Shown here piece after piece: positions 1 to 64,000 of a stretch of 64,000 bases of DNA. The stretch comes from an uncultured Sphingomonadaceae bacterium (GTDB lineage Bacteria > Pseudomonadota > Alphaproteobacteria > Sphingomonadales > Sphingomonadaceae). The translations under genes and the position numbers were made by a program. The DNA lies in the NCBI GenBank assembly GCA_947499255.1, contig CANMNF010000002.1:322430-386429 (forward strand), in the 5' to 3' direction. Numbering within the stretch: the stretch's first letter is position 1; each line of letters starts with the position of its first letter. Under the pieces are notes generated by a model, which saw only the letters and a program-made list of their open reading frames with translations, was not told the DNA's origin and searched no databases.

Positions 1-164
1 ACTGCAAGAAAGCCGTAACCCGCAGCTTCAATCACCGGCGCTGGAAGCCAATCGACAAGCAGCGCGCGGGCATGGAACAGTACGACCATCCACGCCGCAA
101 TACCGCGCAATCCCGTTAAAGCATCAAGGCGCGGCGGGCTATTGCCGGGCACAGGCGTGCTCAT
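1..164 (-). CDS. Acyltransferase family 3 protein, N-terminal part only
   Basis: The gene runs off the left edge, so only about 54 N-terminal residues are visible. They contain RLDALTGLRGIAAWMVVLFH, the typical opening of integral-membrane acyltransferase-3 (OafA/YrhL-type) proteins, with the conserved Arg and the His of the first membrane segment. Such proteins O-acylate surface polysaccharides at the inner membrane. The ATG start overlaps the stop of the upstream O-antigen ligase-like gene by ATGA (161-164), so the two are translationally coupled. The fold is clear; the exact polysaccharide substrate is inferred from the neighbours only. Confidence 0.8.
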   Translation of the reverse strand, partial: MSTPVPGNSPPRLDALTGLRGIAAWMVVLFHARALLVDWLPAPVIEAAGYGFLA

Positions 165-1549
165 GCGGGTGCTTTCGCAAATGCTTTGTCCGGCGCAGTA
201 CCAGACTGGCCCGATAAAGCCGCGCGCTTGGCCTCATCCCGGTGCTTGAGATAGCGCTGCATAATAACGCTCAAGGCGATTTGCAGGCCTACCAATTTGA
301 ACATGAAAGGTTGATAGCCAACGCCGATAAACAGCGCGCCGACAAGATACACGATCTGCCCCTGCTGCAACGCCACTGCGAGGCTGCGCCAGCGTTTGTC
401 TTCGGGATCAGTGCTGCCTTTCAGCCGCCGCTGGATCCGCTCCATCTGCCACAATCCCGCAGCATGCAGCCACAGCCACAGGCCAAGACCAACCCAGCCC
501 TGCTCACCCAGCAGTTCAAAATATGCAGAATGGTAGGCGCGGCTTTCTTCGGTGATAGTTTGCGTCTCGACAACCTGCGTACCGCCAACATCATTCACTG
601 CGCGCGTTTCATAAGTGAAGCTATTGCCACGATAGGCGTCAAACCCGCCGCCCATCGGGTTTTGCTTGGCATATTCAAAAGTCCATGCCCACACCTGCAC
701 GCGGGTGGAGGCGGATTGATCGGCGCGAAATTCGGTGATCGTGGCCATACGTTCGGTATAGGAAGCCGGCAAGAAAGGCAGAGCGGCAAACAAAGCAAAT
801 GCGCCAAGCCCCATATAGATAAAGCGATACCGCACACTGCGCAAAAGCACGATGGCCAGCACGGCAATGCACATAAGGCCGGTGCGCGTTTGCGTGCCGA
901 TAGGCACCAGCAATGCAGCAAAGACCAGCGCTCCGCCAAACAGCATCGTATAAGGCGAGCGCGGGAAAATCGTCCCATGCTTTGCCACCCACAAGATCAG
1001 CGGGATGATGGCAATCGCAACGGTGGAAAGCGTGCTGCCTTCATACAGCCCGAAATTGTCCTGCACCAGCGCGACAAGCACGCCATACCCCCCGCCCGAA
1101 AGCGCGGTCTTGATGCCTGCTGAAATGATGATCGAAGCTGCGGAAAGCACCATGATCAAGGCCGCGGCCTCTAGGCGCAATTTGGTGCGCAATGTCAGCG
1201 GCAGGAAAATCGCAAAGACCAGTGATTTCCACACCCAATCCCATTTCGACCAGGCGCTATCGGGAAATTCGGCCAGTATCGTTGTCAGCCCGCACCATAC
1301 CAGCAGCGCGACAAGCAGCCCTTGGCGCAAAGTGAAGCGCGCGCCTTTTTTGCTATCGAGCAATAACCAGCCGCCAAACGCCGCCAGAAACGCCATCAAG
1401 GACAGCTGAAGCTCTGTAATCAGGCCCCAGCCGACCTTTTGCGGAGTGACGATATCGATATAAAGATACATCAGCACCCACAAAAAAGGGCGCTTCAATC
1501 CCATCAACACAACAAGGCCGATAAAGGCGATCAGGAACACATCACGCAT
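161..1549 (-). CDS. O-antigen ligase/Wzy-like polymerase, exosortase A-associated type
   Basis: A polytopic membrane protein of about 462 residues. The N-terminus (MRDVFLIAFIGLVVLMGLKR, then an aromatic YIDIV-x-PQ stretch) is what I know from the 'putative O-glycosylation ligase, exosortase A system-associated' family. A large periplasmic loop with the Wzy_C pattern, including GGGFDAYRGNSF, follows near residues 300-320. The family polymerises or transfers glycans at the periplasmic face of the inner membrane. I chose the ATG at 1549 rather than the upstream in-frame ATG at 1576 because family members begin at MRD and the stop of the preceding small gene overlaps there by 8 nt. It forms a run with the acyltransferase downstream. 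Confidence 0.85.
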   Translation of the reverse strand: MRDVFLIAFIGLVVLMGLKRPFLWVLMYLYIDIVTPQKVGWGLITELQLSLMAFLAAFGGWLLLDSKKGARFTLRQGLLVALLVWCGLTTILAEFPDSAWSKWDWVWKSLVFAIFLPLTLRTKLRLEAAALIMVLSAASIIISAGIKTALSGGGYGVLVALVQDNFGLYEGSTLSTVAIAIIPLILWVAKHGTIFPRSPYTMLFGGALVFAALLVPIGTQTRTGLMCIAVLAIVLLRSVRYRFIYMGLGAFALFAALPFLPASYTERMATITEFRADQSASTRVQVWAWTFEYAKQNPMGGGFDAYRGNSFTYETRAVNDVGGTQVVETQTITEESRAYHSAYFELLGEQGWVGLGLWLWLHAAGLWQMERIQRRLKGSTDPEDKRWRSLAVALQQGQIVYLVGALFIGVGYQPFMFKLVGLQIALSVIMQRYLKHRDEAKRAALSGQSGTAPDKAFAKAPA

Positions 1550-1781
1550 CGCCAGTACCGCCCTGCGTTTTGCCACCTTGCGCTTTGCCGCCCTGCAACT
1601 TGCCCGTGTGCAAATGCTTTTGATTGACCAGCCACGGTTTCACCGGGCCTTTTTCTGTATCCGCTGGCGTATCCCTGTCGCGCTCAGCCGGCTCAACATC
1701 CAGATCATCGCGCGCCAGCATACGCCAGCAGGCAAGCCCGATCAGGCCGTGGGTCAAAAGGATGGCGAAATAATCGATCAT
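1542..1781 (-). CDS. Small membrane protein of unknown function in the polysaccharide run
   Basis: A 79-residue protein with one hydrophobic segment near residues 3-20 (MIDYFAILLTHGLIGLACWR) and a polar tail ending in a Lys/Gly/Gln repeat (KLQGGKAQGGKTQGG). I do not recognise a named family. It starts on the far side of a divergent region shared with the glycosyltransferase at 1857, and its stop overlaps the start of the O-antigen ligase-like gene. That makes it the likely first gene of the minus-strand run. The Shine-Dalgarno signal is weak. The repetitive tail arises from a short tandem nucleotide repeat and may vary between strains. Confidence 0.6.
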   Translation of the reverse strand: MIDYFAILLTHGLIGLACWRMLARDDLDVEPAERDRDTPADTEKGPVKPWLVNQKHLHTGKLQGGKAQGGKTQGGTGDA

Positions 1782-1856
1782 GATAGGCTGCTCTATAGTC
1801 CACTAACGACAAGCCCTAAACGCCGCGTTAAGCAAGATGTGGCAGGAGCCCTCCTC

Positions 1857-3128
1857 ATGACACGCGCGTCCGATCCTACTCCCCCTTTGCGCATTTTGCA
1901 TGTGCTTGATCATTCCTTGCCGATGCATTCCGGCTATGCCTTTCGCACACGCGCGATTTTGAAAGGGCAGGAAGCCGATGGCTTGGTGGTGCATGGGATA
2001 ACCAGCTTGCGGCACACCCACAGCGGACCTGCGGTAGAAAGCTGCGATGGATTGGATTTCGCGCGCACTCCGGGGGAAGCAAGCGGCCCTGCGGTAATCC
2101 GCGAATGGCGCGAAATTGGCGCTTTGGCAGAAGCGATCGTGCAATTTGCAAAAGAATGGCAGCCCGATGTGCTGCACGCCCATTCGCCTGCGCTGTGCGG
2201 CTTGGCAGCGGTTCGCGCTGGCAAAGCGCGTGGAGTGCCTGTCGTCTATGAAATCCGCGCCTTCTGGGAAGATGCCGCGGTTGGCAATGGCACAGGCAGC
2301 CAAGGGTCTATGAAATACAAACTCACCCGCGCTTTGGAAAACCATGTGGTGCAAAACGCCGATCATGTGATGACGATTTGCAAAGGTCTTAAAGGCGATC
2401 TGACCGCGCGCGGTACGTCGCCTGCGAAAATTGGCATAATGCCCAATGGCGTGGATTTGGGCCTGTTTGGCGATCCGCCGCCGCGCGATGATGCGTTGGC
2501 GCGCGAATTGGCGCTGGGTGATGGGCCGGTGATCGGCTTTATCGGCAGCTTTTACGATTATGAAGGGCTGGACGATCTGATCGCCGCGATGCCCGCCTTG
2601 CAAGCGCGCCACAAAGATGCGCGGCTGTTAATGGTCGGCGGTGGTCCGATGGCAGAAAGCTTGCAAGCACAGGCCGCGAGCTCCCCCGCAGCCCTTGCGA
2701 TCCGCTTCGTTGGCCGCGTGCCGCATACTGAAGTGGAGCGGTATTATTCGCTATGTGACATCATGGCCTATCCGCGCAAAGCCAGCCGTTTGACCGATCT
2801 GGTCACCCCGCTGAAACCGCTCGAAGCGATGGCGCAGGGCAAAATCGTTGCCGCTAGCAATGTTGGCGGACACCGTGAGTTAATGACGCATGGCGAAACA
2901 GGCATATTGTTTGCCCCCGATAATCCGGCTGCTTGTGCCGAAGCAATGGCGCAATTGTTCGATGATCGGGCGGGTTGGGACGCATTGAAAGACCGCGCAC
3001 GCGCCCATGTGGCGCGCAATCATGACTGGACCTGCAATGCACGCGATTATCGGGTTGTTTACCAAGACTTGCTAGCCCGCAAAAAAGGCCAGAGCTTTTC
3101 TCCAGCAGCGGAAAAGCAAACGATCTGA
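1857..3128 (+). CDS. Glycosyltransferase family 4, exosortase A-associated type
   Basis: A GT-B glycosyltransferase of 423 residues. Near the N-terminus it carries the block RILHVLDHSLPMHSGYAFRT, which I recognise from the PEP-CTERM/exosortase A-associated glycosyltransferase family. The C-terminal half has the GT4 donor-binding pattern: the GFIGSFYDYEGLDDLI strand, and a LKPLEAMAQGK-x-VAASNVGGHRE segment with the conserved E. It would add a sugar to a lipid-linked repeat unit on the cytoplasmic face. The reading frame is open upstream to 1578, but the ATG at 1857 follows an AGGAG-like site near 1843-1847, and homology starts only after it. It is divergent from the small membrane protein at 1542-1781. 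Confidence 0.85.
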   Translation: MTRASDPTPPLRILHVLDHSLPMHSGYAFRTRAILKGQEADGLVVHGITSLRHTHSGPAVESCDGLDFARTPGEASGPAVIREWREIGALAEAIVQFAKEWQPDVLHAHSPALCGLAAVRAGKARGVPVVYEIRAFWEDAAVGNGTGSQGSMKYKLTRALENHVVQNADHVMTICKGLKGDLTARGTSPAKIGIMPNGVDLGLFGDPPPRDDALARELALGDGPVIGFIGSFYDYEGLDDLIAAMPALQARHKDARLLMVGGGPMAESLQAQAASSPAALAIRFVGRVPHTEVERYYSLCDIMAYPRKASRLTDLVTPLKPLEAMAQGKIVAASNVGGHRELMTHGETGILFAPDNPAACAEAMAQLFDDRAGWDALKDRARAHVARNHDWTCNARDYRVVYQDLLARKKGQSFSPAAEKQTI

Positions 3129-3156
3129 AATGTATTTGAAAGACTAGGACATCACC

Positions 3157-4377
3157 TTGGGACGATCACGCAAATCCAAAATGGCGCAGTTGACTGGCCA
3201 CCCGGCCTTTCCGCTGGTGGTTGCCTTGTGGTTTGCGGTGTTGATCGGGCTGGGCAGTCTGGTTGTGCCAAGCGCGTTGGTTGAACGCGCGGTCGTGGCC
3301 AGCGGATTGCCGCAGCTGATCTCTGCCGCTGCACCGCCTTTGGGGATGACTGCGCGGGGCGGCATCGCTGTGCTGGCCGCATTGGCCGGGGCGGTCATTG
3401 GCCTGCTGCTGGGCCGTCAGGCATACCGCGCCACCCATGCCGACAAACGCACCGTATCGCCCATTAACGCGCATGAAGAGCTGGGCGAAAACGGCCTTGA
3501 TGGCGCGCAGGAACCTGCCCTGGAGCCGGGCGATCTGGCAGAAGAGCTTGAAGACAAGCTGGCCGATGACGCCGATGAGCAAAGCTGGGATACGGCATGG
3601 ATTGACCATGAAGAACAGCTCGAGCCGGAAGCCGAAATCGCGCCTGAGCCTGAGCCTCAAATCGAAGCCAAGCCTGCACCTGAAGCCGAAGAAGACATCG
3701 CGCAACTGAGCGAAGCACCGCCAATTGCCGCCGACGAGCAAGAAGCAGAGCCTGGGTACGAACCTACACCTGCTCCCCCCGCGCTTGACGATCTTTCGCT
3801 GATGCAGCTTGCCCAGCGTTTGCAAGGTGCCATTGAAGAACGGCGCAAGCGCCACACCGAACAGCCTGCGTCAGCCGCGCCAACTCCTGTGCCATCCCCT
3901 GCGTCAATGCCACCAACAAGCGCGGCGCCTGCGTCAGAGGAGCCTAATGCGCCCACCGAGACCCAATCCCCCGCACCAACTGATCATGAACCGCGCGATG
4001 AGCCCAAAGCCGAAACCGTGCCGCACCTGGCAGCCAAGCCTTTTGTCGTAACTGATGAGTTGATCGCTGAAGATGGCGCAGCATCGGGCGGCGATGAAGC
4101 CGCTTTGGGCGAAAGTTACAGCTCACTTCTGGCCATGACCGCGTCTGTCCGCGCTTTACCTGATACGCTGGTGCCGCCTGATGTGCTGGAAACACAAGGT
4201 GACGCTATTGACGCTAAGCCACAGGATCACTCCGAACCTGCCGGCACGCTGGCTACGCTTGATCGCGCCGGACAAAAACACCTTCAGGAAAAAGCGCCTG
4301 ACCGCAATGTCGATCCGCAAGAGCAGGCTTTGCGCGATGCGCTGATGAACCTGAACCAGTTTAGCAAGCATAAGTAA
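3157..4377 (+). CDS. Membrane-anchored acidic/proline-rich protein, unknown function
   Basis: A 406-residue protein that I do not recognise. Two hydrophobic segments lie at about residues 18-40 and 66-88, the second with glycine-rich GLLLG. A long hydrophilic region follows, dominated by Glu, Pro and Ala (many E-P and PAP steps), then a helical stretch LSLMQLAQRLQGAIEERRKR near residues 212-232, and a basic C-terminus. The start is a TTG at 3157 preceded by AGGA near 3146; an in-frame ATG at 3181 is the alternative. The composition suggests an inner-membrane protein with a disordered cytoplasmic or periplasmic arm. It sits 28 nt after the glycosyltransferase and is probably co-transcribed with it. 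Confidence 0.65.
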   Translation: MGRSRKSKMAQLTGHPAFPLVVALWFAVLIGLGSLVVPSALVERAVVASGLPQLISAAAPPLGMTARGGIAVLAALAGAVIGLLLGRQAYRATHADKRTVSPINAHEELGENGLDGAQEPALEPGDLAEELEDKLADDADEQSWDTAWIDHEEQLEPEAEIAPEPEPQIEAKPAPEAEEDIAQLSEAPPIAADEQEAEPGYEPTPAPPALDDLSLMQLAQRLQGAIEERRKRHTEQPASAAPTPVPSPASMPPTSAAPASEEPNAPTETQSPAPTDHEPRDEPKAETVPHLAAKPFVVTDELIAEDGAASGGDEAALGESYSSLLAMTASVRALPDTLVPPDVLETQGDAIDAKPQDHSEPAGTLATLDRAGQKHLQEKAPDRNVDPQEQALRDALMNLNQFSKHK

Positions 4378-4569
4378 GCACTTTCGCTCAGCAAAGGTCA
4401 GCCCGGCCGTTCCGGGCGCGCGTGCTGCGCCTGACCGTAACGGCTCCAAAACCTACAGACCTTAGGGCAGTTGGGTATGGAAATGCGCCTTCCAGCCTTG
4501 CAAAAATTGCTTCGTGTCGCCATTGGGTTCCCTCGCGACATTTTCGGGCACCACAAAGGCCGTGTGAGT

Positions 4570-4607
4570 CGCGTTTCGTTACCGCCGCAACCGGTGAACG
4601 AAGCGCG
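4570..4607 (+). promoter_or_regulatory. Long hairpin in the gltB leader
   Basis: An inverted repeat of 11 nt (arms 4570-4580 and 4597-4607, one G-U pair) encloses a 16-nt loop and lies about 54 nt before the gltB start codon. A shorter GC hairpin with 6-bp arms is at 4401-4417, just after the preceding gene, but has no T-run. The 283-nt region 4378-4660 holds no supported gene, and its size and structure suggest a regulated 5' leader for gltBD. The mechanism is unknown. Confidence 0.35.
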
Positions 4608-4660
4608 CCCTGCCAGTGGTGACCAGCGGGCCATAAGCCCACAACGAGGAAGGTTTAAGA

Positions 4661-7600
4661 TTGACCGAGTATCCCCGTCCCCAGGGTCTGTACGATCCGC
4701 GTAATGAACACGATAATTGCGGTGTAGGTTTTGTAGCGCACATTAAAGGCGAGAAATCGCACGATATCGTCACGCAAGCGTTACAGATTCTTGAAAATAT
4801 CGATCATCGCGGCGCTGTGGGCGCGGATCCGTTATTGGGTGATGGCGCAGGGATTTTGATGCAGATCCCCGATGCGCTGTATCGCAAATGGGCGGATGCT
4901 GAAGGTCTGACTTTGCCGCCTGCGGGCGATTATGCGGTCGCCATGTGCTTTATGCCGCAAGATAATGCGGCGCGCGATTTCATCACGCAGCAATTTGAAA
5001 AGTTCATCGCCAAAGAAGGTCAGCAGCTGATCGGTTGGCGCGATGTGCCCACCACGCAAGCAGGCTTGGGCAAAGCGGTACTGGAAAGCATGCCGGTCAT
5101 CCGCCAGTGCTTCATCGCGCGCGGGGCCAATTGCGCCGATCAGGATGCGTTTGAACGCAAGCTCATCGTGATCCGCAAGCAGACGCAAAATCCCTTGTCG
5201 GATCTGGCCAAGAAGCATGATCTGCCCGGCCTTGAAAAGCTGTATATGCCCAGCTTCTCCAGCCGCACGGTGGTTTATAAAGGTCTGCTGCTGGCAACGC
5301 AGGTGGGCAGTTTTTACGATGATCTGCGCGATCCAGATTGCACCAGTGCGCTGGGCCTTGTGCACCAACGCTTCTCCACCAACACCTTCCCCAGCTGGCG
5401 TTTGGCACAGCCTTTCCGCCTGATTGCGCATAATGGCGAGATCAACACGGTGCGCGGCAATGTGAACTGGATGAATGCGCGCCGCCGCACGATGGAAAGC
5501 GATCTGCTGGGCGCTGATCTGGACAAATTGTGGCCGGTTGTGCCGCATGGCCAATCAGACACTGCCTGCCTTGATAATGCGCTCGAATTGCTATTGCTTG
5601 GTGGATACAGCCTTGCGCATGCGATGATGATGCTGATCCCAGAGGCATGGGCGCGCGATCCATTGATCGATCCTGCGCGCAAGGCATTTTATGAATATCA
5701 CGCGGCTTTGATGGAGCCATGGGATGGCCCGGCGGCGGTTGCTTTTACCGATGGCCGTCAAATCGCCGCTACATTGGATCGCAATGGTCTGCGCCCGGCG
5801 CGTTTCTGCGTTACCAAAGACGATATCGTATGCCTTGCATCGGAAAGCGGCGTGCTGCCTTTCGCCGAAGAAGACATCACCCGCAAATGGCGTTTGCAGC
5901 CCGGCAAAATGCTCCTCATTGATCTGGAGCAAGGCCGCATTGTCGAAGATGCTGAACTCAAAGCCGAATTGGCCGCAGCCGAGCCTTATGCCGATTGGCT
6001 GGAGCAGGCTCAGTATAAGCTGAAAGATCTTGAATGGATCGAAACGGATAGCGATGCGGTGCGCGAGGATGAGATTTCCTTGCTGCAAAAACAGCAGGCC
6101 TTTGGTTACACGCAGGAAGACATTGCGCGCTTCTTGGAGCCGATGGCTGTGAACGGCGATGATCCGCTCGGCTCTATGGGCACTGATACACCCATTGCGG
6201 TGCTGAGTGAAAAGAGCCGCCTGCTCTACGATTATTTCAAGCAGAACTTTGCGCAGGTCACCAACCCGCCGATCGATCCTATCCGGGAAGAGCTGGTGAT
6301 GAGCCTGCTATCCATGATCGGGCCGCGTCCCAATCTGCTGGGCCAGGAGGCGGGCACGCATAAACGGCTTGAGATTGATCAACCGATCCTGACCAATCGC
6401 GAAATTGAGAAAATCCGCTCGGTTGAAAGCAGCCTTGATGGCGCGTTTCGTACAGAGACGATTGATATCACCTGGGATGCTGAAACGGGCGCTGAAGGCC
6501 TGGAAATGGCGATCAAGGAAATGTGCTGGGCTGCCACCGAAGCGGTGTTGCAGGACAAGAACATTCTGATCCTATCAGACCGTGCGCAAAATGCAGAGCG
6601 CATTCCGATGCCTGCATTGCTGGCAACCTCTGCGGTGCATCATCATCTGGTGCGACAGGGCTTGCGTATGCAAACCGGGCTTGTGGTGGAAACCGGCGAA
6701 GCGCGCGAAGTGCAGCATTTCTGTGTGCTTGCAGGCTATGGCGCAGAAGCGATTAATCCGTATCTCGCTTTTGAAACGCTGGAAGAAATCCGGTGCAACA
6801 AATATCCTGATCTTGAACCGCGCGAAGTGCGCCGCAACTATATCAAGGCGGTGGGCAAAGGCATTCAGAAGGTCATGTCCAAAATGGGCATCTCGACCTA
6901 TCAGTCTTATTGCGGCGCGCAGATTTTTGATGCGGTTGGCCTGTCATCCGATTTCATTGATCGGTATTTCACCGGTACAGCCACCACCATTGAAGGCATC
7001 AATCTCGAAGAGGTTGGGCACGAATCGGTACGCCGCCACGCGGCCGCCTATGGTGACAACCCGATTTACAAAAACATGCTCGATGTGGGCGGCATCTATC
7101 AATATCGCCTGCGCGGCGAAGATCATGCCTGGACGCCGACCAATGTCGCTGATCTGCAACATGCTGTGCGCGGCAATATGCCCGATTCCTACAAGGAATT
7201 CGCCAAGAGCGTGAATGAACAATCCGAACGGTTGTTGACCATTCGCGGGCTGATGCAATTGAAGCCTGCAAATGATCCGCTGGATATCGATGACGTGGAA
7301 TCAGTTGAAGACATCGTCAAACGCTTCAGCACCGGCGCGATGAGCTTTGGCTCGATCAGCCATGAAGCGCACTCAACGCTTGCGATCGCGATGAACCGTA
7401 TGGGTGGCCGCTCCAACACTGGCGAAGGGGGCGAAGAACCGTTCCGCTTTGTGCCAATGGAAAATGGCGATTCGATGCGCAGCCGGATCAAGCAGGTGGC
7501 CTCTGGCCGCTTCGGCGTGACGACGGAATATCTGGTCAATGCCGACGATATCCAGATCAAGATGGCGCAAGGCGCAAAGCCGGGCGAAGGCGGTCAGCTG

Positions 7601-9304
7601 CCCGGCCACAAAGTCGATAAGCGGATCGGCAAAGTGCGCCACTCAACGCCGGGCGTGGGCCTGATTTCGCCGCCCCCGCATCACGATATCTACTCGATTG
7701 AAGATCTCGCCCAGCTGATTCACGATCTCAAGAACGTGAACCCGGTGGCGCGTGTTTCGGTTAAGCTGGTGTCCGAAGTGGGCGTGGGCACGGTGGCCGC
7801 TGGCGTATCCAAAGCGCGCGCGGATCATGTGACGATTTCAGGCTATGAAGGCGGAACGGGCGCATCGCCTCTCACTTCGCTGACCCATGCGGGTTCTCCG
7901 TGGGAAATCGGCCTTGCCGAAACGCAGCAAACGCTGCTCCTCAACGATCTGCGCAGCCGCATTGCGGTGCAGGTTGATGGCGGATTGCGCACAGGCCGCG
8001 ATGTCGCGATTGGCGCTTTGCTGGGTGCAGATGAGTTCGGCTTTGCCACCGCGCCATTGATTGCAGCGGGCTGCATCATGATGCGCAAGTGTCACCTGAA
8101 CACCTGCCCGGTTGGCGTTGCCACGCAAAATCCTGAATTGCGCAAACGCTTTGTCGGGACGCCGGAACACGTCATCAATTACTTCTTCTTCGTTGCTGAG
8201 GAACTGCGCGCCATTATGGCCGAAATGGGCTTCCGCACCGTGCAGGAAATGGTTGGCCGCGTGGATCGGATCGATATGAACCGCGCGATCAAGCATTGGA
8301 AAGCGGACGGGGTGGATCTGTCCAAGCTGTTGCATCAGGTCGAAGTGCCAAAGGGCAAAGAACTGTTTCATACCGAAACCCAAGATCACGGGCTGGAAAA
8401 TGCTCTGGATGTTGAGCTGATGCAGGCGGCGAAACCCGCCGTTGAACATGGCGAAAATCTGGTGCTCGATTTCCCGATCCGCAATGTGAACCGCACCGTT
8501 GGCACAATGCTGTCTGGCGATATTGCCAAAAGGTATGGCCATGCGGGCCTTAAAACGGATCAATTGCGCATCAATTTCACTGGCGTGGCGGGACAAAGCT
8601 TTGCCGCGTGGCTGGTCCATGGGGTCACGCTCGATCTGGTGGGTGATGCCAATGATTATGTTGGCAAAGGCCTTTCGGGTGGCCGCGTTATCGTGCGTCA
8701 GCCCGATATGGTGGGCCGCGATCCGCTCGACAATATTATCGTTGGCAACACCGTTCTATATGGCGCGATTGCGGGCGAGGCGTATTTCGGCGGCGTTGCG
8801 GGTGAACGGTTCGCAGTGCGCAATTCGGGCGCCATCGCGGTGGTCGAAGGCACAGGCGATCATGGCTGCGAATATATGACCGGCGGCGTGGTATGCGTGT
8901 TGGGCCAGACCGGGCGCAATTTTGCAGCCGGTATGAGCGGCGGCATCGCTTATGTTTATGATCCCGATGGCACGTTCAAGGATCGCTGCAATCTGGCACA
9001 AGTCGATTTGCAGGACATCATCGCAGAGCCAAGCGAAGAAGACGGCACAGGCCGTCCGGCACAGCGCAGCAGCAATGTCGAAGATTTCGGCATGGGCGAT
9101 CCGCTCTATCACGATGCGCAGAGGCTGCGCATTCTGCTCGAACGGCACAAGCTGCACACCGGTTCTGCCAGAGCGGGCGCGTTGCTCGATGATTTCGACA
9201 CGGCGCTGGGCCAGTTCGTGAAAGTGATGCCGAAAGATTATGCCCGCGCTCTGAAACAGCTCGAAGCTGAACGTCAGGATGCGGAAATGGTCGCGGCACA
9301 ATAA
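4661..9304 (+). CDS. gltB: Glutamate synthase (NADPH) large subunit
   Basis: A 1547-residue protein, normal for the alpha subunit. With GltD it makes two glutamates from 2-oxoglutarate and glutamine. After a short propeptide the class II glutaminase nucleophile is Cys20 in HDNCGVGF. Next come the central domain, the FMN-binding synthase domain ([30 protein letters not shown]-like region near residue 930) and the C-terminal GXGXG beta-helix. The [3Fe-4S] cysteines are visible as C1138, C1144 and C1149 (C-x5-C-x4-C). The start codon is TTG at 4661, preceded by the strong site GAGGAAGG at 4646-4653. gltD follows 114 nt downstream. Confidence 0.98.
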
Positions 9305-9313
9305 CAGGCAATC

Positions 9314-9392
9314 CGTTATCGCGGCAGGGCAAGGCCGCGCGGCAAACCAATTGCGCCGCGCCAACCAACACCTCGCCAACCCCGCGATAACG
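9314..9392 (+). repeat. Inverted repeat spanning the gltB-gltD intergenic region
   Basis: A perfect 11-nt inverted repeat (arms 9314-9324 and 9382-9392, CGTTATCGCGG and its complement) brackets most of the 114-nt gap between gltB and gltD. The 57-nt interior is itself GC-rich and can fold again. The element could set the relative amounts of the two subunits by RNA processing or partial termination. It has no T-run, so it is not a classical terminator. Confidence 0.5.
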
Positions 9393-9418
9393 CCATTTGA
9401 TGATTAGGATTGAAGACG

Positions 9419-10855
9419 ATGGGCAAGGAAACCGGATTTCTCGAAGTAGATCGCGAAGAGCGTACCTATGACGATCCCAAAGAGCGGCTGAAGCATTATA
9501 AAGAGTTTGTCATTTCGCCCAGCGATGACAAGCTCAAGCTGCAGGCATCGCGCTGCATGAATTGCGGCATTCCGTATTGTCACACTGGTTGCCCGGTGAA
9601 CAACATCATCCCGGACTGGAACCACCTTGTGTATGAAGGTGATTGGAAAAATGCGCTCGAAGTGCTGCATTCCACCAACAACTTCCCTGAATTTACCGGC
9701 CGCATCTGCCCTGCACCATGCGAAGCCAGCTGCACGCTGAACATCACCGATCAGCCTGTCACAATCAAAAGCATCGAATGCGCGATTGTGGATCGCGGAT
9801 GGAAAGAAGGCTGGATCCACCCGCAAGTGCCCGAAGAAAAGACCGGCAAAAGCGTGGCCGTGGTCGGCTCTGGCCCGGCTGGCATGGCTTGCGCGCAGCA
9901 ATTGGCGCGCGCTGGCCATTCGGTGACCTTGTTTGAAAAGAACGATCGGATCGGCGGTTTGCTGCGTTATGGCATCCCCGATTTCAAAATGGAAAAGACG
10001 CTGATCAATCGCCGCGCGCTCCAGATGGAGGGCGAAGGTGTGACATTGAAAACCAGCACCGAAGTGGGCGTTGATGTGTCAATCAAATCGCTCAAGGAAA
10101 ATTTTGATGCCGTGGTGCTTTCAGGCGGGGCAGAAGATGCCCGTCCATTGCAAATTCCGGGCGCAGAAATGCCCGGCGTGCGCCTCGCGATGGAATTCCT
10201 GACGCAGCAAAACAAGCGCAATGCCGGCGACAATGAAGAACGCGCGGCACCGCGCGGCACGTTGACGGCAACGGGCAAGGATGTGATCGTGATTGGCGGC
10301 GGGGACACCGGCTCTGACTGTGTGGGCACATCCAACCGGCAAGGCGCAAAAAGCGTGACCCAGCTGGAGATCATGCCACAACCCCCTGAACATGAAGATA
10401 AATTGCTCACCTGGCCCGATTGGCCGGTGAAAATGCGCACTTCTTCCAGCCATGAAGAAGGCGCAGCGCGGGACTGGTCTGTGCTGACCAAGGAAGTGGT
10501 GAGCGAAGATGGCAAAGTCACCGGCCTGAAATGCGCGCGCATTGAATGGGAAGGCCGCTCGTTCAAGGAAGTGGAAGGCAGTGAATTCACGCTGCCCGCT
10601 GATTTGATCCTGCTCGCGATGGGCTTTGTTGGCCCGCACAAGCCCGGCATGATCGAGCAATCGCAGGTCGAATTGACCGAACGCGGCAATGTTGCTGCCA
10701 ATGAACAGGATTATCAGACCAGCGATCCGCAAATATGGGCTTGCGGCGATATGCGCCGTGGCCAGTCGCTGGTGGTCTGGGCCATCCGCGAAGGCCGCCA
10801 AGCCGCGCGCGCAGTGGACGAGGCTCTGATGGGGGTTAGCGAGCTGCCGCGTTAA
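9419..10855 (+). CDS. gltD: Glutamate synthase (NADPH) small subunit
   Basis: A 478-residue FAD/NADPH oxidoreductase subunit that passes electrons from NADPH to GltB. The N-terminal cysteine cluster [17 protein letters not shown] binds Fe-S centres, with further Cys in [12 protein letters not shown]. The FAD dinucleotide fold [21 protein letters not shown] lies near residue 145, and the NADPH fold [15 protein letters not shown] near residue 290. I chose the ATG at 9419 over the in-frame TTG at 9410 because MGKETGFLE matches the usual start and AGGA at 9406-9409 is 9 nt upstream. It forms an operon with gltB. Confidence 0.97.
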
Positions 10856-11065
10856 GCGCTGCTCACGCCCCTACAGGCTGCCCTCCCCAAGATAATCCGC
10901 GCATGCCATCATCCCATGCATGTCGCCCGCGCGTCGCATCGCGTCGCGGGTTTGTAGCACGTGCCTGTAAGGACTCTCGGGCGTCTTTTGCGGTCATAAT
11001 GCTGTCCTACATCGCTATCACTGCCTAAGCATAGCGAGGCTGTTTGACACGGTAAGCAGAGCTGG

Positions 11066-11093
11066 CTTTGCGGCTTTGGGTAAACCGCAAAAG
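11066..11093 (-). terminator. Possible hairpin terminator after ung
   Basis: Arms CTTTGCGGCTTT and AAACCGCAAAAG pair with one bulged base around a 4-nt loop. It lies about 30 nt beyond the ung stop codon, in the 266-nt gene-free region 10856-11121 between gltD and ung. A clear T-run is lacking on either strand, so its role is uncertain. I see nothing else supportable in that gap. Confidence 0.3.
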
Positions 11094-11121
11094 TTTGCCT
11101 CTAGGACTGTGTCCAACGTGT

Positions 11122-11814
11122 CTATTTTGTAGGAATTTGCCAATCGACAGGCTTGGCGCCCTGTTCGATCAAAAAGGCATTGGTCTGGCTGAACGGTTTG
11201 GAGCCGAAGAAGCCGCGATAGGAGGATAGAGGGCTTGGATGCGGGGCTTTGAGGATCAGATGCTTGGGCGATGCGCCAAGGCCGGGAATGCGGCTGGCTT
11301 TGCCTTGCGCATGGCTGCCCCACAGGATGAAAGCGCATGGGGCATCGCGTGCGGCGACCGCAGCAACGCAGGCATCGGTGATCGCCTCCCAGCCTTTGCC
11401 CGCATGGCTACCGGCTTTGCCTGCCTCCACCGTCAGCGTGTTGTTCAAAAGCAGCACACCGCTGCGCGCCCAATGTTCCAGATGCCCGGTTTGAGGAGGC
11501 GCAATGCCGCAATCATCATGCAATTCGGCAAAGATGTTGCGCAATGATGGCGGCAGCTTCACGCCTTTTTGCACAGAAAAGCACAAACCATGCGCCTGGC
11601 CCGGCCCGTGATAGGGATCTTGGCCAAGGATTACAGCGCGCACGCGGTCCAGCGGCGTCAGCTCCAGCGCGCGCAGCCGGGTGCCGCGCGGGGGATAGAT
11701 GGTTTTGCCCGCCTCCTCCTCTGCACGCAGCCACCCGCCCAGCTGGCGTGCCGCGCGCGTTGCCAGAACAGGCTCTAACACCGTGCACCAGCTTTCAGGG
11801 ATCGTCTCTGTCAT
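11122..11814 (-). CDS. ung: Uracil-DNA glycosylase
   Basis: A 230-residue family 1 uracil-DNA glycosylase that removes uracil from DNA as the first step of base excision repair. The water-activating motif GQDPYHGPGQAHGLCFSV (catalytic Asp near residue 66) and the Leu-intercalation/His motif HPSPLSSYRGFFG near the C-terminus are both intact. Length is typical. It stands alone on the minus strand, divergent from the RNase D gene with an 82-nt shared promoter region. Confidence 0.97.
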   Translation of the reverse strand: MTETIPESWCTVLEPVLATRAARQLGGWLRAEEEAGKTIYPPRGTRLRALELTPLDRVRAVILGQDPYHGPGQAHGLCFSVQKGVKLPPSLRNIFAELHDDCGIAPPQTGHLEHWARSGVLLLNNTLTVEAGKAGSHAGKGWEAITDACVAAVAARDAPCAFILWGSHAQGKASRIPGLGASPKHLILKAPHPSPLSSYRGFFGSKPFSQTNAFLIEQGAKPVDWQIPTK

Positions 11815-11896
11815 ACGCCTCTCACTATCCTACTGGTGGCATCTGCAAACAACCGCCTCTTCCCCTCTTTCCCCATTGCGACTAAGGCGCGTACCC

Positions 11897-12517
11897 ATGG
11901 CTGTACATTTTCACGAAGAAGACCTGCCCGATGGCGTTTTGACCGGCGATAGCGCGCTGGCCGTTGATACTGAGACAATGGGGCTGGTCACCGCGCGTGA
12001 TCGGCTGTGCGTTGTTCAGATCGCTGATGGATCAGGTGACGAACATTTGGTGCGCTTTGCCAATGGCAGTGATTATGCTGCGCCCAATTTGAAAGCGATC
12101 CTTGGCGATCAAAACCGGGTAAAGCTCTATCACTTCGCGCGCTTCGATCTGGCCGCGATTGAGCATTATCTGGGTATTGAAGCCGGCCCTGTCTTCTGCA
12201 CTAAAATCGCCAGCAAAATGACGCGCACCTATACCGATCGCCACGGACTGAAAAATCTGGTGAGCGAGCTTTTGAACGAAGACATGTCCAAGCAACAGCA
12301 AAGCTCGGACTGGGGCGCGGATGTGTTGAGCGATGCGCAGCGCGAATATGCCGCCTCTGATGTGCGCTTCTTGCACCGGATGCACACCATTTTGGTGGAA
12401 CGGTTGGAGCGCGAAGGCCGCCTTGAAATGGCGCAGGCCTGCTTTGACTTCCTCCCCACCCGCGCCCGGCTCGATCTGGCCGGATGGGCGGATAAGGACA
12501 TATTCAGCCACGAATAG
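11897..12517 (+). CDS. Short ribonuclease D (3'-5' exonuclease domain only)
   Basis: A 206-residue DEDD exonuclease. Exo I is ALAVDTETMGL (Asp, Glu), exo II is KLYHFARFDLAAI (Asp), and exo III includes EYAASDVRFL (Tyr, Asp), so all four acidic residues are present. It lacks the HRDC domains of full-length RNase D and matches the compact alphaproteobacterial form acting in RNA 3'-end trimming. I start it at the ATG at 11897; the open frame extends upstream to 11699 but opposes the ung promoter and shows no homology. lptC follows after 41 nt. Confidence 0.9.
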   Translation: MAVHFHEEDLPDGVLTGDSALAVDTETMGLVTARDRLCVVQIADGSGDEHLVRFANGSDYAAPNLKAILGDQNRVKLYHFARFDLAAIEHYLGIEAGPVFCTKIASKMTRTYTDRHGLKNLVSELLNEDMSKQQQSSDWGADVLSDAQREYAASDVRFLHRMHTILVERLEREGRLEMAQACFDFLPTRARLDLAGWADKDIFSHE

Positions 12518-12558
12518 GCACGCATTTGCAGGCCACAAGGAACGCCACTGAGACAACC

Positions 12559-13215
12559 ATGACACAAGCCGCCGATCAAATGCGCTCCAAGCGTCAGGCC
12601 TTTGCCGCACCGGGCAGCAAGCTCGATAAGGCCGTGCGCGTTTTGGCGATTGGTTTGCCCGCATTGGTGGGCATGATTGCCGCAATGATGGTTATCACGC
12701 CTTTATCGCCGCGCGGTGATGTCAGCTTCCTGCTTGATCGCAACAAGGTGGCAATTGCGGATGATCGGCTGCGCGTGGATGAAGCGATGTATCGCGGACA
12801 AGATAGCGATGGGCGACCCTTCTCGCTTTTGGCAGGGCAAGCAGTGCAGCAAAACAAAGCGGTGCGCATGGTGCAGCTTGATGATCTGTCAGCACGCATC
12901 TTGCTCGATGAAGGACCAGCGGTTCTGAATGCTCTTGCAGGCACATATGACATTGAAAGCGAGCAGGTGAGCGTACCAAGTCTGGTGCAGTTTACCGCCT
13001 CGGATGGTTATGAAATGGCGGCGCGCAATGTGGTGATCGACCTGCCATCGCGCACCCTTTTGGGCCGTGGCGGCGTTTCGGGTGAAGTGCCAGCCGGATC
13101 GTTCTCCGCCAATAGGATTCGCGCCGATTTGTCGGAGCGCACATTGCTTTTGAGTGGAAATGCGAAAATGACCATGGTGCCGGGGCAACTTCGCGTGCCC
13201 AGCGCAATGCAATAA
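12559..13215 (+). CDS. lptC: LPS export system protein LptC
   Basis: About 218 residues, with a cytoplasmic N-terminus, one membrane anchor (VLAIGLPALVGMIAAMMVI near residue 30) and a periplasmic beta-jellyroll region. It matches the LptC/DUF1239 pattern: the region after the anchor contains the short beta repeats and the DNA-VIDLPSRTLLG-like ending. LptC receives LPS from LptBFG and passes it to LptA. The start at 12559 is the first convincing ATG; TTG at 12526 and ATG at 12580 are alternatives. lptA follows 24 nt later. lptB, often next, is not in this window. Confidence 0.85.
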   Translation: MTQAADQMRSKRQAFAAPGSKLDKAVRVLAIGLPALVGMIAAMMVITPLSPRGDVSFLLDRNKVAIADDRLRVDEAMYRGQDSDGRPFSLLAGQAVQQNKAVRMVQLDDLSARILLDEGPAVLNALAGTYDIESEQVSVPSLVQFTASDGYEMAARNVVIDLPSRTLLGRGGVSGEVPAGSFSANRIRADLSERTLLLSGNAKMTMVPGQLRVPSAMQ

Positions 13216-13239
13216 TGGCATCGATTAAGGATTGAACCC

Positions 13240-13788
13240 ATGCGCCCATCTCTCTCCAAACTTGCCGCGCGCGGCCTTATTGGCGGTATTATCGCCGGAT
13301 CGCTGACCGCGCTGGCGTTTGGCGGTGTGGCAGGCGCACAGGGCATCGGCGCTTTCAATACCAATCAACCCGTAAGCTTTGATGCCGACCGGATCGAGTT
13401 GCAGGACCGGCAAAACCGTGTGGTTCTGTCCGGCGATGTGGTGATTACGCAAGGTGATTTGCGCCTTACAGCAGCGCGCACCACAATCAGCTACCAGGAT
13501 GCTGGCGAGCTGACGATCCAACGCCTTGATGCAACCGGCGGCGTGGTGGTGACCCGCGGGAATGAGCGGGCACGCGGCGATTCGGGCATTTACGATTTCA
13601 ACCGCTCGGTTATCATCCTGTCAGGCGGCGTCGCAATCAATCGCGGCGGTGATCAGCTGGATGGCGGACGCCTGGTCATCGATCTCAATTCGGGTCTGTC
13701 CAGCGTGGATGGGGCCAGCGCGCGCAGCTCTGGCGAAGGCGCAAGCGGCAGGGTCAGCGGCACTTTTGCGGTACCTGAAAGCGATTAA
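13240..13788 (+). CDS. lptA: LPS transport periplasmic protein LptA
   Basis: A 182-residue protein with a signal peptide ending near AGAQG (residues 1-34) and an OstA-like domain: PVSFDADRIELQDRQNRVVL is followed by the repeated GDV-x-ITQGDLRLTA and GVVVTRGNERARGDSG strands of the LptA jellyroll. It bridges the periplasm to carry LPS from LptC to LptD. ATG at 13240 has AAGGA upstream. The gene ends convergently with, and overlaps by 4 nt, the TPR-like gene on the other strand. Confidence 0.9.
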   Translation: MRPSLSKLAARGLIGGIIAGSLTALAFGGVAGAQGIGAFNTNQPVSFDADRIELQDRQNRVVLSGDVVITQGDLRLTAARTTISYQDAGELTIQRLDATGGVVVTRGNERARGDSGIYDFNRSVIILSGGVAINRGGDQLDGGRLVIDLNSGLSSVDGASARSSGEGASGRVSGTFAVPESD

Positions 13789-14492
13789 GGGCAAGCGCCC
13801 GGATCAACCATTTGCGCCTCGGCAATAAGGCCCGCTTCGCTGTATTGATCGGCAATCCGCTGCAGCACGCCGCAGCTCAGCTCAGCGCCTTGCTCCTGCG
13901 CCAAGGCCAATGTTGGGGCCAGATCAGCAGGCGCGATTTCGTTGCGAACCCGGTTTAACAACGCGTCCTGCCAACGCCCTTCGCCTGCCAAACGTTGGGC
14001 AAAAGCTTCACGGCCACCTTCGCTGGTCAGCAAAATAGCAAGGCCCGCCGCGCTTTGATCGGGTACCAAGCCGGTGGCGAACAAGGCATTGAGGCGCAAA
14101 GCGGCAGCTTCATGCGCGCCATCGGCCAAGGCTGCTTGTGCCGCCGCCATTTGCGCCAATGGATCACGCCAGCCGCGCTTGGTAGCCGCTTCCAAGGTGG
14201 CGATCGCAGCATCGTTCTGACCTGCCTGGATTTGCGCTTGGGCCAGCAGCGTGAGATGTTCAGCGGGAACGGGACGCGCTGCCACGAGCGCGCGGGCAGC
14301 GGCAAGCGATGCTTCGCCTTCTTGTGCCAACACAGCGCGCTGCGCGGTCCGCTCCGCTGCAAAGCCTGCGAAAGCCTGCGGCACCAAAACCGAGTAAGAT
14401 GGTGTGAACCGCGTAGACCTGTCCAATTGCGCGAATACGGTGACAACCGCGATAATGCTCAAAACGGCCCACCAGATAGAGCGTGCAATCAT
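13785..14492 (-). CDS. Membrane-anchored TPR-like protein of the O-antigen ligase pair
   Basis: About 235 residues: an N-terminal membrane anchor (IWWAVLSIIAVVTVFAQL), then alanine-rich helical repeats typical of tetratricopeptide folds (LTLLAQAQIQAGQNDAAIAT, DPLAQMAAAQAALADGAHEA). I do not recognise a named family. ATG at 14492 overlaps the stop of the O-antigen ligase-like gene by ATGA (14489-14492), so the two are translated together and probably act together. It is likely a periplasmic scaffold for a polymerase or ligase, which is inference. Confidence 0.7.
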   Translation of the reverse strand: MIARSIWWAVLSIIAVVTVFAQLDRSTRFTPSYSVLVPQAFAGFAAERTAQRAVLAQEGEASLAAARALVAARPVPAEHLTLLAQAQIQAGQNDAAIATLEAATKRGWRDPLAQMAAAQAALADGAHEAAALRLNALFATGLVPDQSAAGLAILLTSEGGREAFAQRLAGEGRWQDALLNRVRNEIAPADLAPTLALAQEQGAELSCGVLQRIADQYSEAGLIAEAQMVDPGACP

Positions 14493-15856
14493 GATCGCGC
14501 CTCCCGTGGCCGGACCAGCAAGATGATGAGGAGCGCTGCAACACACAGCAAGGTCTGGTTACGCAGCGGATAGTCCAGAACGGACTGTAAAGAGATAGCA
14601 GCGATGCCAATGCTCGCTGCAATGGCAAGCCAATTGTCATCGCGCCCTTTGCCAACAGTAGGCTGCCAGGCGCACCACAAAAGCCACGCGAGTATCAAGA
14701 CCAAACCAACCCCGCCCGCTTCAAGCCCAACTTCGAGATAATCATTGTGCATACGTCCTGCACGCTTTTGCGTGACATATTCCAGCGATTCGTAAGCCTG
14801 ATACACTTCATCAAAAGTGCCCATGCCCGATCCCACAGGCCAGTATTGCGCAGCGGCATATTGCCCATCTTCCCACATGGTCAGGCGATCATTTTCGATG
14901 GTCTCAAGGCGTTCCAGCGTCTCGCCAACACGTCCACCGGTCGAAAAAGAAGCGAAAGCCAGCCCGGCAATAAGAACCGCAAAACCGCCTGCCACAAGGC
15001 TGGCCGGAGTAAGTGCAGGCGCACTGCCTTTGCGCGCAGCCCATAATCCAAACCCGGCACGCAAAACTATCAGGCCAACAGGCAGCGCGAGCAGCACCAG
15101 GCTTGAGCGTGATTGGGTAAGCAGTGCGCCAAGGAACAGAAGCGAGCCCGCCGCGACCATCGCCAGCAACCATTCGCGCCTGCGCGGAACGGGCAGAGCA
15201 GCTGTCAAAAGCAGCGCGAGGATGAAGAACAGTCCTGTAGAATTGCGATTCGCAAAACTGGCATACAAAACGCCTTCCTTGGGATTGATAGGGAACAGCA
15301 TCGCGGTGGTATTGGCCGCTGAAATTTGCACGACGCCTAACAATATGGCCGCCAAAGCCGCACCGGCGAAAGTGAGGACAAGGTGCAACTTGGCCTTGTC
15401 ATCCAATCGCGATCCGATGGCGATAATCGCGGCCGGCGCTAATGTCCCGCAAAAGGCGACCAGGGTGCGAGCGCGATCAACGCTAATCGGGTGCCAGCTT
15501 GCTGGATCGAGGCCAGCAATTGCCAGGCTTTCTGCAATCATGTCGCGTCCGGGAAGCGCCTGCCATATCGCGGCGGGAAGCGGGATAAGCTGGACCAGCG
15601 GCACAGCCATGCTTACCACGACCAATACCACAAGCATGCGCGGACCCTTGCGAACAAAATCTGCAATGCGGGACGGGTTAGCAGCGCAAATCGCCAGCGC
15701 GGCAAGTTGGATGACCGCATTGCGCAGCCCATATCCAACGCCGCCGCCGCCCAGTGCAACGCTAAGGACAATTAACAATTGCAAATGGAGCACAGTGGAG
15801 CGCCACCAGCTCTCACTTGCGCGGTCAGCCTGCTCTCGCTCTAGAAGTCCCGACAT
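14489..15856 (-). CDS. O-antigen ligase family protein
   Basis: A 455-residue protein with about a dozen hydrophobic segments and the Wzy_C/WaaL signature in its periplasmic loop: FANRNSTGLFFILAL near residue 203 and GSGMGTFDEVYQAYE with the nearby RMHNDYLEVGLEAG (conserved His) near residues 345-380. Such proteins ligate or polymerise O-antigen or exopolysaccharide. This is the second of three Wzy/WaaL-like proteins in the window. It precedes the TPR-like gene with an ATGA overlap. A bidirectional terminator lies upstream of its start. Confidence 0.85.
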   Translation of the reverse strand: MSGLLEREQADRASESWWRSTVLHLQLLIVLSVALGGGGVGYGLRNAVIQLAALAICAANPSRIADFVRKGPRMLVVLVVVSMAVPLVQLIPLPAAIWQALPGRDMIAESLAIAGLDPASWHPISVDRARTLVAFCGTLAPAAIIAIGSRLDDKAKLHLVLTFAGAALAAILLGVVQISAANTTAMLFPINPKEGVLYASFANRNSTGLFFILALLLTAALPVPRRREWLLAMVAAGSLLFLGALLTQSRSSLVLLALPVGLIVLRAGFGLWAARKGSAPALTPASLVAGGFAVLIAGLAFASFSTGGRVGETLERLETIENDRLTMWEDGQYAAAQYWPVGSGMGTFDEVYQAYESLEYVTQKRAGRMHNDYLEVGLEAGGVGLVLILAWLLWCAWQPTVGKGRDDNWLAIAASIGIAAISLQSVLDYPLRNQTLLCVAALLIILLVRPREARS

Positions 15857-15903
15857 TCCTGCCTCACCACCCCAGCTTTATGTGGGCGCGTGTGCCGCGC
15901 GCA

Positions 15904-15946
15904 AAACAAAAGGCAGCTCGCAAGCGAACTTGCAAGCTGCCTTTTT
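15904..15946 (-). terminator. Strong rho-independent terminator, usable on both strands
   Basis: Arms AAAGGCAGCTCGCAAG and CTTGCAAGCTGCCTTT pair almost perfectly around a 4-nt loop, with T-runs on both sides (TTTTTGT on the plus strand, TTTTGTTTTG on the minus strand). It lies 32 nt after the stop of the 89-residue secreted protein gene, which it must terminate, and isolates it from the O-antigen ligase gene. Confidence 0.85.
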
Positions 15947-15977
15947 GTATCTCTTGGGCAAAAGCCCGCGAGTAAAC

Positions 15978-16247
15978 TTAGCCGCCAGTACCCGGCGAAG
16001 TGTCGTTTTCGCCATTTTCAACGACGATCACGATGCCAGCTGCTACGGCTGCAAAAGCGAGCAGGAGCAGAAGCGTGGAGTCACCATCTTCGCCCAGAGC
16101 TTCCGACTTGCCAATGGCGGCAGCCGTACGATCCATCGAAAGAGCTTCCAGCGATACCGACGAATCGGCGGCGCGAGTGCCCGCTTGAGCGGCGATCGGT
16201 GCGAAAGCGAGGCCGGCTGCTGCCGTTGCTGCGAGAAGTTTTTTCAT
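15978..16247 (-). CDS. Small secreted or membrane protein, unknown
   Basis: An 89-residue protein with a clean signal peptide (MKKLLAATAAAGLAFAPIAAQA), a short polar stretch (SLEALSMDRTAAAIGKSEAL), one hydrophobic helix (LLLLLAFAAVAAGIVIVV) and an acidic Gly-rich tail. I do not recognise the family. ATG at 16247 has GGAG at 16257-16260. It is monocistronic, with its own promoter and a strong terminator, which suggests high expression. It lies between polysaccharide genes and the lasso peptide genes; which of these it serves is unknown. Confidence 0.75.
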   Translation of the reverse strand: MKKLLAATAAAGLAFAPIAAQAGTRAADSSVSLEALSMDRTAAAIGKSEALGEDGDSTLLLLLAFAAVAAGIVIVVENGENDTSPGTGG

Positions 16248-16285
16248 AACTGTCGGCTCCAAAAGAGATGCGTAATTTCCCGTGG

Positions 16286-16312
16286 TTTATAACAGCATGC
16301 TCGCTTATGCAA
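16286..16312 (-). promoter_or_regulatory. Putative sigma-70-type promoter of the small secreted protein gene
   Basis: On the minus strand TTGCAT (16307-16312) and TATAAA (16286-16291) are separated by 15 nt, in a locally AT-rich stretch about 40 nt before the start codon at 16247. Spacing is slightly short. The assignment is by eye. Confidence 0.4.
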
Positions 16313-16372
16313 GATTAACTATTGGAAAAACCTGCTTTGTGTTGCTTTTTCGCTGCGAGTGCGAAGTTTTCA

Positions 16373-16846
16373 CTAGAAAAGCACCGTATATTGCGAAATA
16401 TCTCCGCCTGTTATCACTTTGCCATCATGTTCCAACCACGCATGAGCGCCAAAAGGCTTATCGTGTGGGCGCTCTACACCGATGACGATTCGGCTTGCGA
16501 TCCCCTCATCGGCTAACCATGATTGCGCTCCTGTCGCCTGTATCAGGCAGTCTGACCGAAATGGCATGAGCGGCGCAATGCGCGGGACAACAAACGCAAC
16601 GCGGTCTATGATTAGTGGGCGGTCACCGTTTGGTGGCTCAGAAACCAGGGTATCAACCGCACCAGCTTGCCCCAAATCACAACTGCGCTGGTGCAGATCG
16701 CCGATATCAAGATCACCAAACCGGCGACGTGCTTTCACCAATTCGCGAATCGCGCGCCAGCCATAGCGCAGCAGCCAGCCACCATCGCGCGGGCGGACAT
16801 GGCGCCATCTGGTAGGCACGCCAGTTGCAGTACGGTTAGATGACAT
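16373..16846 (-). CDS. Lasso peptide biosynthesis B2 protein (leader peptidase)
   Basis: About 157 residues, normal for a stand-alone B2 protein, a transglutaminase-like cysteine protease that cuts the leader from the precursor. The catalytic triad is recognisable in the C-terminal half: Cys100 (SDCLIQATGAQSWLADEG), His135 in GAHAWLE, and an acidic residue at 139-141 (EHDGKVI). The start is uncertain: ATG at 16846 follows GGAAGAGG by a few bases, while ATG at 16858 follows GGAG. The frame is open upstream to 17071, into the cyclase gene, but without homology. It is divergent from the cyclase gene. Confidence 0.85.
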   Translation of the reverse strand: MSSNRTATGVPTRWRHVRPRDGGWLLRYGWRAIRELVKARRRFGDLDIGDLHQRSCDLGQAGAVDTLVSEPPNGDRPLIIDRVAFVVPRIAPLMPFRSDCLIQATGAQSWLADEGIASRIVIGVERPHDKPFGAHAWLEHDGKVITGGDISQYTVLF

Positions 16847-16854
16847 CACCTCTT

Positions 16855-16878
16855 CCATGTCATCGCTCCATGTCATCG
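16855..16878. repeat. Tandem 11-bp direct repeat at the B2 gene start
   Basis: CCATGTCATCG occurs at 16855-16865 and again at 16868-16878, period 13. Both copies lie in the divergent region between the B2 and cyclase genes and include candidate B2 start codons on the minus strand. It could be an operator for the lasso genes or a chance duplication shifting the B2 start. Confidence 0.45.
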
Positions 16879-17023
16879 CAGCGCCGCAAGGCCAAGAGGC
16901 AACAGGCGCAGCTAATGTGCTTGCAACACCACACTGATCGCCTGCACATGGGCACAATCGCTGGTTCCGCTTTATCACATTCGGCCCAGCGCATGCGAGC
17001 GATACAGGTAACAGGGCCCAGTT

Positions 17024-18913
17024 TTGAGCGGAATAGCAGCCATAATTCGGTTTGATGGCGGACCAGCACATGCACCCGCGCTGTCAGCAATGACCGACGC
17101 GATGGCCTATCGTGGGCCAGATGGAATTTCGCAATTTTGCGAAGGTCCAGCTGCCCTAGGCCATCTTGCAATGCATAGCACAGCAGAATCGCAGGATGGC
17201 GCGCAGCCACTGTCCAATGCAGATCAGACCGTTACGATTTCCATGGACGGCTATATCGCGAATTATGACGCGTTAAAAGCGGATCTGCTTGCGCGCGGTG
17301 CACGTTTGCGCAACCGATCAGAAGCTGAGCTTGTTTTGCATGCCTATGATCAATGGGGCGCTGATTGTCCGCGCCATATTGATGGCGAATACGCTTTTGT
17401 GATTTGGGACAAACGCAGCCGCACGGCCTTTTGCGCACGCGATCATCATGGGCTGCGTCCGCTGTTCTGGTATTGGGATGGCGCAAGCCTGGTTGTTGCC
17501 TCAGATATTGCCGGAGTGCTCGCGGCGCTTCCTGAAAAGCCTGCACTCAACCTCGCCTATCTTGGCGAGATTGCGATTGATGAAACCTTGTCGCCTGAAC
17601 AAACCGTGTGGTCCGGCGTGTATCGGTTGCGCAATGCGCATTGGCTGCGCGTCGATGGCAATGGTCCACAATTGCGCGAATATTGGGCTTTGCCGACCAA
17701 AGTCAGCATCCGGTACAAATCTGATGACGAATATGTTGAGCATTATCGCGCAGTGCTTGATGAATGCGTCCGGCAGGCATCGCGCACGCATTTGCCCTTA
17801 GGCTTTGAAGTCAGTGGAGGGCTTGATTCCTCATCGCTGTTTTGCATCGCGCATGAGCTGGAGAAAGCGGGCCGTCTGCCTGCACCGCGTATCGGAGGCT
17901 ACACGCTTGCCGGTCCTCAGGGATCGCAGGCCGATGAAGTGGGGTATGCGCGCGCGGTCGCAGATCATCTGGGCCGCGATTTGACCGCTGTCCCCTTGTT
18001 TCAACCGGGGCTGGACTGGTTTGCCCAGCGCGCTGCGCAGGATCAGGACATGCCCCCTTTCCCCAATGCGGCAATGTCGATCAATATGGACCGCGCGATT
18101 CGCGCCGATGGTGCGCGCGTTGCAATCAACGGCGTTGGCGGTGATCAATGGCTGGACGGCACGCATTTTTACTATCGCGAATTGATGGAGACCGGTGAGT
18201 GGCGCAGCCTTATCGAAAGCTATCGCGAAGACCGCGCGCTTATGGGCTTTGCCGAGGCGACGAAATTGTTCGCGCGCCTTGGGCCAGGTTCGTATCTGCC
18301 GCGCGCGTTGCGCCAGCTTCGCCGCCGGGTGACAGGTGATGATGAGCGAGATTGGCGCGGCGAAACATCATGGCTCAAACCAGAGCTGCAAGCCGTGTTG
18401 AACGAGCGGATCGCGCGCTATGACGAAAGCTTCCCGACAGAATATCGCGATAGCTACAAGCTGCGGAAACTCAAATTGCCGCGCTGGACGCAAATCCTCG
18501 ATCTCATTTCACGCCAGCGCGCGCGCGAGGGATTGGAGAACCGCAGCCCGATGATGTCGCGCGCATTTATCGAATTTAGCGCCGCGACACCCGAACGCAC
18601 CAGATTGCGAGGCGGAATAACCAAGTATATTCACCGAAAATCGCTGTTGGGGCTTTTGCCAGAAGAGATCATCAATCGCTTCACAAAGGCTGAGTTTAGT
18701 ACGGTTTATGATTCGCTGGAATCGCAGCTACGGGAAGAATGCGTTGTAAATCCGTCCCAAAATCTATCGAAAATAGCGAATATCGATGGATTACAGCACC
18801 TTTTCGATATTTTTCGCGATACATCAATTGACGAAAGGGATGTCGGCGGGGTATGGGGTATTTACGTATGTACACAAGTTTTGGGGCTTCGCGCCTCTCT
18901 AAGAAAGGATTAG
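17024..18913 (+). CDS. Lasso peptide cyclase C (asparagine synthetase homologue)
   Basis: A 629-residue asparagine synthetase B-like protein that in lasso pathways activates the core Asp/Glu side chain with ATP and closes the macrolactam. The N-terminal Ntn-type domain (residues 1-200) includes AYRGPDG and GEYAFVIWD, but residue 2 is Ser (MSGIAAI) where glutaminases have the catalytic Cys. The synthetase domain has the PP-loop FEVSGGLDSSSL near residue 264 and NGVGGDQWLDG near residue 367. The start is a TTG at 17024, preceded by AGGG. The precursor gene begins 5 nt after the stop. Confidence 0.92.
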   Translation: MSGIAAIIRFDGGPAHAPALSAMTDAMAYRGPDGISQFCEGPAALGHLAMHSTAESQDGAQPLSNADQTVTISMDGYIANYDALKADLLARGARLRNRSEAELVLHAYDQWGADCPRHIDGEYAFVIWDKRSRTAFCARDHHGLRPLFWYWDGASLVVASDIAGVLAALPEKPALNLAYLGEIAIDETLSPEQTVWSGVYRLRNAHWLRVDGNGPQLREYWALPTKVSIRYKSDDEYVEHYRAVLDECVRQASRTHLPLGFEVSGGLDSSSLFCIAHELEKAGRLPAPRIGGYTLAGPQGSQADEVGYARAVADHLGRDLTAVPLFQPGLDWFAQRAAQDQDMPPFPNAAMSINMDRAIRADGARVAINGVGGDQWLDGTHFYYRELMETGEWRSLIESYREDRALMGFAEATKLFARLGPGSYLPRALRQLRRRVTGDDERDWRGETSWLKPELQAVLNERIARYDESFPTEYRDSYKLRKLKLPRWTQILDLISRQRAREGLENRSPMMSRAFIEFSAATPERTRLRGGITKYIHRKSLLGLLPEEIINRFTKAEFSTVYDSLESQLREECVVNPSQNLSKIANIDGLQHLFDIFRDTSIDERDVGGVWGIYVCTQVLGLRASLRKD

Positions 18914-18918
18914 CTTCG

Positions 18919-19077
18919 ATGACCGACGTCAACACAGCCAAGCAGTATCGCCGGCCCGAGCTTAAGGTTTATGGTTCCGTTCGTAATCTCACCGGCGGCA
19001 GCTCCGGTTCGATGAACGATGGTACCGGCATTCAGACTTTGCAGTCTCGCTTCTTCCCAGGCGGCCGGGTTTCGTAA
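18919..19077 (+). CDS. Lasso peptide precursor
   Basis: A 52-residue precursor. The leader carries the B1-recognition pattern YRRPELKVYGSVRNLT (residues 10-25; Tyr, Pro, Leu, Tyr-Gly, Leu-Thr), with Thr25 at the conserved -2 position. The predicted core is residues 27-52. It starts GSSGSMND, so Gly27 would be joined to Asp34, the only acidic residue in the core and at position 8. A tail GTGIQTLQSRFFPGGRVS follows. Bulky Arg-Phe-Phe residues could act as plugs. The C-terminal residue is Ser. ATG at 18919 follows AAAGGA. A UUCG-loop terminator follows 50 nt downstream. Confidence 0.93.
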   Translation: MTDVNTAKQYRRPELKVYGSVRNLTGGSSGSMNDGTGIQTLQSRFFPGGRVS

Positions 19078-19121
19078 CCTTTTTGGTATGGTTGGCCCTC
19101 GGGCCTTCATCCATGCAAAAC

Positions 19122-19157
19122 AAGGCGGCTGTTCTTCGGAACGGCCGCTTTTGTTTT
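19122..19157 (+). terminator. Rho-independent terminator with UUCG tetraloop after the precursor
   Basis: Arms GCGGCTGTTC and GAACGGCCGC (19125-19134, 19139-19148; one G-U pair) flank a TTCG loop, followed by TTTTGTTTTG. This very stable structure 45-70 nt behind the precursor stop would end or stabilise a short cyclase-precursor transcript and limit read-through to the methyltransferase, kinase and B1 genes. Confidence 0.85.
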
Positions 19158-19161
19158 GCCT

Positions 19162-19198
19162 GCTGTCTTTTCTAAAGCCCGCTGCCTTTTCTAAAGCC
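19162..19198 (+). repeat. Tandem 18-bp repeat behind the lasso precursor
   Basis: GCTGTCTTTTCTAAAGCC (19162-19179) is repeated at 19181-19198 with one mismatch and a period of 19. It sits between two hairpins upstream of the methyltransferase gene. It may be a slippage duplication of the 3' side of a terminator or a repeated protein-binding site. Confidence 0.6.
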
Positions 19199-19222
19199 TG
19201 TTGGCAAACCAAGCTTGGGCTT
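19193..19222 (+). terminator. Second terminator-like hairpin before the methyltransferase
   Basis: AAAGCC pairs with GGCTTT, with an inner TTGG-CAAA-CCAA stem, and a TTTTTAAT run follows. Its start overlaps the second copy of the tandem repeat. With the UUCG hairpin this gives two potential stops in the 174 nt between precursor and methyltransferase. Confidence 0.45.
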
Positions 19223-19251
19223 TTTAATAAGGCTTTGCTAGATCGCGGGTA

Positions 19252-20193
19252 ATGTCAGCGATTCTCAACGAACATCTGAACTATCTTGCGCTTGCTGGCC
19301 GTAGCGAGACCTATAATCGCGCGATCGCCAAATCGATTCGAGAAGGCGATGTTGTGGCCGATCTTGGCTGCGGCTTTGGTGTCTTGGGGCTTGCCTGCCT
19401 GCGCGCCGGTGCATCACATATTTATGGCATTGATCGTTCCGATGCGATTGAAATTGCGCGCGAAACGGTTCGCCGCGAAGGCTTGGAAGACCGTTATACC
19501 TGCATTCGGGGATCGACATACGATACCGATTTGCCGCAACCGGTGGATGCCATCATTTGTGATCACATTGGCTGGTTCGGCTTTGATTATGGCATCATCG
19601 CGATGCTGCGCGATGCCAAGAAACGGCTGCTGAAACCCGGCGGCACTATCCTTCCACGCACGTTGCAGCTGATGATTGCCAGCACCGATTCGCACGATGC
19701 CCGCAATCTGGCGGATGCTTGGCAGCGCGATCCTGTCCCCCAAGAATATCGCTGGCTCGATAGCCATGGGCTCAACACCAAACACGCCCACAATTTCACA
19801 GTCGAAGAAATCGCCAGCGCGCCGCAAATGCTCGGCGAAATCGATCTCACCGCTGATGAGCCTGATGAATTCATCTTCTCGGCAACGCTAACTGCTGCGC
19901 GTGCGCATACAATGCAAGGTATCGCGGGATGGTTTGCTTGCGAATTGGCGCAGGATGTGTGGCTGACCAATTCGCCCATTGCCGAAGGCGCAATCGCCCG
20001 CAATCAGGTGTATCTGCCATGCCGCAAACCCATCGCATTGGCGGCGGGAGACGAAGTGCAGGTCACTTTGCGCTTCCGGTTTGACAATGAGATGTTCGTT
20101 TGGAGCATACGCGGCCCCGATGGTCGGCGGCAGAAAATGTCGACTTGGAAAAGCCTTATTCTGAACAAAGATGATCTGGGGCAAAGCGCGTAA
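19252..20193 (+). CDS. PRMT-like SAM-dependent methyltransferase of the lasso locus
   Basis: A 313-residue class I methyltransferase. Motif I is VVADLGCGFGVLGLACLRAGA (about residues 33-53), followed by an acidic residue in IYGIDRS. The arrangement, including KKRLLKPGGTILPRT (near residue 125) and a C-terminal beta-barrel-like half, resembles protein arginine methyltransferases. The 'double-E' loop is altered: the usual SE-x-MG-x6-E reads CDHIGWFGFDYG, with Asp in place of both Glu. The stop overlaps the kinase start by 1 nt (TAATG). Likely substrate is the precursor or the mature lasso peptide; modification of an Arg is only a hypothesis. Confidence 0.8.
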   Translation: MSAILNEHLNYLALAGRSETYNRAIAKSIREGDVVADLGCGFGVLGLACLRAGASHIYGIDRSDAIEIARETVRREGLEDRYTCIRGSTYDTDLPQPVDAIICDHIGWFGFDYGIIAMLRDAKKRLLKPGGTILPRTLQLMIASTDSHDARNLADAWQRDPVPQEYRWLDSHGLNTKHAHNFTVEEIASAPQMLGEIDLTADEPDEFIFSATLTAARAHTMQGIAGWFACELAQDVWLTNSPIAEGAIARNQVYLPCRKPIALAAGDEVQVTLRFRFDNEMFVWSIRGPDGRRQKMSTWKSLILNKDDLGQSA

Positions 20194-21047
20194 TGCCATT
20201 GCAATTGCAAACTGGTGAGCCGCGCGCTCAGGCCCCATTGCCTGATCGACCCTTTGATCATTGGGTGACAGCTGATGGCGATGTGGCGGCAGAATTTTAC
20301 CGTTCGGGTGAAGGCGCATTCCTCGTGCGCTTTCCTGATCAGGCCGATTTTGAAATCACCCTTGGCAATGAAAGCCTTCGCGCTTTTCCGCTGCCCGATT
20401 TGTCCGCGCCGGCGCTGGAGACGCTTTACCGCAATTCCGTTTTGCCTATCATCGGCAACCATCTGGGCGGGTTGAATTTGCATGGTAGCGCGGTCGCAAC
20501 GCCGCATGGCGCACTCGCCTTCATGGGCCTTTCGCGTAGAGGCAAAACAACGCTGGCAGGCGCATTCGCGGCATCTGGCAATCCGTTTCTTACCGAGGAT
20601 ACTGTCGCGCTGGAGCCATCGGGTTCGGACTATCTGGTCCAGCCGATGCGGCCTGTCCTGCGCGTCTTTCATGATAGCGCGAGCTTCCTATTGGGCGATG
20701 CGCCGCAATGGGAGGATAGCGATGAAAAGCGCGAAGTGGATGCCAGCGGCACGTTGCCTTTCGCCAATGAACCCTCGCCGCTGCGCCATATTTTCCTGCT
20801 TGGTCCCGGCGAGGCGGAGACTATCACCATCGCCCGTTTGGGCGAAGCCGAAGCGATAGCCCAATTGATGCAACAAGCCTTTGTGCTGGACGTGGAAGAC
20901 AAGCCGCGCCTGCGCGCTCATTTTGAACGCGTGGCGAAGCTTGCTGGCACAGTGCCGTGTCATATGCTTGACTATCCGCGCCGCTATGATCAGTTGCCAC
21001 AAGTAATAGCGGCAATTTCGACGCTGAATACGCAAGGTGACGAATAA
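20193..21047 (+). CDS. HPr-kinase-like kinase of the lasso locus
   Basis: A 284-residue protein with the P-loop GLSRRGKTTL (Gly112 to Leu121) preceded by NLHGSAVATPHGALAFM, and the acidic FLTEDTVAL segment equivalent to the HprK metal/base site. In paeninodin-type clusters such enzymes phosphorylate the C-terminal Ser of the precursor. The precursor here ends in Ser52, so the same role is a direct inference. Length and order (methyltransferase-kinase-B1) with TAATG and zero-gap junctions show a tightly coupled operon. Phosphotransferase-system HPr is not suggested by the context. Confidence 0.85.
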   Translation: MPLQLQTGEPRAQAPLPDRPFDHWVTADGDVAAEFYRSGEGAFLVRFPDQADFEITLGNESLRAFPLPDLSAPALETLYRNSVLPIIGNHLGGLNLHGSAVATPHGALAFMGLSRRGKTTLAGAFAASGNPFLTEDTVALEPSGSDYLVQPMRPVLRVFHDSASFLLGDAPQWEDSDEKREVDASGTLPFANEPSPLRHIFLLGPGEAETITIARLGEAEAIAQLMQQAFVLDVEDKPRLRAHFERVAKLAGTVPCHMLDYPRRYDQLPQVIAAISTLNTQGDE

Positions 21048-21335
21048 ATGGAATTGAGCGATGTGGTCTGTGGCTCGGACGATGTGGTTGCGCGCGAAGT
21101 GGCCGGCGAAGCGGTTTTGCTCAACTTATCGAGCGGCACCTATTTCGGTCTGAATGATACTGGCAGCATGTTCTGGCAACTGATCGATGAAGACAGCGCC
21201 TCGCTTGCAGATATCTGCGATGCGATTGAAGAGGAATATGATGTCGATCGCGCCGATGTGGAACGGGATGTGATAGCATTGGCCGAAGAGCTAATCGAAC
21301 ACGGCCTGATTATGGTTGAGGATGAGGAAGACTAA
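21048..21335 (+). CDS. Lasso peptide B1 protein (PqqD-like leader-binding protein)
   Basis: A 95-residue RiPP recognition element of PqqD type: early beta strands (VVAREVAGEAVLLNLSSGTYFGLNDTGSMFWQLI) followed by a three-helix region (LADICDAIEEEYDVDRADVERDVIALAEELIEHGLI) and an acidic end. It binds the Tyr/Pro/Leu motif of the precursor leader and presents it to B2. The ATG directly follows the kinase stop codon without a gap. The stop overlaps the convergent ABC transporter gene by 4 nt. Confidence 0.92.
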   Translation: MELSDVVCGSDDVVAREVAGEAVLLNLSSGTYFGLNDTGSMFWQLIDEDSASLADICDAIEEEYDVDRADVERDVIALAEELIEHGLIMVEDEED

Positions 21336-23002
21336 ACCTCTTTTACCGCATCCACGCCGGGCACTTCATATGCGCCGCCATCGGCAATTTCGATAATCCT
21401 GTCGGCCAAAGCCAAGCTTGCACGGCGATGCGTGACAATAATCACGGTACGCCCGGTAAGCGCTGATCTGCACGCCTCCACAAACGCAGCTTCACCATCC
21501 AGATCATACATCGATGTCGCTTCATCGAAGATCAGGATTGGCGGATCGAGAATAAGCGCGCGGGCCAAAGCAATGCGCTGGCGCTGACCACCTGACAGCC
21601 TTACGCCGTGATCGCCAATCTGCGTGTCGAGGCCTTCGGGCAGATGCGCAACAAAATCCTGCGCCTGCGCCAGGCCCGCCGCCTTTGCGATTTGCGCATC
21701 GCTGACATCGTCCAAGCCAAAGGCTATATTGTCCCGCACGCTGCCATTAAACAGCAGCGCGCGTTGCGGGACCAGGCCGATTTGCCGCCGCAAATGCTGA
21801 ACCTGCAATGTGCCAATATCTGCGCCATCCAGCACAATTCGCCCCGATTGCGGCGCATAATAGCGCAGCAGCAGATGGATCAGCGTCGATTTGCCCGCAC
21901 CATTTTGGCCGGTCAGCGCGATAATTTCCCCCGGAGCAATGGCCAGATCGACATCGTGCAACGGCCCCTCACGCCCCGGATACGCGAAAGTGACTTTTTC
22001 AAACGCGATGCTCCCCGTTGACCGTGCAGGCACTGCGCCGCTGGCATATCCTTCCTCAATCGGTTCAGCGAGGACGCCTTCCAGCCGCTCCAACGTGCCG
22101 CGCGCCCATTGAAACTTGCCATAAAAATCTGCCAGCGCGCCAACCGGGCGCGTCAAAAGAGCAGCATAAAGGAGGAAGGCGAACAGCTCACCGGCGCTTT
22201 TTTCGTCAGAGACAAGTTCTTCACCCAAAACCAGGATCAGCAAAATTGCAGCAATCGCAGCCACCAATGCGATGATTGGGCCAAGCATGGCCGAAATGCG
22301 ATCCTGCGCAAAACTAAGCGCGCGCACCTCTTCGGCTAAATGGGCATAATTGCGGCGCTGGCGATCTTCCACGGCAAAGGATTTTATCGCGGGCAGCATC
22401 TCAAGATCTTCTTCCGCCGCCGTCATCAAAGCCGCATCAGCTGCCCGCGCGCGCGCTGCCAAAACCCGCAATCGTCGCCCCACCAGCTTCAGCGCAATCG
22501 TAAAGACTGGCACCAGCACCGGAATGAACAGCGCCAGCATGGGATCGATGGCGAACAACAGGATAATCGCGCCCAGCGCTGTCAACACCATGGAAGGCGC
22601 ACTGGCGAGCGTACTGGTGAGGAAAGTGCTGAGATTGTTGACCTCATAGGTCATCAAAGCCAGCAAATCGCCTTGCTTGCTGCGATCATGAAAGCCCATC
22701 GGCAGGCCTTGCACATGCGCATAAGCTTCCAGCCGAAGATCAGCGAGCACCCGGCCCGATGTCCGTGCAGATACGATGGCCGCCGCAATGCCCAGAACGC
22801 TGGTCAGCACCAAAGCGCCGATCAACAGGCCAACGATCAGCGGCAAATCAATCGCTCCATCAGCGATCACACCGCCCAACAATTGTCCGGCAAGCCACGG
22901 GATCGCCAGTAAGGCGAGCGAGCTGATCAGAGTGAGCGCGCTAATCAATGCGATTTGATTGCGATAAGGTGCAGCGCGGCGCAGCAGAAATCCGATCCCC
23001 AT
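21332..23002 (-). CDS. ABC transporter, fused membrane and ATPase domains, likely lasso exporter
   Basis: A 556-residue half-transporter: six hydrophobic segments in residues 1-300, then the ATPase domain. Walker A is TGQNGAGKST, the signature LSGGQRQRI, Walker B ILIFDEATS and the H-loop VTHRRAS, all intact. No N-terminal C39 peptidase domain is present, as expected for a lasso D protein, where B2 does the cleavage. It would act as a homodimer exporting the mature peptide and giving self-protection. Its ATG overlaps the nucleotidyltransferase stop (TGATG), so those two are coupled. Confidence 0.88.
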   Translation of the reverse strand: MGIGFLLRRAAPYRNQIALISALTLISSLALLAIPWLAGQLLGGVIADGAIDLPLIVGLLIGALVLTSVLGIAAAIVSARTSGRVLADLRLEAYAHVQGLPMGFHDRSKQGDLLALMTYEVNNLSTFLTSTLASAPSMVLTALGAIILLFAIDPMLALFIPVLVPVFTIALKLVGRRLRVLAARARAADAALMTAAEEDLEMLPAIKSFAVEDRQRRNYAHLAEEVRALSFAQDRISAMLGPIIALVAAIAAILLILVLGEELVSDEKSAGELFAFLLYAALLTRPVGALADFYGKFQWARGTLERLEGVLAEPIEEGYASGAVPARSTGSIAFEKVTFAYPGREGPLHDVDLAIAPGEIIALTGQNGAGKSTLIHLLLRYYAPQSGRIVLDGADIGTLQVQHLRRQIGLVPQRALLFNGSVRDNIAFGLDDVSDAQIAKAAGLAQAQDFVAHLPEGLDTQIGDHGVRLSGGQRQRIALARALILDPPILIFDEATSMYDLDGEAAFVEACRSALTGRTVIIVTHRRASLALADRIIEIADGGAYEVPGVDAVKEV

Positions 23003-24252
23003 CAGCGCGCACCAAGCCCCACGCTACGCAAAGCGATGCTGGCCAAGCGGCGCGCATGCAGCAATGGTGTGGGCCAACTGGAAGCACCCGGATATTTCTC
23101 ATGCAAATGCGTGCGCGCGGGGAAAGCATTGCCCAGCACAAAGCTTGCCTTCGCGCGCAATCCCTTGCTCGCCTGCAAATCGGTGAGAAATTCGCCGACT
23201 TGGCGGCTTTGCGTGAGATAGCGGGTCAATGCGGTTTCTTGTGGCGCCGCGCGTAGGGCTTGCAACACGTCTTGCGGGATCTCTGCCGCCAAATCGCGCT
23301 GCGCGGCTTCAAGCGCGGGCAGAACAATCCCGGCAAAATCGCGAGAAATGGCGATATCGGTCAAACGGGCCCAATCGATTGCGTCAAATTGCTGCGCCAA
23401 CAGGTGATTGTCGAGCGACCAGATCAAACGGTGGCCGCCCATCACCCGCTCTTCCCCGACGAAATACCCCTTTGCATTGTGCCATGCCTGATTGATTGCG
23501 CCTTGCACAAAGGTCAGCACATGCGGCGGCGCTTTAGCCCAAGGTGCCAGCCGAGGAAGATCGTGAGCCTCGGCAAAATATTCTGCGATTCGCAGCACCT
23601 GTTGCAATGCCGGGCTATCATTGGGTTGCCAATGCAGATCAATCGCGTGGATCATGCCGAACCCCGTGTCGAACAGCCATGTCTCTTGAAAAAACAGGCC
23701 ATGCGGGTCTTGTCGCCTGGTCCAGCCAGCAGCGCGCAGCACGGACCGGGTGGCGGCCAGATCATTGCCTTGCACCAGCAAATCAGTATCACCGCGCCTA
23801 CGCATCGCAGCATTATCATAGACACAATAGGCAAGCGCTGTGCCTTTCATCAGGCGCGTATCCACGCCACCTTTAGCGAGCGCCATCAACACCGGGACAA
23901 GCGCGGCTTTATGCGATTCTTCCCAGAAAACCTGCGATTGAGCATCGGCGCGAACGGCATCACAAAGATGCTGTGGCCAGCTGGCAAACGCTTTGGACTG
24001 TTCAGCCAGAACAAGCGCGATGCCGTGAAATTCGACCCGGCGCCACACTTGTTCCTGACACGTCCAGCCATCGGGCCACGCATCTCCTTCTCCCCGCAGC
24101 TGCGCTGCAAGAAATCCGTCTACGGCCTCTGGTGCCGGATCAAGGCTTTTCCCATCATCCACGAGCGACCTTCTAGCGCAGACTTGCGCCGCCGCCAGAG
24201 CCATGGGCAAAAAAGACACAAAGCTGTACCAGTTTGGACCCGCCATCGGCAT
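23002..24252 (-). CDS. Nucleotidyltransferase family protein of the lasso locus
   Basis: About 416 residues, of the uncharacterised nucleotidyltransferase type found in RiPP and polysaccharide loci. The core is LMKGTALAYCVYDNAAMRRR followed by GDTDLLVQGNDL, giving the two metal-binding Asp, and then ATRSVLRAAGW. A helical C-terminal half follows. The start is unsure: ATG at 24252 or 24246, or 24204 (MALAAAQVC); the frame is open to 24360 but would overlap the divergent glycosyltransferase. In the pseudomycoidin pathway a kinase and a nucleotidyltransferase act successively on the lasso C-terminus, which makes a tailoring role here plausible. Coupling to the exporter supports that. Confidence 0.75.
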   Translation of the reverse strand: MPMAGPNWYSFVSFLPMALAAAQVCARRSLVDDGKSLDPAPEAVDGFLAAQLRGEGDAWPDGWTCQEQVWRRVEFHGIALVLAEQSKAFASWPQHLCDAVRADAQSQVFWEESHKAALVPVLMALAKGGVDTRLMKGTALAYCVYDNAAMRRRGDTDLLVQGNDLAATRSVLRAAGWTRRQDPHGLFFQETWLFDTGFGMIHAIDLHWQPNDSPALQQVLRIAEYFAEAHDLPRLAPWAKAPPHVLTFVQGAINQAWHNAKGYFVGEERVMGGHRLIWSLDNHLLAQQFDAIDWARLTDIAISRDFAGIVLPALEAAQRDLAAEIPQDVLQALRAAPQETALTRYLTQSRQVGEFLTDLQASKGLRAKASFVLGNAFPARTHLHEKYPGASSWPTPLLHARRLASIALRSVGLGAR

Positions 24253-24345
24253 AGCAGAACGAGGCCTTGATCTGGCCAACTCAGGCGCGCCATGCCACAG
24301 GACCAATGCCGCGCCAGACAGCTGCCCGCACGAGTATCGAATGCC

Positions 24346-25116
24346 ATGACGACTTCGCAATTTTCGGTGATCGCTGCCCTCGATAATGAGGCGATTGCCG
24401 ATGCTTGTCTGCGCCGATCGCCCGATATCGCATCCGGCGCCATGCCGTTAAAAACGATCACAGGCGCAAGCAGCATGGCAAAAGCTTACAATAGCGGGCT
24501 TGATAGTACGCAATCCGATTATGCGGTTCTGGCGCACCAAGATGTGTATTTCCCCAAGGGCTGGCGCGATAAAGCAGCGCAGACCCTGGCCGATTTGACT
24601 GCGGCGCAGCCGGATTGGCTGGTTGCAGGCATTTATGGCGTTTCGCTGGAGGGCAAACATATTGGCCGCGCTTGGGACGTGACCATGGGTCTGGAGCTGG
24701 GGCATGGTGGGTTTGCGCCAACACCGGTGCAATCGCTGGATGAGCTGGTGCTGATCTTGCGGCGGGGCAGCGGATATCGCTTCGATGCAAACCTCCCGCA
24801 TTTCCACCTTTACGGCACCGATATTGTGCAATCCGCATGGGCTATGGGCCGCAGCGCTTGGGCGGTGGAGCTGCCCGTGGTGCACAATAACCGCCCGATT
24901 GTATCGCTCGCAGGCGGGTATTTGCAGGCGTATCGTTATGCGCGTGAGAAATGGCGCGACAAGCTGCCGATAGAAACTTGCGTGACGACGCTTACCCGCA
25001 ATCCGCTACCCTTATGGCGCGCACGCTGGCGGCGCAGACATGTGACACAGCGCGGGGCCGAATTACAGGCAGATGCGGTGGAAGTGGCAAAGGCGGCAGG
25101 CTATGAACCCGCCTGA
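24346..25116 (+). CDS. StrF-domain-type glycosyltransferase
   Basis: A 256-residue protein with the short GT2-like layout of StrF-type glycosyltransferases: FSVIAALDNEAIADACL, then ASSMAKAYNSGLD and AVLAHQDVYFPKGW (the HQDV acidic motif), and the acceptor-side FHLYGTDIVQSAW. It would transfer a sugar to a lipid-linked glycan, or possibly to the lasso peptide, next to whose genes it lies. ATG at 24346 is chosen because similarity begins there; the ribosome binding site is weak. The flippase starts 21 nt later, so it probably belongs to the polysaccharide group. Confidence 0.75.
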   Translation: MTTSQFSVIAALDNEAIADACLRRSPDIASGAMPLKTITGASSMAKAYNSGLDSTQSDYAVLAHQDVYFPKGWRDKAAQTLADLTAAQPDWLVAGIYGVSLEGKHIGRAWDVTMGLELGHGGFAPTPVQSLDELVLILRRGSGYRFDANLPHFHLYGTDIVQSAWAMGRSAWAVELPVVHNNRPIVSLAGGYLQAYRYAREKWRDKLPIETCVTTLTRNPLPLWRARWRRRHVTQRGAELQADAVEVAKAAGYEPA

Positions 25117-25137
25117 CTTGTGCAGCGGAGCCTGCTA

Positions 25138-26592
25138 ATGGCTGTTGCACGCAATAGCGCGTATTCTTTTGCCGGAATGGCCGTGCCGGTATTGGTGTCG
25201 ATTGTCACTGTACCGTTTTACATCGCTCAAATCGGCGCAGACCGGTATGGCGCGCTGGCGATTGCATGGCTGATATTAGGATATTTCGGGCAAGCGGATT
25301 TTGGCGCCGGGCGCGCCGTCATGCAGCGCATCGCTTCCATGAAAGACGAAGGCCCCGACAAAATGGCCAGCGCGCTATGGTCTGCTTTGACCAGCATGAT
25401 CGGGTTTGGTGCGGTTGGTGCAATCATCCTTTTCGGCTTTTCCTATTGGTATTTCGCCGCAGCATTTCAGGTTGCCGAAGGGCTGCGCGCGGAGATTCTT
25501 TCCGCGGTGTGGCTGCTTGCCCTTTGCACACCGCTTGTGTTCCTCAATGGCGTGGTGGCCGGGGCCTTGATGGGGATTGAGCGGTTCGGCCTTGTCGCCA
25601 TCGGACAGGTGGTGGGCAATTCATGTATCCTGATCTTCCCTTTGCTCACCGCCTATTTCATCACCATCGATCTTTCAGCACTGATCATGGCTGCGTTTAT
25701 CGCGCGGGCGCTGGGGATGCTGATTATCCTTATGGGCGCATGGCATGCGATCTTGCGGGGCCATCGCGCCACTTTTTCAAAATCAGAATTTGCCCGGCTT
25801 GCCCGCTTTGGCGGCTGGGCGATGATCTCCGCGCTGGTCGGACCGCTTATGGTGATTGCCGATAGATTTGTAATTGGAGCGATAGAGAACGCCGCCGCCG
25901 TTGCTGCCTATGCCATCCCCTTCCAAATCGCGAGCAGGCTGCTGATGGCACCTGTATCCGTTGTGCAAGCCTTGTTCCCGCGCTTTGCTGCAGAAAGCGA
26001 TACAGCGGCGCGCGATAGATGTGAGGCGTTCACGGTATTTATCGCGCTGCTGTTTGCACCGGTTATCGTGGGGATCATTTGCCTTTCAGAACCCTTGTTA
26101 GATTTGTGGCTGGGCGCAGCGCTGGACCCGCGCTCTATCGCAGTGGCGCAGATTGTTCTGCTTGGCGTTTGGTTCAATGCCATTGCTCATGTCGCCTTTG
26201 CGTTTGTGCAAGCGCGCGGCGATCCGCGATTTACCGGCCTGCTGCATCTGGCCGAGCTTCCATTTTATGCAGGCTTGTTGTTCATACTTGGCGCGCAATA
26301 TGGCTTGGCCGGGTTTGCCGCGGCCTATGCTGTGCGCTGCGGGGTTGATTGCGGCATTTTGATGCACCGCGCACAGGCGCTGACCAAGCAGGCGGTCGGC
26401 AAAATCGCCATGCCGATTGCATTGCTAATATGCGCCATGTTTGCGGCAAATATGCTCGAAAGCTGGATCGCCTTGTTTGTGGGCGCTTGCGTTCTTGGCC
26501 TGACATCGCTCGCGATCCTTGCTGTCTATATGCCAGCAAGAATTCGCGAGCGTGTCATGGCATTGCCGCTTTTGCAGCGGTTTGCGGGATAA
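25138..26592 (+). CDS. Wzx-type oligosaccharide flippase
   Basis: A 484-residue MOP-superfamily membrane protein with about 12-14 hydrophobic helices. The N-terminus (NSAYSFAGMAVPVLVSIVTV) and the D-F-G-A-G-R loop (GQADFGAGRAVMQRIA) resemble polysaccharide flippases. It moves lipid-linked repeat units across the inner membrane. ATG at 25138 with GGAG at 25126-25129 is preferred over the GTG at 25120. It follows the StrF-type glycosyltransferase closely and ends convergently with the spike fibre gene 15 nt away. Confidence 0.85.
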   Translation: MAVARNSAYSFAGMAVPVLVSIVTVPFYIAQIGADRYGALAIAWLILGYFGQADFGAGRAVMQRIASMKDEGPDKMASALWSALTSMIGFGAVGAIILFGFSYWYFAAAFQVAEGLRAEILSAVWLLALCTPLVFLNGVVAGALMGIERFGLVAIGQVVGNSCILIFPLLTAYFITIDLSALIMAAFIARALGMLIILMGAWHAILRGHRATFSKSEFARLARFGGWAMISALVGPLMVIADRFVIGAIENAAAVAAYAIPFQIASRLLMAPVSVVQALFPRFAAESDTAARDRCEAFTVFIALLFAPVIVGIICLSEPLLDLWLGAALDPRSIAVAQIVLLGVWFNAIAHVAFAFVQARGDPRFTGLLHLAELPFYAGLLFILGAQYGLAGFAAAYAVRCGVDCGILMHRAQALTKQAVGKIAMPIALLICAMFAANMLESWIALFVGACVLGLTSLAILAVYMPARIRERVMALPLLQRFAG

Positions 26593-26607
26593 GGCCGAAA
26601 ACTCTCC

Positions 26608-29600
26608 CTAAACCGCTCCAATCGCAGTGAGGTAAGTAGACAGATGCGTGTTGAGCGCTGACACTTGTGCCGCCGTTAACGCACCGCCTTTGTGGAACAC
26701 TGCAAAGGTGGCGTTCGAATAGGTGTTTTGGCGACGCAAAACACTATTGATACTGACCGGGACACCATCAGATGTGTCGGTTAGATCTGCCGCCAAAGCC
26801 CCGCCGAAATATCCTCGCAAAATGCTCGCACTTTCACGGGTGATCACACGGTAACCCGCGGCGCTGCCAGTTGCCGGACGCAAGATATTGTCATTGTTGT
26901 CATTGACCCGGAATTGCTCATTGCCTGAGGCGGGAATTTCCAACCGCAATCGGTTTTGCGAATTGTTACCGGTCGTGCCGAACGTACCCTGGCTGCTTGA
27001 TGCAGAGCCCACCAGCCAGACGCCCGCATGCGCATCATTTTGCGTGTAATTAAGGCCAGCATTAACCGATTCGCCAAGATCGAGATAGGCGGATGAGCCA
27101 TCTCCGGTGTATCCTGAAAATGCGGTGAAGCTTGGTGAATTGACGGTCGTCGCCGCATTGCTGGGATGAATGGCATTCACCCTTGAAGCTTGCGCATCAT
27201 GTCCAGCTAGCATCAAGAAATCCAGCCTGGACCAGATACCGGCAGAAACCAGCGCGCTGATAAGCGTATCCAAGCGCCCTTTTTGCGCTGCATCGGGCTG
27301 CACAGCCATGGCGGCGAAATATGCCGTCGCCTCCGTGCTGTATGATCCGCCTTCTGCAACATTGGTGACCGAAGCGATGATGGTTTGTTCGCTGAAATTG
27401 CCCGCAGCATCGGTCGCGCGCACTGTAACGGTGTAATGGTTATCAGCGTTGCTATCTGCCGGGTTTTCAAAGTCCTGCGTCCCGTTACCGGCCCACCGCA
27501 AAGTGTCACCGCTCAATTCAAAGTCAGCCTGATCACTGCCGCCAACGATGGACCATGTGACACTTTCATCTGCTGTGAGCGTATGGGAAAGCTGGGCATC
27601 TTCCGACACGGATACCGAGCTGGCACTGGTGATGACAGGGTTTGTATCATCAACGCCTTCCACCGTGATGGAAAGCGCCGTTGTGCGACCGCTATTCGCG
27701 CTGTCTGCAAGCGTTTCTTGCAGCGTAAAGCTTGCCGATTGCGCCGTTGTTGGCGTGCCAACAATCGTGCCCGCTGCACTGTTTAGCGACATGCCGGCGG
27801 GCAAGGATCCAGCCAACAGTGCAAGCGTTGATCCGGCCACGCGGTCTTGAATAGTAATGGAGCTTGATTGCCCGGTTTGGGCGGTTGTCGTATCCAGCGA
27901 AAGGTTTGACAAAGCAGGCTGTTCAAACACATTCGTGATTGCAATGCTAACCGCTTGCGCGCCAATATTTCCGGCAGCATCTGTCGCAACAAAATTGAAA
28001 GCATAGCTCGACCGACTTTCAAAATCGGTTTGCTCAAGCGACCACGTGCCTGTCGCGGAATTCAAGGTGACAAGCGCAGATTGTGCGCCCGTTACGCTCC
28101 AGGTCACCGGCTCATCTGTGGTCAGGGCTCCGCTGATAGCAGTGCCTTCTGCATAAGTGCCGGAAGGATCTGCGCTAGTGATCACAGGTGCAATCGCATC
28201 GCCGCCAACCGGGCCGCGCACTGCGCCGACAGGGGCAACAGGGCTGCGCCGTGCATTGGCCTTTGCATCATGGCGGATGGTCGGTGGCTTGGGATAGGCA
28301 AGCAGCGCCCCTTGCGGCGTGAAATCGCCACCGGCAGCATCGGTAAAATTGCCCAAGGCATTGCCGCCCATCGATGTCCCAACTGCCCCTGCAGGAGCGC
28401 TGGCACCACCTGACAGATGATTGAAAGTGATCAACAAATCACTGTCTGGCGTTCCGCCATAATTCAGGACCGCGAGCGCGTTATTGGCCACCAGACTATA
28501 CGTGTCAGGATTGTAGCCCACCGCGCCCAGAAAAAGTGTCTGAGTAGACAAAGCATTGTGTGCGAACACGACATGGTTTTGGGCGCTGCCAAATTGTGAC
28601 TGATCACCGGGCGCTTCGCCATTATCAAATGCATTATTGGCAATCAGGAAATCACTGCAAGTGCCGCCGCCATGGAAGAACACCTGCGCGTTAATCCCCG
28701 AACCAATATTGCCCCACAGCACGATGTTCTCACCGTTTGTCTGGAAAATATCGGCATGCGAATCAAAGAACGTGCTGATCGTCGTGGTGCCAGAAACATC
28801 GACCGGTCCCCATGCAGCCGTTGTTCCATCAGCTTGCAAAGATGCGGCAAATCGCGTGTCATCCAGCAATGTGGCTGACCAGCCTGATAAGGAGTTCAGC
28901 CATGCGACGACATCGGCAACATTGTAATTGTCTGCATCTGCATCGCTGGTCTGAATAGCCAAGGTGCCAACGCTGGCGCCGTTCACCTTGGCATTAACCA
29001 CCCGGTTGCCCGCGCTGTTGCTGCCGCTCATTTCAAGCGTCGCATTGGCCGGGCCATTGACGTTGAGCGCATCGATAAAGCTGCGATATGCGCTGTTATC
29101 GAGATCGAAGCTGGTGGTGCCAATGACGCATTTTGCGCCGCTAAACAGATCGCTGAATATCGTGGAGAAGGTGCCGCCACGAACAAGTTCGCAATCCACA
29201 CCTGCATGCCACAAATTGGTCACCGTGCACTCGGTCAAGGTACCGTTTGAACGCAGCAGGAAGCGATTTGTGCTGCGGGGTCTTTTTTCATAAAGGCTAT
29301 CGCGCCCTGCTGAATTGGTGAGATTGATACCATCACACCAAACGCCTTCGCTCAAATCATACAGTTCAAACGCGTTCACAAAGTCTACCGTGATGTTGCT
29401 GCCGCGCAGGCGCACCCGGCCCATGGATAAGCGGAAAAATTCTTCCGCTGCATTAATCGGCTGCGTGAAAGTGATCGGATCAGCGGCTTCGATCACGCAC
29501 CATGCGGGCATGGTATACGTGCCGCTACTTCCAAGAAAATCGTGCTGGGTGCCGCCAACAATGCGAATGCGCGCGCTTATCGGCGTTTGCGACTTCACAT

Positions 29601-30198
29601 AATTGAGCGCCGCGCCAACGGTTTGATAGGAGGTACCGGCGATTTCTGCGAGGCCGGGATCAACTTCTATATCCACATCATAAAGCGTATCGCGCGGGAA
29701 CACGCTATAAGGCCCCATGACCCGGATCTGCATCGTCGCATCGCGGGGAACGGCTTCGAAATATACATGCGCTTCACCAGCAACGCCCGCTGGCTTGGAC
29801 AGCGTCACCCACCACCCGAAATAGCTGACAGTCTCTCCGTTCGCATTGGCGAAGGAGCGCAGCGACGGCGCGGTAATTTCATGAGTTGCGCCTTCGAAAT
29901 GCACTTTGACCATTTCGAGGCCGAGATTATCAATCAAAGTGCCGCCGTCATTGGCGCCACCGATCACGCCCATCACAAGGCTATTGGTAAAAGCCTGATT
30001 GGGCGGTGTGATAAGGCGCAGGGCCGGCTTTGCCGTAACGCGCACGGGATCACTGGGAAGATTGCCGCCAAAACCGCTTGCCGCTGTTCCGGTCCAACCT
30101 GCTGCTGGTACAATTTGCGTTCCTATATCAGCGGGCGATCCGCCACGCGATCCGCGTGCGCTCGAAAGCGCGCCAAAGCCGAGCCCATAGCGCCCCAT
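26608..30198 (-). CDS. Large beta-helix protein with cadherin-like repeats, likely phage/GTA spike fibre
   Basis: A 1196-residue protein. The N-terminus MGRYGLGFGALSSARG is of the kind seen in phage and GTA tail or spike proteins; there is no signal peptide. Residues about 200-640 look like a parallel beta-helix (repeated short strands, many Asn/Gly, e.g. FLIANNAFDN and NHVVFAHNALS). Residues about 680-960 hold cadherin-like repeats (APVITSADPSG and NPVITSASSVSVSED; paired FVATDAAGN and VRATDAAGN). The C-terminus (YFAAMAVQPDAAQKGRL, LMLAGHDAQASRVN, YTGDGSSAYLDLG) is a lectin-like module I know from phage tail fibres. Its ATG overlaps the stop of the spike-base gene (TGATG), so they form one unit. 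Confidence 0.7.
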   Translation of the reverse strand: MGRYGLGFGALSSARGSRGGSPADIGTQIVPAAGWTGTAASGFGGNLPSDPVRVTAKPALRLITPPNQAFTNSLVMGVIGGANDGGTLIDNLGLEMVKVHFEGATHEITAPSLRSFANANGETVSYFGWWVTLSKPAGVAGEAHVYFEAVPRDATMQIRVMGPYSVFPRDTLYDVDIEVDPGLAEIAGTSYQTVGAALNYVKSQTPISARIRIVGGTQHDFLGSSGTYTMPAWCVIEAADPITFTQPINAAEEFFRLSMGRVRLRGSNITVDFVNAFELYDLSEGVWCDGINLTNSAGRDSLYEKRPRSTNRFLLRSNGTLTECTVTNLWHAGVDCELVRGGTFSTIFSDLFSGAKCVIGTTSFDLDNSAYRSFIDALNVNGPANATLEMSGSNSAGNRVVNAKVNGASVGTLAIQTSDADADNYNVADVVAWLNSLSGWSATLLDDTRFAASLQADGTTAAWGPVDVSGTTTISTFFDSHADIFQTNGENIVLWGNIGSGINAQVFFHGGGTCSDFLIANNAFDNGEAPGDQSQFGSAQNHVVFAHNALSTQTLFLGAVGYNPDTYSLVANNALAVLNYGGTPDSDLLITFNHLSGGASAPAGAVGTSMGGNALGNFTDAAGGDFTPQGALLAYPKPPTIRHDAKANARRSPVAPVGAVRGPVGGDAIAPVITSADPSGTYAEGTAISGALTTDEPVTWSVTGAQSALVTLNSATGTWSLEQTDFESRSSYAFNFVATDAAGNIGAQAVSIAITNVFEQPALSNLSLDTTTAQTGQSSSITIQDRVAGSTLALLAGSLPAGMSLNSAAGTIVGTPTTAQSASFTLQETLADSANSGRTTALSITVEGVDDTNPVITSASSVSVSEDAQLSHTLTADESVTWSIVGGSDQADFELSGDTLRWAGNGTQDFENPADSNADNHYTVTVRATDAAGNFSEQTIIASVTNVAEGGSYSTEATAYFAAMAVQPDAAQKGRLDTLISALVSAGIWSRLDFLMLAGHDAQASRVNAIHPSNAATTVNSPSFTAFSGYTGDGSSAYLDLGESVNAGLNYTQNDAHAGVWLVGSASSSQGTFGTTGNNSQNRLRLEIPASGNEQFRVNDNNDNILRPATGSAAGYRVITRESASILRGYFGGALAADLTDTSDGVPVSINSVLRRQNTYSNATFAVFHKGGALTAAQVSALNTHLSTYLTAIGAV

Positions 30199-30467
30199 CA
30201 GGAAAGGCCTACCAGGCTAGCAGCTGTTGTGCCTGTGGCGCGTACAGCTTTTACGCGGACATCAAGGACGCTGCCCGATGGAAGGTTGCGGAAGATGATT
30301 TCACTGTCGCCGCGCAAGGTGACAAGCGCGATATCACCGCCCTCGCCAACATAAAGGGCTTTGGTGGGTGTCGCCAGATCCTGCGAATCGCTTGGAAGGA
30401 TATCAAAGCATAATTCGGCGGGTGCCATGGGGCTGTCGGTCAAATATTTGAAGGGATCGTTGCTCAC
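30198..30467 (-). CDS. Spike base protein, Rcc01079 (GhsA) family
   Basis: An 89-residue protein whose sequence DPFKYLTDSPMAPAE, then TKALYVGEGGDIALV and FRNLPSGSVLDVRVKAVRAT, with GTTAASLVGL at the end, matches what I remember of the head-spike base protein of the Rhodobacter gene transfer agent. In that system GhsA and GhsB form head spikes that bind the recipient capsule. I place the start at GTG 30467, 6 nt after GGAG (30474-30477); an upstream ATG at 30479 lacks a good site. No capsid, portal or terminase gene is in the window. Confidence 0.75.
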   Translation of the reverse strand: MSNDPFKYLTDSPMAPAELCFDILPSDSQDLATPTKALYVGEGGDIALVTLRGDSEIIFRNLPSGSVLDVRVKAVRATGTTAASLVGLS

Positions 30468-30630
30468 TGAGGTCTCCATTGATAACGCGGGAAGCCGGGT
30501 AGTGATTCCCCAAATCTGTAGGAAAGCTCTTTTCCTTAATCGGTTGCGGCATCCATAACTTGCGCCTTCGTTGGCTAGGGGACAATATGCAGCACTCGAA
30601 ATTAGCAAGGATGTCCTTTACGGACGCGTG

Positions 30631-31974
30631 ATGGCAAGCATTCCATCTTATTCGGCACAAGCACCAGTTGGACGGCAGCGTTTTTCGCTGACCAGCCTGC
30701 TACCGCTTTTGTTGCTGTTTTATGCGACTTTGATGCCACCAGAACTGCGCCTCGATATTCAGGACCAGACTTTGTACGCCCCGCGCCTAGTCACGTTTCT
30801 TTTGCTGCCGTGGGTTATCCATCGGCTCGCCAGTGGCGCTATACAAGTGCGGTTGCCAGATTATCTGATGATGATCGGCACGGTATGGATGATCGTCTCA
30901 TTCGTCGCGTTTTACGATTTTGACGAAGGCTTCGTGCGCGGCTCTGCTCTCGCTTTTGATGTGGCAGCTGGGTATCTGATCGCGCGCATCAGCATACGCA
31001 ACAGCACTGATTTCCTGCGCTTTTTGATATTGATCGTGCCTGGCGTTTTGGGCGTAGGCCTGATCATGATGGTGGAGAGCGTCAGCCACAACCATATCAT
31101 CCGGCCATTGTCGGCCGAAGTTTTCGGGCCATTGCCGCTATATCTGGACGGCAATGAAGTTGGCCGTGTGTCTGAGTTCGGCAAGGAAATCCGCTTGGGT
31201 CTTATGCGCGCTGGCGGACCGTTCTCTCACCCTATCTTAGGCGGTCTTTTCATGGCCAGCATGTTGCCCATCTATTTCTATTCTGGCCTGCGTCGCTGGC
31301 CTTTGTGGATTGGCGCAGCGTCCGGCTTTTTCGCAGTCTTCAGTGGTAGCTCAGCTGCATTTCTAGCCTTGCTTATGGCTATTGGCCTGATCGGGTATGA
31401 CTGGATGCAAAAGCGCGTGGCCCTGCTCAATTGGAGTTATTTCGTAATCGCTGTTGCAGGCGCCATGAGCGTGATTCAAGTACTCTCGCAAAATGGCCTT
31501 GTCTCGATCATTGTGCGCTTCACTCTCAATCCGCAAACCGGGCAGTTCAGGCGATTGATATGGGACTACGGCGTGCGCTCAGTGGAAAATCATCCCCTTT
31601 TCGGCATTGGCTATACTGAATATGAGCGCGCCTTGTGGATGCCGCCCACGGTCGATAATCACTGGCTGATGCTGGGCATTCGCCATGGCTTGATCACACC
31701 TGTTCTGTTTGCGCTTGCCTGTGGCTTAATCATCTATCGCATGGCCAAAATCAGCGGCACGCAAAGCGAAACTGGCCGGCGTTTTTACGTCGGTTATGCC
31801 ATCTCGCTATTCGTATTTGCCATTATGGGCTTTACCGTCGCATTCTTCGGTTCTGTGCAATATTGGTTCTATATTCTGATGGGCGTGGGCATGTCATTGT
31901 GCATTCCGCGCTCGGTGGACCCAGCTTTCAACAGGCCTGCGCCCCAAGCCGCCAGCCTCGCCGCTGCTAGCTAA
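30631..31974 (+). CDS. O-antigen polymerase (Wzy-like)
   Basis: A 447-residue protein with many hydrophobic helices and the O-antigen polymerase/ligase loop: GGPFSHPILGGLFMASMLP near residue 195 and ENHPLFGIGYTEYERALWMPPTVDNHWLMLGIRHG near residue 315, including the conserved His. It polymerises lipid-linked repeat units in the periplasm. ATG at 30631 is used. It is divergent from the spike base gene. It is the third Wzy/WaaL-like protein here and the one most likely to work with the Wza-Wzc system downstream. Confidence 0.82.
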   Translation: MASIPSYSAQAPVGRQRFSLTSLLPLLLLFYATLMPPELRLDIQDQTLYAPRLVTFLLLPWVIHRLASGAIQVRLPDYLMMIGTVWMIVSFVAFYDFDEGFVRGSALAFDVAAGYLIARISIRNSTDFLRFLILIVPGVLGVGLIMMVESVSHNHIIRPLSAEVFGPLPLYLDGNEVGRVSEFGKEIRLGLMRAGGPFSHPILGGLFMASMLPIYFYSGLRRWPLWIGAASGFFAVFSGSSAAFLALLMAIGLIGYDWMQKRVALLNWSYFVIAVAGAMSVIQVLSQNGLVSIIVRFTLNPQTGQFRRLIWDYGVRSVENHPLFGIGYTEYERALWMPPTVDNHWLMLGIRHGLITPVLFALACGLIIYRMAKISGTQSETGRRFYVGYAISLFVFAIMGFTVAFFGSVQYWFYILMGVGMSLCIPRSVDPAFNRPAPQAASLAAAS

Positions 31975-32028
31975 CTTGCGGTTTGCAATGCGACACTCAC
32001 AGTCCGGCTTCGCAAGCGCGAGCAGTTC

Positions 32029-32973
32029 ATGAACGGCAAATCGCAGGCACCCGAAGTCACCGTCATTATGGTGAGTTACAACACAAGTGCGCTTACATTA
32101 AAAGCGCTGGAAACTTTGTTCGCCAATGCCGGTGATATCGCCATGCATGTGGTGGTTTGGGACAATGCTTCTGCTGATGGATCCGCTGATGCGATTGCAG
32201 ATCGTTTCCCGGATGTAGAGTTGATCCGCTCCGACGAGAATATCGGGTTTGCTGCGGCCAATAACCGAGTGGCTGAACGCGCCAGCACCAAATGGTTGCT
32301 GCTTTTGAACCCCGATACTGAAACCTATCCCAATGCCATCGCACAGCTTGTAAATTTCGCCAAGGTCCAACCCAAAGCCGGGATCACAGGTGGGCGCACC
32401 GTGTTCCCCGATGGCTCGCTCAACGCCGCATCGTGTTGGAACCAGATGTCGGTCTGGAGCCTGTTTTGCGCGGCGGTTGGCCTGTCACGTGCGTTCCCGG
32501 ACAGCCCCTTCTTCAACCCCGAAGCCATTGGCGGCTGGAAGCGCGATAGCGTGCGCGAAGTCGATATCGTTGTTGGCTGCTTTTTTTGTATCCGAACTGA
32601 TTTGTGGCGGGAACTTGGCGGCTTTGACGAACGGTATTTCATGTATGGCGAGGAGGCAGACCTGTGCCTGCGTGCACGCAGACAAGGTTATCGCCCCATG
32701 ATAACGCCTACCGCGCAGATCATGCATTTGGTTGGCGCATCGACAAAGCGGCGCGAGGACAAAATGGTCCAGTTGATGCGCGCCAAAGCAACACTGGTAC
32801 GCGATCATTGGAGCCCGGCGAAGCGGTCTATGGGCATAGCGCTGATGTGGCTGTGGATCGCCACCCGGCGGCTGGCAACGGGCCTTGGCAGTATGTTTGG
32901 CTTGTCCAAATCTGCACCATTGTGGCGCGGCGTGTGGCGCAGGCGGCAGGATTGGTTGCGCGGTTATTCCTGA
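32029..32973 (+). CDS. Glycosyltransferase family 2
   Basis: A 314-residue GT-A enzyme of rhamnosyltransferase type: VTVIMVSYNTSALTLKALE, VVVWDNASADGS, the donor motif LLLLNPDTE, the acceptor part GGFDERYFMYGEEADLCLRARRQG with the ED base, and a C-terminal basic helix. It transfers a sugar to the growing repeat unit at the cytoplasmic membrane. It follows the Wzy gene by 54 nt and ends convergently with the GT4 gene, overlapping it by 10 nt. Confidence 0.88.
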   Translation: MNGKSQAPEVTVIMVSYNTSALTLKALETLFANAGDIAMHVVVWDNASADGSADAIADRFPDVELIRSDENIGFAAANNRVAERASTKWLLLLNPDTETYPNAIAQLVNFAKVQPKAGITGGRTVFPDGSLNAASCWNQMSVWSLFCAAVGLSRAFPDSPFFNPEAIGGWKRDSVREVDIVVGCFFCIRTDLWRELGGFDERYFMYGEEADLCLRARRQGYRPMITPTAQIMHLVGASTKRREDKMVQLMRAKATLVRDHWSPAKRSMGIALMWLWIATRRLATGLGSMFGLSKSAPLWRGVWRRRQDWLRGYS

Positions 32974-34187
32974 TTGCTGACAGCTGCACTTTGCAGGCCT
33001 GCGCGAAACTGCTGACCGATGGCGTCTGGCAGGAAAGGCTGCGCTGCTGCACTCGTCTGCCATTCGCGCAGTTCCTGTTTTAGCTTAGCGCTATCGCGGG
33101 CAAGCTTGATCATGGCCGCAGCAATTTCATCAAGGTCGCGCGCATCTGTTGCGATGGCAAATGGGCATCTGTCAAAATAGCCATCGACTGCGGCACCCTT
33201 GGGGTATGCGATCGGCAAGCCGGATAAAAGCGCTTCGATAAAAACGAGACCAAAGCTTTCTTGCAAGGATGGCAGTATCAACCCAGCAGAAGCATTCATA
33301 CGCTGGCGCAGCGCCGCGCGGTCCATAGCGCCTGCCAATGTTATTGTGCTGCGGCCGCCCACCATCGCTGCACATTGCGCAACATCAGCAGGCGTGCCTC
33401 CGCCTACAATATCAAGGCGACAATCGGGGTGCACTTTGACAACGCGGTCCATGGCTGCTGCCATTCGCGGCAGGTTCTTGCCTTTCGCATTGTGCAGGTG
33501 GAACACGCTAAGAAGCCTGCGGCCCTCTGGATTCGGCGCCATGATATCTGTAAAGTCTGGTGGGCAAGGCAGGATTTCGCTTGGCCCAGCACGCTTGCCC
33601 AAAAGGTCCTCAACTGCAGCCAAAGACCATGGCGCAAACGAAAACACATGCGCTGCGCTGTGAAAGACCTTCGCGATAACGCTGCGAAGATCTGGCCGAT
33701 GGCGCAGGATTTTAAGGTCAGTGTTACCTTGGATGGTGATCGCGAAAGGGATGTCCAAGTTGGCCGCCGCATGATGGACTGCGATGCCTTCGACGCAAAG
33801 CTTGTGCCCCACCAGCAAATCAGGCCGTTGTATGGGAAAACCATGCTCTGCGATCCAAGCACCCAATTGGCGCAAGGCCGAGACGTGAAACATGCCTTTG
33901 CCCGGCGCATGATAGCGGATCGTCTCACCAAAGCTGTCTGCCTGCGAAGTGACAGCGATGCGGGGGATGCCAGCGCCCGACATCACAGCTTTAATCAGGT
34001 CGCTTGCTTTGGGAGATACGCGGTTCAGCGACAGAACACGGTGGCGCATCGGCTCTGTCGCCAAAGCGACCAACCGTTCGATCACAGGGGTTTTGTGCGA
34101 TTGAACCATGTCCGGGAAATCCGCGCTGACATGGCCCACATACAAAGAAGGCTCCGAACCATTCCCATGATCAGAGCCTTCTTGCAT
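32964..34187 (-). CDS. Glycosyltransferase family 4
   Basis: About 407 residues with the GT-B donor site: RRLLSVFHLHNAKGKNLPRM, LDIVGGGTPAD, then NASAGLILPSLQESFGLVFIEALLSGLPI carrying the conserved E-x7-E pattern. ATG at 34187 follows GAGG by about 8 nt; the longer frame to 34313 would overlap the wzc gene and is rejected. It is last in the wza-wzc-GT4 run on the minus strand, so it likely builds the polymer that this machinery exports. Confidence 0.85.
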   Translation of the reverse strand: MQEGSDHGNGSEPSLYVGHVSADFPDMVQSHKTPVIERLVALATEPMRHRVLSLNRVSPKASDLIKAVMSGAGIPRIAVTSQADSFGETIRYHAPGKGMFHVSALRQLGAWIAEHGFPIQRPDLLVGHKLCVEGIAVHHAAANLDIPFAITIQGNTDLKILRHRPDLRSVIAKVFHSAAHVFSFAPWSLAAVEDLLGKRAGPSEILPCPPDFTDIMAPNPEGRRLLSVFHLHNAKGKNLPRMAAAMDRVVKVHPDCRLDIVGGGTPADVAQCAAMVGGRSTITLAGAMDRAALRQRMNASAGLILPSLQESFGLVFIEALLSGLPIAYPKGAAVDGYFDRCPFAIATDARDLDEIAAAMIKLARDSAKLKQELREWQTSAAAQPFLPDAIGQQFRAGLQSAAVSNQE

Positions 34188-34218
34188 GTCGTCTGCCTCA
34201 ATAGCGCCAGTAAACCGA

Positions 34219-36429
34219 TTACTCGGTTTTGCTGTCGTAGCTGTAATAGCGGTACTGATAATTGTAGCTTTCACCCGCATCGAGTGCGCGATATTTCGTA
34301 AGCACGGTGCCAAGGATATTGGCGTTCATATCGCGCAGACGGCCAATGGCCTGACGCGCTTGTCCGGCCTGCGCACCATTTGCTTCGGCAATGAAGATCA
34401 CGCCATCGACGAACCGTGACAGCAACGGCGCATCAGCGATGCCCATCACTGGCGAGCTGTCGATAACCACAACGTCATACAGCTCACGGCATTTGATCAA
34501 CATCTCATTCACGAGACCTGAAGAGAGAATTTCGGCAGGATTGTCCGGTATTGCCCCCACTGGCAACACATCCAGATTTTCTTCGACGTGGTGAATCACC
34601 GCCTGTTCAAGCGGGACGTGCGTGTAAATTGCTTCAACCACACCTGTTTTGGGGCGCGAATCGAAAAAATGACCCGATACTGCAGGTCGACGCAAATCCA
34701 TGTCGATCAACAAAGTCTTACGGCCGATCGTGGCGTATTTGCGCGCGACAGCAACAGCCGAGGTTGTTTTTCCTTCAGAAGACTGGCTGCTTGTGAACAA
34801 GACGACCGGATTTTCAACATCGGCCAAGCGATAATCGAGAGTGGCGCGTATCGATGCATAGGCTTCGCTGATCGGGCTGAAGAAGTTCGCGATCTCATCG
34901 GGAACCTCGTCGCCAATATAAGGCGTTTGCCCCAGCAACCGTGTGTTCAATTTGCGTTCCACGTCTTCCACTGAACGCAATTTGTCATCCAGCGTTTCGC
35001 GCAGCACCGCAATGCCGATCGCGGCCGCCAATCCCAGCAACAAAGCTGCTGCAAGGTTTTTCGGCAAATTCGGCGATGAAGGCCCTGTTGGCGCAACCGC
35101 GCGGTCGAGCAATGAGACATCGCTGCTGCGAATGTTTGAGGCAGCGGCCAGTTGGTTGAACCGATACAGCAGCGCTTCTAACTGGGTGCGGAATGCCTGC
35201 GCTTCGCGTTCCAGCAAATTGTATTGCACACGGCGATCTTGCTCACCCAATGTCGCATCAGAAACGTTGCGCAGCTCACGTTGCAGCGCGCTTTCCTGCC
35301 GGGCGGCCAGATTGTACTCATTGCGAATGGAGTTCTTGACTTCATTTGCTGCTGCGGAAACCTGTTCGCGCAGAGCAGCTATCTCAGTGGTCAATTCACG
35401 TACCTGAGGGTAATCCTCCTGATAACGCTCGCTCAATGTTGTGCGTTCAGCTTCTGCTGCGGCAATACGAGCACGCAGCGCCTGCACCGTTCCATTATCG
35501 CGCACTTGAGGCAATTGAATGGCCGGGATGTCAGATGCCGCTCGCCAGCGCTGCTCAGCGGCAATCCGCTCTGCCCTTGCTGCGATAACGGCGGTATTGA
35601 TGCTGGATAAATTGTTCACGGTCATCGGGGTGGCCGCGCCTCTTATGCCTGCCCCAAATTCAGATGCCGAGGCTGCGCCCCCATCGAGCATGGATTGGCC
35701 GATGATCCGGTTTTCGCGCGCATATGCAATTGCTTCAACTTCGGCTTGGCGCAATTGCTCACGCGTATCGGTAATCTGCTCTTCCAGATATTCGCGCGCA
35801 TAGGAATTGGCTTCTACACCTTGCAACAGGCTGGATGCGACAAGGGCTTCGGCATAACCATTGGCGGCTTCTGCTGCGAAATCTTGATCATCCGATGTAA
35901 AACTGATCGCCAGGATCCTGGTGTTGGGCACCACTTCCACACTAACGCTTCCCGATAGATACCGGGCCAGCGCCATGCGCCGTTCTTCCGGAGACACAGG
36001 CTCAGCTTCTTCATCTGCCTGCGCTGCAAACTTGGTGACCAGATCAAGATCATCGACCACGCTAAGCGCCATGCTGCGGCTGCCGACCACTTGAGACAAT
36101 GTGTTCAGATGGTTCGCAAGCTCGTTGATAGAAATATAAGGATCAAGCTCGGCCCCTTCGATAATCTCCTGACCTTGATTGTTAACGCGGACCGTTGCCG
36201 TTGCGTCATAAAGCGGGGTCATCAACATCGTCAGAACAAGGCCCAGAACGACAACCAATCCCGTCACGCAGACAAGGATGAGCCTTTGGCGCCAGAGAAT
36301 TGCACGGATATTGGCGATGCTTAGAAAGCCGACATCATTGCTCCCCGCGCCCTGTCCGCCATCGCTTGGGAGAAAGCGATCAACAGCATCGTTATATGGT
36401 GCCGATTGTGGTGCGTTTGCTTGCTGCAT
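34219..36429 (-). CDS. Polysaccharide co-polymerase and tyrosine autokinase (Wzc/ExoP type)
   Basis: A 736-residue protein: Wzz domain with membrane helices near residues 50-72 and about 470-490, a long coiled-coil middle (repeated AERIAAEQRWRAAS, AEAERTTLSERYQED), then the BY-kinase domain. Walker A is SSQSSEGKTT (around residues 548-556), Walker A' LLIDMDLRRP, Walker B VVIDSSP. The C-terminus is a Tyr cluster, YNYQYRYYSYDSKTE, the autophosphorylation tail. It controls chain length and export with Wza, encoded 18 nt upstream. Confidence 0.95.
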   Translation of the reverse strand: MQQANAPQSAPYNDAVDRFLPSDGGQGAGSNDVGFLSIANIRAILWRQRLILVCVTGLVVVLGLVLTMLMTPLYDATATVRVNNQGQEIIEGAELDPYISINELANHLNTLSQVVGSRSMALSVVDDLDLVTKFAAQADEEAEPVSPEERRMALARYLSGSVSVEVVPNTRILAISFTSDDQDFAAEAANGYAEALVASSLLQGVEANSYAREYLEEQITDTREQLRQAEVEAIAYARENRIIGQSMLDGGAASASEFGAGIRGAATPMTVNNLSSINTAVIAARAERIAAEQRWRAASDIPAIQLPQVRDNGTVQALRARIAAAEAERTTLSERYQEDYPQVRELTTEIAALREQVSAAANEVKNSIRNEYNLAARQESALQRELRNVSDATLGEQDRRVQYNLLEREAQAFRTQLEALLYRFNQLAAASNIRSSDVSLLDRAVAPTGPSSPNLPKNLAAALLLGLAAAIGIAVLRETLDDKLRSVEDVERKLNTRLLGQTPYIGDEVPDEIANFFSPISEAYASIRATLDYRLADVENPVVLFTSSQSSEGKTTSAVAVARKYATIGRKTLLIDMDLRRPAVSGHFFDSRPKTGVVEAIYTHVPLEQAVIHHVEENLDVLPVGAIPDNPAEILSSGLVNEMLIKCRELYDVVVIDSSPVMGIADAPLLSRFVDGVIFIAEANGAQAGQARQAIGRLRDMNANILGTVLTKYRALDAGESYNYQYRYYSYDSKTE

Positions 36430-36447
36430 TTTTCTGTCTTTCGGCCC

Positions 36448-37164
36448 TTAAAATCTCACAAACAGTCCGAAGAGCGGAACTGTTTTGAGAAAATCTTGCC
36501 AGAATACTGTCAGGCCGTCTGTTCCCAGTACGATACGATCACCAGGCTGCAAGACCGGATCGATCATAGTGCCTGCCTGGACCGCCGCATAATCAAACTT
36601 TGCGACCTCGCGCCCATCTGGCGAATCGCGAAACACGGCAACTTGGGACAATCTGGCAATACGGTCTGGTCCTTCGGCCAGCGAAATGCCGCCTGACAAA
36701 CGCGTTCCTGGAATAAACTCATAAACGCCGGGCGCTTTAACAGCGCCTTCTACAGTCACCACATGGGAGCCATATCTGACGATATTGATCGAAACAGCGG
36801 GATTGTGGAGATAACGGGCACCAAGCGCGCGTTCGACTTCGTTTTCAAACTCTACAGGGGTAAGCCCGGCAACTTGCATGGAACCAAGCAAAGGCAAAGA
36901 CACCCGGCCATCGCCGCTGACGGTTACCGCATCGAGAGACAGCGCTTCTTCGCGAAAAACTTCAACGCTGATGATATCAGCGGATCGCAAAATGTAAGTT
37001 TCGCCAACTGAGTTTGTGTAAGACTGCTGGTTCAAAGCGGCATTGGTCACAGAAGGCACGCTTCCTGGCAGCGCGTCAGGGCTTGAGGCGCAGGCCGCCA
37101 AAGCCAAGCCGATCAAGCCAGCGGCCATACGCCGCGACCATTTGCGAACGGAACAAATCATCAT
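36448..37164 (-). CDS. Polysaccharide export outer-membrane lipoprotein (Wza type)
   Basis: About 238 residues. The signal peptide ends in the lipobox LALAACASS, so the mature protein begins with a lipidated Cys. The export domain has SVGETYILRSADIISVEVF, DGRVSLPLLGSMQVAGLT and the second SLBB-like part VVTVEGAVKAPGVYEF. It forms the outer-membrane pore for the polymer. I use the ATG at 37164; ATG at 37161 is adjacent. It begins a run with wzc and a GT4 gene. Confidence 0.93.
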   Translation of the reverse strand: MMICSVRKWSRRMAAGLIGLALAACASSPDALPGSVPSVTNAALNQQSYTNSVGETYILRSADIISVEVFREEALSLDAVTVSGDGRVSLPLLGSMQVAGLTPVEFENEVERALGARYLHNPAVSINIVRYGSHVVTVEGAVKAPGVYEFIPGTRLSGGISLAEGPDRIARLSQVAVFRDSPDGREVAKFDYAAVQAGTMIDPVLQPGDRIVLGTDGLTVFWQDFLKTVPLFGLFVRF

Positions 37165-37368
37165 TTCAGCTATCCAAGCGCTTTCATTCAACCCCGCGGC
37201 AAAGCGACCAATTTGGCGGCCAGCCACACTCCTCAATCAAGTTTGCCCGGTTCTACACATTTGCTGCGAGTGCGCAATGCGTCCTGCGCCAAAATGCACG
37301 CCAAGCAAACACTTGCATCACGAACAAAGCTTGCGCATTGGGCCTGCTGATTTTGCATAAGGATCTGT

Positions 37369-37944
37369 ATGCTCAACTATCTGGCAAGTCTTTCCTATCT
37401 GGTCGCAGCATCACTGTGTCTTATGGCAGCGCTCACCGGGCAACGTACAGGGCGCAGCCGCAGTGATGTGATTGTCTGGTTGAGCGCTTGTGGCTTGTTT
37501 ATCGCGCTAATCGCGGTGCGGCTTTTGGGCGGTGAAGACATCGCCCGCGATTTCCTGCGCGGCATCGCCACTGGCGAGGGATTTTATAGCACGCGTACAG
37601 CGGGACAGCTTGCGGCTTTAATCGTGCTGGGCGGTTTGCTTGCGCTTGGCTGGAACAAGATACGCGGCGATTGGCTGAAAAAGCGCGGTTCAAAAAGCGC
37701 GATATTTATCCGCATAGCGCTTGTGGGCATGTTTGGGTTTGCGCTGCTTTATGGCTTGCGAATTATTTCGCTGCATGCGCTGGATCGGCTGTTATATGCG
37801 GGGCCAGTGCGCTTGAATTGGGTGCTGGAAGCGACCTTTACGCTGATTATCGCAGGCGCCGCTGTGCAATATTTGCGCCATTGCCGAAAGACCGCGCCGG
37901 GCAAATGGATTGAGCGCGTGATACCTGATAAAAAGCAGCGCTAA
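37369..37944 (+). CDS. Four-helix membrane protein in the capsule region, unknown
   Basis: A 191-residue membrane protein with hydrophobic segments near residues 5-22, 35-52, 83-100, 116-134 and possibly 150-165. No named family is recognised. It starts divergently from wza (204-nt shared region) and ends convergently with the PssE-like gene (4-nt overlap). The position suggests a role in polysaccharide synthesis, by inference only. Confidence 0.65.
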   Translation: MLNYLASLSYLVAASLCLMAALTGQRTGRSRSDVIVWLSACGLFIALIAVRLLGGEDIARDFLRGIATGEGFYSTRTAGQLAALIVLGGLLALGWNKIRGDWLKKRGSKSAIFIRIALVGMFGFALLYGLRIISLHALDRLLYAGPVRLNWVLEATFTLIIAGAAVQYLRHCRKTAPGKWIERVIPDKKQR

Positions 37945-38408
37945 TCCGCCAGAAATCGCGATACATAATGGATAAGGCGCGTCCGTTCTGGCGGTGCTTG
38001 ATCACCTAATGGCTGCGGCGGATTGGCGAGCGCTTTTTGCAGCTGCGCAAGATCGGTTGCAATTGCGATATCGGTGGCTTTGGCAAGCTGATTGGCGGTT
38101 GCCATCTGGTGATCATTGCGGTGTTCACGCAAAGCAAAACGGCGCGGCACGATGACCAAGGGTTTGTGCAAACGCCGCGCTGTTAGGACGGTGCCTATTC
38201 CCGCATGGCCAACAACAACACGCGCATTGCAATACGCTGTTTCAAATTGATCTGGCGTCATGAAGGCTCGCACTTTCATGGCCTTGCTTGTCCACTCCGG
38301 GTCAGCGGATTGGAACACGCACTCTTCATCGCTCTTAGTCGCAATATCCTCAAGATATTCGGCCAGCCTTGGAAAAGGCAGCTGCGTACCAACAGTTGCG
38401 AATATCAC
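37941..38408 (-). CDS. PssE/Alg13-like glycosyltransferase subunit
   Basis: A 155-residue protein resembling the C-terminal half of GT28 enzymes: VIFATVGTQLPFPRLAEYLE at the start, RVVVGHAGIGTVLTARR in the middle with the donor-binding HAG-x-GT motif, then KPLVIVPRR and EHRNDHQ-x-A. Such proteins pair with a membrane-recruiting PssD/Alg14 partner. The start is GTG at 38408, overlapping the stop of the partner by GTGA and preceded by AAAGG; the longer frame from 38459 is not needed. Confidence 0.85.
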   Translation of the reverse strand: MIFATVGTQLPFPRLAEYLEDIATKSDEECVFQSADPEWTSKAMKVRAFMTPDQFETAYCNARVVVGHAGIGTVLTARRLHKPLVIVPRRFALREHRNDHQMATANQLAKATDIAIATDLAQLQKALANPPQPLGDQAPPERTRLIHYVSRFLAD

Positions 38409-38863
38409 AGGACGCGGCCTTTGAACTGGCTTCGCGCAGCATCCGCGACATGCGGCCATTGAGACAGGTGATGCGATGTCACCTGTCGCGCCAACCGGCC
38501 TGCAGCTGACAATTCTTCGACATTGGCAACGCTATCGATCCACAGGCTTTTGGCGCCCACAAGCTTGCCTAAAGACAGCGCAAGGAAGCCCGGCAATGCG
38601 CCGGTTGTCACAATGCGATGCGGGCGGAACTGCAACACGACTTTTGCCATTTGTGCTGCACAGATCGCAGCATCCACTTTCTGATCCGCATTGCAATCGC
38701 GCACCAGCTCGAAATCGCTGATTCCAGCGCGCTGAGGAAGTCCATCCAATGTAGTGATGAAAAGGCAATCATGTGCAGCAAACGCAGGCCGCAAGAGCAT
38801 CAATTGCTCCCAATGCCCACCGGCCGATGCAACCGCCAGCACTCTGCGCGAAGTATCCGCCAT
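38405..38863 (-). CDS. PssD/Alg14-like glycosyltransferase subunit
   Basis: A 152-residue protein with VLAVASAGGHWEQLMLLRPA at the N-terminus, the SAGGH signature of PssD/Alg14 proteins, and RIVTTGALPGFLALSLGKLVGAKSLWIDSVAN, the usual GA-x-PG and ID-S-x-AN region. It anchors the PssE-like catalytic partner at the membrane. Two proteins are split here as in Rhizobium PssD-PssE. The PssE-like gene follows with a GTGA overlap. Confidence 0.88.
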   Translation of the reverse strand: MADTSRRVLAVASAGGHWEQLMLLRPAFAAHDCLFITTLDGLPQRAGISDFELVRDCNADQKVDAAICAAQMAKVVLQFRPHRIVTTGALPGFLALSLGKLVGAKSLWIDSVANVEELSAAGRLARQVTSHHLSQWPHVADAARSQFKGRVL

Positions 38864-38902
38864 ATCCGCCCCAGTAAACCGTTTGAAAGCCTAAGCTTTG
38901 GC

Positions 38903-40381
38903 TCAATAAGCCCGATCATGCACGAGGACCTGAAACGTGCCTAGGATAATTCCAATATCGCGCCATAAACTCCAGTCGCGCAGATACTCCAGATCCGATT
39001 GCAGGCGCTTTTCCAAATCGCTTTCGACATCGGTAGCGCCGCGATATCCGCGCACTTGCGCCAGACCGGTAATGCCGGGGCGCAAAGTATGGCGCAGCCA
39101 ATATCGCCGGTCCACTTCCCAAAAAAGCTTGGTACCCGCCTGAGACCCCAGCGCGTGAGGCCGGGGGCCAACAATGCTCATATCACCGCGCAGCACACTC
39201 CAAAGCTGGGGCAGTTCGTCAATCGAAGTGCTGCGGATCAACTTGCCCATACGCGTAATGCGGTCATCTTCGCGGCTGGCGGAGACATTGCCGTCGCTAT
39301 CTTCCTTCTCCACACGCATGGAGCGGAATTTGAGAATGCGGAAAAAATGATTGCCCCGCCCAACGCGCCGCTGACGGAAAAATACAGGCCCGCCATCCTC
39401 AAGCTTGATGGCCAGTGCCACCAGCATCAATAGCGGAGTTAGTACCAAAAGCGCGGTGGCAGAAACGATAATATCAAAACATCGTTTTAGCGCACGATCA
39501 CGCAGCCGCATTTTGCCGGTTGATACCACCAGTGTAAACAAATCCGCGCGGCGATAATGCCTGATTTCCAGCGCGCCAATTTCACGCGCCAAAGGACTGA
39601 CCACTTCAGCGTGAATGCCCGCACCTTTTAAAACCTGTGACCATTTGCCGCGACCGGATTCCGGACAACTGACAATCACCTGATCCATATTGCGCAAATA
39701 TTTGGCGAGCCTATCGAGGCTGGCTGGATCATCAAGCGTTGGTTGAATGCCGGCACGGTCCGCATCGACTTTGAAAGCATCAGGCAGGTCAACCGGGGGG
39801 CCACCAGCTTCGATCACGAGGCGATTAAACGGAGTGGCACCCCAAATCCGCTTGGTCATTTTTACCAGAACGATGCGGTATGCCGTGAGAAATCCCATGC
39901 ACAAAACCGAGCTGACTGTGAAAGCAACGCGTGAAAATTCCGCATTCATCTTGGCGAAAAAGGCCACGAAATTAAGCAGAACAGCCGCGATGATCAGAGC
40001 TTGGATAACGCGCAAACTGGCGCTGCGCCAATTGACCAAAGCGCTGCCGGAATAGGTGCCGTTAAACAGGCCGATGGTCAAAAATATCGGCAGCAAAAGA
40101 TAGGCAGAAAGCATCGTTGCATCGACATTGAATTGCCCGCGAACATTCATAAGATATGCCACGGCGACCATGAAGAAGGTGCCCAATAGCAGCGCCACAT
40201 CACACACAATCATCGCCAAAAATGTTTGTAAACGTTTGCGCTCCAGCGGTGGGGCCAGACCATTGCGCGGCGCATTGGGCAAATCGCAGACAAGCAATTC
40301 TTCGCCGCCGCCCTGCGCAATAAGCGCAGCGTCGGCAGGCGCATTATCAGCCTGTTTTTGTATTTTGACCTGATCCGTCAC
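38903..40381 (-). CDS. Polyprenyl-phosphate sugar phosphotransferase (priming enzyme)
   Basis: A 492-residue WbaP/ExoY-type enzyme that starts repeat-unit synthesis by moving a sugar phosphate to undecaprenyl phosphate. N-terminal hydrophobic helices lie at about residues 54-180. The catalytic domain has KRCFDIIVSATALLVLTPLL, RQRRVGRGNHFFRILKFRSM, then STSIDELPQLWSVLRGDMSIVGPRP and RPGITGLAQVRGYRG, all the family blocks. The start is GTG at 40381. It is 40 nt upstream of the pssD-pssE pair in the same direction. Confidence 0.92.
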   Translation of the reverse strand: MTDQVKIQKQADNAPADAALIAQGGGEELLVCDLPNAPRNGLAPPLERKRLQTFLAMIVCDVALLLGTFFMVAVAYLMNVRGQFNVDATMLSAYLLLPIFLTIGLFNGTYSGSALVNWRSASLRVIQALIIAAVLLNFVAFFAKMNAEFSRVAFTVSSVLCMGFLTAYRIVLVKMTKRIWGATPFNRLVIEAGGPPVDLPDAFKVDADRAGIQPTLDDPASLDRLAKYLRNMDQVIVSCPESGRGKWSQVLKGAGIHAEVVSPLAREIGALEIRHYRRADLFTLVVSTGKMRLRDRALKRCFDIIVSATALLVLTPLLMLVALAIKLEDGGPVFFRQRRVGRGNHFFRILKFRSMRVEKEDSDGNVSASREDDRITRMGKLIRSTSIDELPQLWSVLRGDMSIVGPRPHALGSQAGTKLFWEVDRRYWLRHTLRPGITGLAQVRGYRGATDVESDLEKRLQSDLEYLRDWSLWRDIGIILGTFQVLVHDRAY

Positions 40382-40423
40382 AAACGCACAGCGCCTTTTG
40401 AAAGACGCGCTCTCTCCGTAAAA

Positions 40424-40444
40424 TCCCTAATATTGATTTAGGGA
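40424..40444. promoter_or_regulatory. Inverted repeat upstream of the priming transferase
   Basis: TCCCTAA (40424-40430) and TTAGGGA (40438-40444) face each other around a 7-nt AT-rich spacer, 43-63 nt before the GTG start. The symmetry and position fit an operator for a dimeric regulator in the 154-nt gap to holA. No regulator is identified. Confidence 0.4.
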
Positions 40445-40535
40445 CTACTGCGTAGATCAAAGCAACACCAGCTTAACGGACCGAATTTTTCGCGTTGCGG
40501 CATTTTGGGACGGAGCTTGCACGAAGTGTGTAGAG

Positions 40536-41570
40536 TTAACGGCGCGCTGCCGCATAACGCCCGATTTGCGCCAATTCCTGCGCCAATATCAGCTCAGCCA
40601 TCTGGCTGTTCGCCAGCAAAGATCGGTGCAAATTCGTTAGCCGCGGAACCAGCCGCTCCAGCTTGCCGCCGTGCCATTGCTGCAATTGGCGCGCAATATC
40701 GCGCCGATCACGGAAGAACACCCGCTCACGTTCCAACAAACCACCCACATCATCGCCGGGCCGCAATTTCGCGCTGAGCTGCGCCAATTGCGCCGCGCGT
40801 CTTTCCAACGCCAAAGCAACGCCAACAGGGTTCATCGATACTTCGCGCAGCCGATGAATTTCCGATGGCAATTTCTTCAAATCGCCCGATAGCGCGGCAT
40901 TGACGAGCGTGACAAAGCTGTCCTCCTCCGTCGATGCACCGATGTCATCATAGGCTTTGGCATCGGCGGTCTTGGGGCTTTGCGGCGAGGCATCGAGATA
41001 AAGCGCGAGCTTCTCCACCTCCGATTGGGCAAGCCGGATATCCAGCCCGGTTGCCTGCGCGATGCGCTGCGCGATATCACCGCCAAGACGCAAACCATTG
41101 GCATCGGCAATCGCGCGAATATCGGTTGTGACAGAGCGCAGATCGGGCGGATAGAAAATGCCCACCAGGCCATCATTGCGTTTGATCAATTGCTTGGCGC
41201 TGCGCGATTTGTCGCTAGCGCCGCTGGCGATGATAAAAACAGGCCAGGCCTCATCCGCTTCCCCGCGATCCACCAGCGCGCAAAAGCTCTTCAGCGCTTC
41301 ATTGGCATCTTCGCCATTGACCCGCGCCAGAATATGGCGCGCATCGCCAAACAGGGAAGTTGAGCGCGCTTCATCCACCAATCGCACCGGATCGCTGCGC
41401 AATTGCGTGCCGGAAATCTCCACCCGCTCACCAGCGTCGGGCAAAGCTGCGATCAACTTCGCCGCAGCTGCACTGGCCCCTGCTTCATCGGGGCCACACA
41501 GGAAAAACAGCTTGCACGTCGCCCCTGCCTTTTCGGCCATGCGGGCAAAGTCGCGCTGGTTCGCTCTCAT
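40536..41570 (-). CDS. holA: DNA polymerase III delta subunit
   Basis: A 344-residue clamp-loader subunit. The N-terminal region LFFLCGPDEAGASAAAAKLI, the SLFGDARHILARV block, and the C-terminal RDRRDIARQLQQWHGGKLERL with LERRAAQLAQL fit HolA. It opens the beta clamp as part of the clamp loader. The ATG overlaps the lptE stop by ATGA, giving the operon leuS-lptE-holA, a common order in alphaproteobacteria. Confidence 0.92.
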   Translation of the reverse strand: MRANQRDFARMAEKAGATCKLFFLCGPDEAGASAAAAKLIAALPDAGERVEISGTQLRSDPVRLVDEARSTSLFGDARHILARVNGEDANEALKSFCALVDRGEADEAWPVFIIASGASDKSRSAKQLIKRNDGLVGIFYPPDLRSVTTDIRAIADANGLRLGGDIAQRIAQATGLDIRLAQSEVEKLALYLDASPQSPKTADAKAYDDIGASTEEDSFVTLVNAALSGDLKKLPSEIHRLREVSMNPVGVALALERRAAQLAQLSAKLRPGDDVGGLLERERVFFRDRRDIARQLQQWHGGKLERLVPRLTNLHRSLLANSQMAELILAQELAQIGRYAAARR

Positions 41571-42061
41571 GGCGTCTCGCGCAGTGTTCGGGTGAGGCGG
41601 GTGATGATCTGGCTGGCCACTTCTTGAGAGAGGTTTTCCAGCGCCGTTTGCTCCGCCGCGATGGTGGCAAATTCGGAGGAGACCACATCGATGCCCGCAT
41701 CAGATCCAGCCGTTGCATCAATCATCACAGTTCCACTGGCAAGATCGATCAATTGATAGCGCGCGCGCAAAGTGCGGCGTTCCCGGCCAATCGTATCGTC
41801 CGTCAACAGGCCAAGCCCTTCAAGCTCATCATCCAGCACCACATCAAGGCGATAGCGCGGATTGACCGCTGCGCCGCCCTGCCCCAGCCTATCGTTCAGC
41901 GCATTGCGCACCAGCCAGCCCGCCTGACCTTCAATCGCGGGCACTTCCACTTCCGCCAGACCTTGCGCCACCTGCCCTTGCGCGCCGCCTGAATAAATCG
42001 GCTGCAAACCGCAGGCGGCCAGCATCACGGCCAAGCAAAGAGAGGCGATAGCGCGGATCAT
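41567..42061 (-). CDS. lptE: LPS assembly lipoprotein LptE
   Basis: A 164-residue lipoprotein. The signal peptide ends in the lipobox [14 protein letters not shown], with the GLQPIY-type start of LptE. The remaining part has the alternating strands of the family ([20 protein letters not shown]) and a C-terminal helix. It sits inside LptD in the outer membrane and delivers LPS. Its ends overlap leuS and holA by 4 nt each. Confidence 0.9.
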
Positions 42062-44565
42062 GCGACGATATTGACCAACCTGTCAGGCACTACGATCACC
42101 TTTCGAATAGGAGCTCCATCGATCGAACGCTGAACCTTCTCGCTGGCAAGCGCAAGAGCTTCAAGGCTCTCTTTCGATGCGCCTTTGGGCGCGGTGAGCG
42201 TATCGCGCAGCTTACCTTTCACCTGCACCGCAATGGTAACCTCGTCTTCGACCAGCAGCGCTTCGTCCACTTGGGGCCAAGGCGCATTGGCTGCCAGCCC
42301 CTCTTCGCCCATCGCTGCCCAGCCTTCTTCGGCCAGATGCGGCATCATGGGGGAGGACATAAGCAAAAGCGCGCGAATGGCTTCATTGCGGCTGGCCGAT
42401 GGCTCGGCCTTTTCCGCCGCACTGGTCAGTTCATACAAGCGCGCCACAGCCTTGTTGAAAGCCAGAGCCTCGATATCTTGTGCTATAGCCGCGATGGCTT
42501 GGTGCGTTTTGCGGGCAAGGCCTTTATCCTCGCCCTGTGCGCTCGCATCAAACTGCCCGAACAAGCGCCACAAACGCTGCACAAACCGGCCACAGCCTTC
42601 AATGCCAGCTTCCGACCACGGCAAATCACGTTCCGGCGGGCTGTCAGACAGCATAAACCAGCGCACCGCATCGGCGCCATAATCGCGAATGATGTCGGTC
42701 GGATCGACGACATTCTTCTTCGATTTGGACATCTTCTCGATGCGGCCAACGCTAACCGGTTCGCCGCTTTCAATATGCACCCAGTCATCGCCATCACGCT
42801 TGATCTCACCGGGAGAAAGCCAGCTGCCATCGCCAGCTTTATACGTTTCATGCGTCACCATGCCTTGCGTAAACAGGCTGGCGAACGGCTCTTTCACGTC
42901 CATCTTGCCGATATGGGCAAGCGCGCGCGTCCAGAAACGGGCGTAAAGCAAATGCAGGATCGCATGTTCGATGCCGCCAATATATTGCTGCACTGGCATC
43001 CATTTGGCGATTTCTTGCGCATCAAATGCCTTATCGTCCGGCTGGCTGGCAAAGCGCAGGAAATACCAGCTGGAATTGATAAATGTGTCGAGCGTATCAG
43101 TTTCGCGCCGCGCATCCTTGCCGCATTTGGGGCAAGAGACATTCTTCCAAGTTGGATGACGTTCAAGCGGATTGCCTGGCGTTTGAAAATCGACATCTTC
43201 AGGCAATTTTACCGGCAAATCCGCTTTGGGCACGGGCACCACACCACATGCCTCGCAATGAATGAAAGGGATGGGAGTGCCCCAATACCGTTGCCGGGAA
43301 ACGCCCCAATCGCGCAGCCGCCAAACGGTTTTGCCTTCACCCCAGCCGCCTGTTTCCGCCTTGGCGATAATCGCAGCTTTGGCTTCATCAACGCCCATGC
43401 CGGTGATGAAATCGGAGTTCACAATCACGCCATCGCCCGAATAGGCTTCAGTCAGCGGCGCATCTGCTTCATCAGCGCTGGGCGCGACAACGCGCGGGAT
43501 TGGCAGGCCGTATTTGGTCGCGAAATCGAAATCGCGCTGATCATGTCCGGGCACCGCCATCACTGCGCCGGTGCCATATTCCATCAACACGAAATTCGCG
43601 ATGAAAACGGGCAAGTTAGCGCCTGTAAAGGGGTGCTTGGCGGTGATGGCGGTATCAAAGCCCAGCTTCTCCGCTGTCTCCAATTCTGCAGCCGTGGTCC
43701 CGCCAGCGCGGCATTGTTCGATAAACGCCTGCGCTTCGGCACTGCTCTCAGCCACGCCGGCGGCGACCGGGTGGTCGGCCGCAACAGCCACAAAGCTGGC
43801 GCCAAAGATCGTGTCAGGCCGCGTGGAGTAAACCGGCAGTGTATCACCGCTCGAAAGGTCAAACGAAAATTCAAGCCCGGTGGATTTGCCGATCCAGTTT
43901 TCCTGCATCAGCCGCACTTTTTGCGGCCAGTTATCCAGCTCGCCCAAGCCGTCCAGCAAATCTTCTGCAAAATCAGTGATCTTCAAAAACCACTGGTCCA
44001 GCTGCCGTTTTTCAACTTTCGCGCCAGAGCGCCAGCCGCAGCCATCGACCACCTGTTCATTGGCGAGCACGGTCATATCAACCGGATCCCAGTTCACCGC
44101 GCTAGAGCGGCGATAGACCAGCCCTGCTTCATACAGATCAATGAACAGGCCTTGTTCATGGCCATAATATTCCGGATCACAGGTTGCAAATTCGCGTGAC
44201 CAATCCAAGGCAAAGCCCAGCTGTTTGAGCTGGCCCTTCATCGTCTCGATATTTTGATAGGTCCAACCGGCGGGATGCACGCCTTTTTCCATCGCGGCGT
44301 TTTCTGCCGGCATGCCAAACGCATCCCACCCCATCGGGTGCAGCACTTCATCGCCGCGCATCCGGCGATACCGCGCCAGCACATCGCCCATCGTATAATT
44401 GCGCACATGACCGATATGGATGCGTCCGCTGGGATAAGGGAACATCTCCAGGACATAGCTTTTCGGCTTGGCGCTATTGCTATCCGCTTCAAAACAGCGC
44501 GCTTCATCCCAGGCACGCTGCCAGCGCCCGTCGGCGGTGGACGGATCAAATCGGGTATCGTTCAT
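42058..44565 (-). CDS. leuS: Leucyl-tRNA synthetase
   Basis: An 835-residue class I synthetase charging tRNA-Leu. HIGH motif (residues 50-53) in [19 protein letters not shown], the editing domain around residues 225-420 (including [19 protein letters not shown]), a zinc-type CEACG and CPKCG pair near residues 440-480, and KMSKS at about residue 611 are intact. GGGAGG lies 6 nt before the ATG. It heads the leuS-lptE-holA operon. Confidence 0.98.
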
Positions 44566-44598
44566 GAGTGGCCTCCCAAGGCCGCAAATCTGGTCAAC

Positions 44599-45063
44599 TT
44601 AGTTGATGGCAGAACGCCGCAAATCGCGCGCTTTGGTCAGGATGATATCTTCCAGACGCTGCACTGTTCCAGCCGCAACAGGCGCTTCGACCCAAGTGCC
44701 CGAATCGCGCACCTGGCGGCTGGCTGCAACGCGCAATGCATCACCGCGCAAATCCTGATCGAGTATCGCCACAGAAACCTTCACCCGTTCATTGGGCTCT
44801 TCAGGGCGGGCATACCAATCTGTAACGATCACACCGCCAGAGCTGTCCGTCTGGGCCAGCGGCATGAAGGACAATGTATCAAGCGTTGCGCGCCAAAGAT
44901 AAGCGTTCACGCCAATCGAGGTAACCTGCGAGGCGGCAATGTCAGCGCGGAGACGTTCGTCATTGCCTCCACCGCATGCAGCAAGGCCAAAGCTTGCCAT
45001 GCCCGCGACAAATGCCGCAGCAAGGCGGCGGGATGCGGGAAGACGGGTGCAATTACGTGCCAT
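44599..45063 (-). CDS. DUF3576 lipoprotein
   Basis: A 154-residue protein with a signal peptide and lipobox FGLAACGGG, then the DUF3576 body: IGVNAYLWRATLDTLSFMPL, SGGVIVTDWYARPEEPNERVKV and VAAGTVQRLEDIILTKARDLR. The family is outer-membrane-associated and conserved next to leuS in alphaproteobacteria; molecular function is not known. ATG at 45063 follows AGGA by 6 nt. The gap to leuS is 33 nt, so it may be the first gene of that operon. Confidence 0.85.
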   Translation of the reverse strand: MARNCTRLPASRRLAAAFVAGMASFGLAACGGGNDERLRADIAASQVTSIGVNAYLWRATLDTLSFMPLAQTDSSGGVIVTDWYARPEEPNERVKVSVAILDQDLRGDALRVAASRQVRDSGTWVEAPVAAGTVQRLEDIILTKARDLRRSAIN

Positions 45064-45375
45064 AACAAGTCCTGTACGATCTTTTGGTCGAAGCCTCTAT
45101 AGCTCGCCCATCATCGGCGGCAAGCCATGAGGTGGTGCGATCCCCATACCTCGCTCCACAATGCTGAATGTCATAGTTCGCCATTGGATACGTTTGCACC
45201 GCCTGGTGGTGAATGGGTCGTGAATCGCTTTTGTTCATTGTGGACGCAAGGCAACACATGATCACAAGAAGTGGCATGAGCAGGTCTGCACTGGAAATAT
45301 ATCTGTGATATGCGTAACATACTTGTATTGCGACTCGAATAAGAGCGCGCATGCAGTGAGAGGACGGTTAGTATC
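45064..45375. other. 312-nt intergenic region without a supported gene
   Basis: It separates the divergent DUF3576 and 262-residue protein genes and must hold both promoters. It is more AT-rich than the neighbouring genes around 45290-45345. I cannot fix a clear -35/-10 pair. The short reading frames here have no homology I recognise and no ribosome binding sites. Confidence 0.5.
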
Positions 45376-46164
45376 ATGGCTCGCAAGAGTGGCACTTTAG
45401 CAGGACGGCTGGCGCTTGGTGCCGGTGCACTTGCGCTCGCCGCTGCTGCACCAAGCGCCGTTCTTGCCACTGGACTTCTTGGAACGGGCCTCCTGTCAGC
45501 CGATAGCCTTTCAGACGATAGCGCGCGCGGGGCGTTCTCCACTTTCACCCCTGCATCCGCCGATCCGCGCATGGCTGAACTGCTTGCACAAAGCAGAGGC
45601 AGTCAAACACAAATGATGCGCTTCACGCCTGCTGGCGCGACTGCAACGCGTACGAATCGGTCAGTCACGGTGGCTGTGCGTGTCGATCAAGAAGTGGCGC
45701 AGGCCATTTCGGGTCGTTCTGGCATCGAACGTGATAGCGAAGAAAAGGCCGCTGCGAGCACCCTTCGCATTGCCGCGACACGATACAATCTTGGCGTTGC
45801 CCGCGGGTATAGCAGTTTTTCACAGCCTGTTGGCGGTCGCCCCACCTTGTCAGCCGATCTGTCTGACATAACCATCCCTGATCTTTCAGAATTTAAACCA
45901 AGTGAAGGCGTGCAACGCGATCCAAGCCGATTTGCCGCACGTATTGCTTTGGACGAAAACCGTCCGGCACTCACAACGGGCGGCGAAGCGATAGAGCGTT
46001 CGGGTGATCAGCTTCTCGATGTGGGCGGCAGTTACCGCCTCACCCGTAATCTCGATGTGACCGCTGGTGTCCGCTATCGCCAGGATCGCGATCTCTCACC
46101 ACTGCCTGAGCTTGAACAACAAGACAGCCAGGCTGTTTATATCGGTACGCAGTTCCGTTTCTAA
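45376..46164 (+). CDS. Secreted protein with outer-membrane-like C-terminus, unknown
   Basis: A 262-residue protein with a signal peptide (LALGAGALALAAAAPSAVLA) and a low-complexity polar middle. The last 40 residues look like a short transmembrane beta-hairpin: SYRLTRNLDVTAGVRYRQDR, then AVYIGTQFRF ending in Phe, the usual outer-membrane sorting residue. No family is recognised. GAGAGGA precedes the ATG. A rho-independent terminator follows, so the gene is monocistronic. Confidence 0.72.
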   Translation: MARKSGTLAGRLALGAGALALAAAAPSAVLATGLLGTGLLSADSLSDDSARGAFSTFTPASADPRMAELLAQSRGSQTQMMRFTPAGATATRTNRSVTVAVRVDQEVAQAISGRSGIERDSEEKAAASTLRIAATRYNLGVARGYSSFSQPVGGRPTLSADLSDITIPDLSEFKPSEGVQRDPSRFAARIALDENRPALTTGGEAIERSGDQLLDVGGSYRLTRNLDVTAGVRYRQDRDLSPLPELEQQDSQAVYIGTQFRF

Positions 46165-46189
46165 CGGTCGGACCTGCGTCACTTTGATT

Positions 46190-46217
46190 AACCCCGTCTT
46201 TTGGCGGGGTTTTTGTT
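46190..46217 (+). terminator. Rho-independent terminator
   Basis: CCCCG (46192-46196) and CGGGG (46205-46209) pair around an 8-nt loop, followed by TTTTTGTT. It lies 28 nt after the stop of the secreted protein gene. Confidence 0.85.
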
Positions 46218-46294
46218 GCCTGGCGCACCTGTGTCCTTTTGGTGTGTCAGTCGCTGCCCCTGCTTGGGGTCAATTATAAAACTGGAGGATATTG

Positions 46295-47017
46295 ATGGGA
46301 CGTATTGCAGTAGTTACTGGCGGAACGCGCGGCATCGGCCGGGCCATTTGTGAAGCTTTGCGCGAAAACGGCATGACTGTCGTCGCAAACTACGCCGGTA
46401 ACGACGAAAAGGCGCGCGCCTTTACCGAAGAAACCGGCATTCCTGCTTACAAGTTCGACGTTGGCGAACATGAAGCCACGCTGGAAGGCTGCGCGAAGAT
46501 TGCCGAAGAAGTTGGCCCAATCGATGTTCTGGTAAACAATGCCGGTATCACGCGTGATGGTGTTCTGGCCAAGATGAGCTTTGATGATTGGAACGATGTC
46601 ATGCGCATCAATCTGGGTGGTTGCTTTAACATGGCAAAAGCCTGCTTTCCCGGAATGCGCGAACGCAAATGGGGCCGCATCGTCAATATCGGTTCGATCA
46701 ACGGACAGGCCGGCCAATATGGTCAGGTCAACTATGCCGCTGCGAAAAGCGGCATCCACGGCTTTACCAAAGCGCTGGCACAAGAAGGTGCACGTTCTGG
46801 CATTACCGTGAACGCCATCGCGCCGGGCTATATCGATACCGATATGGTCGCCGCGGTGCCAGAAAACGTGCTTGAGAAAATCGTTGCGAAAATCCCTGTT
46901 GGCCGTCTTGGTCAAGCCAGTGAGATTGCGCGCGGTGTTGCATTCTTCGCCTCTGACGAAGGCGCTTTTGTCACCGGGTCGACCTTGTCGATCAATGGTG
47001 GCCAGCACATGTACTGA
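46295..47017 (+). CDS. phaB: Acetoacetyl-CoA reductase (SDR family)
   Basis: A 240-residue short-chain dehydrogenase. Cofactor site [21 protein letters not shown], catalytic Ser in [14 protein letters not shown], Tyr and Lys in YAAAKSG, and the GYIDTDMV loop are present. The [16 protein letters not shown] context is typical of PhaB, which makes (R)-3-hydroxybutyryl-CoA for polyhydroxyalkanoate; FabG is the main alternative. PhaC and PhaA are not in the window. GGAGG precedes the ATG by 6 nt. Confidence 0.85.
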
Positions 47018-47046
47018 TTGCCAATTTGGTTAAGGATGGGCGGGTG

Positions 47047-47331
47047 ATGGACGATCTCTACCACCCGCCTGACCTTTACCATCCACCGGTAAAACGTTCG
47101 GTTGAAATCGCCGGACACAAGACTTCGATCAGTCTTGAACCGCTCTTTTGGCAGCTCTTGCGCGATGCTGCTGGAAAAGAGCAAATCCCCCTCAACGCCC
47201 TGATCGCACGAATCGATGCCGAACGGCTTGAAGGCGCAACGCCGCCCGGATTGGGAACAGCAATCAGGCTATGGTTGGTAGGCCAACTGATCGCAGGTGA
47301 TCACGCGAGGGGTTTGGGCAACAAATGTTGA
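47047..47331 (+). CDS. Ribbon-helix-helix domain protein
   Basis: About 94 residues. After a Pro/Tyr-rich start (HPPDLYHPPVKRS) comes VEIAGHKTSISLEPLFWQLLRDAAGKEQIPLNALIARIDAER, the beta strand and two helices of the RHH_4 type, and a hydrophobic C-terminal helix (AIRLWLVGQLIA). It may be a small DNA-binding regulator. ATG at 47047 has AAGGA about 10 nt upstream. It lies 29 nt after phaB and may be co-transcribed with it. Confidence 0.78.
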   Translation: MDDLYHPPDLYHPPVKRSVEIAGHKTSISLEPLFWQLLRDAAGKEQIPLNALIARIDAERLEGATPPGLGTAIRLWLVGQLIAGDHARGLGNKC

Positions 47332-47407
47332 AAAAATCGTCTCTTGTGTTGCACTTGTATGACGCAAAGGATTGACCGCTGGCCTCGCTCCGGTCAAAGT
47401 TTGCTGC

Positions 47408-48283
47408 ATGAGCGAAAAGAAAAAGATCCGCAAAGCCGTCTTCCCTGTTGCAGGGCTTGGCACACGTTTCCTCCCCGCGACCAAAGCGATCCCGAAAGAA
47501 CTGCTGCCGATCGTTGATCGCCCGCTGATCCAATATGCCGTGGACGAAGCGCGCGAGGCGGGGATCGAACAGATGATCTTTGTCACCGGGCGCGGCAAGA
47601 CCGCCATCGTTGAACATTTCGATATGGCCTACGAACTTGAAAGCACCATGCAGAAACGCGGGAAGGACATGTCCGTCCTTGATGCAACGCGCGCCACGCC
47701 CGGCGATATCATTACCGTGCGCCAGCAAGTCCCGATGGGATTGGGCCACGCGATATGGTGCGCCCGCGCCATCGTCGGGGATGAACCATTTGCCATCATG
47801 CTGCCTGACGAACTGATGGTTGGAGACCCCGGCTGCATGGCGCAAATGGTTGAAGCTTATGATCAGGTGGGCGGCAATCTTATCTCCGTCCTCGAAGTAC
47901 CACATGATGAAGTGTCTTCCTACGGCGTGATCGATCCTGGAGCGAGCGATGGCGCATTGACCGAGGTCAAAGGGCTAGTTGAAAAGCCGCCAGTGGATCA
48001 AGCACCTTCGAACAAGATCATCTCAGGCCGCTATATTCTGCAGCCAGAAGTGATGCGCACGCTGGAAACGCAGGAAACCGGTGCTGGCGGCGAAATTCAG
48101 CTTACTGATGCGATGGCGCAGATGATTGGCCCGCAAGCCTTTCATGCCGTCACATTTGCTGGTCGACGGTTTGATTGCGGCAGCAAGACAGGCTTTATCG
48201 AAGCGACACTCGCACTAGCGTTGGAGCGCGAAGATCTGGGTGATGACGTGCGCGCCATGGCCAAACGGTTATTGGGCGAATAA
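47408..48283 (+). CDS. galU: UTP-glucose-1-phosphate uridylyltransferase
   Basis: A 291-residue enzyme making UDP-glucose. The N-terminal block KAVFPVAGLGTRFLPATKAI-PKELLPIVDRP is the GalU signature. The middle MLPDELMVGDPG and EVPHDEVSSYGVIDPG, and the C-terminal GRYILQPEV with GEIQLTDAMAQ, complete the family pattern. UDP-glucose is a donor for the polysaccharides of the window. ATG at 47408 starts the homology. Confidence 0.95.
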   Translation: MSEKKKIRKAVFPVAGLGTRFLPATKAIPKELLPIVDRPLIQYAVDEAREAGIEQMIFVTGRGKTAIVEHFDMAYELESTMQKRGKDMSVLDATRATPGDIITVRQQVPMGLGHAIWCARAIVGDEPFAIMLPDELMVGDPGCMAQMVEAYDQVGGNLISVLEVPHDEVSSYGVIDPGASDGALTEVKGLVEKPPVDQAPSNKIISGRYILQPEVMRTLETQETGAGGEIQLTDAMAQMIGPQAFHAVTFAGRRFDCGSKTGFIEATLALALEREDLGDDVRAMAKRLLGE

Positions 48284-48351
48284 CAACAGGCGCATCACCC
48301 GCGCCACCCTATCACTGTCACTCTATTAGAGGGTTGGATTATGCGGTTGGC

Positions 48352-49023
48352 TTATTCAGGCCCGCCACGTGCGGCGTCTTCGTCTTCATCGACGAGAGCC
48401 AATTCGGTTATCATATAAGGTAGGGGATTAACCGCCACCTCATCAACGCGCACTTCATAATGGAGGTGCGGCCCGGTTGAACGGCCCGTTGATCCGACAT
48501 AGCCGATCAGATCGCCTTTCTTCACTTCATCGCCCGCGTTTACAGTAAAGCGCTGCAAATGCGCGTAACGGGTTTCGATCTCGCTGCCGTGTTCAATCGC
48601 AACCCAATTGCCATAGCTGCGCGAATACCGCGCCAAGCCAACAATGCCGTCTGCGGTTGCATAAACAGGTGTGCCGCGCGGCGCAGCAAGGTCGACGCCA
48701 TTGTGCTTCTTACGCTGACGTAAAATTGGATGAGTGCGCATGCCAAACGCGCTTGTCAGTTTTACCCCATCAACTGGCATCCGCGATGGAACGGCGATGG
48801 CCATAACAGGCGCTGCGAGGATTTCCCCAGATGCGGTCACAGTGCCGCCGCTTTCCAGATCTTCCCAGCTGGCGAAGAGTTCCTGAAATTCGGTATCGGA
48901 GGCTTCGGATGTTGTTTCGATATTATTGGGAACAATACCTTCAATCGCGGCTTCATTAGCTATAGCGGATCCACTCCATGAAAGAGCAGCAGCAGCACCA
49001 AACATAACAAAACGTACGATCAT
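48352..49023 (-). CDS. M23 family metallopeptidase
   Basis: About 223 residues with a signal peptide (IVRFVMFGAAAALSWSGSAIA) and a LytM/M23 domain in the C-terminal half: TSAFGMRTHPILRQRKKHNG with the first His/Asp zinc pair (HNGVDL), RYAHLQRF and TGPHLHYEVR, so all metal ligands are present. It cuts peptidoglycan cross-bridges. ATG at 49023 has GAAAGG close upstream; 49044 is the alternative start. Confidence 0.88.
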   Translation of the reverse strand: MIVRFVMFGAAAALSWSGSAIANEAAIEGIVPNNIETTSEASDTEFQELFASWEDLESGGTVTASGEILAAPVMAIAVPSRMPVDGVKLTSAFGMRTHPILRQRKKHNGVDLAAPRGTPVYATADGIVGLARYSRSYGNWVAIEHGSEIETRYAHLQRFTVNAGDEVKKGDLIGYVGSTGRSTGPHLHYEVRVDEVAVNPLPYMITELALVDEDEDAARGGPE

Positions 49024-49130
49024 CAAAAACCTTTCGCTGCTCATCACAGCCGCCCCGTCCAATTGACCCCAAAAATCCGGGAATCACCCCGTTTTTTTGA
49101 TGAAAGGTACATAAGCGGGTAAAAGGTTAA

Positions 49131-49925
49131 CTAAACAAGTGAGGCGTAGAATTCGCGCGGCAAACCGGCTGCGAGACGCGCCGAATCGTTGAATGGAGGC
49201 TTTAGCGGCCCCCTGAAATGCTCCGCGACGAGAGATTTCCAGTGCAACTCCGGCGATTTGCTGCATTTGCGGCATAGGGCGTCAAAATGTCTTGCGCCCG
49301 CTGCGACATGGCGGATTTCATCGTCAAGGATTCGCTGCAAGATACGCGCACCTTTTGCATCACCTTGTCCGCGCACACGTTCCAGAATGGCGGGCGTGAC
49401 ATCAAGGCCGCGCGCCTCCAAAACCATCGGCACGATCGCCAGTCGTGCGCCAAAGTCATGGCGTGTATCAAAAGCGGCGTCCCACAAGCCAGCATGGGCA
49501 GGCAAATCGCCATAGCTTGCTCCCAATGACCCCAGATGACGGTTGATGACGGCAAAATGCATTGCCTCCTCCGCTGCCACTTGCAGGAAATCGCTGACAA
49601 ACGCCTTATCCGCCTGCGCGCCAAAGCGGCCGACAATATCCAGCGCCAGATCAATCGCGACGAATTCGATATGTGCGAGCGCATGCCACAAAGCGATGCG
49701 ACCGCGCGATGATCCACCTTTCCCGCGCCGGGGCATCCGGCTTGGCGGCAGGACTTCCAATTGCTCTGGCCATTGCGGCCTGTCAGGCATCCTCGCGGCA
49801 AAGCGCGTGGGCAAATCCCCGCGCCGCCAATCACGCACCAACTTGCGCGTCGCTTTGACCTTGGCCAGCGGCTCCCCCGTTAAAAGGGCATCGGCAATCG
49901 CCTGAGAGAGGTCAGGGGTCGCCAT
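49131..49925 (-). CDS. DUF455 ferritin-like protein
   Basis: A 264-residue all-helical protein with the diiron pattern of the DUF455 family: ALAHIEFVAIDLALD (E-x-x-D), VAAEEAMHFAVINRHLG (E-x-x-H), MVLEARGLD and ILDDEIRHVAAGARHF (E-x-x-H). The family is related to ferritin and MiaE-like proteins; its reaction is not established. It is 11 nt after the bcp stop, so it belongs to the glnE-bcp run. Confidence 0.87.
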   Translation of the reverse strand: MATPDLSQAIADALLTGEPLAKVKATRKLVRDWRRGDLPTRFAARMPDRPQWPEQLEVLPPSRMPRRGKGGSSRGRIALWHALAHIEFVAIDLALDIVGRFGAQADKAFVSDFLQVAAEEAMHFAVINRHLGSLGASYGDLPAHAGLWDAAFDTRHDFGARLAIVPMVLEARGLDVTPAILERVRGQGDAKGARILQRILDDEIRHVAAGARHFDALCRKCSKSPELHWKSLVAEHFRGPLKPPFNDSARLAAGLPREFYASLV

Positions 49926-49935
49926 TGCGACAGGC

Positions 49936-50409
49936 CTAAAGCGCTTTGGCTGCTTCGAGCACTTCGGCTGCGTGCCCTTTGACTTTCACCTTGCGCCAAA
50001 CTTGCGCGACTTTGCCATCTGGATCGACCAGAAACGTGCTGCGCTCCATGCCCATATAATTTCGGCCATACATCTTCTTTTCCACCCAAATGCCCAGCGC
50101 ATTGGCCAAGCCATCGGTTTCAGGATCGGTGGCCAAAGGTGCTTTCAAATCGTGTTTGGCGATGAAATTCTGGTGCTTTTTCGCCGAATCCTTGCTGATG
50201 CCGAGGAGTTTTGTGCCGGCGGCTGCGAAATCATCGGACATGGCGGAAAAGTCGATATTCTCCGTCGTGCAGCCGGGTGTATTGTCTTTGGGGTAAAAGA
50301 ACAGGACCAGTTTTTCGCCTTTGAAATCAGATGGTTTTACGCTTCCGCCTTCGGGTGTGCCCATCGCTATATCGGGCACCATATCGCCAATATCAGGCCG
50401 CTCGCTCAT
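49936..50409 (-). CDS. bcp: Thiol peroxidase of the BCP type
   Basis: A 157-residue peroxiredoxin. The peroxidatic Cys is in YPKDNTPGCTTEN, with the conserved Pro, Thr and later Arg (YMGMERSTFLVD). No second Cys occurs in the whole protein, so this is a 1-Cys form that must be reduced by another thiol. It removes peroxides in the cytoplasm. The ATG overlaps the glnE stop by ATGA. Confidence 0.93.
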   Translation of the reverse strand: MSERPDIGDMVPDIAMGTPEGGSVKPSDFKGEKLVLFFYPKDNTPGCTTENIDFSAMSDDFAAAGTKLLGISKDSAKKHQNFIAKHDLKAPLATDPETDGLANALGIWVEKKMYGRNYMGMERSTFLVDPDGKVAQVWRKVKVKGHAAEVLEAAKAL

Positions 50410-53069
50410 TGCTCTATCTCCAGTGTTTCGCCGAAATGCTCGGCCCATTGCGTGGCGATCTCATGCCGCGCCTCGGCGATCATGCGCAACAGGTCTTTAT
50501 GGCTATCCGCCCCGCACGCCCGGCCCAACGCATCGCGTGCAGATTGCACCGGCTCCTCCCCATCAGGGGCAAGCAAGCGAGCGGCGATCAGGAAGCGCGA
50601 TAGCGTCAGATGATGCTTTGCATACCCTTTTGGCAGAAGGTCACGTTCACAAAGCTGCGCGATTGCCTCCTCCAAAGCAGGGGCAAAGCCAATGCCTTCG
50701 CGCAATTGCAGGTAATGGATCAAAAACTCTGAATCGACCAATCCACCGCGCAGCAATTTCACATCCAGCGGCCCGCGCGGCGGCTTGGCTGCAAGCATAT
50801 CGCGCCGCATTTTCAGCGCATCATCGCGCAGCTTCACCGGATCGCGTTCCTGTTGCGCGACATCGCAAATAATCGCCCGCAATGCCGCCAGTGCATCGTC
50901 CGAGCCAAAAATGGGGCGCGAGCGGCACAGCGCCATATGCTCCCACGTCCATGCAGCTTCGCGTTGATACCGGGCAAAGCTTTCCATGCTTACCGCAAGC
51001 GGGCCTTGATGGCCTTGGGGTCGCAGCCGCGTGTCTATTTCATACAGCGCGCCTTCGGCTGTCGGCACGCTTAAAGCCGCCGTGATGCGACTGGCGACGC
51101 GGTTGAAATAAAGTGAGGTTGAAAGCGGGCGCTTCCCATCCGATTCGTCGCCAATCTCGCCGGTATGAAGATAAACGATGTCGAGATCAGAAGCGTGCGT
51201 CAAAGCGCCGCCTCCAAAGCGGCCAAGGCCAAGGATCGCCAGCTCACCGCCGGCAATGCAGCCATGCGCGCGTTCAAATTCGGCAATGGCGGCTTTTGCG
51301 CCGGTTTGCGTGGCGGCTTCGGCTACCCGGCACAGACCCTCTGCAATATCGAGCGGATCGTGCTTCGCCTCAATCAATTGGACGCCAAGGGCAAAGCGTT
51401 CCTCACCAACAATCTGCCGCAAACGATCAAGCTTCACCTCGTAATCGTCTTCCTCAACACGCGACATGCGATTGGCCAGTGAAGCAACATCGCCGGGCAA
51501 ATCGAGCGCAGTTGCATCGATCAACGCATCAAGCAGTTCCACACGGCGCGACAGTTCATCGGCCAAAGGCCGTGCCAAGGTGAGTATCCGCAGCACTTGA
51601 TCCAGCAGGCCGGGGCGCTGTTCAAACAGGCGGAACAGATTAACCGCTGTTGGCAATTTTGCCAAAAGGGTTTCCCACCGCGCCATTGCCCGATCCGGCT
51701 CGGGCGCGCTGGCGAGGGTTTCCATCAGGGCGGGGCGGATAGCATCAAAAGCCTGGCGTGCCTCCAAGCTGCGCAAGGCGCGCAAAGTCTGGAGCCAATG
51801 CGCCACGCGGTTATCAAAGGTTTTGCGAAAATCATTGGGGATTAGGACTTGCACGCCAGCCTCGTGCTCCTCTTCTCCCAATAACCCATCATACCTGCGC
51901 GCAACTTCGCCAGTAATTGTTTGCAATTCGCCGATTAGCGCCGCGCCATCGGGCAACCCTTCGAGCTGTGCGACATTGTCCAGCGCTTGTGCCTCTTGCG
52001 GCAAGGAATGGGTCTGCCGATCTTCGACCATTTGCAGCCGGTGTTCAATCACCCGCAAGCGATCATAGGCATCGCCCAATATCTGCGCATCTTCGCCCGA
52101 TACAATGCCCGCATCCGCCAAGGCATCGAGCGCCGCACGCGTACCGCGTGCCCGCAAGGAAGGATCACGCCCGCCATAGATAAGCTGATGGGTTTGCGCG
52201 AAAAATTCAACTTCGCGAATGCCGCCGCGCCCGCGTTTGATATCAAACCCCGGACCAATTTCGCGCGGGCCCTCATAAGCTTCGCGGATACGTTTGGTCA
52301 GGCGGCGGATTTCTTCAATGGCGGTAAAATCAAGGCTGCGCCGCCAAACAAAGCTGCGAATTTCATCGAGGAAGGTTTCGCCTGCACCGATATCGCCAGA
52401 AGATGCCCGCGCGCGGATAAAGGCGGCGCGCTCCCACGCCAAAGCTGAACTTTCATAATGCGCAATTGCCCCTGCCATCGGCACTGCCAGCGGGCTGACT
52501 TCGCTTGCCGGGCGCAGGCGCAGATCGACCCGCAGGACATAGCCTTCACCAGTTGGCTGAGAGAGTAGCTCGATAACCTTGCGGGTATAACGTTGCGCGG
52601 CTTCACCCGGCTCTTCGCGTTCGCGGTGCGGCAAGGTCGCTGGATCATACAACAAGATCGGATCGATATCAGAGCTGTAATTAAGCTCCCGCGCGCCCTG
52701 CTTGCCCAGGGCAAGGGCGATAAAGCCTGAAAATTGCGCATCCGGCATACGCAGCGCAACGGCAGCGCGCATCGCCCGGTCCAGCGCATTATCTGCAAAA
52801 TCGGCCAGCTCTTCCATCACGCGGCCAAGCGGGAACGCCCCTGCAAGATCGCCAATGCCTAACACCAAAGCCAGCGACAAACGCTCTTTGCGCAGGGCTA
52901 CTGCCTCGTCGCTTTCTGCAGGATCGCGCGTCAATGCGGCGGCCAGCGCTTCTTCTGCGCGCCCCTGCTCCAGCATCGCCACCAGATCTTCGCGCCGGCG
53001 GATCGCATTGGCGAGGAACGGCGCGTGATCACGTGCGCGCTGTAATGCAGAGGTCCAGTCAGCAGCCAT
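50406..53069 (-). CDS. glnE: Bifunctional glutamine synthetase adenylyltransferase/deadenylase
   Basis: About 887 residues with two nucleotidyltransferase domains: ALGKQGARELNYSSDIDPIL (around residue 120, deadenylating half) and LGLGRFGGGALTHASDLDIVYLH (around residue 650, adenylylating half). Between them lies a regulatory helical part; GRGGIREVEFFAQTHQL is the GlnE signature. It modifies glutamine synthetase in response to PII, linking it to gltBD. I start at ATG 53069; the frame to 53156 overlaps the divergent agmatine deiminase region. Confidence 0.96.
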   Translation of the reverse strand: MAADWTSALQRARDHAPFLANAIRRREDLVAMLEQGRAEEALAAALTRDPAESDEAVALRKERLSLALVLGIGDLAGAFPLGRVMEELADFADNALDRAMRAAVALRMPDAQFSGFIALALGKQGARELNYSSDIDPILLYDPATLPHREREEPGEAAQRYTRKVIELLSQPTGEGYVLRVDLRLRPASEVSPLAVPMAGAIAHYESSALAWERAAFIRARASSGDIGAGETFLDEIRSFVWRRSLDFTAIEEIRRLTKRIREAYEGPREIGPGFDIKRGRGGIREVEFFAQTHQLIYGGRDPSLRARGTRAALDALADAGIVSGEDAQILGDAYDRLRVIEHRLQMVEDRQTHSLPQEAQALDNVAQLEGLPDGAALIGELQTITGEVARRYDGLLGEEEHEAGVQVLIPNDFRKTFDNRVAHWLQTLRALRSLEARQAFDAIRPALMETLASAPEPDRAMARWETLLAKLPTAVNLFRLFEQRPGLLDQVLRILTLARPLADELSRRVELLDALIDATALDLPGDVASLANRMSRVEEDDYEVKLDRLRQIVGEERFALGVQLIEAKHDPLDIAEGLCRVAEAATQTGAKAAIAEFERAHGCIAGGELAILGLGRFGGGALTHASDLDIVYLHTGEIGDESDGKRPLSTSLYFNRVASRITAALSVPTAEGALYEIDTRLRPQGHQGPLAVSMESFARYQREAAWTWEHMALCRSRPIFGSDDALAALRAIICDVAQQERDPVKLRDDALKMRRDMLAAKPPRGPLDVKLLRGGLVDSEFLIHYLQLREGIGFAPALEEAIAQLCERDLLPKGYAKHHLTLSRFLIAARLLAPDGEEPVQSARDALGRACGADSHKDLLRMIAEARHEIATQWAEHFGETLEIEQ

Positions 53070-53155
53070 GCATCGCCTGTGCCTTGGTGCTGGGCCAGGA
53101 GCAAGAGCGTTGTGCTTGCCCCGCTTCGCCCGCTTTGCCACAGACACGCGATGCA

Positions 53156-54229
53156 ATGTCTATTTCTTCAAGCCACAATGCAGCTCGCCTTGTGCCCGCC
53201 GATGGCGTGGACCCGCTCATGAGTGAGCGATACGTCATGCCGCCAGAATGGGCTGAGCAGGAATGGCTATGGATCGGCTTTCCCCATGATGCCGCGCTGT
53301 GGGAGGATGATTTGGCTCCGGCGCAAGAACAGATCGCCGCCTTTGCTAATGCTGTTGCGGCGAGCGGGCAACAGGTGCGGCTGGTGGTGCGCAATGCGGT
53401 CAATGCCGCGCAGGCGCGCGCTCTAGTGCGCGATGATGTCATGCTAGAGCGGCATTCTTATGGCGATATCTGGCTGCGCGATATCGGCCCGTTGATCGTG
53501 ATGAATAAGGCCGGTCAACGCCGCACGCAGGGTTTTGGCTTTAATGGCTGGGGCGGGAAATATCGGCTGGAAGGCGATCAGGAAACCGCTGCTTCATTGG
53601 CCGCAGCGGCAGGAATGACGTTTGCCCGCGCAGACTGGATCCTTGAAGGCGGGGCCATTGATGGTGACGGCACCGGGCTTGTGGTGACAACCCAGCAATG
53701 CCTGCTCAACCCCAATCGCAACCCCTCGCTAACCCGCGAGGATATCTCAAGCCGCCTGCGCCGCGATTTGGGCTTTGACGAAATTTTGTGGCTGGGCGAT
53801 GGATTGGCGGGTGATCATACTGATGGCCATGTCGATAATCTTGCGCGGCTCGTCGCACCAGGCGAAATCGCGATTCCCGTCGCCGATCATGCCAGCGATC
53901 CCAATGCCGATATCTATGCCGATGCGATGAGCAGGGCGCAAGCCTATGGCCTCAAAGTGCATGCCATCCCGTCCCCCGGCCTTGTCTCTGGCCTAATGCA
54001 ACAGGGAGAAGACGCAGAACCTGCCAGCTATATGAACTTCGTCATCGCCAATAGGGTTGTCATTGTGCCGATTTACGGCGCGGAAAACGATGCCGAAGCT
54101 GTGCGCGCGATTGGCGATCTGTTTCCCGGTCGCAAAGCCATTGGCCTGCGCGGTGATGCCGTCCTCACCGGCGGGGGCAGCTTTCATTGCGCCAGCCAGC
54201 ACATGCCGAGCGCGTTAACACCCTCTTAG
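53156..54229 (+). CDS. aguA: Agmatine deiminase
   Basis: About 357 residues of the peptidyl-arginine-deiminase-like family, converting agmatine to N-carbamoylputrescine. Motifs are WIGFPHDAALWED, SYGDIWLRDIGPLIV, ILEGGAIDGDG, GDHTDGHVDN (catalytic Asp/His) and the nucleophile region LTGGGSFHCASQHMP (Cys near the C-terminus). ATG at 53156 is taken; ATG at 53219 (MSERYVMPPEW) is equally possible. No N-carbamoylputrescine amidase is adjacent. Confidence 0.92.
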   Translation: MSISSSHNAARLVPADGVDPLMSERYVMPPEWAEQEWLWIGFPHDAALWEDDLAPAQEQIAAFANAVAASGQQVRLVVRNAVNAAQARALVRDDVMLERHSYGDIWLRDIGPLIVMNKAGQRRTQGFGFNGWGGKYRLEGDQETAASLAAAAGMTFARADWILEGGAIDGDGTGLVVTTQQCLLNPNRNPSLTREDISSRLRRDLGFDEILWLGDGLAGDHTDGHVDNLARLVAPGEIAIPVADHASDPNADIYADAMSRAQAYGLKVHAIPSPGLVSGLMQQGEDAEPASYMNFVIANRVVIVPIYGAENDAEAVRAIGDLFPGRKAIGLRGDAVLTGGGSFHCASQHMPSALTPS

Positions 54230-54254
54230 GACTTTGCAGCGCATAATGCGCGTC

Positions 54255-54377
54255 ATGAGCAAAGCAATCGCCCGTATCCGCCATCAGGCCACCAATCCGG
54301 TGGACCTTGCGCGCATGGTGATTGTGGCAGGCTGTGCCGCGGCGTTGATAGCAGCTGGCCAAGCGCTCCCTTTCTGA
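54255..54377 (+). CDS. Small single-helix protein, unknown
   Basis: A 40-residue frame (MSKAIARIRHQ at the start, then MVIVAGCAAALIAAG hydrophobic, ending ALPF) between aguA and the DUF1223 gene. A basic N-terminus followed by one membrane helix fits a real small protein, and codon use is like that of the neighbours. An upstream in-frame ATG at 54246 is the alternative start. No family is recognised. Confidence 0.45.
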   Translation: MSKAIARIRHQATNPVDLARMVIVAGCAAALIAAGQALPF

Positions 54378-54450
54378 TCGCATTTTCGTAACTCATCGCA
54401 GCTTTGCGGCGAAAAACCTTGCACGAACAGATCGAGCAAGGACCACCAGC

Positions 54451-55230
54451 ATGTCAAAAGAAACGCTACTCTCCGTTGGTGTTGTCACCGCAGCTGTGGC
54501 TGCGATTGGCTGGATGCTTTTGCCTTCCAGCAATCAAGGCGCATCGGCTGCGCCCATGCTTACCCAGGTTTCGGTACCGGTTGATATGACTACCAGCCCT
54601 GCCGTCCTTGAACTGTTCACCAGCCAGGGGTGTTCTTCATGCCCTCCTGCCGATGCCTTGGTAGGACAGCTGGCCAAAACGCGCGGCGATATCCTCGTGA
54701 TCAGCCGTCCGGTAACCTATTGGGACAGGCTTGGCTGGCGCGATACTCTGGCCAAACCTGAAAACACCGATTTGCAGCGCGCTTATGCGGCGCGCGGCCT
54801 TTCGGGGCGCAATGGCGTTTACACACCGCAGGCCGTGATCAATGGGCGTGGCGGTGTTGTTGGCTCCAACGCAGCAAGGATTGAAGGCCTGTTGAAACAA
54901 ACCGCGCCGCAACGAAAAAACGCGCCGCAATTGGCAGTCCTCAATGATAGCGCGGTGACAATATCGGGGCCAGCATCAGGTACGGCCCGATTATCACTGG
55001 TGTCGCTCGACTCGCAGGAAAGCGTTTCCATAGCGCTTGGCGAGAACCGGGATCGCACGATCACTTACACCAATTTGTTGGTGGCTGAGGCAGTGCTGGG
55101 CACCTGGAATGATAATGAGCAAACTTTCACTTTGCCTGCCAATTTCCGCCAAACGGCAGGCGCGGACAAATTTGCCTTGATCCTGCGCGAAGGCAGAGCC
55201 GGACCTATCCTTGCAGCACGGCGGCTTTAA
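54451..55230 (+). CDS. DUF1223 secreted thioredoxin-like protein
   Basis: A 259-residue protein with an N-terminal membrane segment/signal (LLSVGVVTAAVAAIGWMLL) and the DUF1223 core: AVLELFTSQGCSSCPPADAL with a CxxC pair in a thioredoxin-like setting, then SRPVTYWDRLGWRDTLA and GVYTPQAVINGRG. It acts outside the cytoplasm; its substrate is unknown. AAGGA precedes the ATG by about 10 nt. It is convergent with the DUF305 gene. Confidence 0.9.
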   Translation: MSKETLLSVGVVTAAVAAIGWMLLPSSNQGASAAPMLTQVSVPVDMTTSPAVLELFTSQGCSSCPPADALVGQLAKTRGDILVISRPVTYWDRLGWRDTLAKPENTDLQRAYAARGLSGRNGVYTPQAVINGRGGVVGSNAARIEGLLKQTAPQRKNAPQLAVLNDSAVTISGPASGTARLSLVSLDSQESVSIALGENRDRTITYTNLLVAEAVLGTWNDNEQTFTLPANFRQTAGADKFALILREGRAGPILAARRL

Positions 55231-55253
55231 GGGCCGAAAATCGCGGCTTGCCC

Positions 55254-55673
55254 TTATTGCTCGGCTGGTGCGTCAGTTTCGGTGGAACGCTTGGCCAACC
55301 ACGCTTCCATCTCGGCAATCTCGGCTTCTTGTGCGTCAATAATCCGCTGCGCCAAATCGCGCGCTTCATCATCTTCGCCATATTCGAGCGCTACCTGCGA
55401 CATCTCAACTGCGCCAATATGATGCGCCAACATGCCTTGCATAAAGGCGACATCGGCATCTGCGGAAATGTCGGACATGCCTTCATGCATCCGTGCATTC
55501 ACATCGGCATAGGCTTGCTGCGCAGGAGTGAGGTCGGCACTGTCCATCGCTGCCATATGCTCGGAATGGTCCATACCGGCATGTTCATCGGTATGATCTG
55601 CGCCATGTTCTTCGCCAGCACCACAAGCGGTCAAAGCCAGCGCCAATGCGCCTGCAATCAGTGTTTTGTACAT
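55254..55673 (-). CDS. DUF305 lipoprotein
   Basis: A 139-residue protein with lipobox ALTACGAG and a His/Met-rich region (EEHGADHTDEHAGMDHSEHM), then the DUF305 part VAFMQGMLAHHIGAVEMSQVALEYG with the M-x2-H-H-x4-M pattern. The His/Met content suggests copper or other metal binding in the periplasm. It starts on the thrS stop (TAATG), an unusual coupling of a metal-binding lipoprotein to a tRNA synthetase. Confidence 0.87.
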   Translation of the reverse strand: MYKTLIAGALALALTACGAGEEHGADHTDEHAGMDHSEHMAAMDSADLTPAQQAYADVNARMHEGMSDISADADVAFMQGMLAHHIGAVEMSQVALEYGEDDEARDLAQRIIDAQEAEIAEMEAWLAKRSTETDAPAEQ

Positions 55674-57709
55674 TAGTCTTCTCCCACAAGATCAGGCGGG
55701 GTCGCGGCTTTGGTCAGCAGGGCAATCGCCTCATCAATCGAGAGGAATTGCTGTTCCTTTTCGCCCAACGTGCGCAAGGCAACAGTCCCTTCCTCCGCTT
55801 CGCGTTTGCCAACCACCAGCAGATACGGAACTTTCGCCAGCGAATGTTCGCGCACTTTGTAATTGATCTTCTCATTGCGCAGATCGCTTTCCACGCGAAT
55901 ACCAGCTGCCGCCAGCTTGGCAACCGTCTCCTGCGCATAGTCATCTGCATCCGACACAATCGTCGCGACAACGGCCTGCACCGGCGCCAGCCACGCTGGC
56001 AGACGGCCTGCGAAATGCTCAATCAAAATGCCAATGAACCGCTCATAAGACCCGAAGATCGCGCGGTGGAGCATGACAGGGCGATGGCGGGCGCCATCTT
56101 CACCCACATAAGTCGCATCAAGGCGTTCAGGCAGCACGCGGTCACCTTGGATGGTGCCCACTTGCCAGGTGCGGCCAATCGCATCGGTGAGGTGCCATTC
56201 CAGCTTGGGCGCATAGAACGCGCCCTCGCCCGGCAGTTCTTCCCAGCCAAACTCCTCGCTCATCATGCCAGCTTCTTTGACGGCGTCGCGCAATTCCTGT
56301 TCGGCTTTGTCCCAATCCGCATCGCTGCCAAGCCGCTTTTCCGGGCGCAGCGCCAGCTTGATCGCAAAGTTGAAGCCGAAATCGGAATAGACTTGCGCTG
56401 CCAGCTTACAGAAAGTGCGCACCTCTTCGACCACCTGTTCCTCGGTGCAGAAAATATGCGCATCATCCTGCGTAAACTGTCGCACGCGCATCAGCCCATG
56501 CAGCGCGCCATGCGGTTCATTGCGATGGCAGCAGCCCATCTCGCCCAGCCGGATCGGCAGATCGCGATATGAGGTGATGCCCTGCTTGAAGACCAGCACG
56601 TGGGCTGGGCAATTCATCGGCTTGATCGCCATCCAGTTCGCGTCATCTTCGACTTTGGGAGAGGCCGCGCCAGTTTTTGCGGCGTTTTCATCCTCGGCAT
56701 CCACATCCGGCACCATATCGGGCACGGCAAACATGTTTTCGGCATATTTGCCCCAGTGCCCAGATTGCGTCCATTGGCGCACATCCATCAGCTGCGGCGT
56801 TTTAATTTCACGGTAGCCGCCAGCATCCATCTTGCGGCGCATATAGGCTTCAAGCTCGCGCCAGATGCGATAGCCTTTAGGGTGCCAGAAAACGCTGCCA
56901 TGCGCTTCCTCCTGCAAATGGAACAGGTCCATTTCCCGGCCCAGCTTGCGGTGATCACGCTTGGCCGCTTCTTCCAGCTTGTGCAGATGCGCTTTGAGCT
57001 GTTTTTTGTTGAGCCAGCCGGTCCCGTAAATACGCGTGAGCTGCGCATTGCGTTGATCGCCGCGCCAATAAGCGCCAGCAACCCGCATCAGTTTGAACGC
57101 GGCCGGATCCAGCTTGCCAGTGCTGGGCAAATGTGGGCCGCGGCACATATCGAGCCAGTCATCGCCTGACCAGTAAACCGTCAGCTCTTCATTTTCGGGC
57201 AGTTCTTGCGCCCATTGCGCTTTAAACGCTTCACCTTCGGCTTCCCATTTGTCGATCAGCTGCTGACGGCTCCATGCCTCTCGGCGCAAAGGTTTGTCGG
57301 CTTTGATGATCTCACGCATCTTCTCTTCGATTGCGGGCAGATCATCCATCGAGAAAGGATCGCGCGCCTCGGGCGCTTTCACATCGTAATAGAAGCCATC
57401 ATCGGTGGCAGGACCAAAGGTGATTTGCGTGCCCGGCCACAAGGCCTGCACCGCTTCGGCCAGAACATGCGCGAAATCGTGCCGCGCCAGTTCAAGCGCG
57501 TCTTCTTCATCACGCGCAGTGATCAACGCAAGCTCAGCATCGCCATCGAAGGGGCGGTTAAGATCACGCACTTCGCCATCAACACGCGCGGCCAGCGCGG
57601 CTTTGGCAAGGCCGGGGCCAATCGCGGCGGCGACATCGGCAGGCGTGGAGCCAACCGCCATTTCGCGCTTGGAACCGTCGGGCAAGGAAATCGTCAGCAA
57701 TTCGGTCAT
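55673..57709 (-). CDS. thrS: Threonyl-tRNA synthetase
   Basis: A 678-residue class II synthetase. N-terminal TGS domain (residues 1-60), the editing domain with [12 protein letters not shown], and the catalytic domain: the zinc Cys in [15 protein letters not shown], motif 2 [24 protein letters not shown] with QDDAHIFC, and motif 3 with [24 protein letters not shown] at 57709 is chosen; GTG/ATG further upstream lie in the leader. Upstream is a Thr-codon leader peptide with hairpins, so expression probably answers to charged tRNA-Thr. Confidence 0.98.
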
Positions 57710-57785
57710 CACAATCGTCCAGTCATTCGGCAAAGCTCATGGCACAGAGCATCGCGCGCCTAAAGAGCGACGTTGATTTTGCAAA

Positions 57786-57827
57786 CGGTTTCGAGAGGAC
57801 GCCGCGCCACCCGAAACCGGGCGGCGC
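57786..57827 (-). promoter_or_regulatory. Attenuator hairpins in the thrS leader
   Basis: Read on the minus strand, arms at 57818-57827 and 57804-57813 form a 10-bp GC stem with a 4-nt loop. A mutually exclusive 8-bp stem pairs 57812-57819 with 57786-57793 and is followed by TTTGC. The 5' arm (57817-57824) can instead pair with 57854-57863 inside the leader peptide, giving an antiterminator. A long T-run is missing. Confidence 0.6.
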
Positions 57828-57838
57828 ATGGTGCGAAG

Positions 57839-57922
57839 CTATGCCGCGACCATCCGCCCCCGGCATGCCGGGGTGGTGGTGGTCGTGGTCAAGCTGAGCA
57901 AATTGCGCGCCATGCTGTGCAT
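57839..57922 (-). CDS. thrS leader peptide with six consecutive Thr codons
   Basis: A 27-codon frame: MHSMARNLLSL, then six Thr codons in a row (ACC ACG ACC ACC ACC ACC, 57872-57889), PACRGRMVAA and stop. It ends 130 nt before thrS. Behind the Thr run a hairpin is possible (TGGTCG 57880-57885 with CGACCA 57847-57852, inside it the palindrome 57858-57873). Ribosome stalling at the Thr run when charged tRNA-Thr is low would expose the alternative pairing and favour thrS. There is no clear Shine-Dalgarno site, so ATG at 57913 is also possible. Confidence 0.75.
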   Translation of the reverse strand: MHSMARNLLSLTTTTTTPACRGRMVAA

Positions 57923-57952
57923 ATAGGGAACGCATCGTGCGATGTCATTACC

Positions 57953-57982
57953 TTGGGATTCGGAAAGTGCAATTGTCATAAT
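57953..57982 (+). promoter_or_regulatory. Putative promoter of the membrane protein/XRE pair
   Basis: TTGGGA (57953-57958) and CATAAT (57977-57982) with 18 nt between them on the plus strand. Transcription would begin near 57990, which favours the GTG start at 58054 over the TTG at 57994. Assigned by eye. Confidence 0.4.
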
Positions 57983-58053
57983 GGAAAGTATACTTGACTA
58001 ACGCGCCACTTTACGACAAGGGTACTTTCCATAGTTTCAAGGGAGCTTTACTT

Positions 58054-58653
58054 GTGGCCAATTCTGTCAGTCCGCATCTCAAATGGTCGTTTGCACTTTC
58101 AGCCTCATCGGTGCTTAGCGCGCTTGGCCTTACTTTTCTGAGCAAGAGCGGCGCGATAAACGATCCGGCAACTTACATTTTGCTGGCGGTACCCAGTGCG
58201 CTGATGATCCTTGCATTTGTGATTGGGCGCCGGGTGGATGCAGAGAAGGTGAAGGCGTCACATCGTTATCTTTGGCGCGTTGCCTTGTGCATGGTGTTCT
58301 ACCTCGTCACTTTGTCGGCTGCAGAAATTCTTATTGAAGACAAGGGTCTTGGCGGCTGGATGGCTGTTGTTCTTGCAAGCTTGCCGGGGCTGTCCTTCGC
58401 AGGGATCATCTGGGTCTTTGGAGTGTTGATTGTGGAAGAAAAAGATGAGTTTATGCGCCTGCTCCATGTCCGACAGGGCTTAATTGCCACAGGCATTGTA
58501 TTGACGCTGGCCGCCGTATGGGGCTTTCTGGAAACCTACAGGATTGTCGCGCCGGTTGCCGCCTTCTGGTGGCCAACCCTGTGGTGTTTCGGAATTGGTG
58601 TGGGAGCGATATTCAACAAGATCAAATACGGCATCTTCGGAGATAGCGCGTGA
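58054..58653 (+). CDS. Membrane protein paired with an XRE regulator
   Basis: About 199 residues with five or six hydrophobic helices (FALSASSVLSALGLTFL, YILLAVPSALMILAFVI, VALCMVFYLVTLSAA, GIIWVFGVLIV, and two more). No named family is recognised. The start is taken at GTG 58054 with GGGAG 8 nt upstream; the frame is open back to a TTG at 57994. Its stop overlaps the start of the XRE gene (GTGA), a known arrangement of small membrane protein and regulator genes. Confidence 0.7.
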   Translation: MANSVSPHLKWSFALSASSVLSALGLTFLSKSGAINDPATYILLAVPSALMILAFVIGRRVDAEKVKASHRYLWRVALCMVFYLVTLSAAEILIEDKGLGGWMAVVLASLPGLSFAGIIWVFGVLIVEEKDEFMRLLHVRQGLIATGIVLTLAAVWGFLETYRIVAPVAAFWWPTLWCFGIGVGAIFNKIKYGIFGDSA

Positions 58654-58841
58654 AGAACCGCCTCAAAGTGCTGCGCGCCGAACGGGATTGGAGCCAGCAG
58701 GATTTGGCCGAGCACCTCGATGTCAGCCGACAAAGTGTGAACGCGATTGAGAAGGGGCGCTATGACCCGTCCCTGCCGCTGGCTTTTCGCATTGCCGATG
58801 TGTTTGCGATGCCGATTGAGGATATCTTTGAACGCGATTGA
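58650..58841 (+). CDS. Small XRE-type transcriptional regulator
   Basis: A 63-residue helix-turn-helix protein: MKNRLKVLRAERDWSQQDLAEHLDVSRQSVNAIEKGRYDPSLPLAFRIADVFAMPIEDIF is the complete HTH_3 domain with nothing else, as in YgzD-like regulators. The start is a GTG at 58650 overlapping the stop of the membrane protein gene. It probably controls its own operon. Confidence 0.88.
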   Translation: MKNRLKVLRAERDWSQQDLAEHLDVSRQSVNAIEKGRYDPSLPLAFRIADVFAMPIEDIFERD

Positions 58842-58876
58842 TTGCGCGAGCTGTATCGCATGGCCATGATACCGGT

Positions 58877-59611
58877 ATGACCGATATCCAGTTCCACACC
58901 ATGCCCGATAACCGCCGGATCGCCTTTCGCCATTTGCCCGGAAGCGATCCGGGGATCGTCTTCTTGCCGGGTTATATGTCTGACATGGAAGGCGGCAAAG
59001 CGACTGCTCTTTTTGACTGGTGCAAGGCAACCGGGCGCGCATGTCTCTTGCTCGATTATTCGGGCTGCGGCGCAAGTGATGGTGATTTTGCAGAGGGCAC
59101 TTTGACCGCTTGGCATGAAGAAGTGCTGGCGCTTATCCACGCCTATACTACTGGCCGCATCGTGCTTGTCGGATCATCTATGGGCGGGTGGCTGATGCTG
59201 CTTGTGGCGCAGGCGCTGCGCGCGGACAAACTTGCAGGTTTGGTCGGCATCGCATCCGCACCGGACTTTTCCGAATGGGGCTATGACGAAGCGCAGAAGT
59301 CCAGTTTGCTCAGCGGAGAGACGATCTTCGAAGAGAGCGATTACGGGTATGACCCTATGCCCACGCATGCAAAATTCTGGCACGATGCGCAGGCGCAAAA
59401 GCTGTTGGAGGAGACAATTGCCATCACCTGCCCTGTGCGGCTGCTGCATGGCCAGGATGATACCGACGTCCCGCCGCAAATTTCGCTGCGCCTCACCGAG
59501 GTGCTGGCGAGTGATGATGTACACATTACCTTAATCAAAGGAGGGGACCACCGATTGTCACGTGATAGTGATATCACCCTTCTGAAACGCATAGTGGGCA
59601 GTATCGCCTGA
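58877..59611 (+). CDS. Alpha/beta hydrolase
   Basis: About 244 residues with the hydrolase fold: IVFLPGYMSDMEGGKATAL, LLLDYSGCGASDG, nucleophile elbow VGSSMGGWLMLL (Ser near residue 97), RLLHGQDDTDVP with the acid residue, and a late KGGDHRLS for the catalytic His. It resembles the palmitoyl-thioesterase-like/ABHD10 group, but the substrate cannot be told. ATG at 58877 is used. Confidence 0.85.
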   Translation: MTDIQFHTMPDNRRIAFRHLPGSDPGIVFLPGYMSDMEGGKATALFDWCKATGRACLLLDYSGCGASDGDFAEGTLTAWHEEVLALIHAYTTGRIVLVGSSMGGWLMLLVAQALRADKLAGLVGIASAPDFSEWGYDEAQKSSLLSGETIFEESDYGYDPMPTHAKFWHDAQAQKLLEETIAITCPVRLLHGQDDTDVPPQISLRLTEVLASDDVHITLIKGGDHRLSRDSDITLLKRIVGSIA

Positions 59612-59753
59612 CATAAGAAGCTGGCGGTTTTTATAACAGTTTCGGCCGCAATCATTTTGCAGGTGCAAGTCTTAAAAACCCAGCTTATGGACGCTGTGAT
59701 GGAGAGCGCTTGGCACCGGTCAATGCGGGCTGAGCAACGGAGATTAATGGGTA

Positions 59754-62700
59754 ATGGCGAAGTCTGATGACGCGTCCGCTGGGCCTTTGGCGCAGCTTTC
59801 AAACAAAGAACGCAGCTGGGCTGCCATCGTTATGGAGCGGATCACGGATTCGCTGCTGCCGGGTGATCCCCCGATTGCTGGCGATTATCTCAAAGAAACC
59901 GCAGCGCAACTGATCGAAGCGGCGCGTGAACGCAAAGATGGCAAGCCATCTATTCTGATCCGCTCCGCCGCCAATGGCAGGCGCGTCACCCGCATTGCCA
60001 TCGTCAATAAAGACATGCCCTTTTTGGTCGATTCCATTGCAGCTGCAATGGCAGCACACGGCCACGCCATCGATATGTTGGTGCACCCCGTCCTGCCGCT
60101 GCGCCGCGATGGTGAGACGTTGATCGACGTGCCCCAAGGCGATGGCGCGGGCGAAAAACGCGAAAGCCTGATTTATATTGAAACGGCGCGCATGGATGCA
60201 AAAGCGCGCCGCGCGCTGGAAAGCGAATTGCTGGCAACGGTCCTCGATGTGCGCGCAGCCGTGGCCGATTGGGCCAAAATGCGAGACGCGATTGCCGATG
60301 ATGCTGATCGCGTGGCTGATGTGGAAGGTGCCGCCTTGCTGCGCTGGCTGGGTGAGGGAATGCTAACTCAGCTGGGCCATGTGACCAAGCGGCGCGATGG
60401 CAAGAAAACGCAGGCTTTGGGCATTTGTCGCCGCTCCACACCTGATCCATTGGCGGATGAGGCGTATGAACGTGCTTTTGCCTGGTTCGATGGCAAGGAT
60501 GGCAAGCCCGGTCGCGCGCCCTTGATCATCAAGGCCAATCGCATTTCCAACGTGCATCGCCGGGTGCCGCTCGATCTGTTTATCGTGCCTTTGATGGAAG
60601 AGGGCCGCGTTGCCGCTTTATCCATCCATGCAGGCCTATGGACCAGTGCAGGGGTGGTTACCGCGCCTGATCAAGTGCCCGTGCTGCGCCAACAATTGCA
60701 AACGATAATGGACCGGTTGGGCTTTGCGCCGGGCAGTCATGATTACAAAGGTCTGGTCCATGCGCTCACCGCTTTGCCGCATGATCTGATCATCAGCTTT
60801 TCCGATGATGACATCACCCATGTCGCCACCGCGATGATGGGTTTGGCGGGTCGGCCAAGGCCGCGCGCCACGCTGGTCACCGCGCCATTGAAGCGGCATA
60901 TCTTTGCCTTTGTGTGGCTGCCGCGCGATATGCTTTCCACCGCCGCGCGCCAGCAGATCGAAGATATGCTGGAAGCCGAAACGGGTGCAAAAACGCTTGA
61001 TTGGAGCTTGAGCGTCGAAGGCGGCAATCTGGCTTTGCTGCGTTATGTCATGGATTTTCGCGGCGTATCGGAAACGCCCGATGCACCTGCAATCGACAGG
61101 CGGCTGCAAAATATGCTGCGCGGTTGGTCGGATGCAGTTGAAGATGCACTCGCGCATGGCAAAGATGCCAGCCGCGCCGGCGCCATTGCGGCGCGTTATG
61201 CCAATGCTTTCCCGGCTTTTTACCGCACAAATTACGGCGCGGCAGAGGCTGGCATCGATATCACACGCCTGCGCAAATTGGCTGCACATGCAGATGACGG
61301 GAACGGCGCGCGCGATGCCCGCTTGTATCTCCCAAAAAGCGATGACGGCGATACGCTGCACCTTAAAGTTTATCAGCATGATGGCACTTTGCCTCTATCC
61401 GATGCAGTGCCAGCACTGGAGAATTTTGGCTTCCGCGTCCTGTCTGAAATTCCCACCGAGCTTTCAAATACAGAAGCTGCGACCATCCACGATTTCACTC
61501 TCGGCCTGCCCGCCAATTGCGACCGTGATGCAGTGATTGCGCGCGCGGCGAGCGTTGAGGCAGCCATTGCCGCTGTTTTGAATGCGCAAGCTGAAGATGA
61601 TGTGTTTAATCGACTTGTCGCCATTGGTGGGCTGGGCGCGCAAGAAGCGGACTGGCTGCGCGCCTTTTACCGTTATGCCCGGCAGGCCAATATCACCTTT
61701 ACGATCTACACCGTGGTCGATGCCTTGGCAGGCGCACCCGATGTGACACGCGGATTGATCGATCTGTTCCGCACGCGCCACGATCCCGGCTTCAAAGGTG
61801 ATCGTGACAAAGCCAGCGCAGCTGCTGAAGAAGCGATCCGCGCCGGATTGGTGCACGTACATGCCATCAATGATGATCGGCTTTTGCGGCTTTATTGGCA
61901 GACCATTCTGGCGGTTTTGCGCACCAACGCATTTGCCTCCGCCGCACAAGAAGCGCTCGCCTTCAAGTTCGATTGCGATGCTGTTCCCGGCTTGCCAAAG
62001 CCTGTGCCATGGCGCGAAATCTTCGTGTGTTCGCGCCGGGTAGAAGGCATTCATCTGCGCGCCGGACCTGTGGCGCGGGGCGGCCTGCGCTGGTCTGACA
62101 GGCGCGATGATTTCCGCACCGAAGTGTTGGGCTTGATGAAAGCGCAGAAGGTCAAAAACGCGGTGATTGTGCCCACAGGCGCAAAAGGCGGGTTTTATCC
62201 CAAGCGCCTGCCCAATCCGGCAATAGACCGTGATGCGTGGTTCCATGAGGGGCGCGAAAGCTACAAAGTGTTTATCCGCACTCTGCTGTCGATCACGGAC
62301 AATATCGTGGAGGACAAAGTCGTCCATCCCGATGACGTGGTGATCCATGATGGCGAGGACCCGTATTTCGTGGTCGCCGCCGACAAAGGCACCGCCACCT
62401 TCTCAGACACCGCCAATGCGCTCGCGATAGAGCGTGATTTCTGGCTGGGCGATGCATTCGCCAGCGGCGGATCGAACGGCTATGATCACAAAGCCATGGG
62501 CATCACCGCGCGCGGGGCATGGATCAGCGTGCAGCGCCACTTCCTTGAAATGGGCGTGGATGTGCAAAAAGACCCGATCACCGTGGTTGGCTGCGGCGAT
62601 ATGTCGGGCGATGTGTTTGGTAATGGCATGTTGCTTTCCAAAGCGATCAAAGTTGTCGCTGCATTCGATCATCGGCACATCTTTATCGATCCCAATCCCA

Positions 62701-64000
62701 ATCCCGCCACCAGCTGGAAAGAACGCAAGCGATTGTTCGATATGCCGCGTTCCAATTGGGAAGATTATGATGCGAGTAAGCTTTCCAAAGGTGCTGGTAT
62801 CTTCCCCCGCTCGCTCAAACGTATTGATCTGTCGGTTGAAGCGCGCGCGGCCTTGGGCATTGAAGAGGCATCGCTTGATCCAGAAAGCTTGATCGCGGCC
62901 ATCCTCAAAAGCCCCAATGACCTGATCTGGTTTGGCGGCATCGGCACCTATGTCAAAAGCGAAGCTGAAAGCCATCTTGATGTGGGTGATCCGGCCAATG
63001 ATGGCTTGCGCGTCGATGCCAACCAATTGCGCGCCAAAGTGATCGGTGAAGGCGCCAATCTGGGCATCACACAAGCCGGGCGGATCGAATTTTCGCTGAG
63101 TGGCGGAAGGGTCAACACCGACTTTATCGACAATTCTGCCGGCGTTGATTGTTCCGACAATGAAGTGAACATCAAAATCGCGCTTAACGCGGCGCGCAAG
63201 GCCGGGCGTTTGTCAGAAGAACGGCGCAATGCGCTGCTGAAAGATATGACCGGCGATGTGGCCGCATTGGTGCTGGAAGATAACCGATTGCAAGCGCTCG
63301 CCCTGTCGATTGCCGAACAAAGCGGCGCGCCCGCGATAGGTGCGATGACCCGGCTGATTGAGACACTTGAAGAAAACGGCGGACTTGATCGTAAGACACA
63401 AGGGCTGGGCGATAATGAAGCGCTTGGCAGGCGTGCAGCGGATGGCCACGGCCTCACCCGGCCAGAGCTTGCGGTGCTGCTTTCCAATTGCAAACTGGTG
63501 TTGCAAGATGCGATTGAAGCCAGCGCCCTGGCCCAGGATGATGCAGCGGATGCGCTGGTGCTCAGCGATTTTCCGCCTGCACTGCAATCAAAATTCGCCG
63601 CCCAATTGAAAACCCATCGCTTGCGCCCGGAAATCGTGGGCACGGTTGTGGCAAACACCATCGTCAATCGCATGGGTCTGATCCATCCGTTCGAATTAGC
63701 AGAGGAAGAAGGCGCCGGGTTGGATGTTATCGGTACGGCCTTTGTGGCCACGTCTGCCTTGCTGAAAATGCCAGCGATCTGGGACATGTTGGATCAAGCC
63801 AAGATGCCGGAACCGGCACGTTTGGCTCTGTTTGATCAGGCGGCGTTGGCTCTGCGCGGCCATATGGCAGATCTGATCCGAGCGAGCGGCGGCGCCATTG
63901 CACCTGCGCAAATCGCTATTGAGTTACAGCCGATGGTTGATGAACTCACCAAGCATTGTGAAACACTGCTCGGCAGCGAATCGCGCGGGCACGTGGAGGA
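59754..64000 (+). CDS. NAD-specific glutamate dehydrogenase, large type, truncated at the window end
   Basis: The frame stays open for 1415 codons from ATG 59754 to the end of the window; family members have about 1550-1600 residues, so only the C-terminal end is missing. The N-terminus (IVNKDMPFLVDSIAAAMAAH) and the catalytic part around 62050-62220 (ARGGLRWSDRRDDFRTEVLG, KAQKVKNAVIVPTGAKGGF) identify the 180-kDa class. The NAD-binding region has TVVGCGDMSGDVFGNGML (around 62580-62630). It interconverts glutamate and 2-oxoglutarate, mostly in the catabolic direction. GGAG lies 11 nt upstream. Confidence 0.96.
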   Translation, partial: MAKSDDASAGPLAQLSNKERSWAAIVMERITDSLLPGDPPIAGDYLKETAAQLIEAARERKDGKPSILIRSAANGRRVTRIAIVNKDMPFLVDSIAAAMAAHGHAIDMLVHPVLPLRRDGETLIDVPQGDGAGEKRESLIYIETARMDAKARRALESELLATVLDVRAAVADWAKMRDAIADDADRVADVEGAALLRWLGEGMLTQLGHVTKRRDGKKTQALGICRRSTPDPLADEAYERAFAWFDGKDGKPGRAPLIIKANRISNVHRRVPLDLFIVPLMEEGRVAALSIHAGLWTSAGVVTAPDQVPVLRQQLQTIMDRLGFAPGSHDYKGLVHALTALPHDLIISFSDDDITHVATAMMGLAGRPRPRATLVTAPLKRHIFAFVWLPRDMLSTAARQQIEDMLEAETGAKTLDWSLSVEGGNLALLRYVMDFRGVSETPDAPAIDRRLQNMLRGWSDAVEDALAHGKDASRAGAIAARYANAFPAFYRTNYGAAEAGIDITRLRKLAAHADDGNGARDARLYLPKSDDGDTLHLKVYQHDGTLPLSDAVPALENFGFRVLSEIPTELSNTEAATIHDFTLGLPANCDRDAVIARAASVEAAIAAVLNAQAEDDVFNRLVAIGGLGAQEADWLRAFYRYARQANITFTIYTVVDALAGAPDVTRGLIDLFRTRHDPGFKGDRDKASAAAEEAIRAGLVHVHAINDDRLLRLYWQTILAVLRTNAFASAAQEALAFKFDCDAVPGLPKPVPWREIFVCSRRVEGIHLRAGPVARGGLRWSDRRDDFRTEVLGLMKAQKVKNAVIVPTGAKGGFYPKRLPNPAIDRDAWFHEGRESYKVFIRTLLSITDNIVEDKVVHPDDVVIHDGEDPYFVVAADKGTATFSDTANALAIERDFWLGDAFASGGSNGYDHKAMGITARGAWISVQRHFLEMGVDVQKDPITVVGCGDMSGDVFGNGMLLSKAIKVVAAFDHRHIFIDPNPNPATSWKERKRLFDMPRSNWEDYDASKLSKGAGIFPRSLKRIDLSVEARAALGIEEASLDPESLIAAILKSPNDLIWFGGIGTYVKSEAESHLDVGDPANDGLRVDANQLRAKVIGEGANLGITQAGRIEFSLSGGRVNTDFIDNSAGVDCSDNEVNIKIALNAARKAGRLSEERRNALLKDMTGDVAALVLEDNRLQALALSIAEQSGAPAIGAMTRLIETLEENGGLDRKTQGLGDNEALGRRAADGHGLTRPELAVLLSNCKLVLQDAIEASALAQDDAADALVLSDFPPALQSKFAAQLKTHRLRPEIVGTVVANTIVNRMGLIHPFELAEEEGAGLDVIGTAFVATSALLKMPAIWDMLDQAKMPEPARLALFDQAALALRGHMADLIRASGGAIAPAQIAIELQPMVDELTKHCETLLGSESRGHVE

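Follow-up and report, generated by a model that had tools for sequence, protein, structure and literature searches.

A lasso peptide locus with a kinase, a nucleotidyltransferase and a PRMT-fold methyltransferase, and core methionine as its predicted methyl acceptor

What would a lasso peptide cluster make when three tailoring enzymes lie among its core genes? We addressed this question in a 64,000-nucleotide stretch of DNA (the window) whose lasso locus belongs to a species of the Alteraurantiacibacter group (Erythrobacteraceae). The sequence-only reading had described a complete lasso locus with a kinase, a methyltransferase and a nucleotidyltransferase, and we confirmed all eight genes where it had placed them, as an intact set at 16373-24360 in the order B2-C-A-MT-K-B1-D-NT:

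16373..17071, minus strand: B2, leader peptidase (transglutaminase-like); NF033537 lasso_biosyn_B2 at 62.1 bits (cut-off 33), PF13471; coordinates of the longest open reading frame, with the true start probably further in
17024..18913, plus strand: C, lasso cyclase (asparagine synthetase-like); PF00733 Asn_synthase, PF13537 GATase_7; TTG start
18919-19077, plus strand: A, precursor of 52 aa; YxxPxL at -17 to -12, T(-2)
18919-18996, plus strand: leader of A, MTDVNTAKQYRRPELKVYGSVRNLTG
18997-19074, plus strand: core of A, GSSGSMNDGTGIQTLQSRFFPGGRVS, reading GSSGSMND-GTGIQTLQSRFFPGGRVS and ending in Ser
19000..19005, plus strand: codons of core Ser2 and Ser3, proposed kinase targets
19012..19014, plus strand: codon of core Met6, proposed methylation site
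19122..19151, plus strand: terminator-like hairpin of 13 pairs between A and MT
19252..20193, plus strand: MT, PRMT-fold methyltransferase of 313 aa, by family profile and predicted fold
20193..21047, plus strand: K, HprK-related lasso kinase, by a weak HprK-related NCBIfam match and alignment with lasso-locus kinases
21048..21335, plus strand: B1, PqqD-like leader-binding protein; PF05402 PqqD at 78.5 bits
21332..23002, minus strand: D, ABC exporter; PF00664, PF00005
23002..24360, minus strand: NT, NTP_transf_5 nucleotidyltransferase; PF14907 at 83.6 bits; longest open reading frame from TTG, the likelier start being the ATG at 24252

The precursor consists of a 26-residue leader with the YxxPxL motif and T(-2), and a 26-residue core with a ring-closing Asp at position 8, within the expected span of positions 7-9. 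Together with B1, B2 and C, these features confirm, on sequence grounds, a complete lasso peptide gene set, for which a threaded product is predicted. The top NCBIfam match of C is the lasso cyclase family NF033535 (325 bits, under its cut-off of 525), and its reading frame overlaps the 5' end of the longest B2 frame. MT and K share one base, the last of the MT stop codon and the first of the K ATG. The hairpin between A and MT may set an excess of precursor over enzymes, although the five terminator-like sites of the region are not above the number in shuffled sequences (mean 6.3) and form a weak basis for it.

A search of 396 genomes from the order gave an MT homologue (at 1e-20) in 24, one of them the genome of the window. 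Of the 24 neighbourhoods, 21 hold a lasso precursor and 21 a kinase (in L047 a partial match), 19 a lasso cyclase and 19 B1, 18 a nucleotidyltransferase (a weak match in L040 and a partial one in L042), 15 B2 and 13 D. This recurrence indicates that the gene set of the window is not due to chance, and the concern that the three tailoring genes might not accompany lasso genes elsewhere was not borne out, as all three are conserved lasso partners. Outside the order, in Caenimonas (Burkholderiales), an MT of 41% identity is accompanied by the core SGSLTPTESMTMMMRKP. At L038 and L039, MT stays with a precursor although no other lasso genes lie close by. We compared 87 unique cores, the window's included, of which 60 accompany an intact MT and 27 have no MT or a broken one. 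Asp or Glu occupies position 8 in 77 of the 87, and the leader motif GSVRNLTG is common to many relatives. In 12 relatives the precursor is fused to a Peptidase_S74 (self-cleaving) domain.

Where would the kinase act? K has no Pfam match, and its HprK-related NCBIfam match is weak (9.6e-6, far under the cut-off); it aligns, however, with 28 kinases from the lasso loci of relatives, and across all 29 sequences, the window's included, H97, G112, G117, K118 and D136 are invariant, among them the conserved His, P-loop Lys and Asp of HprK-type kinases. The sequence-only reading had placed the phosphate on the C-terminus, and the window core does end in Ser. Only one other core does so (L081; 2/87), which speaks against a paeninodin-type C-terminal Ser kinase. 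All but one of the 87 cores have Ser or Thr at position 2 or 3 (86/87), as Ser2 in most cores of the main group and at position 3 in the divergent group. In a cluster that also holds a nucleotidyltransferase, BsfK, with the help of B1, phosphorylates ring Ser3 of BsfA (PMC10368454). The conserved ring hydroxyls, the scarcity of C-terminal Ser and this precedent make the ring the likelier site, and K probably phosphorylates the ring rather than the C-terminus of the peptide. The site of a lasso kinase cannot be inferred from a single core; the C-terminal Ser of the window would mislead.

MT had been called PRMT-like, a description with which both the family profile and the predicted fold agree. 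The profile matched PRMT chains in the PDB at 7.3e-45, with the likeness spanning profile positions of about 8-279. A Foldseek search with the AlphaFold model (pLDDT 93.8) gave only PRMTs among the best 50 matches listed (PRMT6, PRMT3, yeast HMT1, PRMT1; E 3.5e-27 to 1e-25, TM about 0.75-0.83). By sequence and model, MT is a true PRMT relative. In PRMTs, two Glu of the double-E loop hold the guanidinium, and the THW loop is a further arginine-binding feature. In the MT family the first Glu is Asp in 44 of 44 rows, and the second is Tyr in all 38 rows of the main family, the window included; the six rows of the divergent group have E (3), Q (2) or G (1) at this position. THW is not kept in the MT alignment, the aligned stretch being I-x-R-S-Q, with R250 in 38 of 38 main-family rows. 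The window MT retains 53 of 54 near-invariant positions and lacks a helical C-terminal extension of ~65 aa found in most relatives. The prediction for this extension is three main helices and no strands, rather than the PqqD-like winged helix with three beta strands of an RRE, and hhalign against B1 gave 4% probability; 12 of 31 members match a PqqD model at <=0.1 (best 0.0011), and a fold search with the extension returned nothing significant.

The residue that follows MT across the family is methionine. Where MT is intact, 58 of 60 cores carry Met in the tail; where it is absent or broken, 1 of 27 does, and the same bias holds for any core Met (59/60 vs 2/27) and for ring Met (21/60 vs 1/27). 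Met makes up 24.4% of 619 tail residues with MT and 0.8% of 266 without, by far the strongest difference among the 20 residues. Arg makes up 10.5% of tail residues without MT and 5.8% with it. The excess is limited to the core, since neither the parsed leaders (3/970 residues with MT, 2/391 without) nor the kinase (1.29% vs 1.17%) or cyclase (2.34% vs 2.08%) show anything like it. M-x-M and MM motifs are common in MT-associated cores, and the richest of them holds 12 Met (L115/L179).

A likelihood test of dependent evolution on a cyclase tree of 72 loci supported the association (LR 30.6, p 3.7e-6), and LR stayed at 27.8-30.8 when the divergent group was left out, the largest MT-less clade was collapsed, or both. 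Independent-pairs tests offered too few well-supported pairs and were therefore short of power, on the cyclase tree (5 pairs; 3.5 the same way, 0.1 opposite, 1.4 equal; median p 0.125) as on the cyclase + kinase tree (4 pairs; 3.6, 0.1 and 0.4; p 0.125). Individual genomes show the same link. In G277 and in G392 a full cluster without MT has a precursor free of tail Met, and elsewhere in the genome an MT adjoins a second precursor that ends GMTMNP. L142 pairs a Met-free core with an MT that has lost about 93 residues in frame. The exceptions are L045, with MT and no Met, and L144, with two tail Met and no MT. The association by itself is no proof that the methyl group goes to Met. Together with the loss of the arginine-binding features, it suggests that MT S-methylates core Met to a sulfonium; in the divergent group, where three of six rows retain the second Glu and the cores often hold Arg too, Arg is also a possible acceptor.

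We infer the following order of steps. B1 would bind the leader, and before folding K would phosphorylate ring Ser 2 or 3 and NT would act on that phosphate, as PsmN does in pseudomycoidin; B2 would cleave after G(-1), C would close the ring between Gly1 and Asp8, and D would export the product. MT, a PRMT fold with a changed target, would convert core Met to S-methylmethionine sulfonium, acting in most relatives on tail Met, often several, and in the window on the only candidate, ring Met6. As a whole, this pathway is the best explanation of the data and, in our judgement, somewhat probable. Of the chemistry proposed earlier, three tailoring enzymes on one lasso cluster and a likely methylation of the peptide are upheld, while the C-terminal phosphate is not.

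The cores themselves argue against taking that proposal literally, as PRMT-type arginine methylation with C-terminal Ser phosphorylation. The window core ends in Ser and has two tail Arg, MT is a genuine PRMT relative, with the second Glu retained in 3 of the 6 divergent rows, and a C-terminal Ser is the target of SyanK, a kinase from Sphingobium in the same order (PMC9266682). Yet Arg is absent from 35 of the 60 cores that accompany an intact MT and the main family is without the arginine-binding features, which speaks against arginine methylation; with the rarity of C-terminal Ser and the higher share of Arg in MT-less tails, this reading is improbable. Should MT instead methylate another group of the precursor (the C-terminal carboxylate as LasF/StspM, the ring Asp as PIMT-type enzymes, the Ser phosphate or the backbone), the Met-rich tail would be selected otherwise, for example as a flexible hydrophobic plug or for Cu(I) binding via M-x-M. 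Met-rich motifs are known copper ligands, the M-x-M and MM motifs fit this, and nearly all cores offer ring Ser/Thr and Asp/Glu. These residues and free C-termini fail, however, to explain the tie between MT and Met because MT-less cores share them, and L142 and the two-precursor genomes also speak against this alternative, which we regard as possible but doubtful.

The window is an atypical case: its tail has no Met, and since its sole Met is in the ring, methylation of its product is less sure. Its cyclase groups beside MT-less L150/L151 (support 89), and in the cyclase + kinase tree it is one of 8 loci in an unresolved group whose other members are 3 loci with an intact MT and 4 in which MT is absent or broken, L142 with its broken MT and Met-free core among the latter. 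The window MT, which also lacks the extension, might thus be a leftover that has lost its tail-Met substrate, the product being an unmethylated, phosphorylated lasso peptide. We think this rather unlikely: all but one of the near-invariant positions are kept and the gene overlaps the kinase start, three other MTs without the extension (L028, L166, L170) have Met-rich cores, and Met6 fits the frequency of ring Met in MT cores. A protective role for MT in the producer, through modification of a cellular target rather than the peptide, is very improbable. MT does travel with a precursor even where other lasso genes are missing from the vicinity, but a link to one core residue type is unexpected for an immunity enzyme, and the helical domain of most MTs is weakly PqqD-like, as if leader-binding, although its fold search was not significant.

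How does the S-methylation pathway compare with described systems? The pairing of kinase and nucleotidyltransferase in lasso clusters is already known from pseudomycoidin and bsf. The bsf cluster of Bradymonas sediminis has both beside A, B1, B2, C and D, and BsfA resembles most relatives' cores in its ring hydroxyl residues and non-Ser C-terminus; its seven listed genes (BsfA, B1, B2, C, D, K, N) include no methyltransferase, and its penultimate leader residue is Ile, not Thr (PMC10368454). In pseudomycoidin (PsmK, PsmN), PsmN adds hexose to phosphorylated Ser, with the C-terminal Ser as target and no methyltransferase mentioned in the excerpts of PMC9266682; the window NT belongs to PF14907, NT matches occur in 18 of 24 MT neighbourhoods, and the enzyme is a candidate counterpart of PsmN. 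Paeninodin and SyanA (Sphingobium yanoikuyae, from the same order) likewise involve HprK-type lasso kinases, with a C-terminal Ser that is conserved there and not here (PMC9266682, PMC8498205). LasF (lassomycin), StspM and the PIMT-type enzymes (lihuanodin) are lasso-tailoring methyltransferases, which form, or are proposed to form, a C-terminal methyl ester or an aspartimide (PMC9266682), whereas MT, compared with them by description only, belongs to the PRMT family. MT resembles PRMT1/3/6 in fold and profile and differs in the main-family Tyr, the missing THW and the extension of most members. Longipeptin A is a RiPP with Met S-methylated to a sulfonium, though not a lasso peptide, and the assignment of LopH, set beside MT by description, is putative (PMC11285071). 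A PRMT-fold enzyme that S-methylates Met did not turn up in our searches; the fold of MmtN, whose substrate is free Met, is Rossmann-like plus cap (PMC9135737). Among open-licence PMC papers, we found no description of a kinase, a nucleotidyltransferase and a PRMT-type methyltransferase in one lasso cluster.

We consider the chances evenly balanced that a whole PRMT branch has turned from Arg to Met, yielding lasso peptides with one to many sulfoniums, a ring phosphate and NT action, and that the window product is triply tailored, with its sulfonium at ring Met6. If true, this would be the first lasso family with sulfonium residues found among open-licence PMC papers, and a PRMT-fold enzyme acting on Met would be a new specificity in a family whose members have been studied for arginine methylation. 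Core Met is the predicted target residue, and the natural precursors offer one to twelve candidate Met, along with MT-less and MT-broken controls.

The window occupies positions 322430-386429 of contig 2 in its genome, G000 (2.96 Mb), and the features that concern us are:

16373-24360: lasso locus, with B2 (leader peptidase) (-), C (cyclase), A (precursor, leader plus core), MT (PRMT-fold methyltransferase), K (HprK-related kinase), B1 (PqqD-like) (+), D (ABC exporter), NT (nucleotidyltransferase) (-), in that order
14489-15856: O-antigen ligase-like gene (Wzy_C), left of the lasso cluster

To the right of the cluster lie a weakly glycosyltransferase-like gene (just below the Pfam cut-off) and a polysaccharide flippase. 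Across the compared loci, a Wzy_C gene adjoins the lasso cluster in at least 38 of 59 with MT and at least 25 of 28 in which MT is absent or broken, contig ends cutting some of these stretches. The lasso locus thus tends to stay put within the polysaccharide region.

The sequence-only reading had assigned the kinase, methyltransferase and nucleotidyltransferase to the lasso cluster, and this was borne out by 24 MT neighbourhoods, in which the genes are conserved beside lasso genes in relatives. Of 396 Sphingomonadales genomes, 24 have an MT homologue, 19 close (≥44% identity, window included) and 5 distant. The stretches around them held K in 21 cases (L047 by a partial match), a precursor in 21, C in 19, B1 in 19, NT in 18 (L040 weak, L042 partial), B2 in 15 and D in 13; that of L041 ends at a contig end, and L042 and L047 look like orphans. 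Two of the 24 loci, L038 and L039, carry a precursor and MT with no other lasso gene match within ~7 kb. Because each of their genomes has a full MT-less cluster elsewhere, this arrangement suggests maturation in trans. Caenimonas koreensis (Burkholderiales) has a similar gene set without a B2 match, and an Acidobacteria metagenome contig carries MT, K and B1 together.

Lasso clusters with a kinase and a nucleotidyltransferase are already known, and an Erythrobacter pan-genome study gives its lasso clusters by type (PMC9723273). Among open-licence PMC papers, we found no report of a lasso peptide with a sulfonium or of S-methylmethionine together with a methyltransferase in ribosomally synthesized peptides, and nothing on topic for a lasso peptide with an arginine methyltransferase. 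Longipeptin A is a reported case of Met S-methylation in a RiPP, with the enzyme unproven (PMC11285071).

Loci for comparison came from kinase searches, which gave matches in 97/396 genomes at order level (threshold 1e-6, with 28 reaching 1e-40 or better), in 55/397 genomes of the family at 1e-25, and in 21/40, 46/114 and 13/195 genomes of three genera at 1e-60; a scan of genome contigs gave at least 28 loci. All loci with strong matches in the order and three-genus searches were read, together with some of the weaker ones from the order and family. Precursors were located by their leader motif, which is blind to Met, and a few by reading frames. The resulting set comprised 87 unique cores, window included, 60 with an intact MT and 27 with a kinase but with MT absent or broken (L142); the identical cores of L086 and L090 counted once. 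Left out were 12 loci repeating another contig (L148, L152, L154, L172, L177, L179, L182, L184, L113, L119, L120, L124), five loci that have MT but yielded no precursor (L033, L042, L047, L122, L160), 14 partial matches (L126-L139) and 20 loci from weak kinase matches (L092-L111), in which a recognisable precursor was mostly missing. Within this last set, L097 has an MT-less, Met-free candidate precursor, and in L092 and L108 no precursor accompanies the distant homologue of MT.

Presence of MT was closely associated with Met in the tail of the core, found in 58/60 cores with MT vs 1/27 without (Fisher 1e-18, kinship ignored). Among the 20 residues only Met differed this strongly, and the difference was confined to the core, being absent from leader, kinase and cyclase. 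On the cyclase tree MT changes nine times (parsimony; some forks weak), and a model in which MT and tail Met are dependent was preferred to an independent one (LR 30.6, p 3.7e-6, 4 df). The LR stayed at 27.8-30.8 when the rows were cut to the 57 of the main family of MT homologues, to the 59 left after collapsing the largest MT-less clade, or to 44 by doing both. A stricter independent-pairs test pointed in the same direction but had too few supported pairs to draw on (5 for the cyclase tree, 4 for the cyclase plus kinase tree; median p 0.125 for both). Precursors tailed by a Peptidase_S74 domain have tail Met in 8/8 cases with MT and 0/4 without. In L142, ~93 MT residues are deleted in frame, the D104 loop included, and the core is Met-free. 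The full clusters of genomes G277 and G392 lack MT and have a Met-free tail, GSGTMFRDGAVNNSRF, with Met in the ring only; apart from the cluster, a second precursor ending GMTMNP adjoins an MT. Three loci are exceptions: the window and L045 have MT but no tail Met, and L144 has tail Met with no MT beside it or elsewhere in its genome at 1e-15. Of 17 MT-less genomes checked, 13 had no MT homologue at 1e-15 and 4 had a remote PRMT-like protein, flanked by no lasso gene match within ~1.5 kb on either side. Among the remaining MT-less genomes sampled from the order, MT was found at 1e-20 only in G277 and G392, as part of the separate precursor and MT pairs.

The description of MT as PRMT-like also held, its profile matching PRMT chains at 7.3e-45 and its predicted model (pLDDT 93.8) aligning with PRMT6, PRMT3, yeast HMT1 and PRMT1. 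Profile alignment sets D104, which is Asp in 44/44 rows, against the first Glu of the PRMT double-E loop, and Y113, which is Tyr in 38/38 main-family rows and E (3), Q (2) or G (1) in the divergent group, against the second. The THW position of PRMTs is not retained, and R250 is invariant across the main family. In PRMTs the double-E glutamates hold the guanidinium, and the THW loop also belongs to the arginine-binding features. An STW(K) motif near residue 297 was rejected as the THW loop since the profile alignment puts THW elsewhere. Core composition and the active-site residues led us to reject arginine as the target in the main family. For the idea that a Met sulfonium replaces the Arg charge, tails without MT contain Arg or Lys in 27/27 cases, vs neither residue in 32/60 tails with MT; we did not rely on this idea, the divergent group having both. 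On balance we lean, if modestly, towards Met as the methyl acceptor in the MT enzyme family.

For the window itself the case is less clear. Its core, GSSGSMND-GTGIQTLQSRFFPGGRVS (numbered by the YxxPxL and T(-2) rules), has a sole Met, Met6, within the ring. Judged from sequence, Met6 is a fair candidate for the methylation site because ring Met occurs in 21/60 MT cores vs 1/27 others. The window MT shows no visible decay: like the majority of the 38 rows in the main family, it retains 53/54 near-invariant positions. A helical C-terminal extension is missing from the MTs of the window, L028, L042, L166 and L170; its loss does not track Met content (the cores of L028, L166 and L170 are Met-rich, and L042 has no precursor found), and a role for it as a full leader-binding domain (RRE) was unsupported. 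The cyclase tree places the window beside MT-less L150/L151 (support 89), and the cyclase plus kinase tree places it in an unresolved group with four MT-less or broken and three MT loci. Methylation of the window product at Met6 is possible, on the doubtful side.

The kinase had been expected to act at the lasso C-terminus, and here the comparison pointed elsewhere. Core position 2 or 3 is Ser or Thr in 86/87 cores (exception L145), vs a C-terminal Ser in 2/87, the window and L081. Within Sphingomonadales, the kinase SyanK phosphorylates a C-terminal Ser (PMC9266682), and BsfK targets ring Ser3 in a precursor ending with Asp (PMC10368454). Given these counts and the BsfK precedent, K in the window more likely targets a ring Ser, though Ser26 at the C-terminus is also available.

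In the pathway we propose, A would be produced, perhaps in excess owing to a weakly supported hairpin 3' of A. K and MT would modify the linear precursor with B1, by analogy with BsfK, ThcoK, SyanK and StspM, whose substrates are precursors (PMC10368454, PMC8498205). NT would act on the phosphate, as PsmN suggests, and B2 and C would fold the peptide for export by D. The masses calculated for the window lasso peptide are 2624.240 unmodified, 2704.206 if phosphorylated, 2638.256 if methylated, 2718.222 if both, and 2880.275 if one hexose is added to these two.

Several precursors were unusual in other respects. In the core shared by L115/L179 (same contig), GSGGAMMDGMLMMSLPGGMMNMGMGNMGMGMGFF, Met makes up 12 of the 34 residues, and the clusters of L178, L168, L162 and L143 encode two or three different precursors each, every one with Met. 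The MT-less cluster at L149:900-1420 has two precursors (GSAGRCHD...GGGTCGG and GSAGNCTD...GGNICGPQ), and a disulfide-braced lasso is possible there because Cys occurs in both ring and tail. At L153:6850-7500 the precursor leader contains an in-frame stop, with matches to the cluster's other lasso genes present. Finally, in 12 lasso precursors the core is directly joined to a Peptidase_S74 domain of ~75 residues (chaperone of endosialidase), each match exceeding the Pfam cut-off:

L028:7091-7447, S74-fused precursor
L029:8483-8839, S74-fused precursor
L031:7092-7448, S74-fused precursor
L080:7950-8333, S74-fused precursor
L112:8621-8977, S74-fused precursor
L141:4505-4858, S74-fused precursor
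L146:4459-4812, S74-fused precursor
L150:5557-5919, S74-fused precursor
L151:6924-7286, S74-fused precursor
L183:8009-8374, S74-fused precursor
L186:5423-5764, S74-fused precursor (no start found; coordinates begin at the leader Tyr)
L188:8013-8378, S74-fused precursor

We found no report of a lasso peptide with an endosialidase among open-licence PMC papers, and to our knowledge no self-cutting follower on a lasso precursor was known before. The domain begins with S-D-x-x-x-K in 12/12 fused precursors, in agreement with the Ser and Lys of the Peptidase_S74 self-cleavage pair. If S74 cut before this Ser, cores of normal length would be left.
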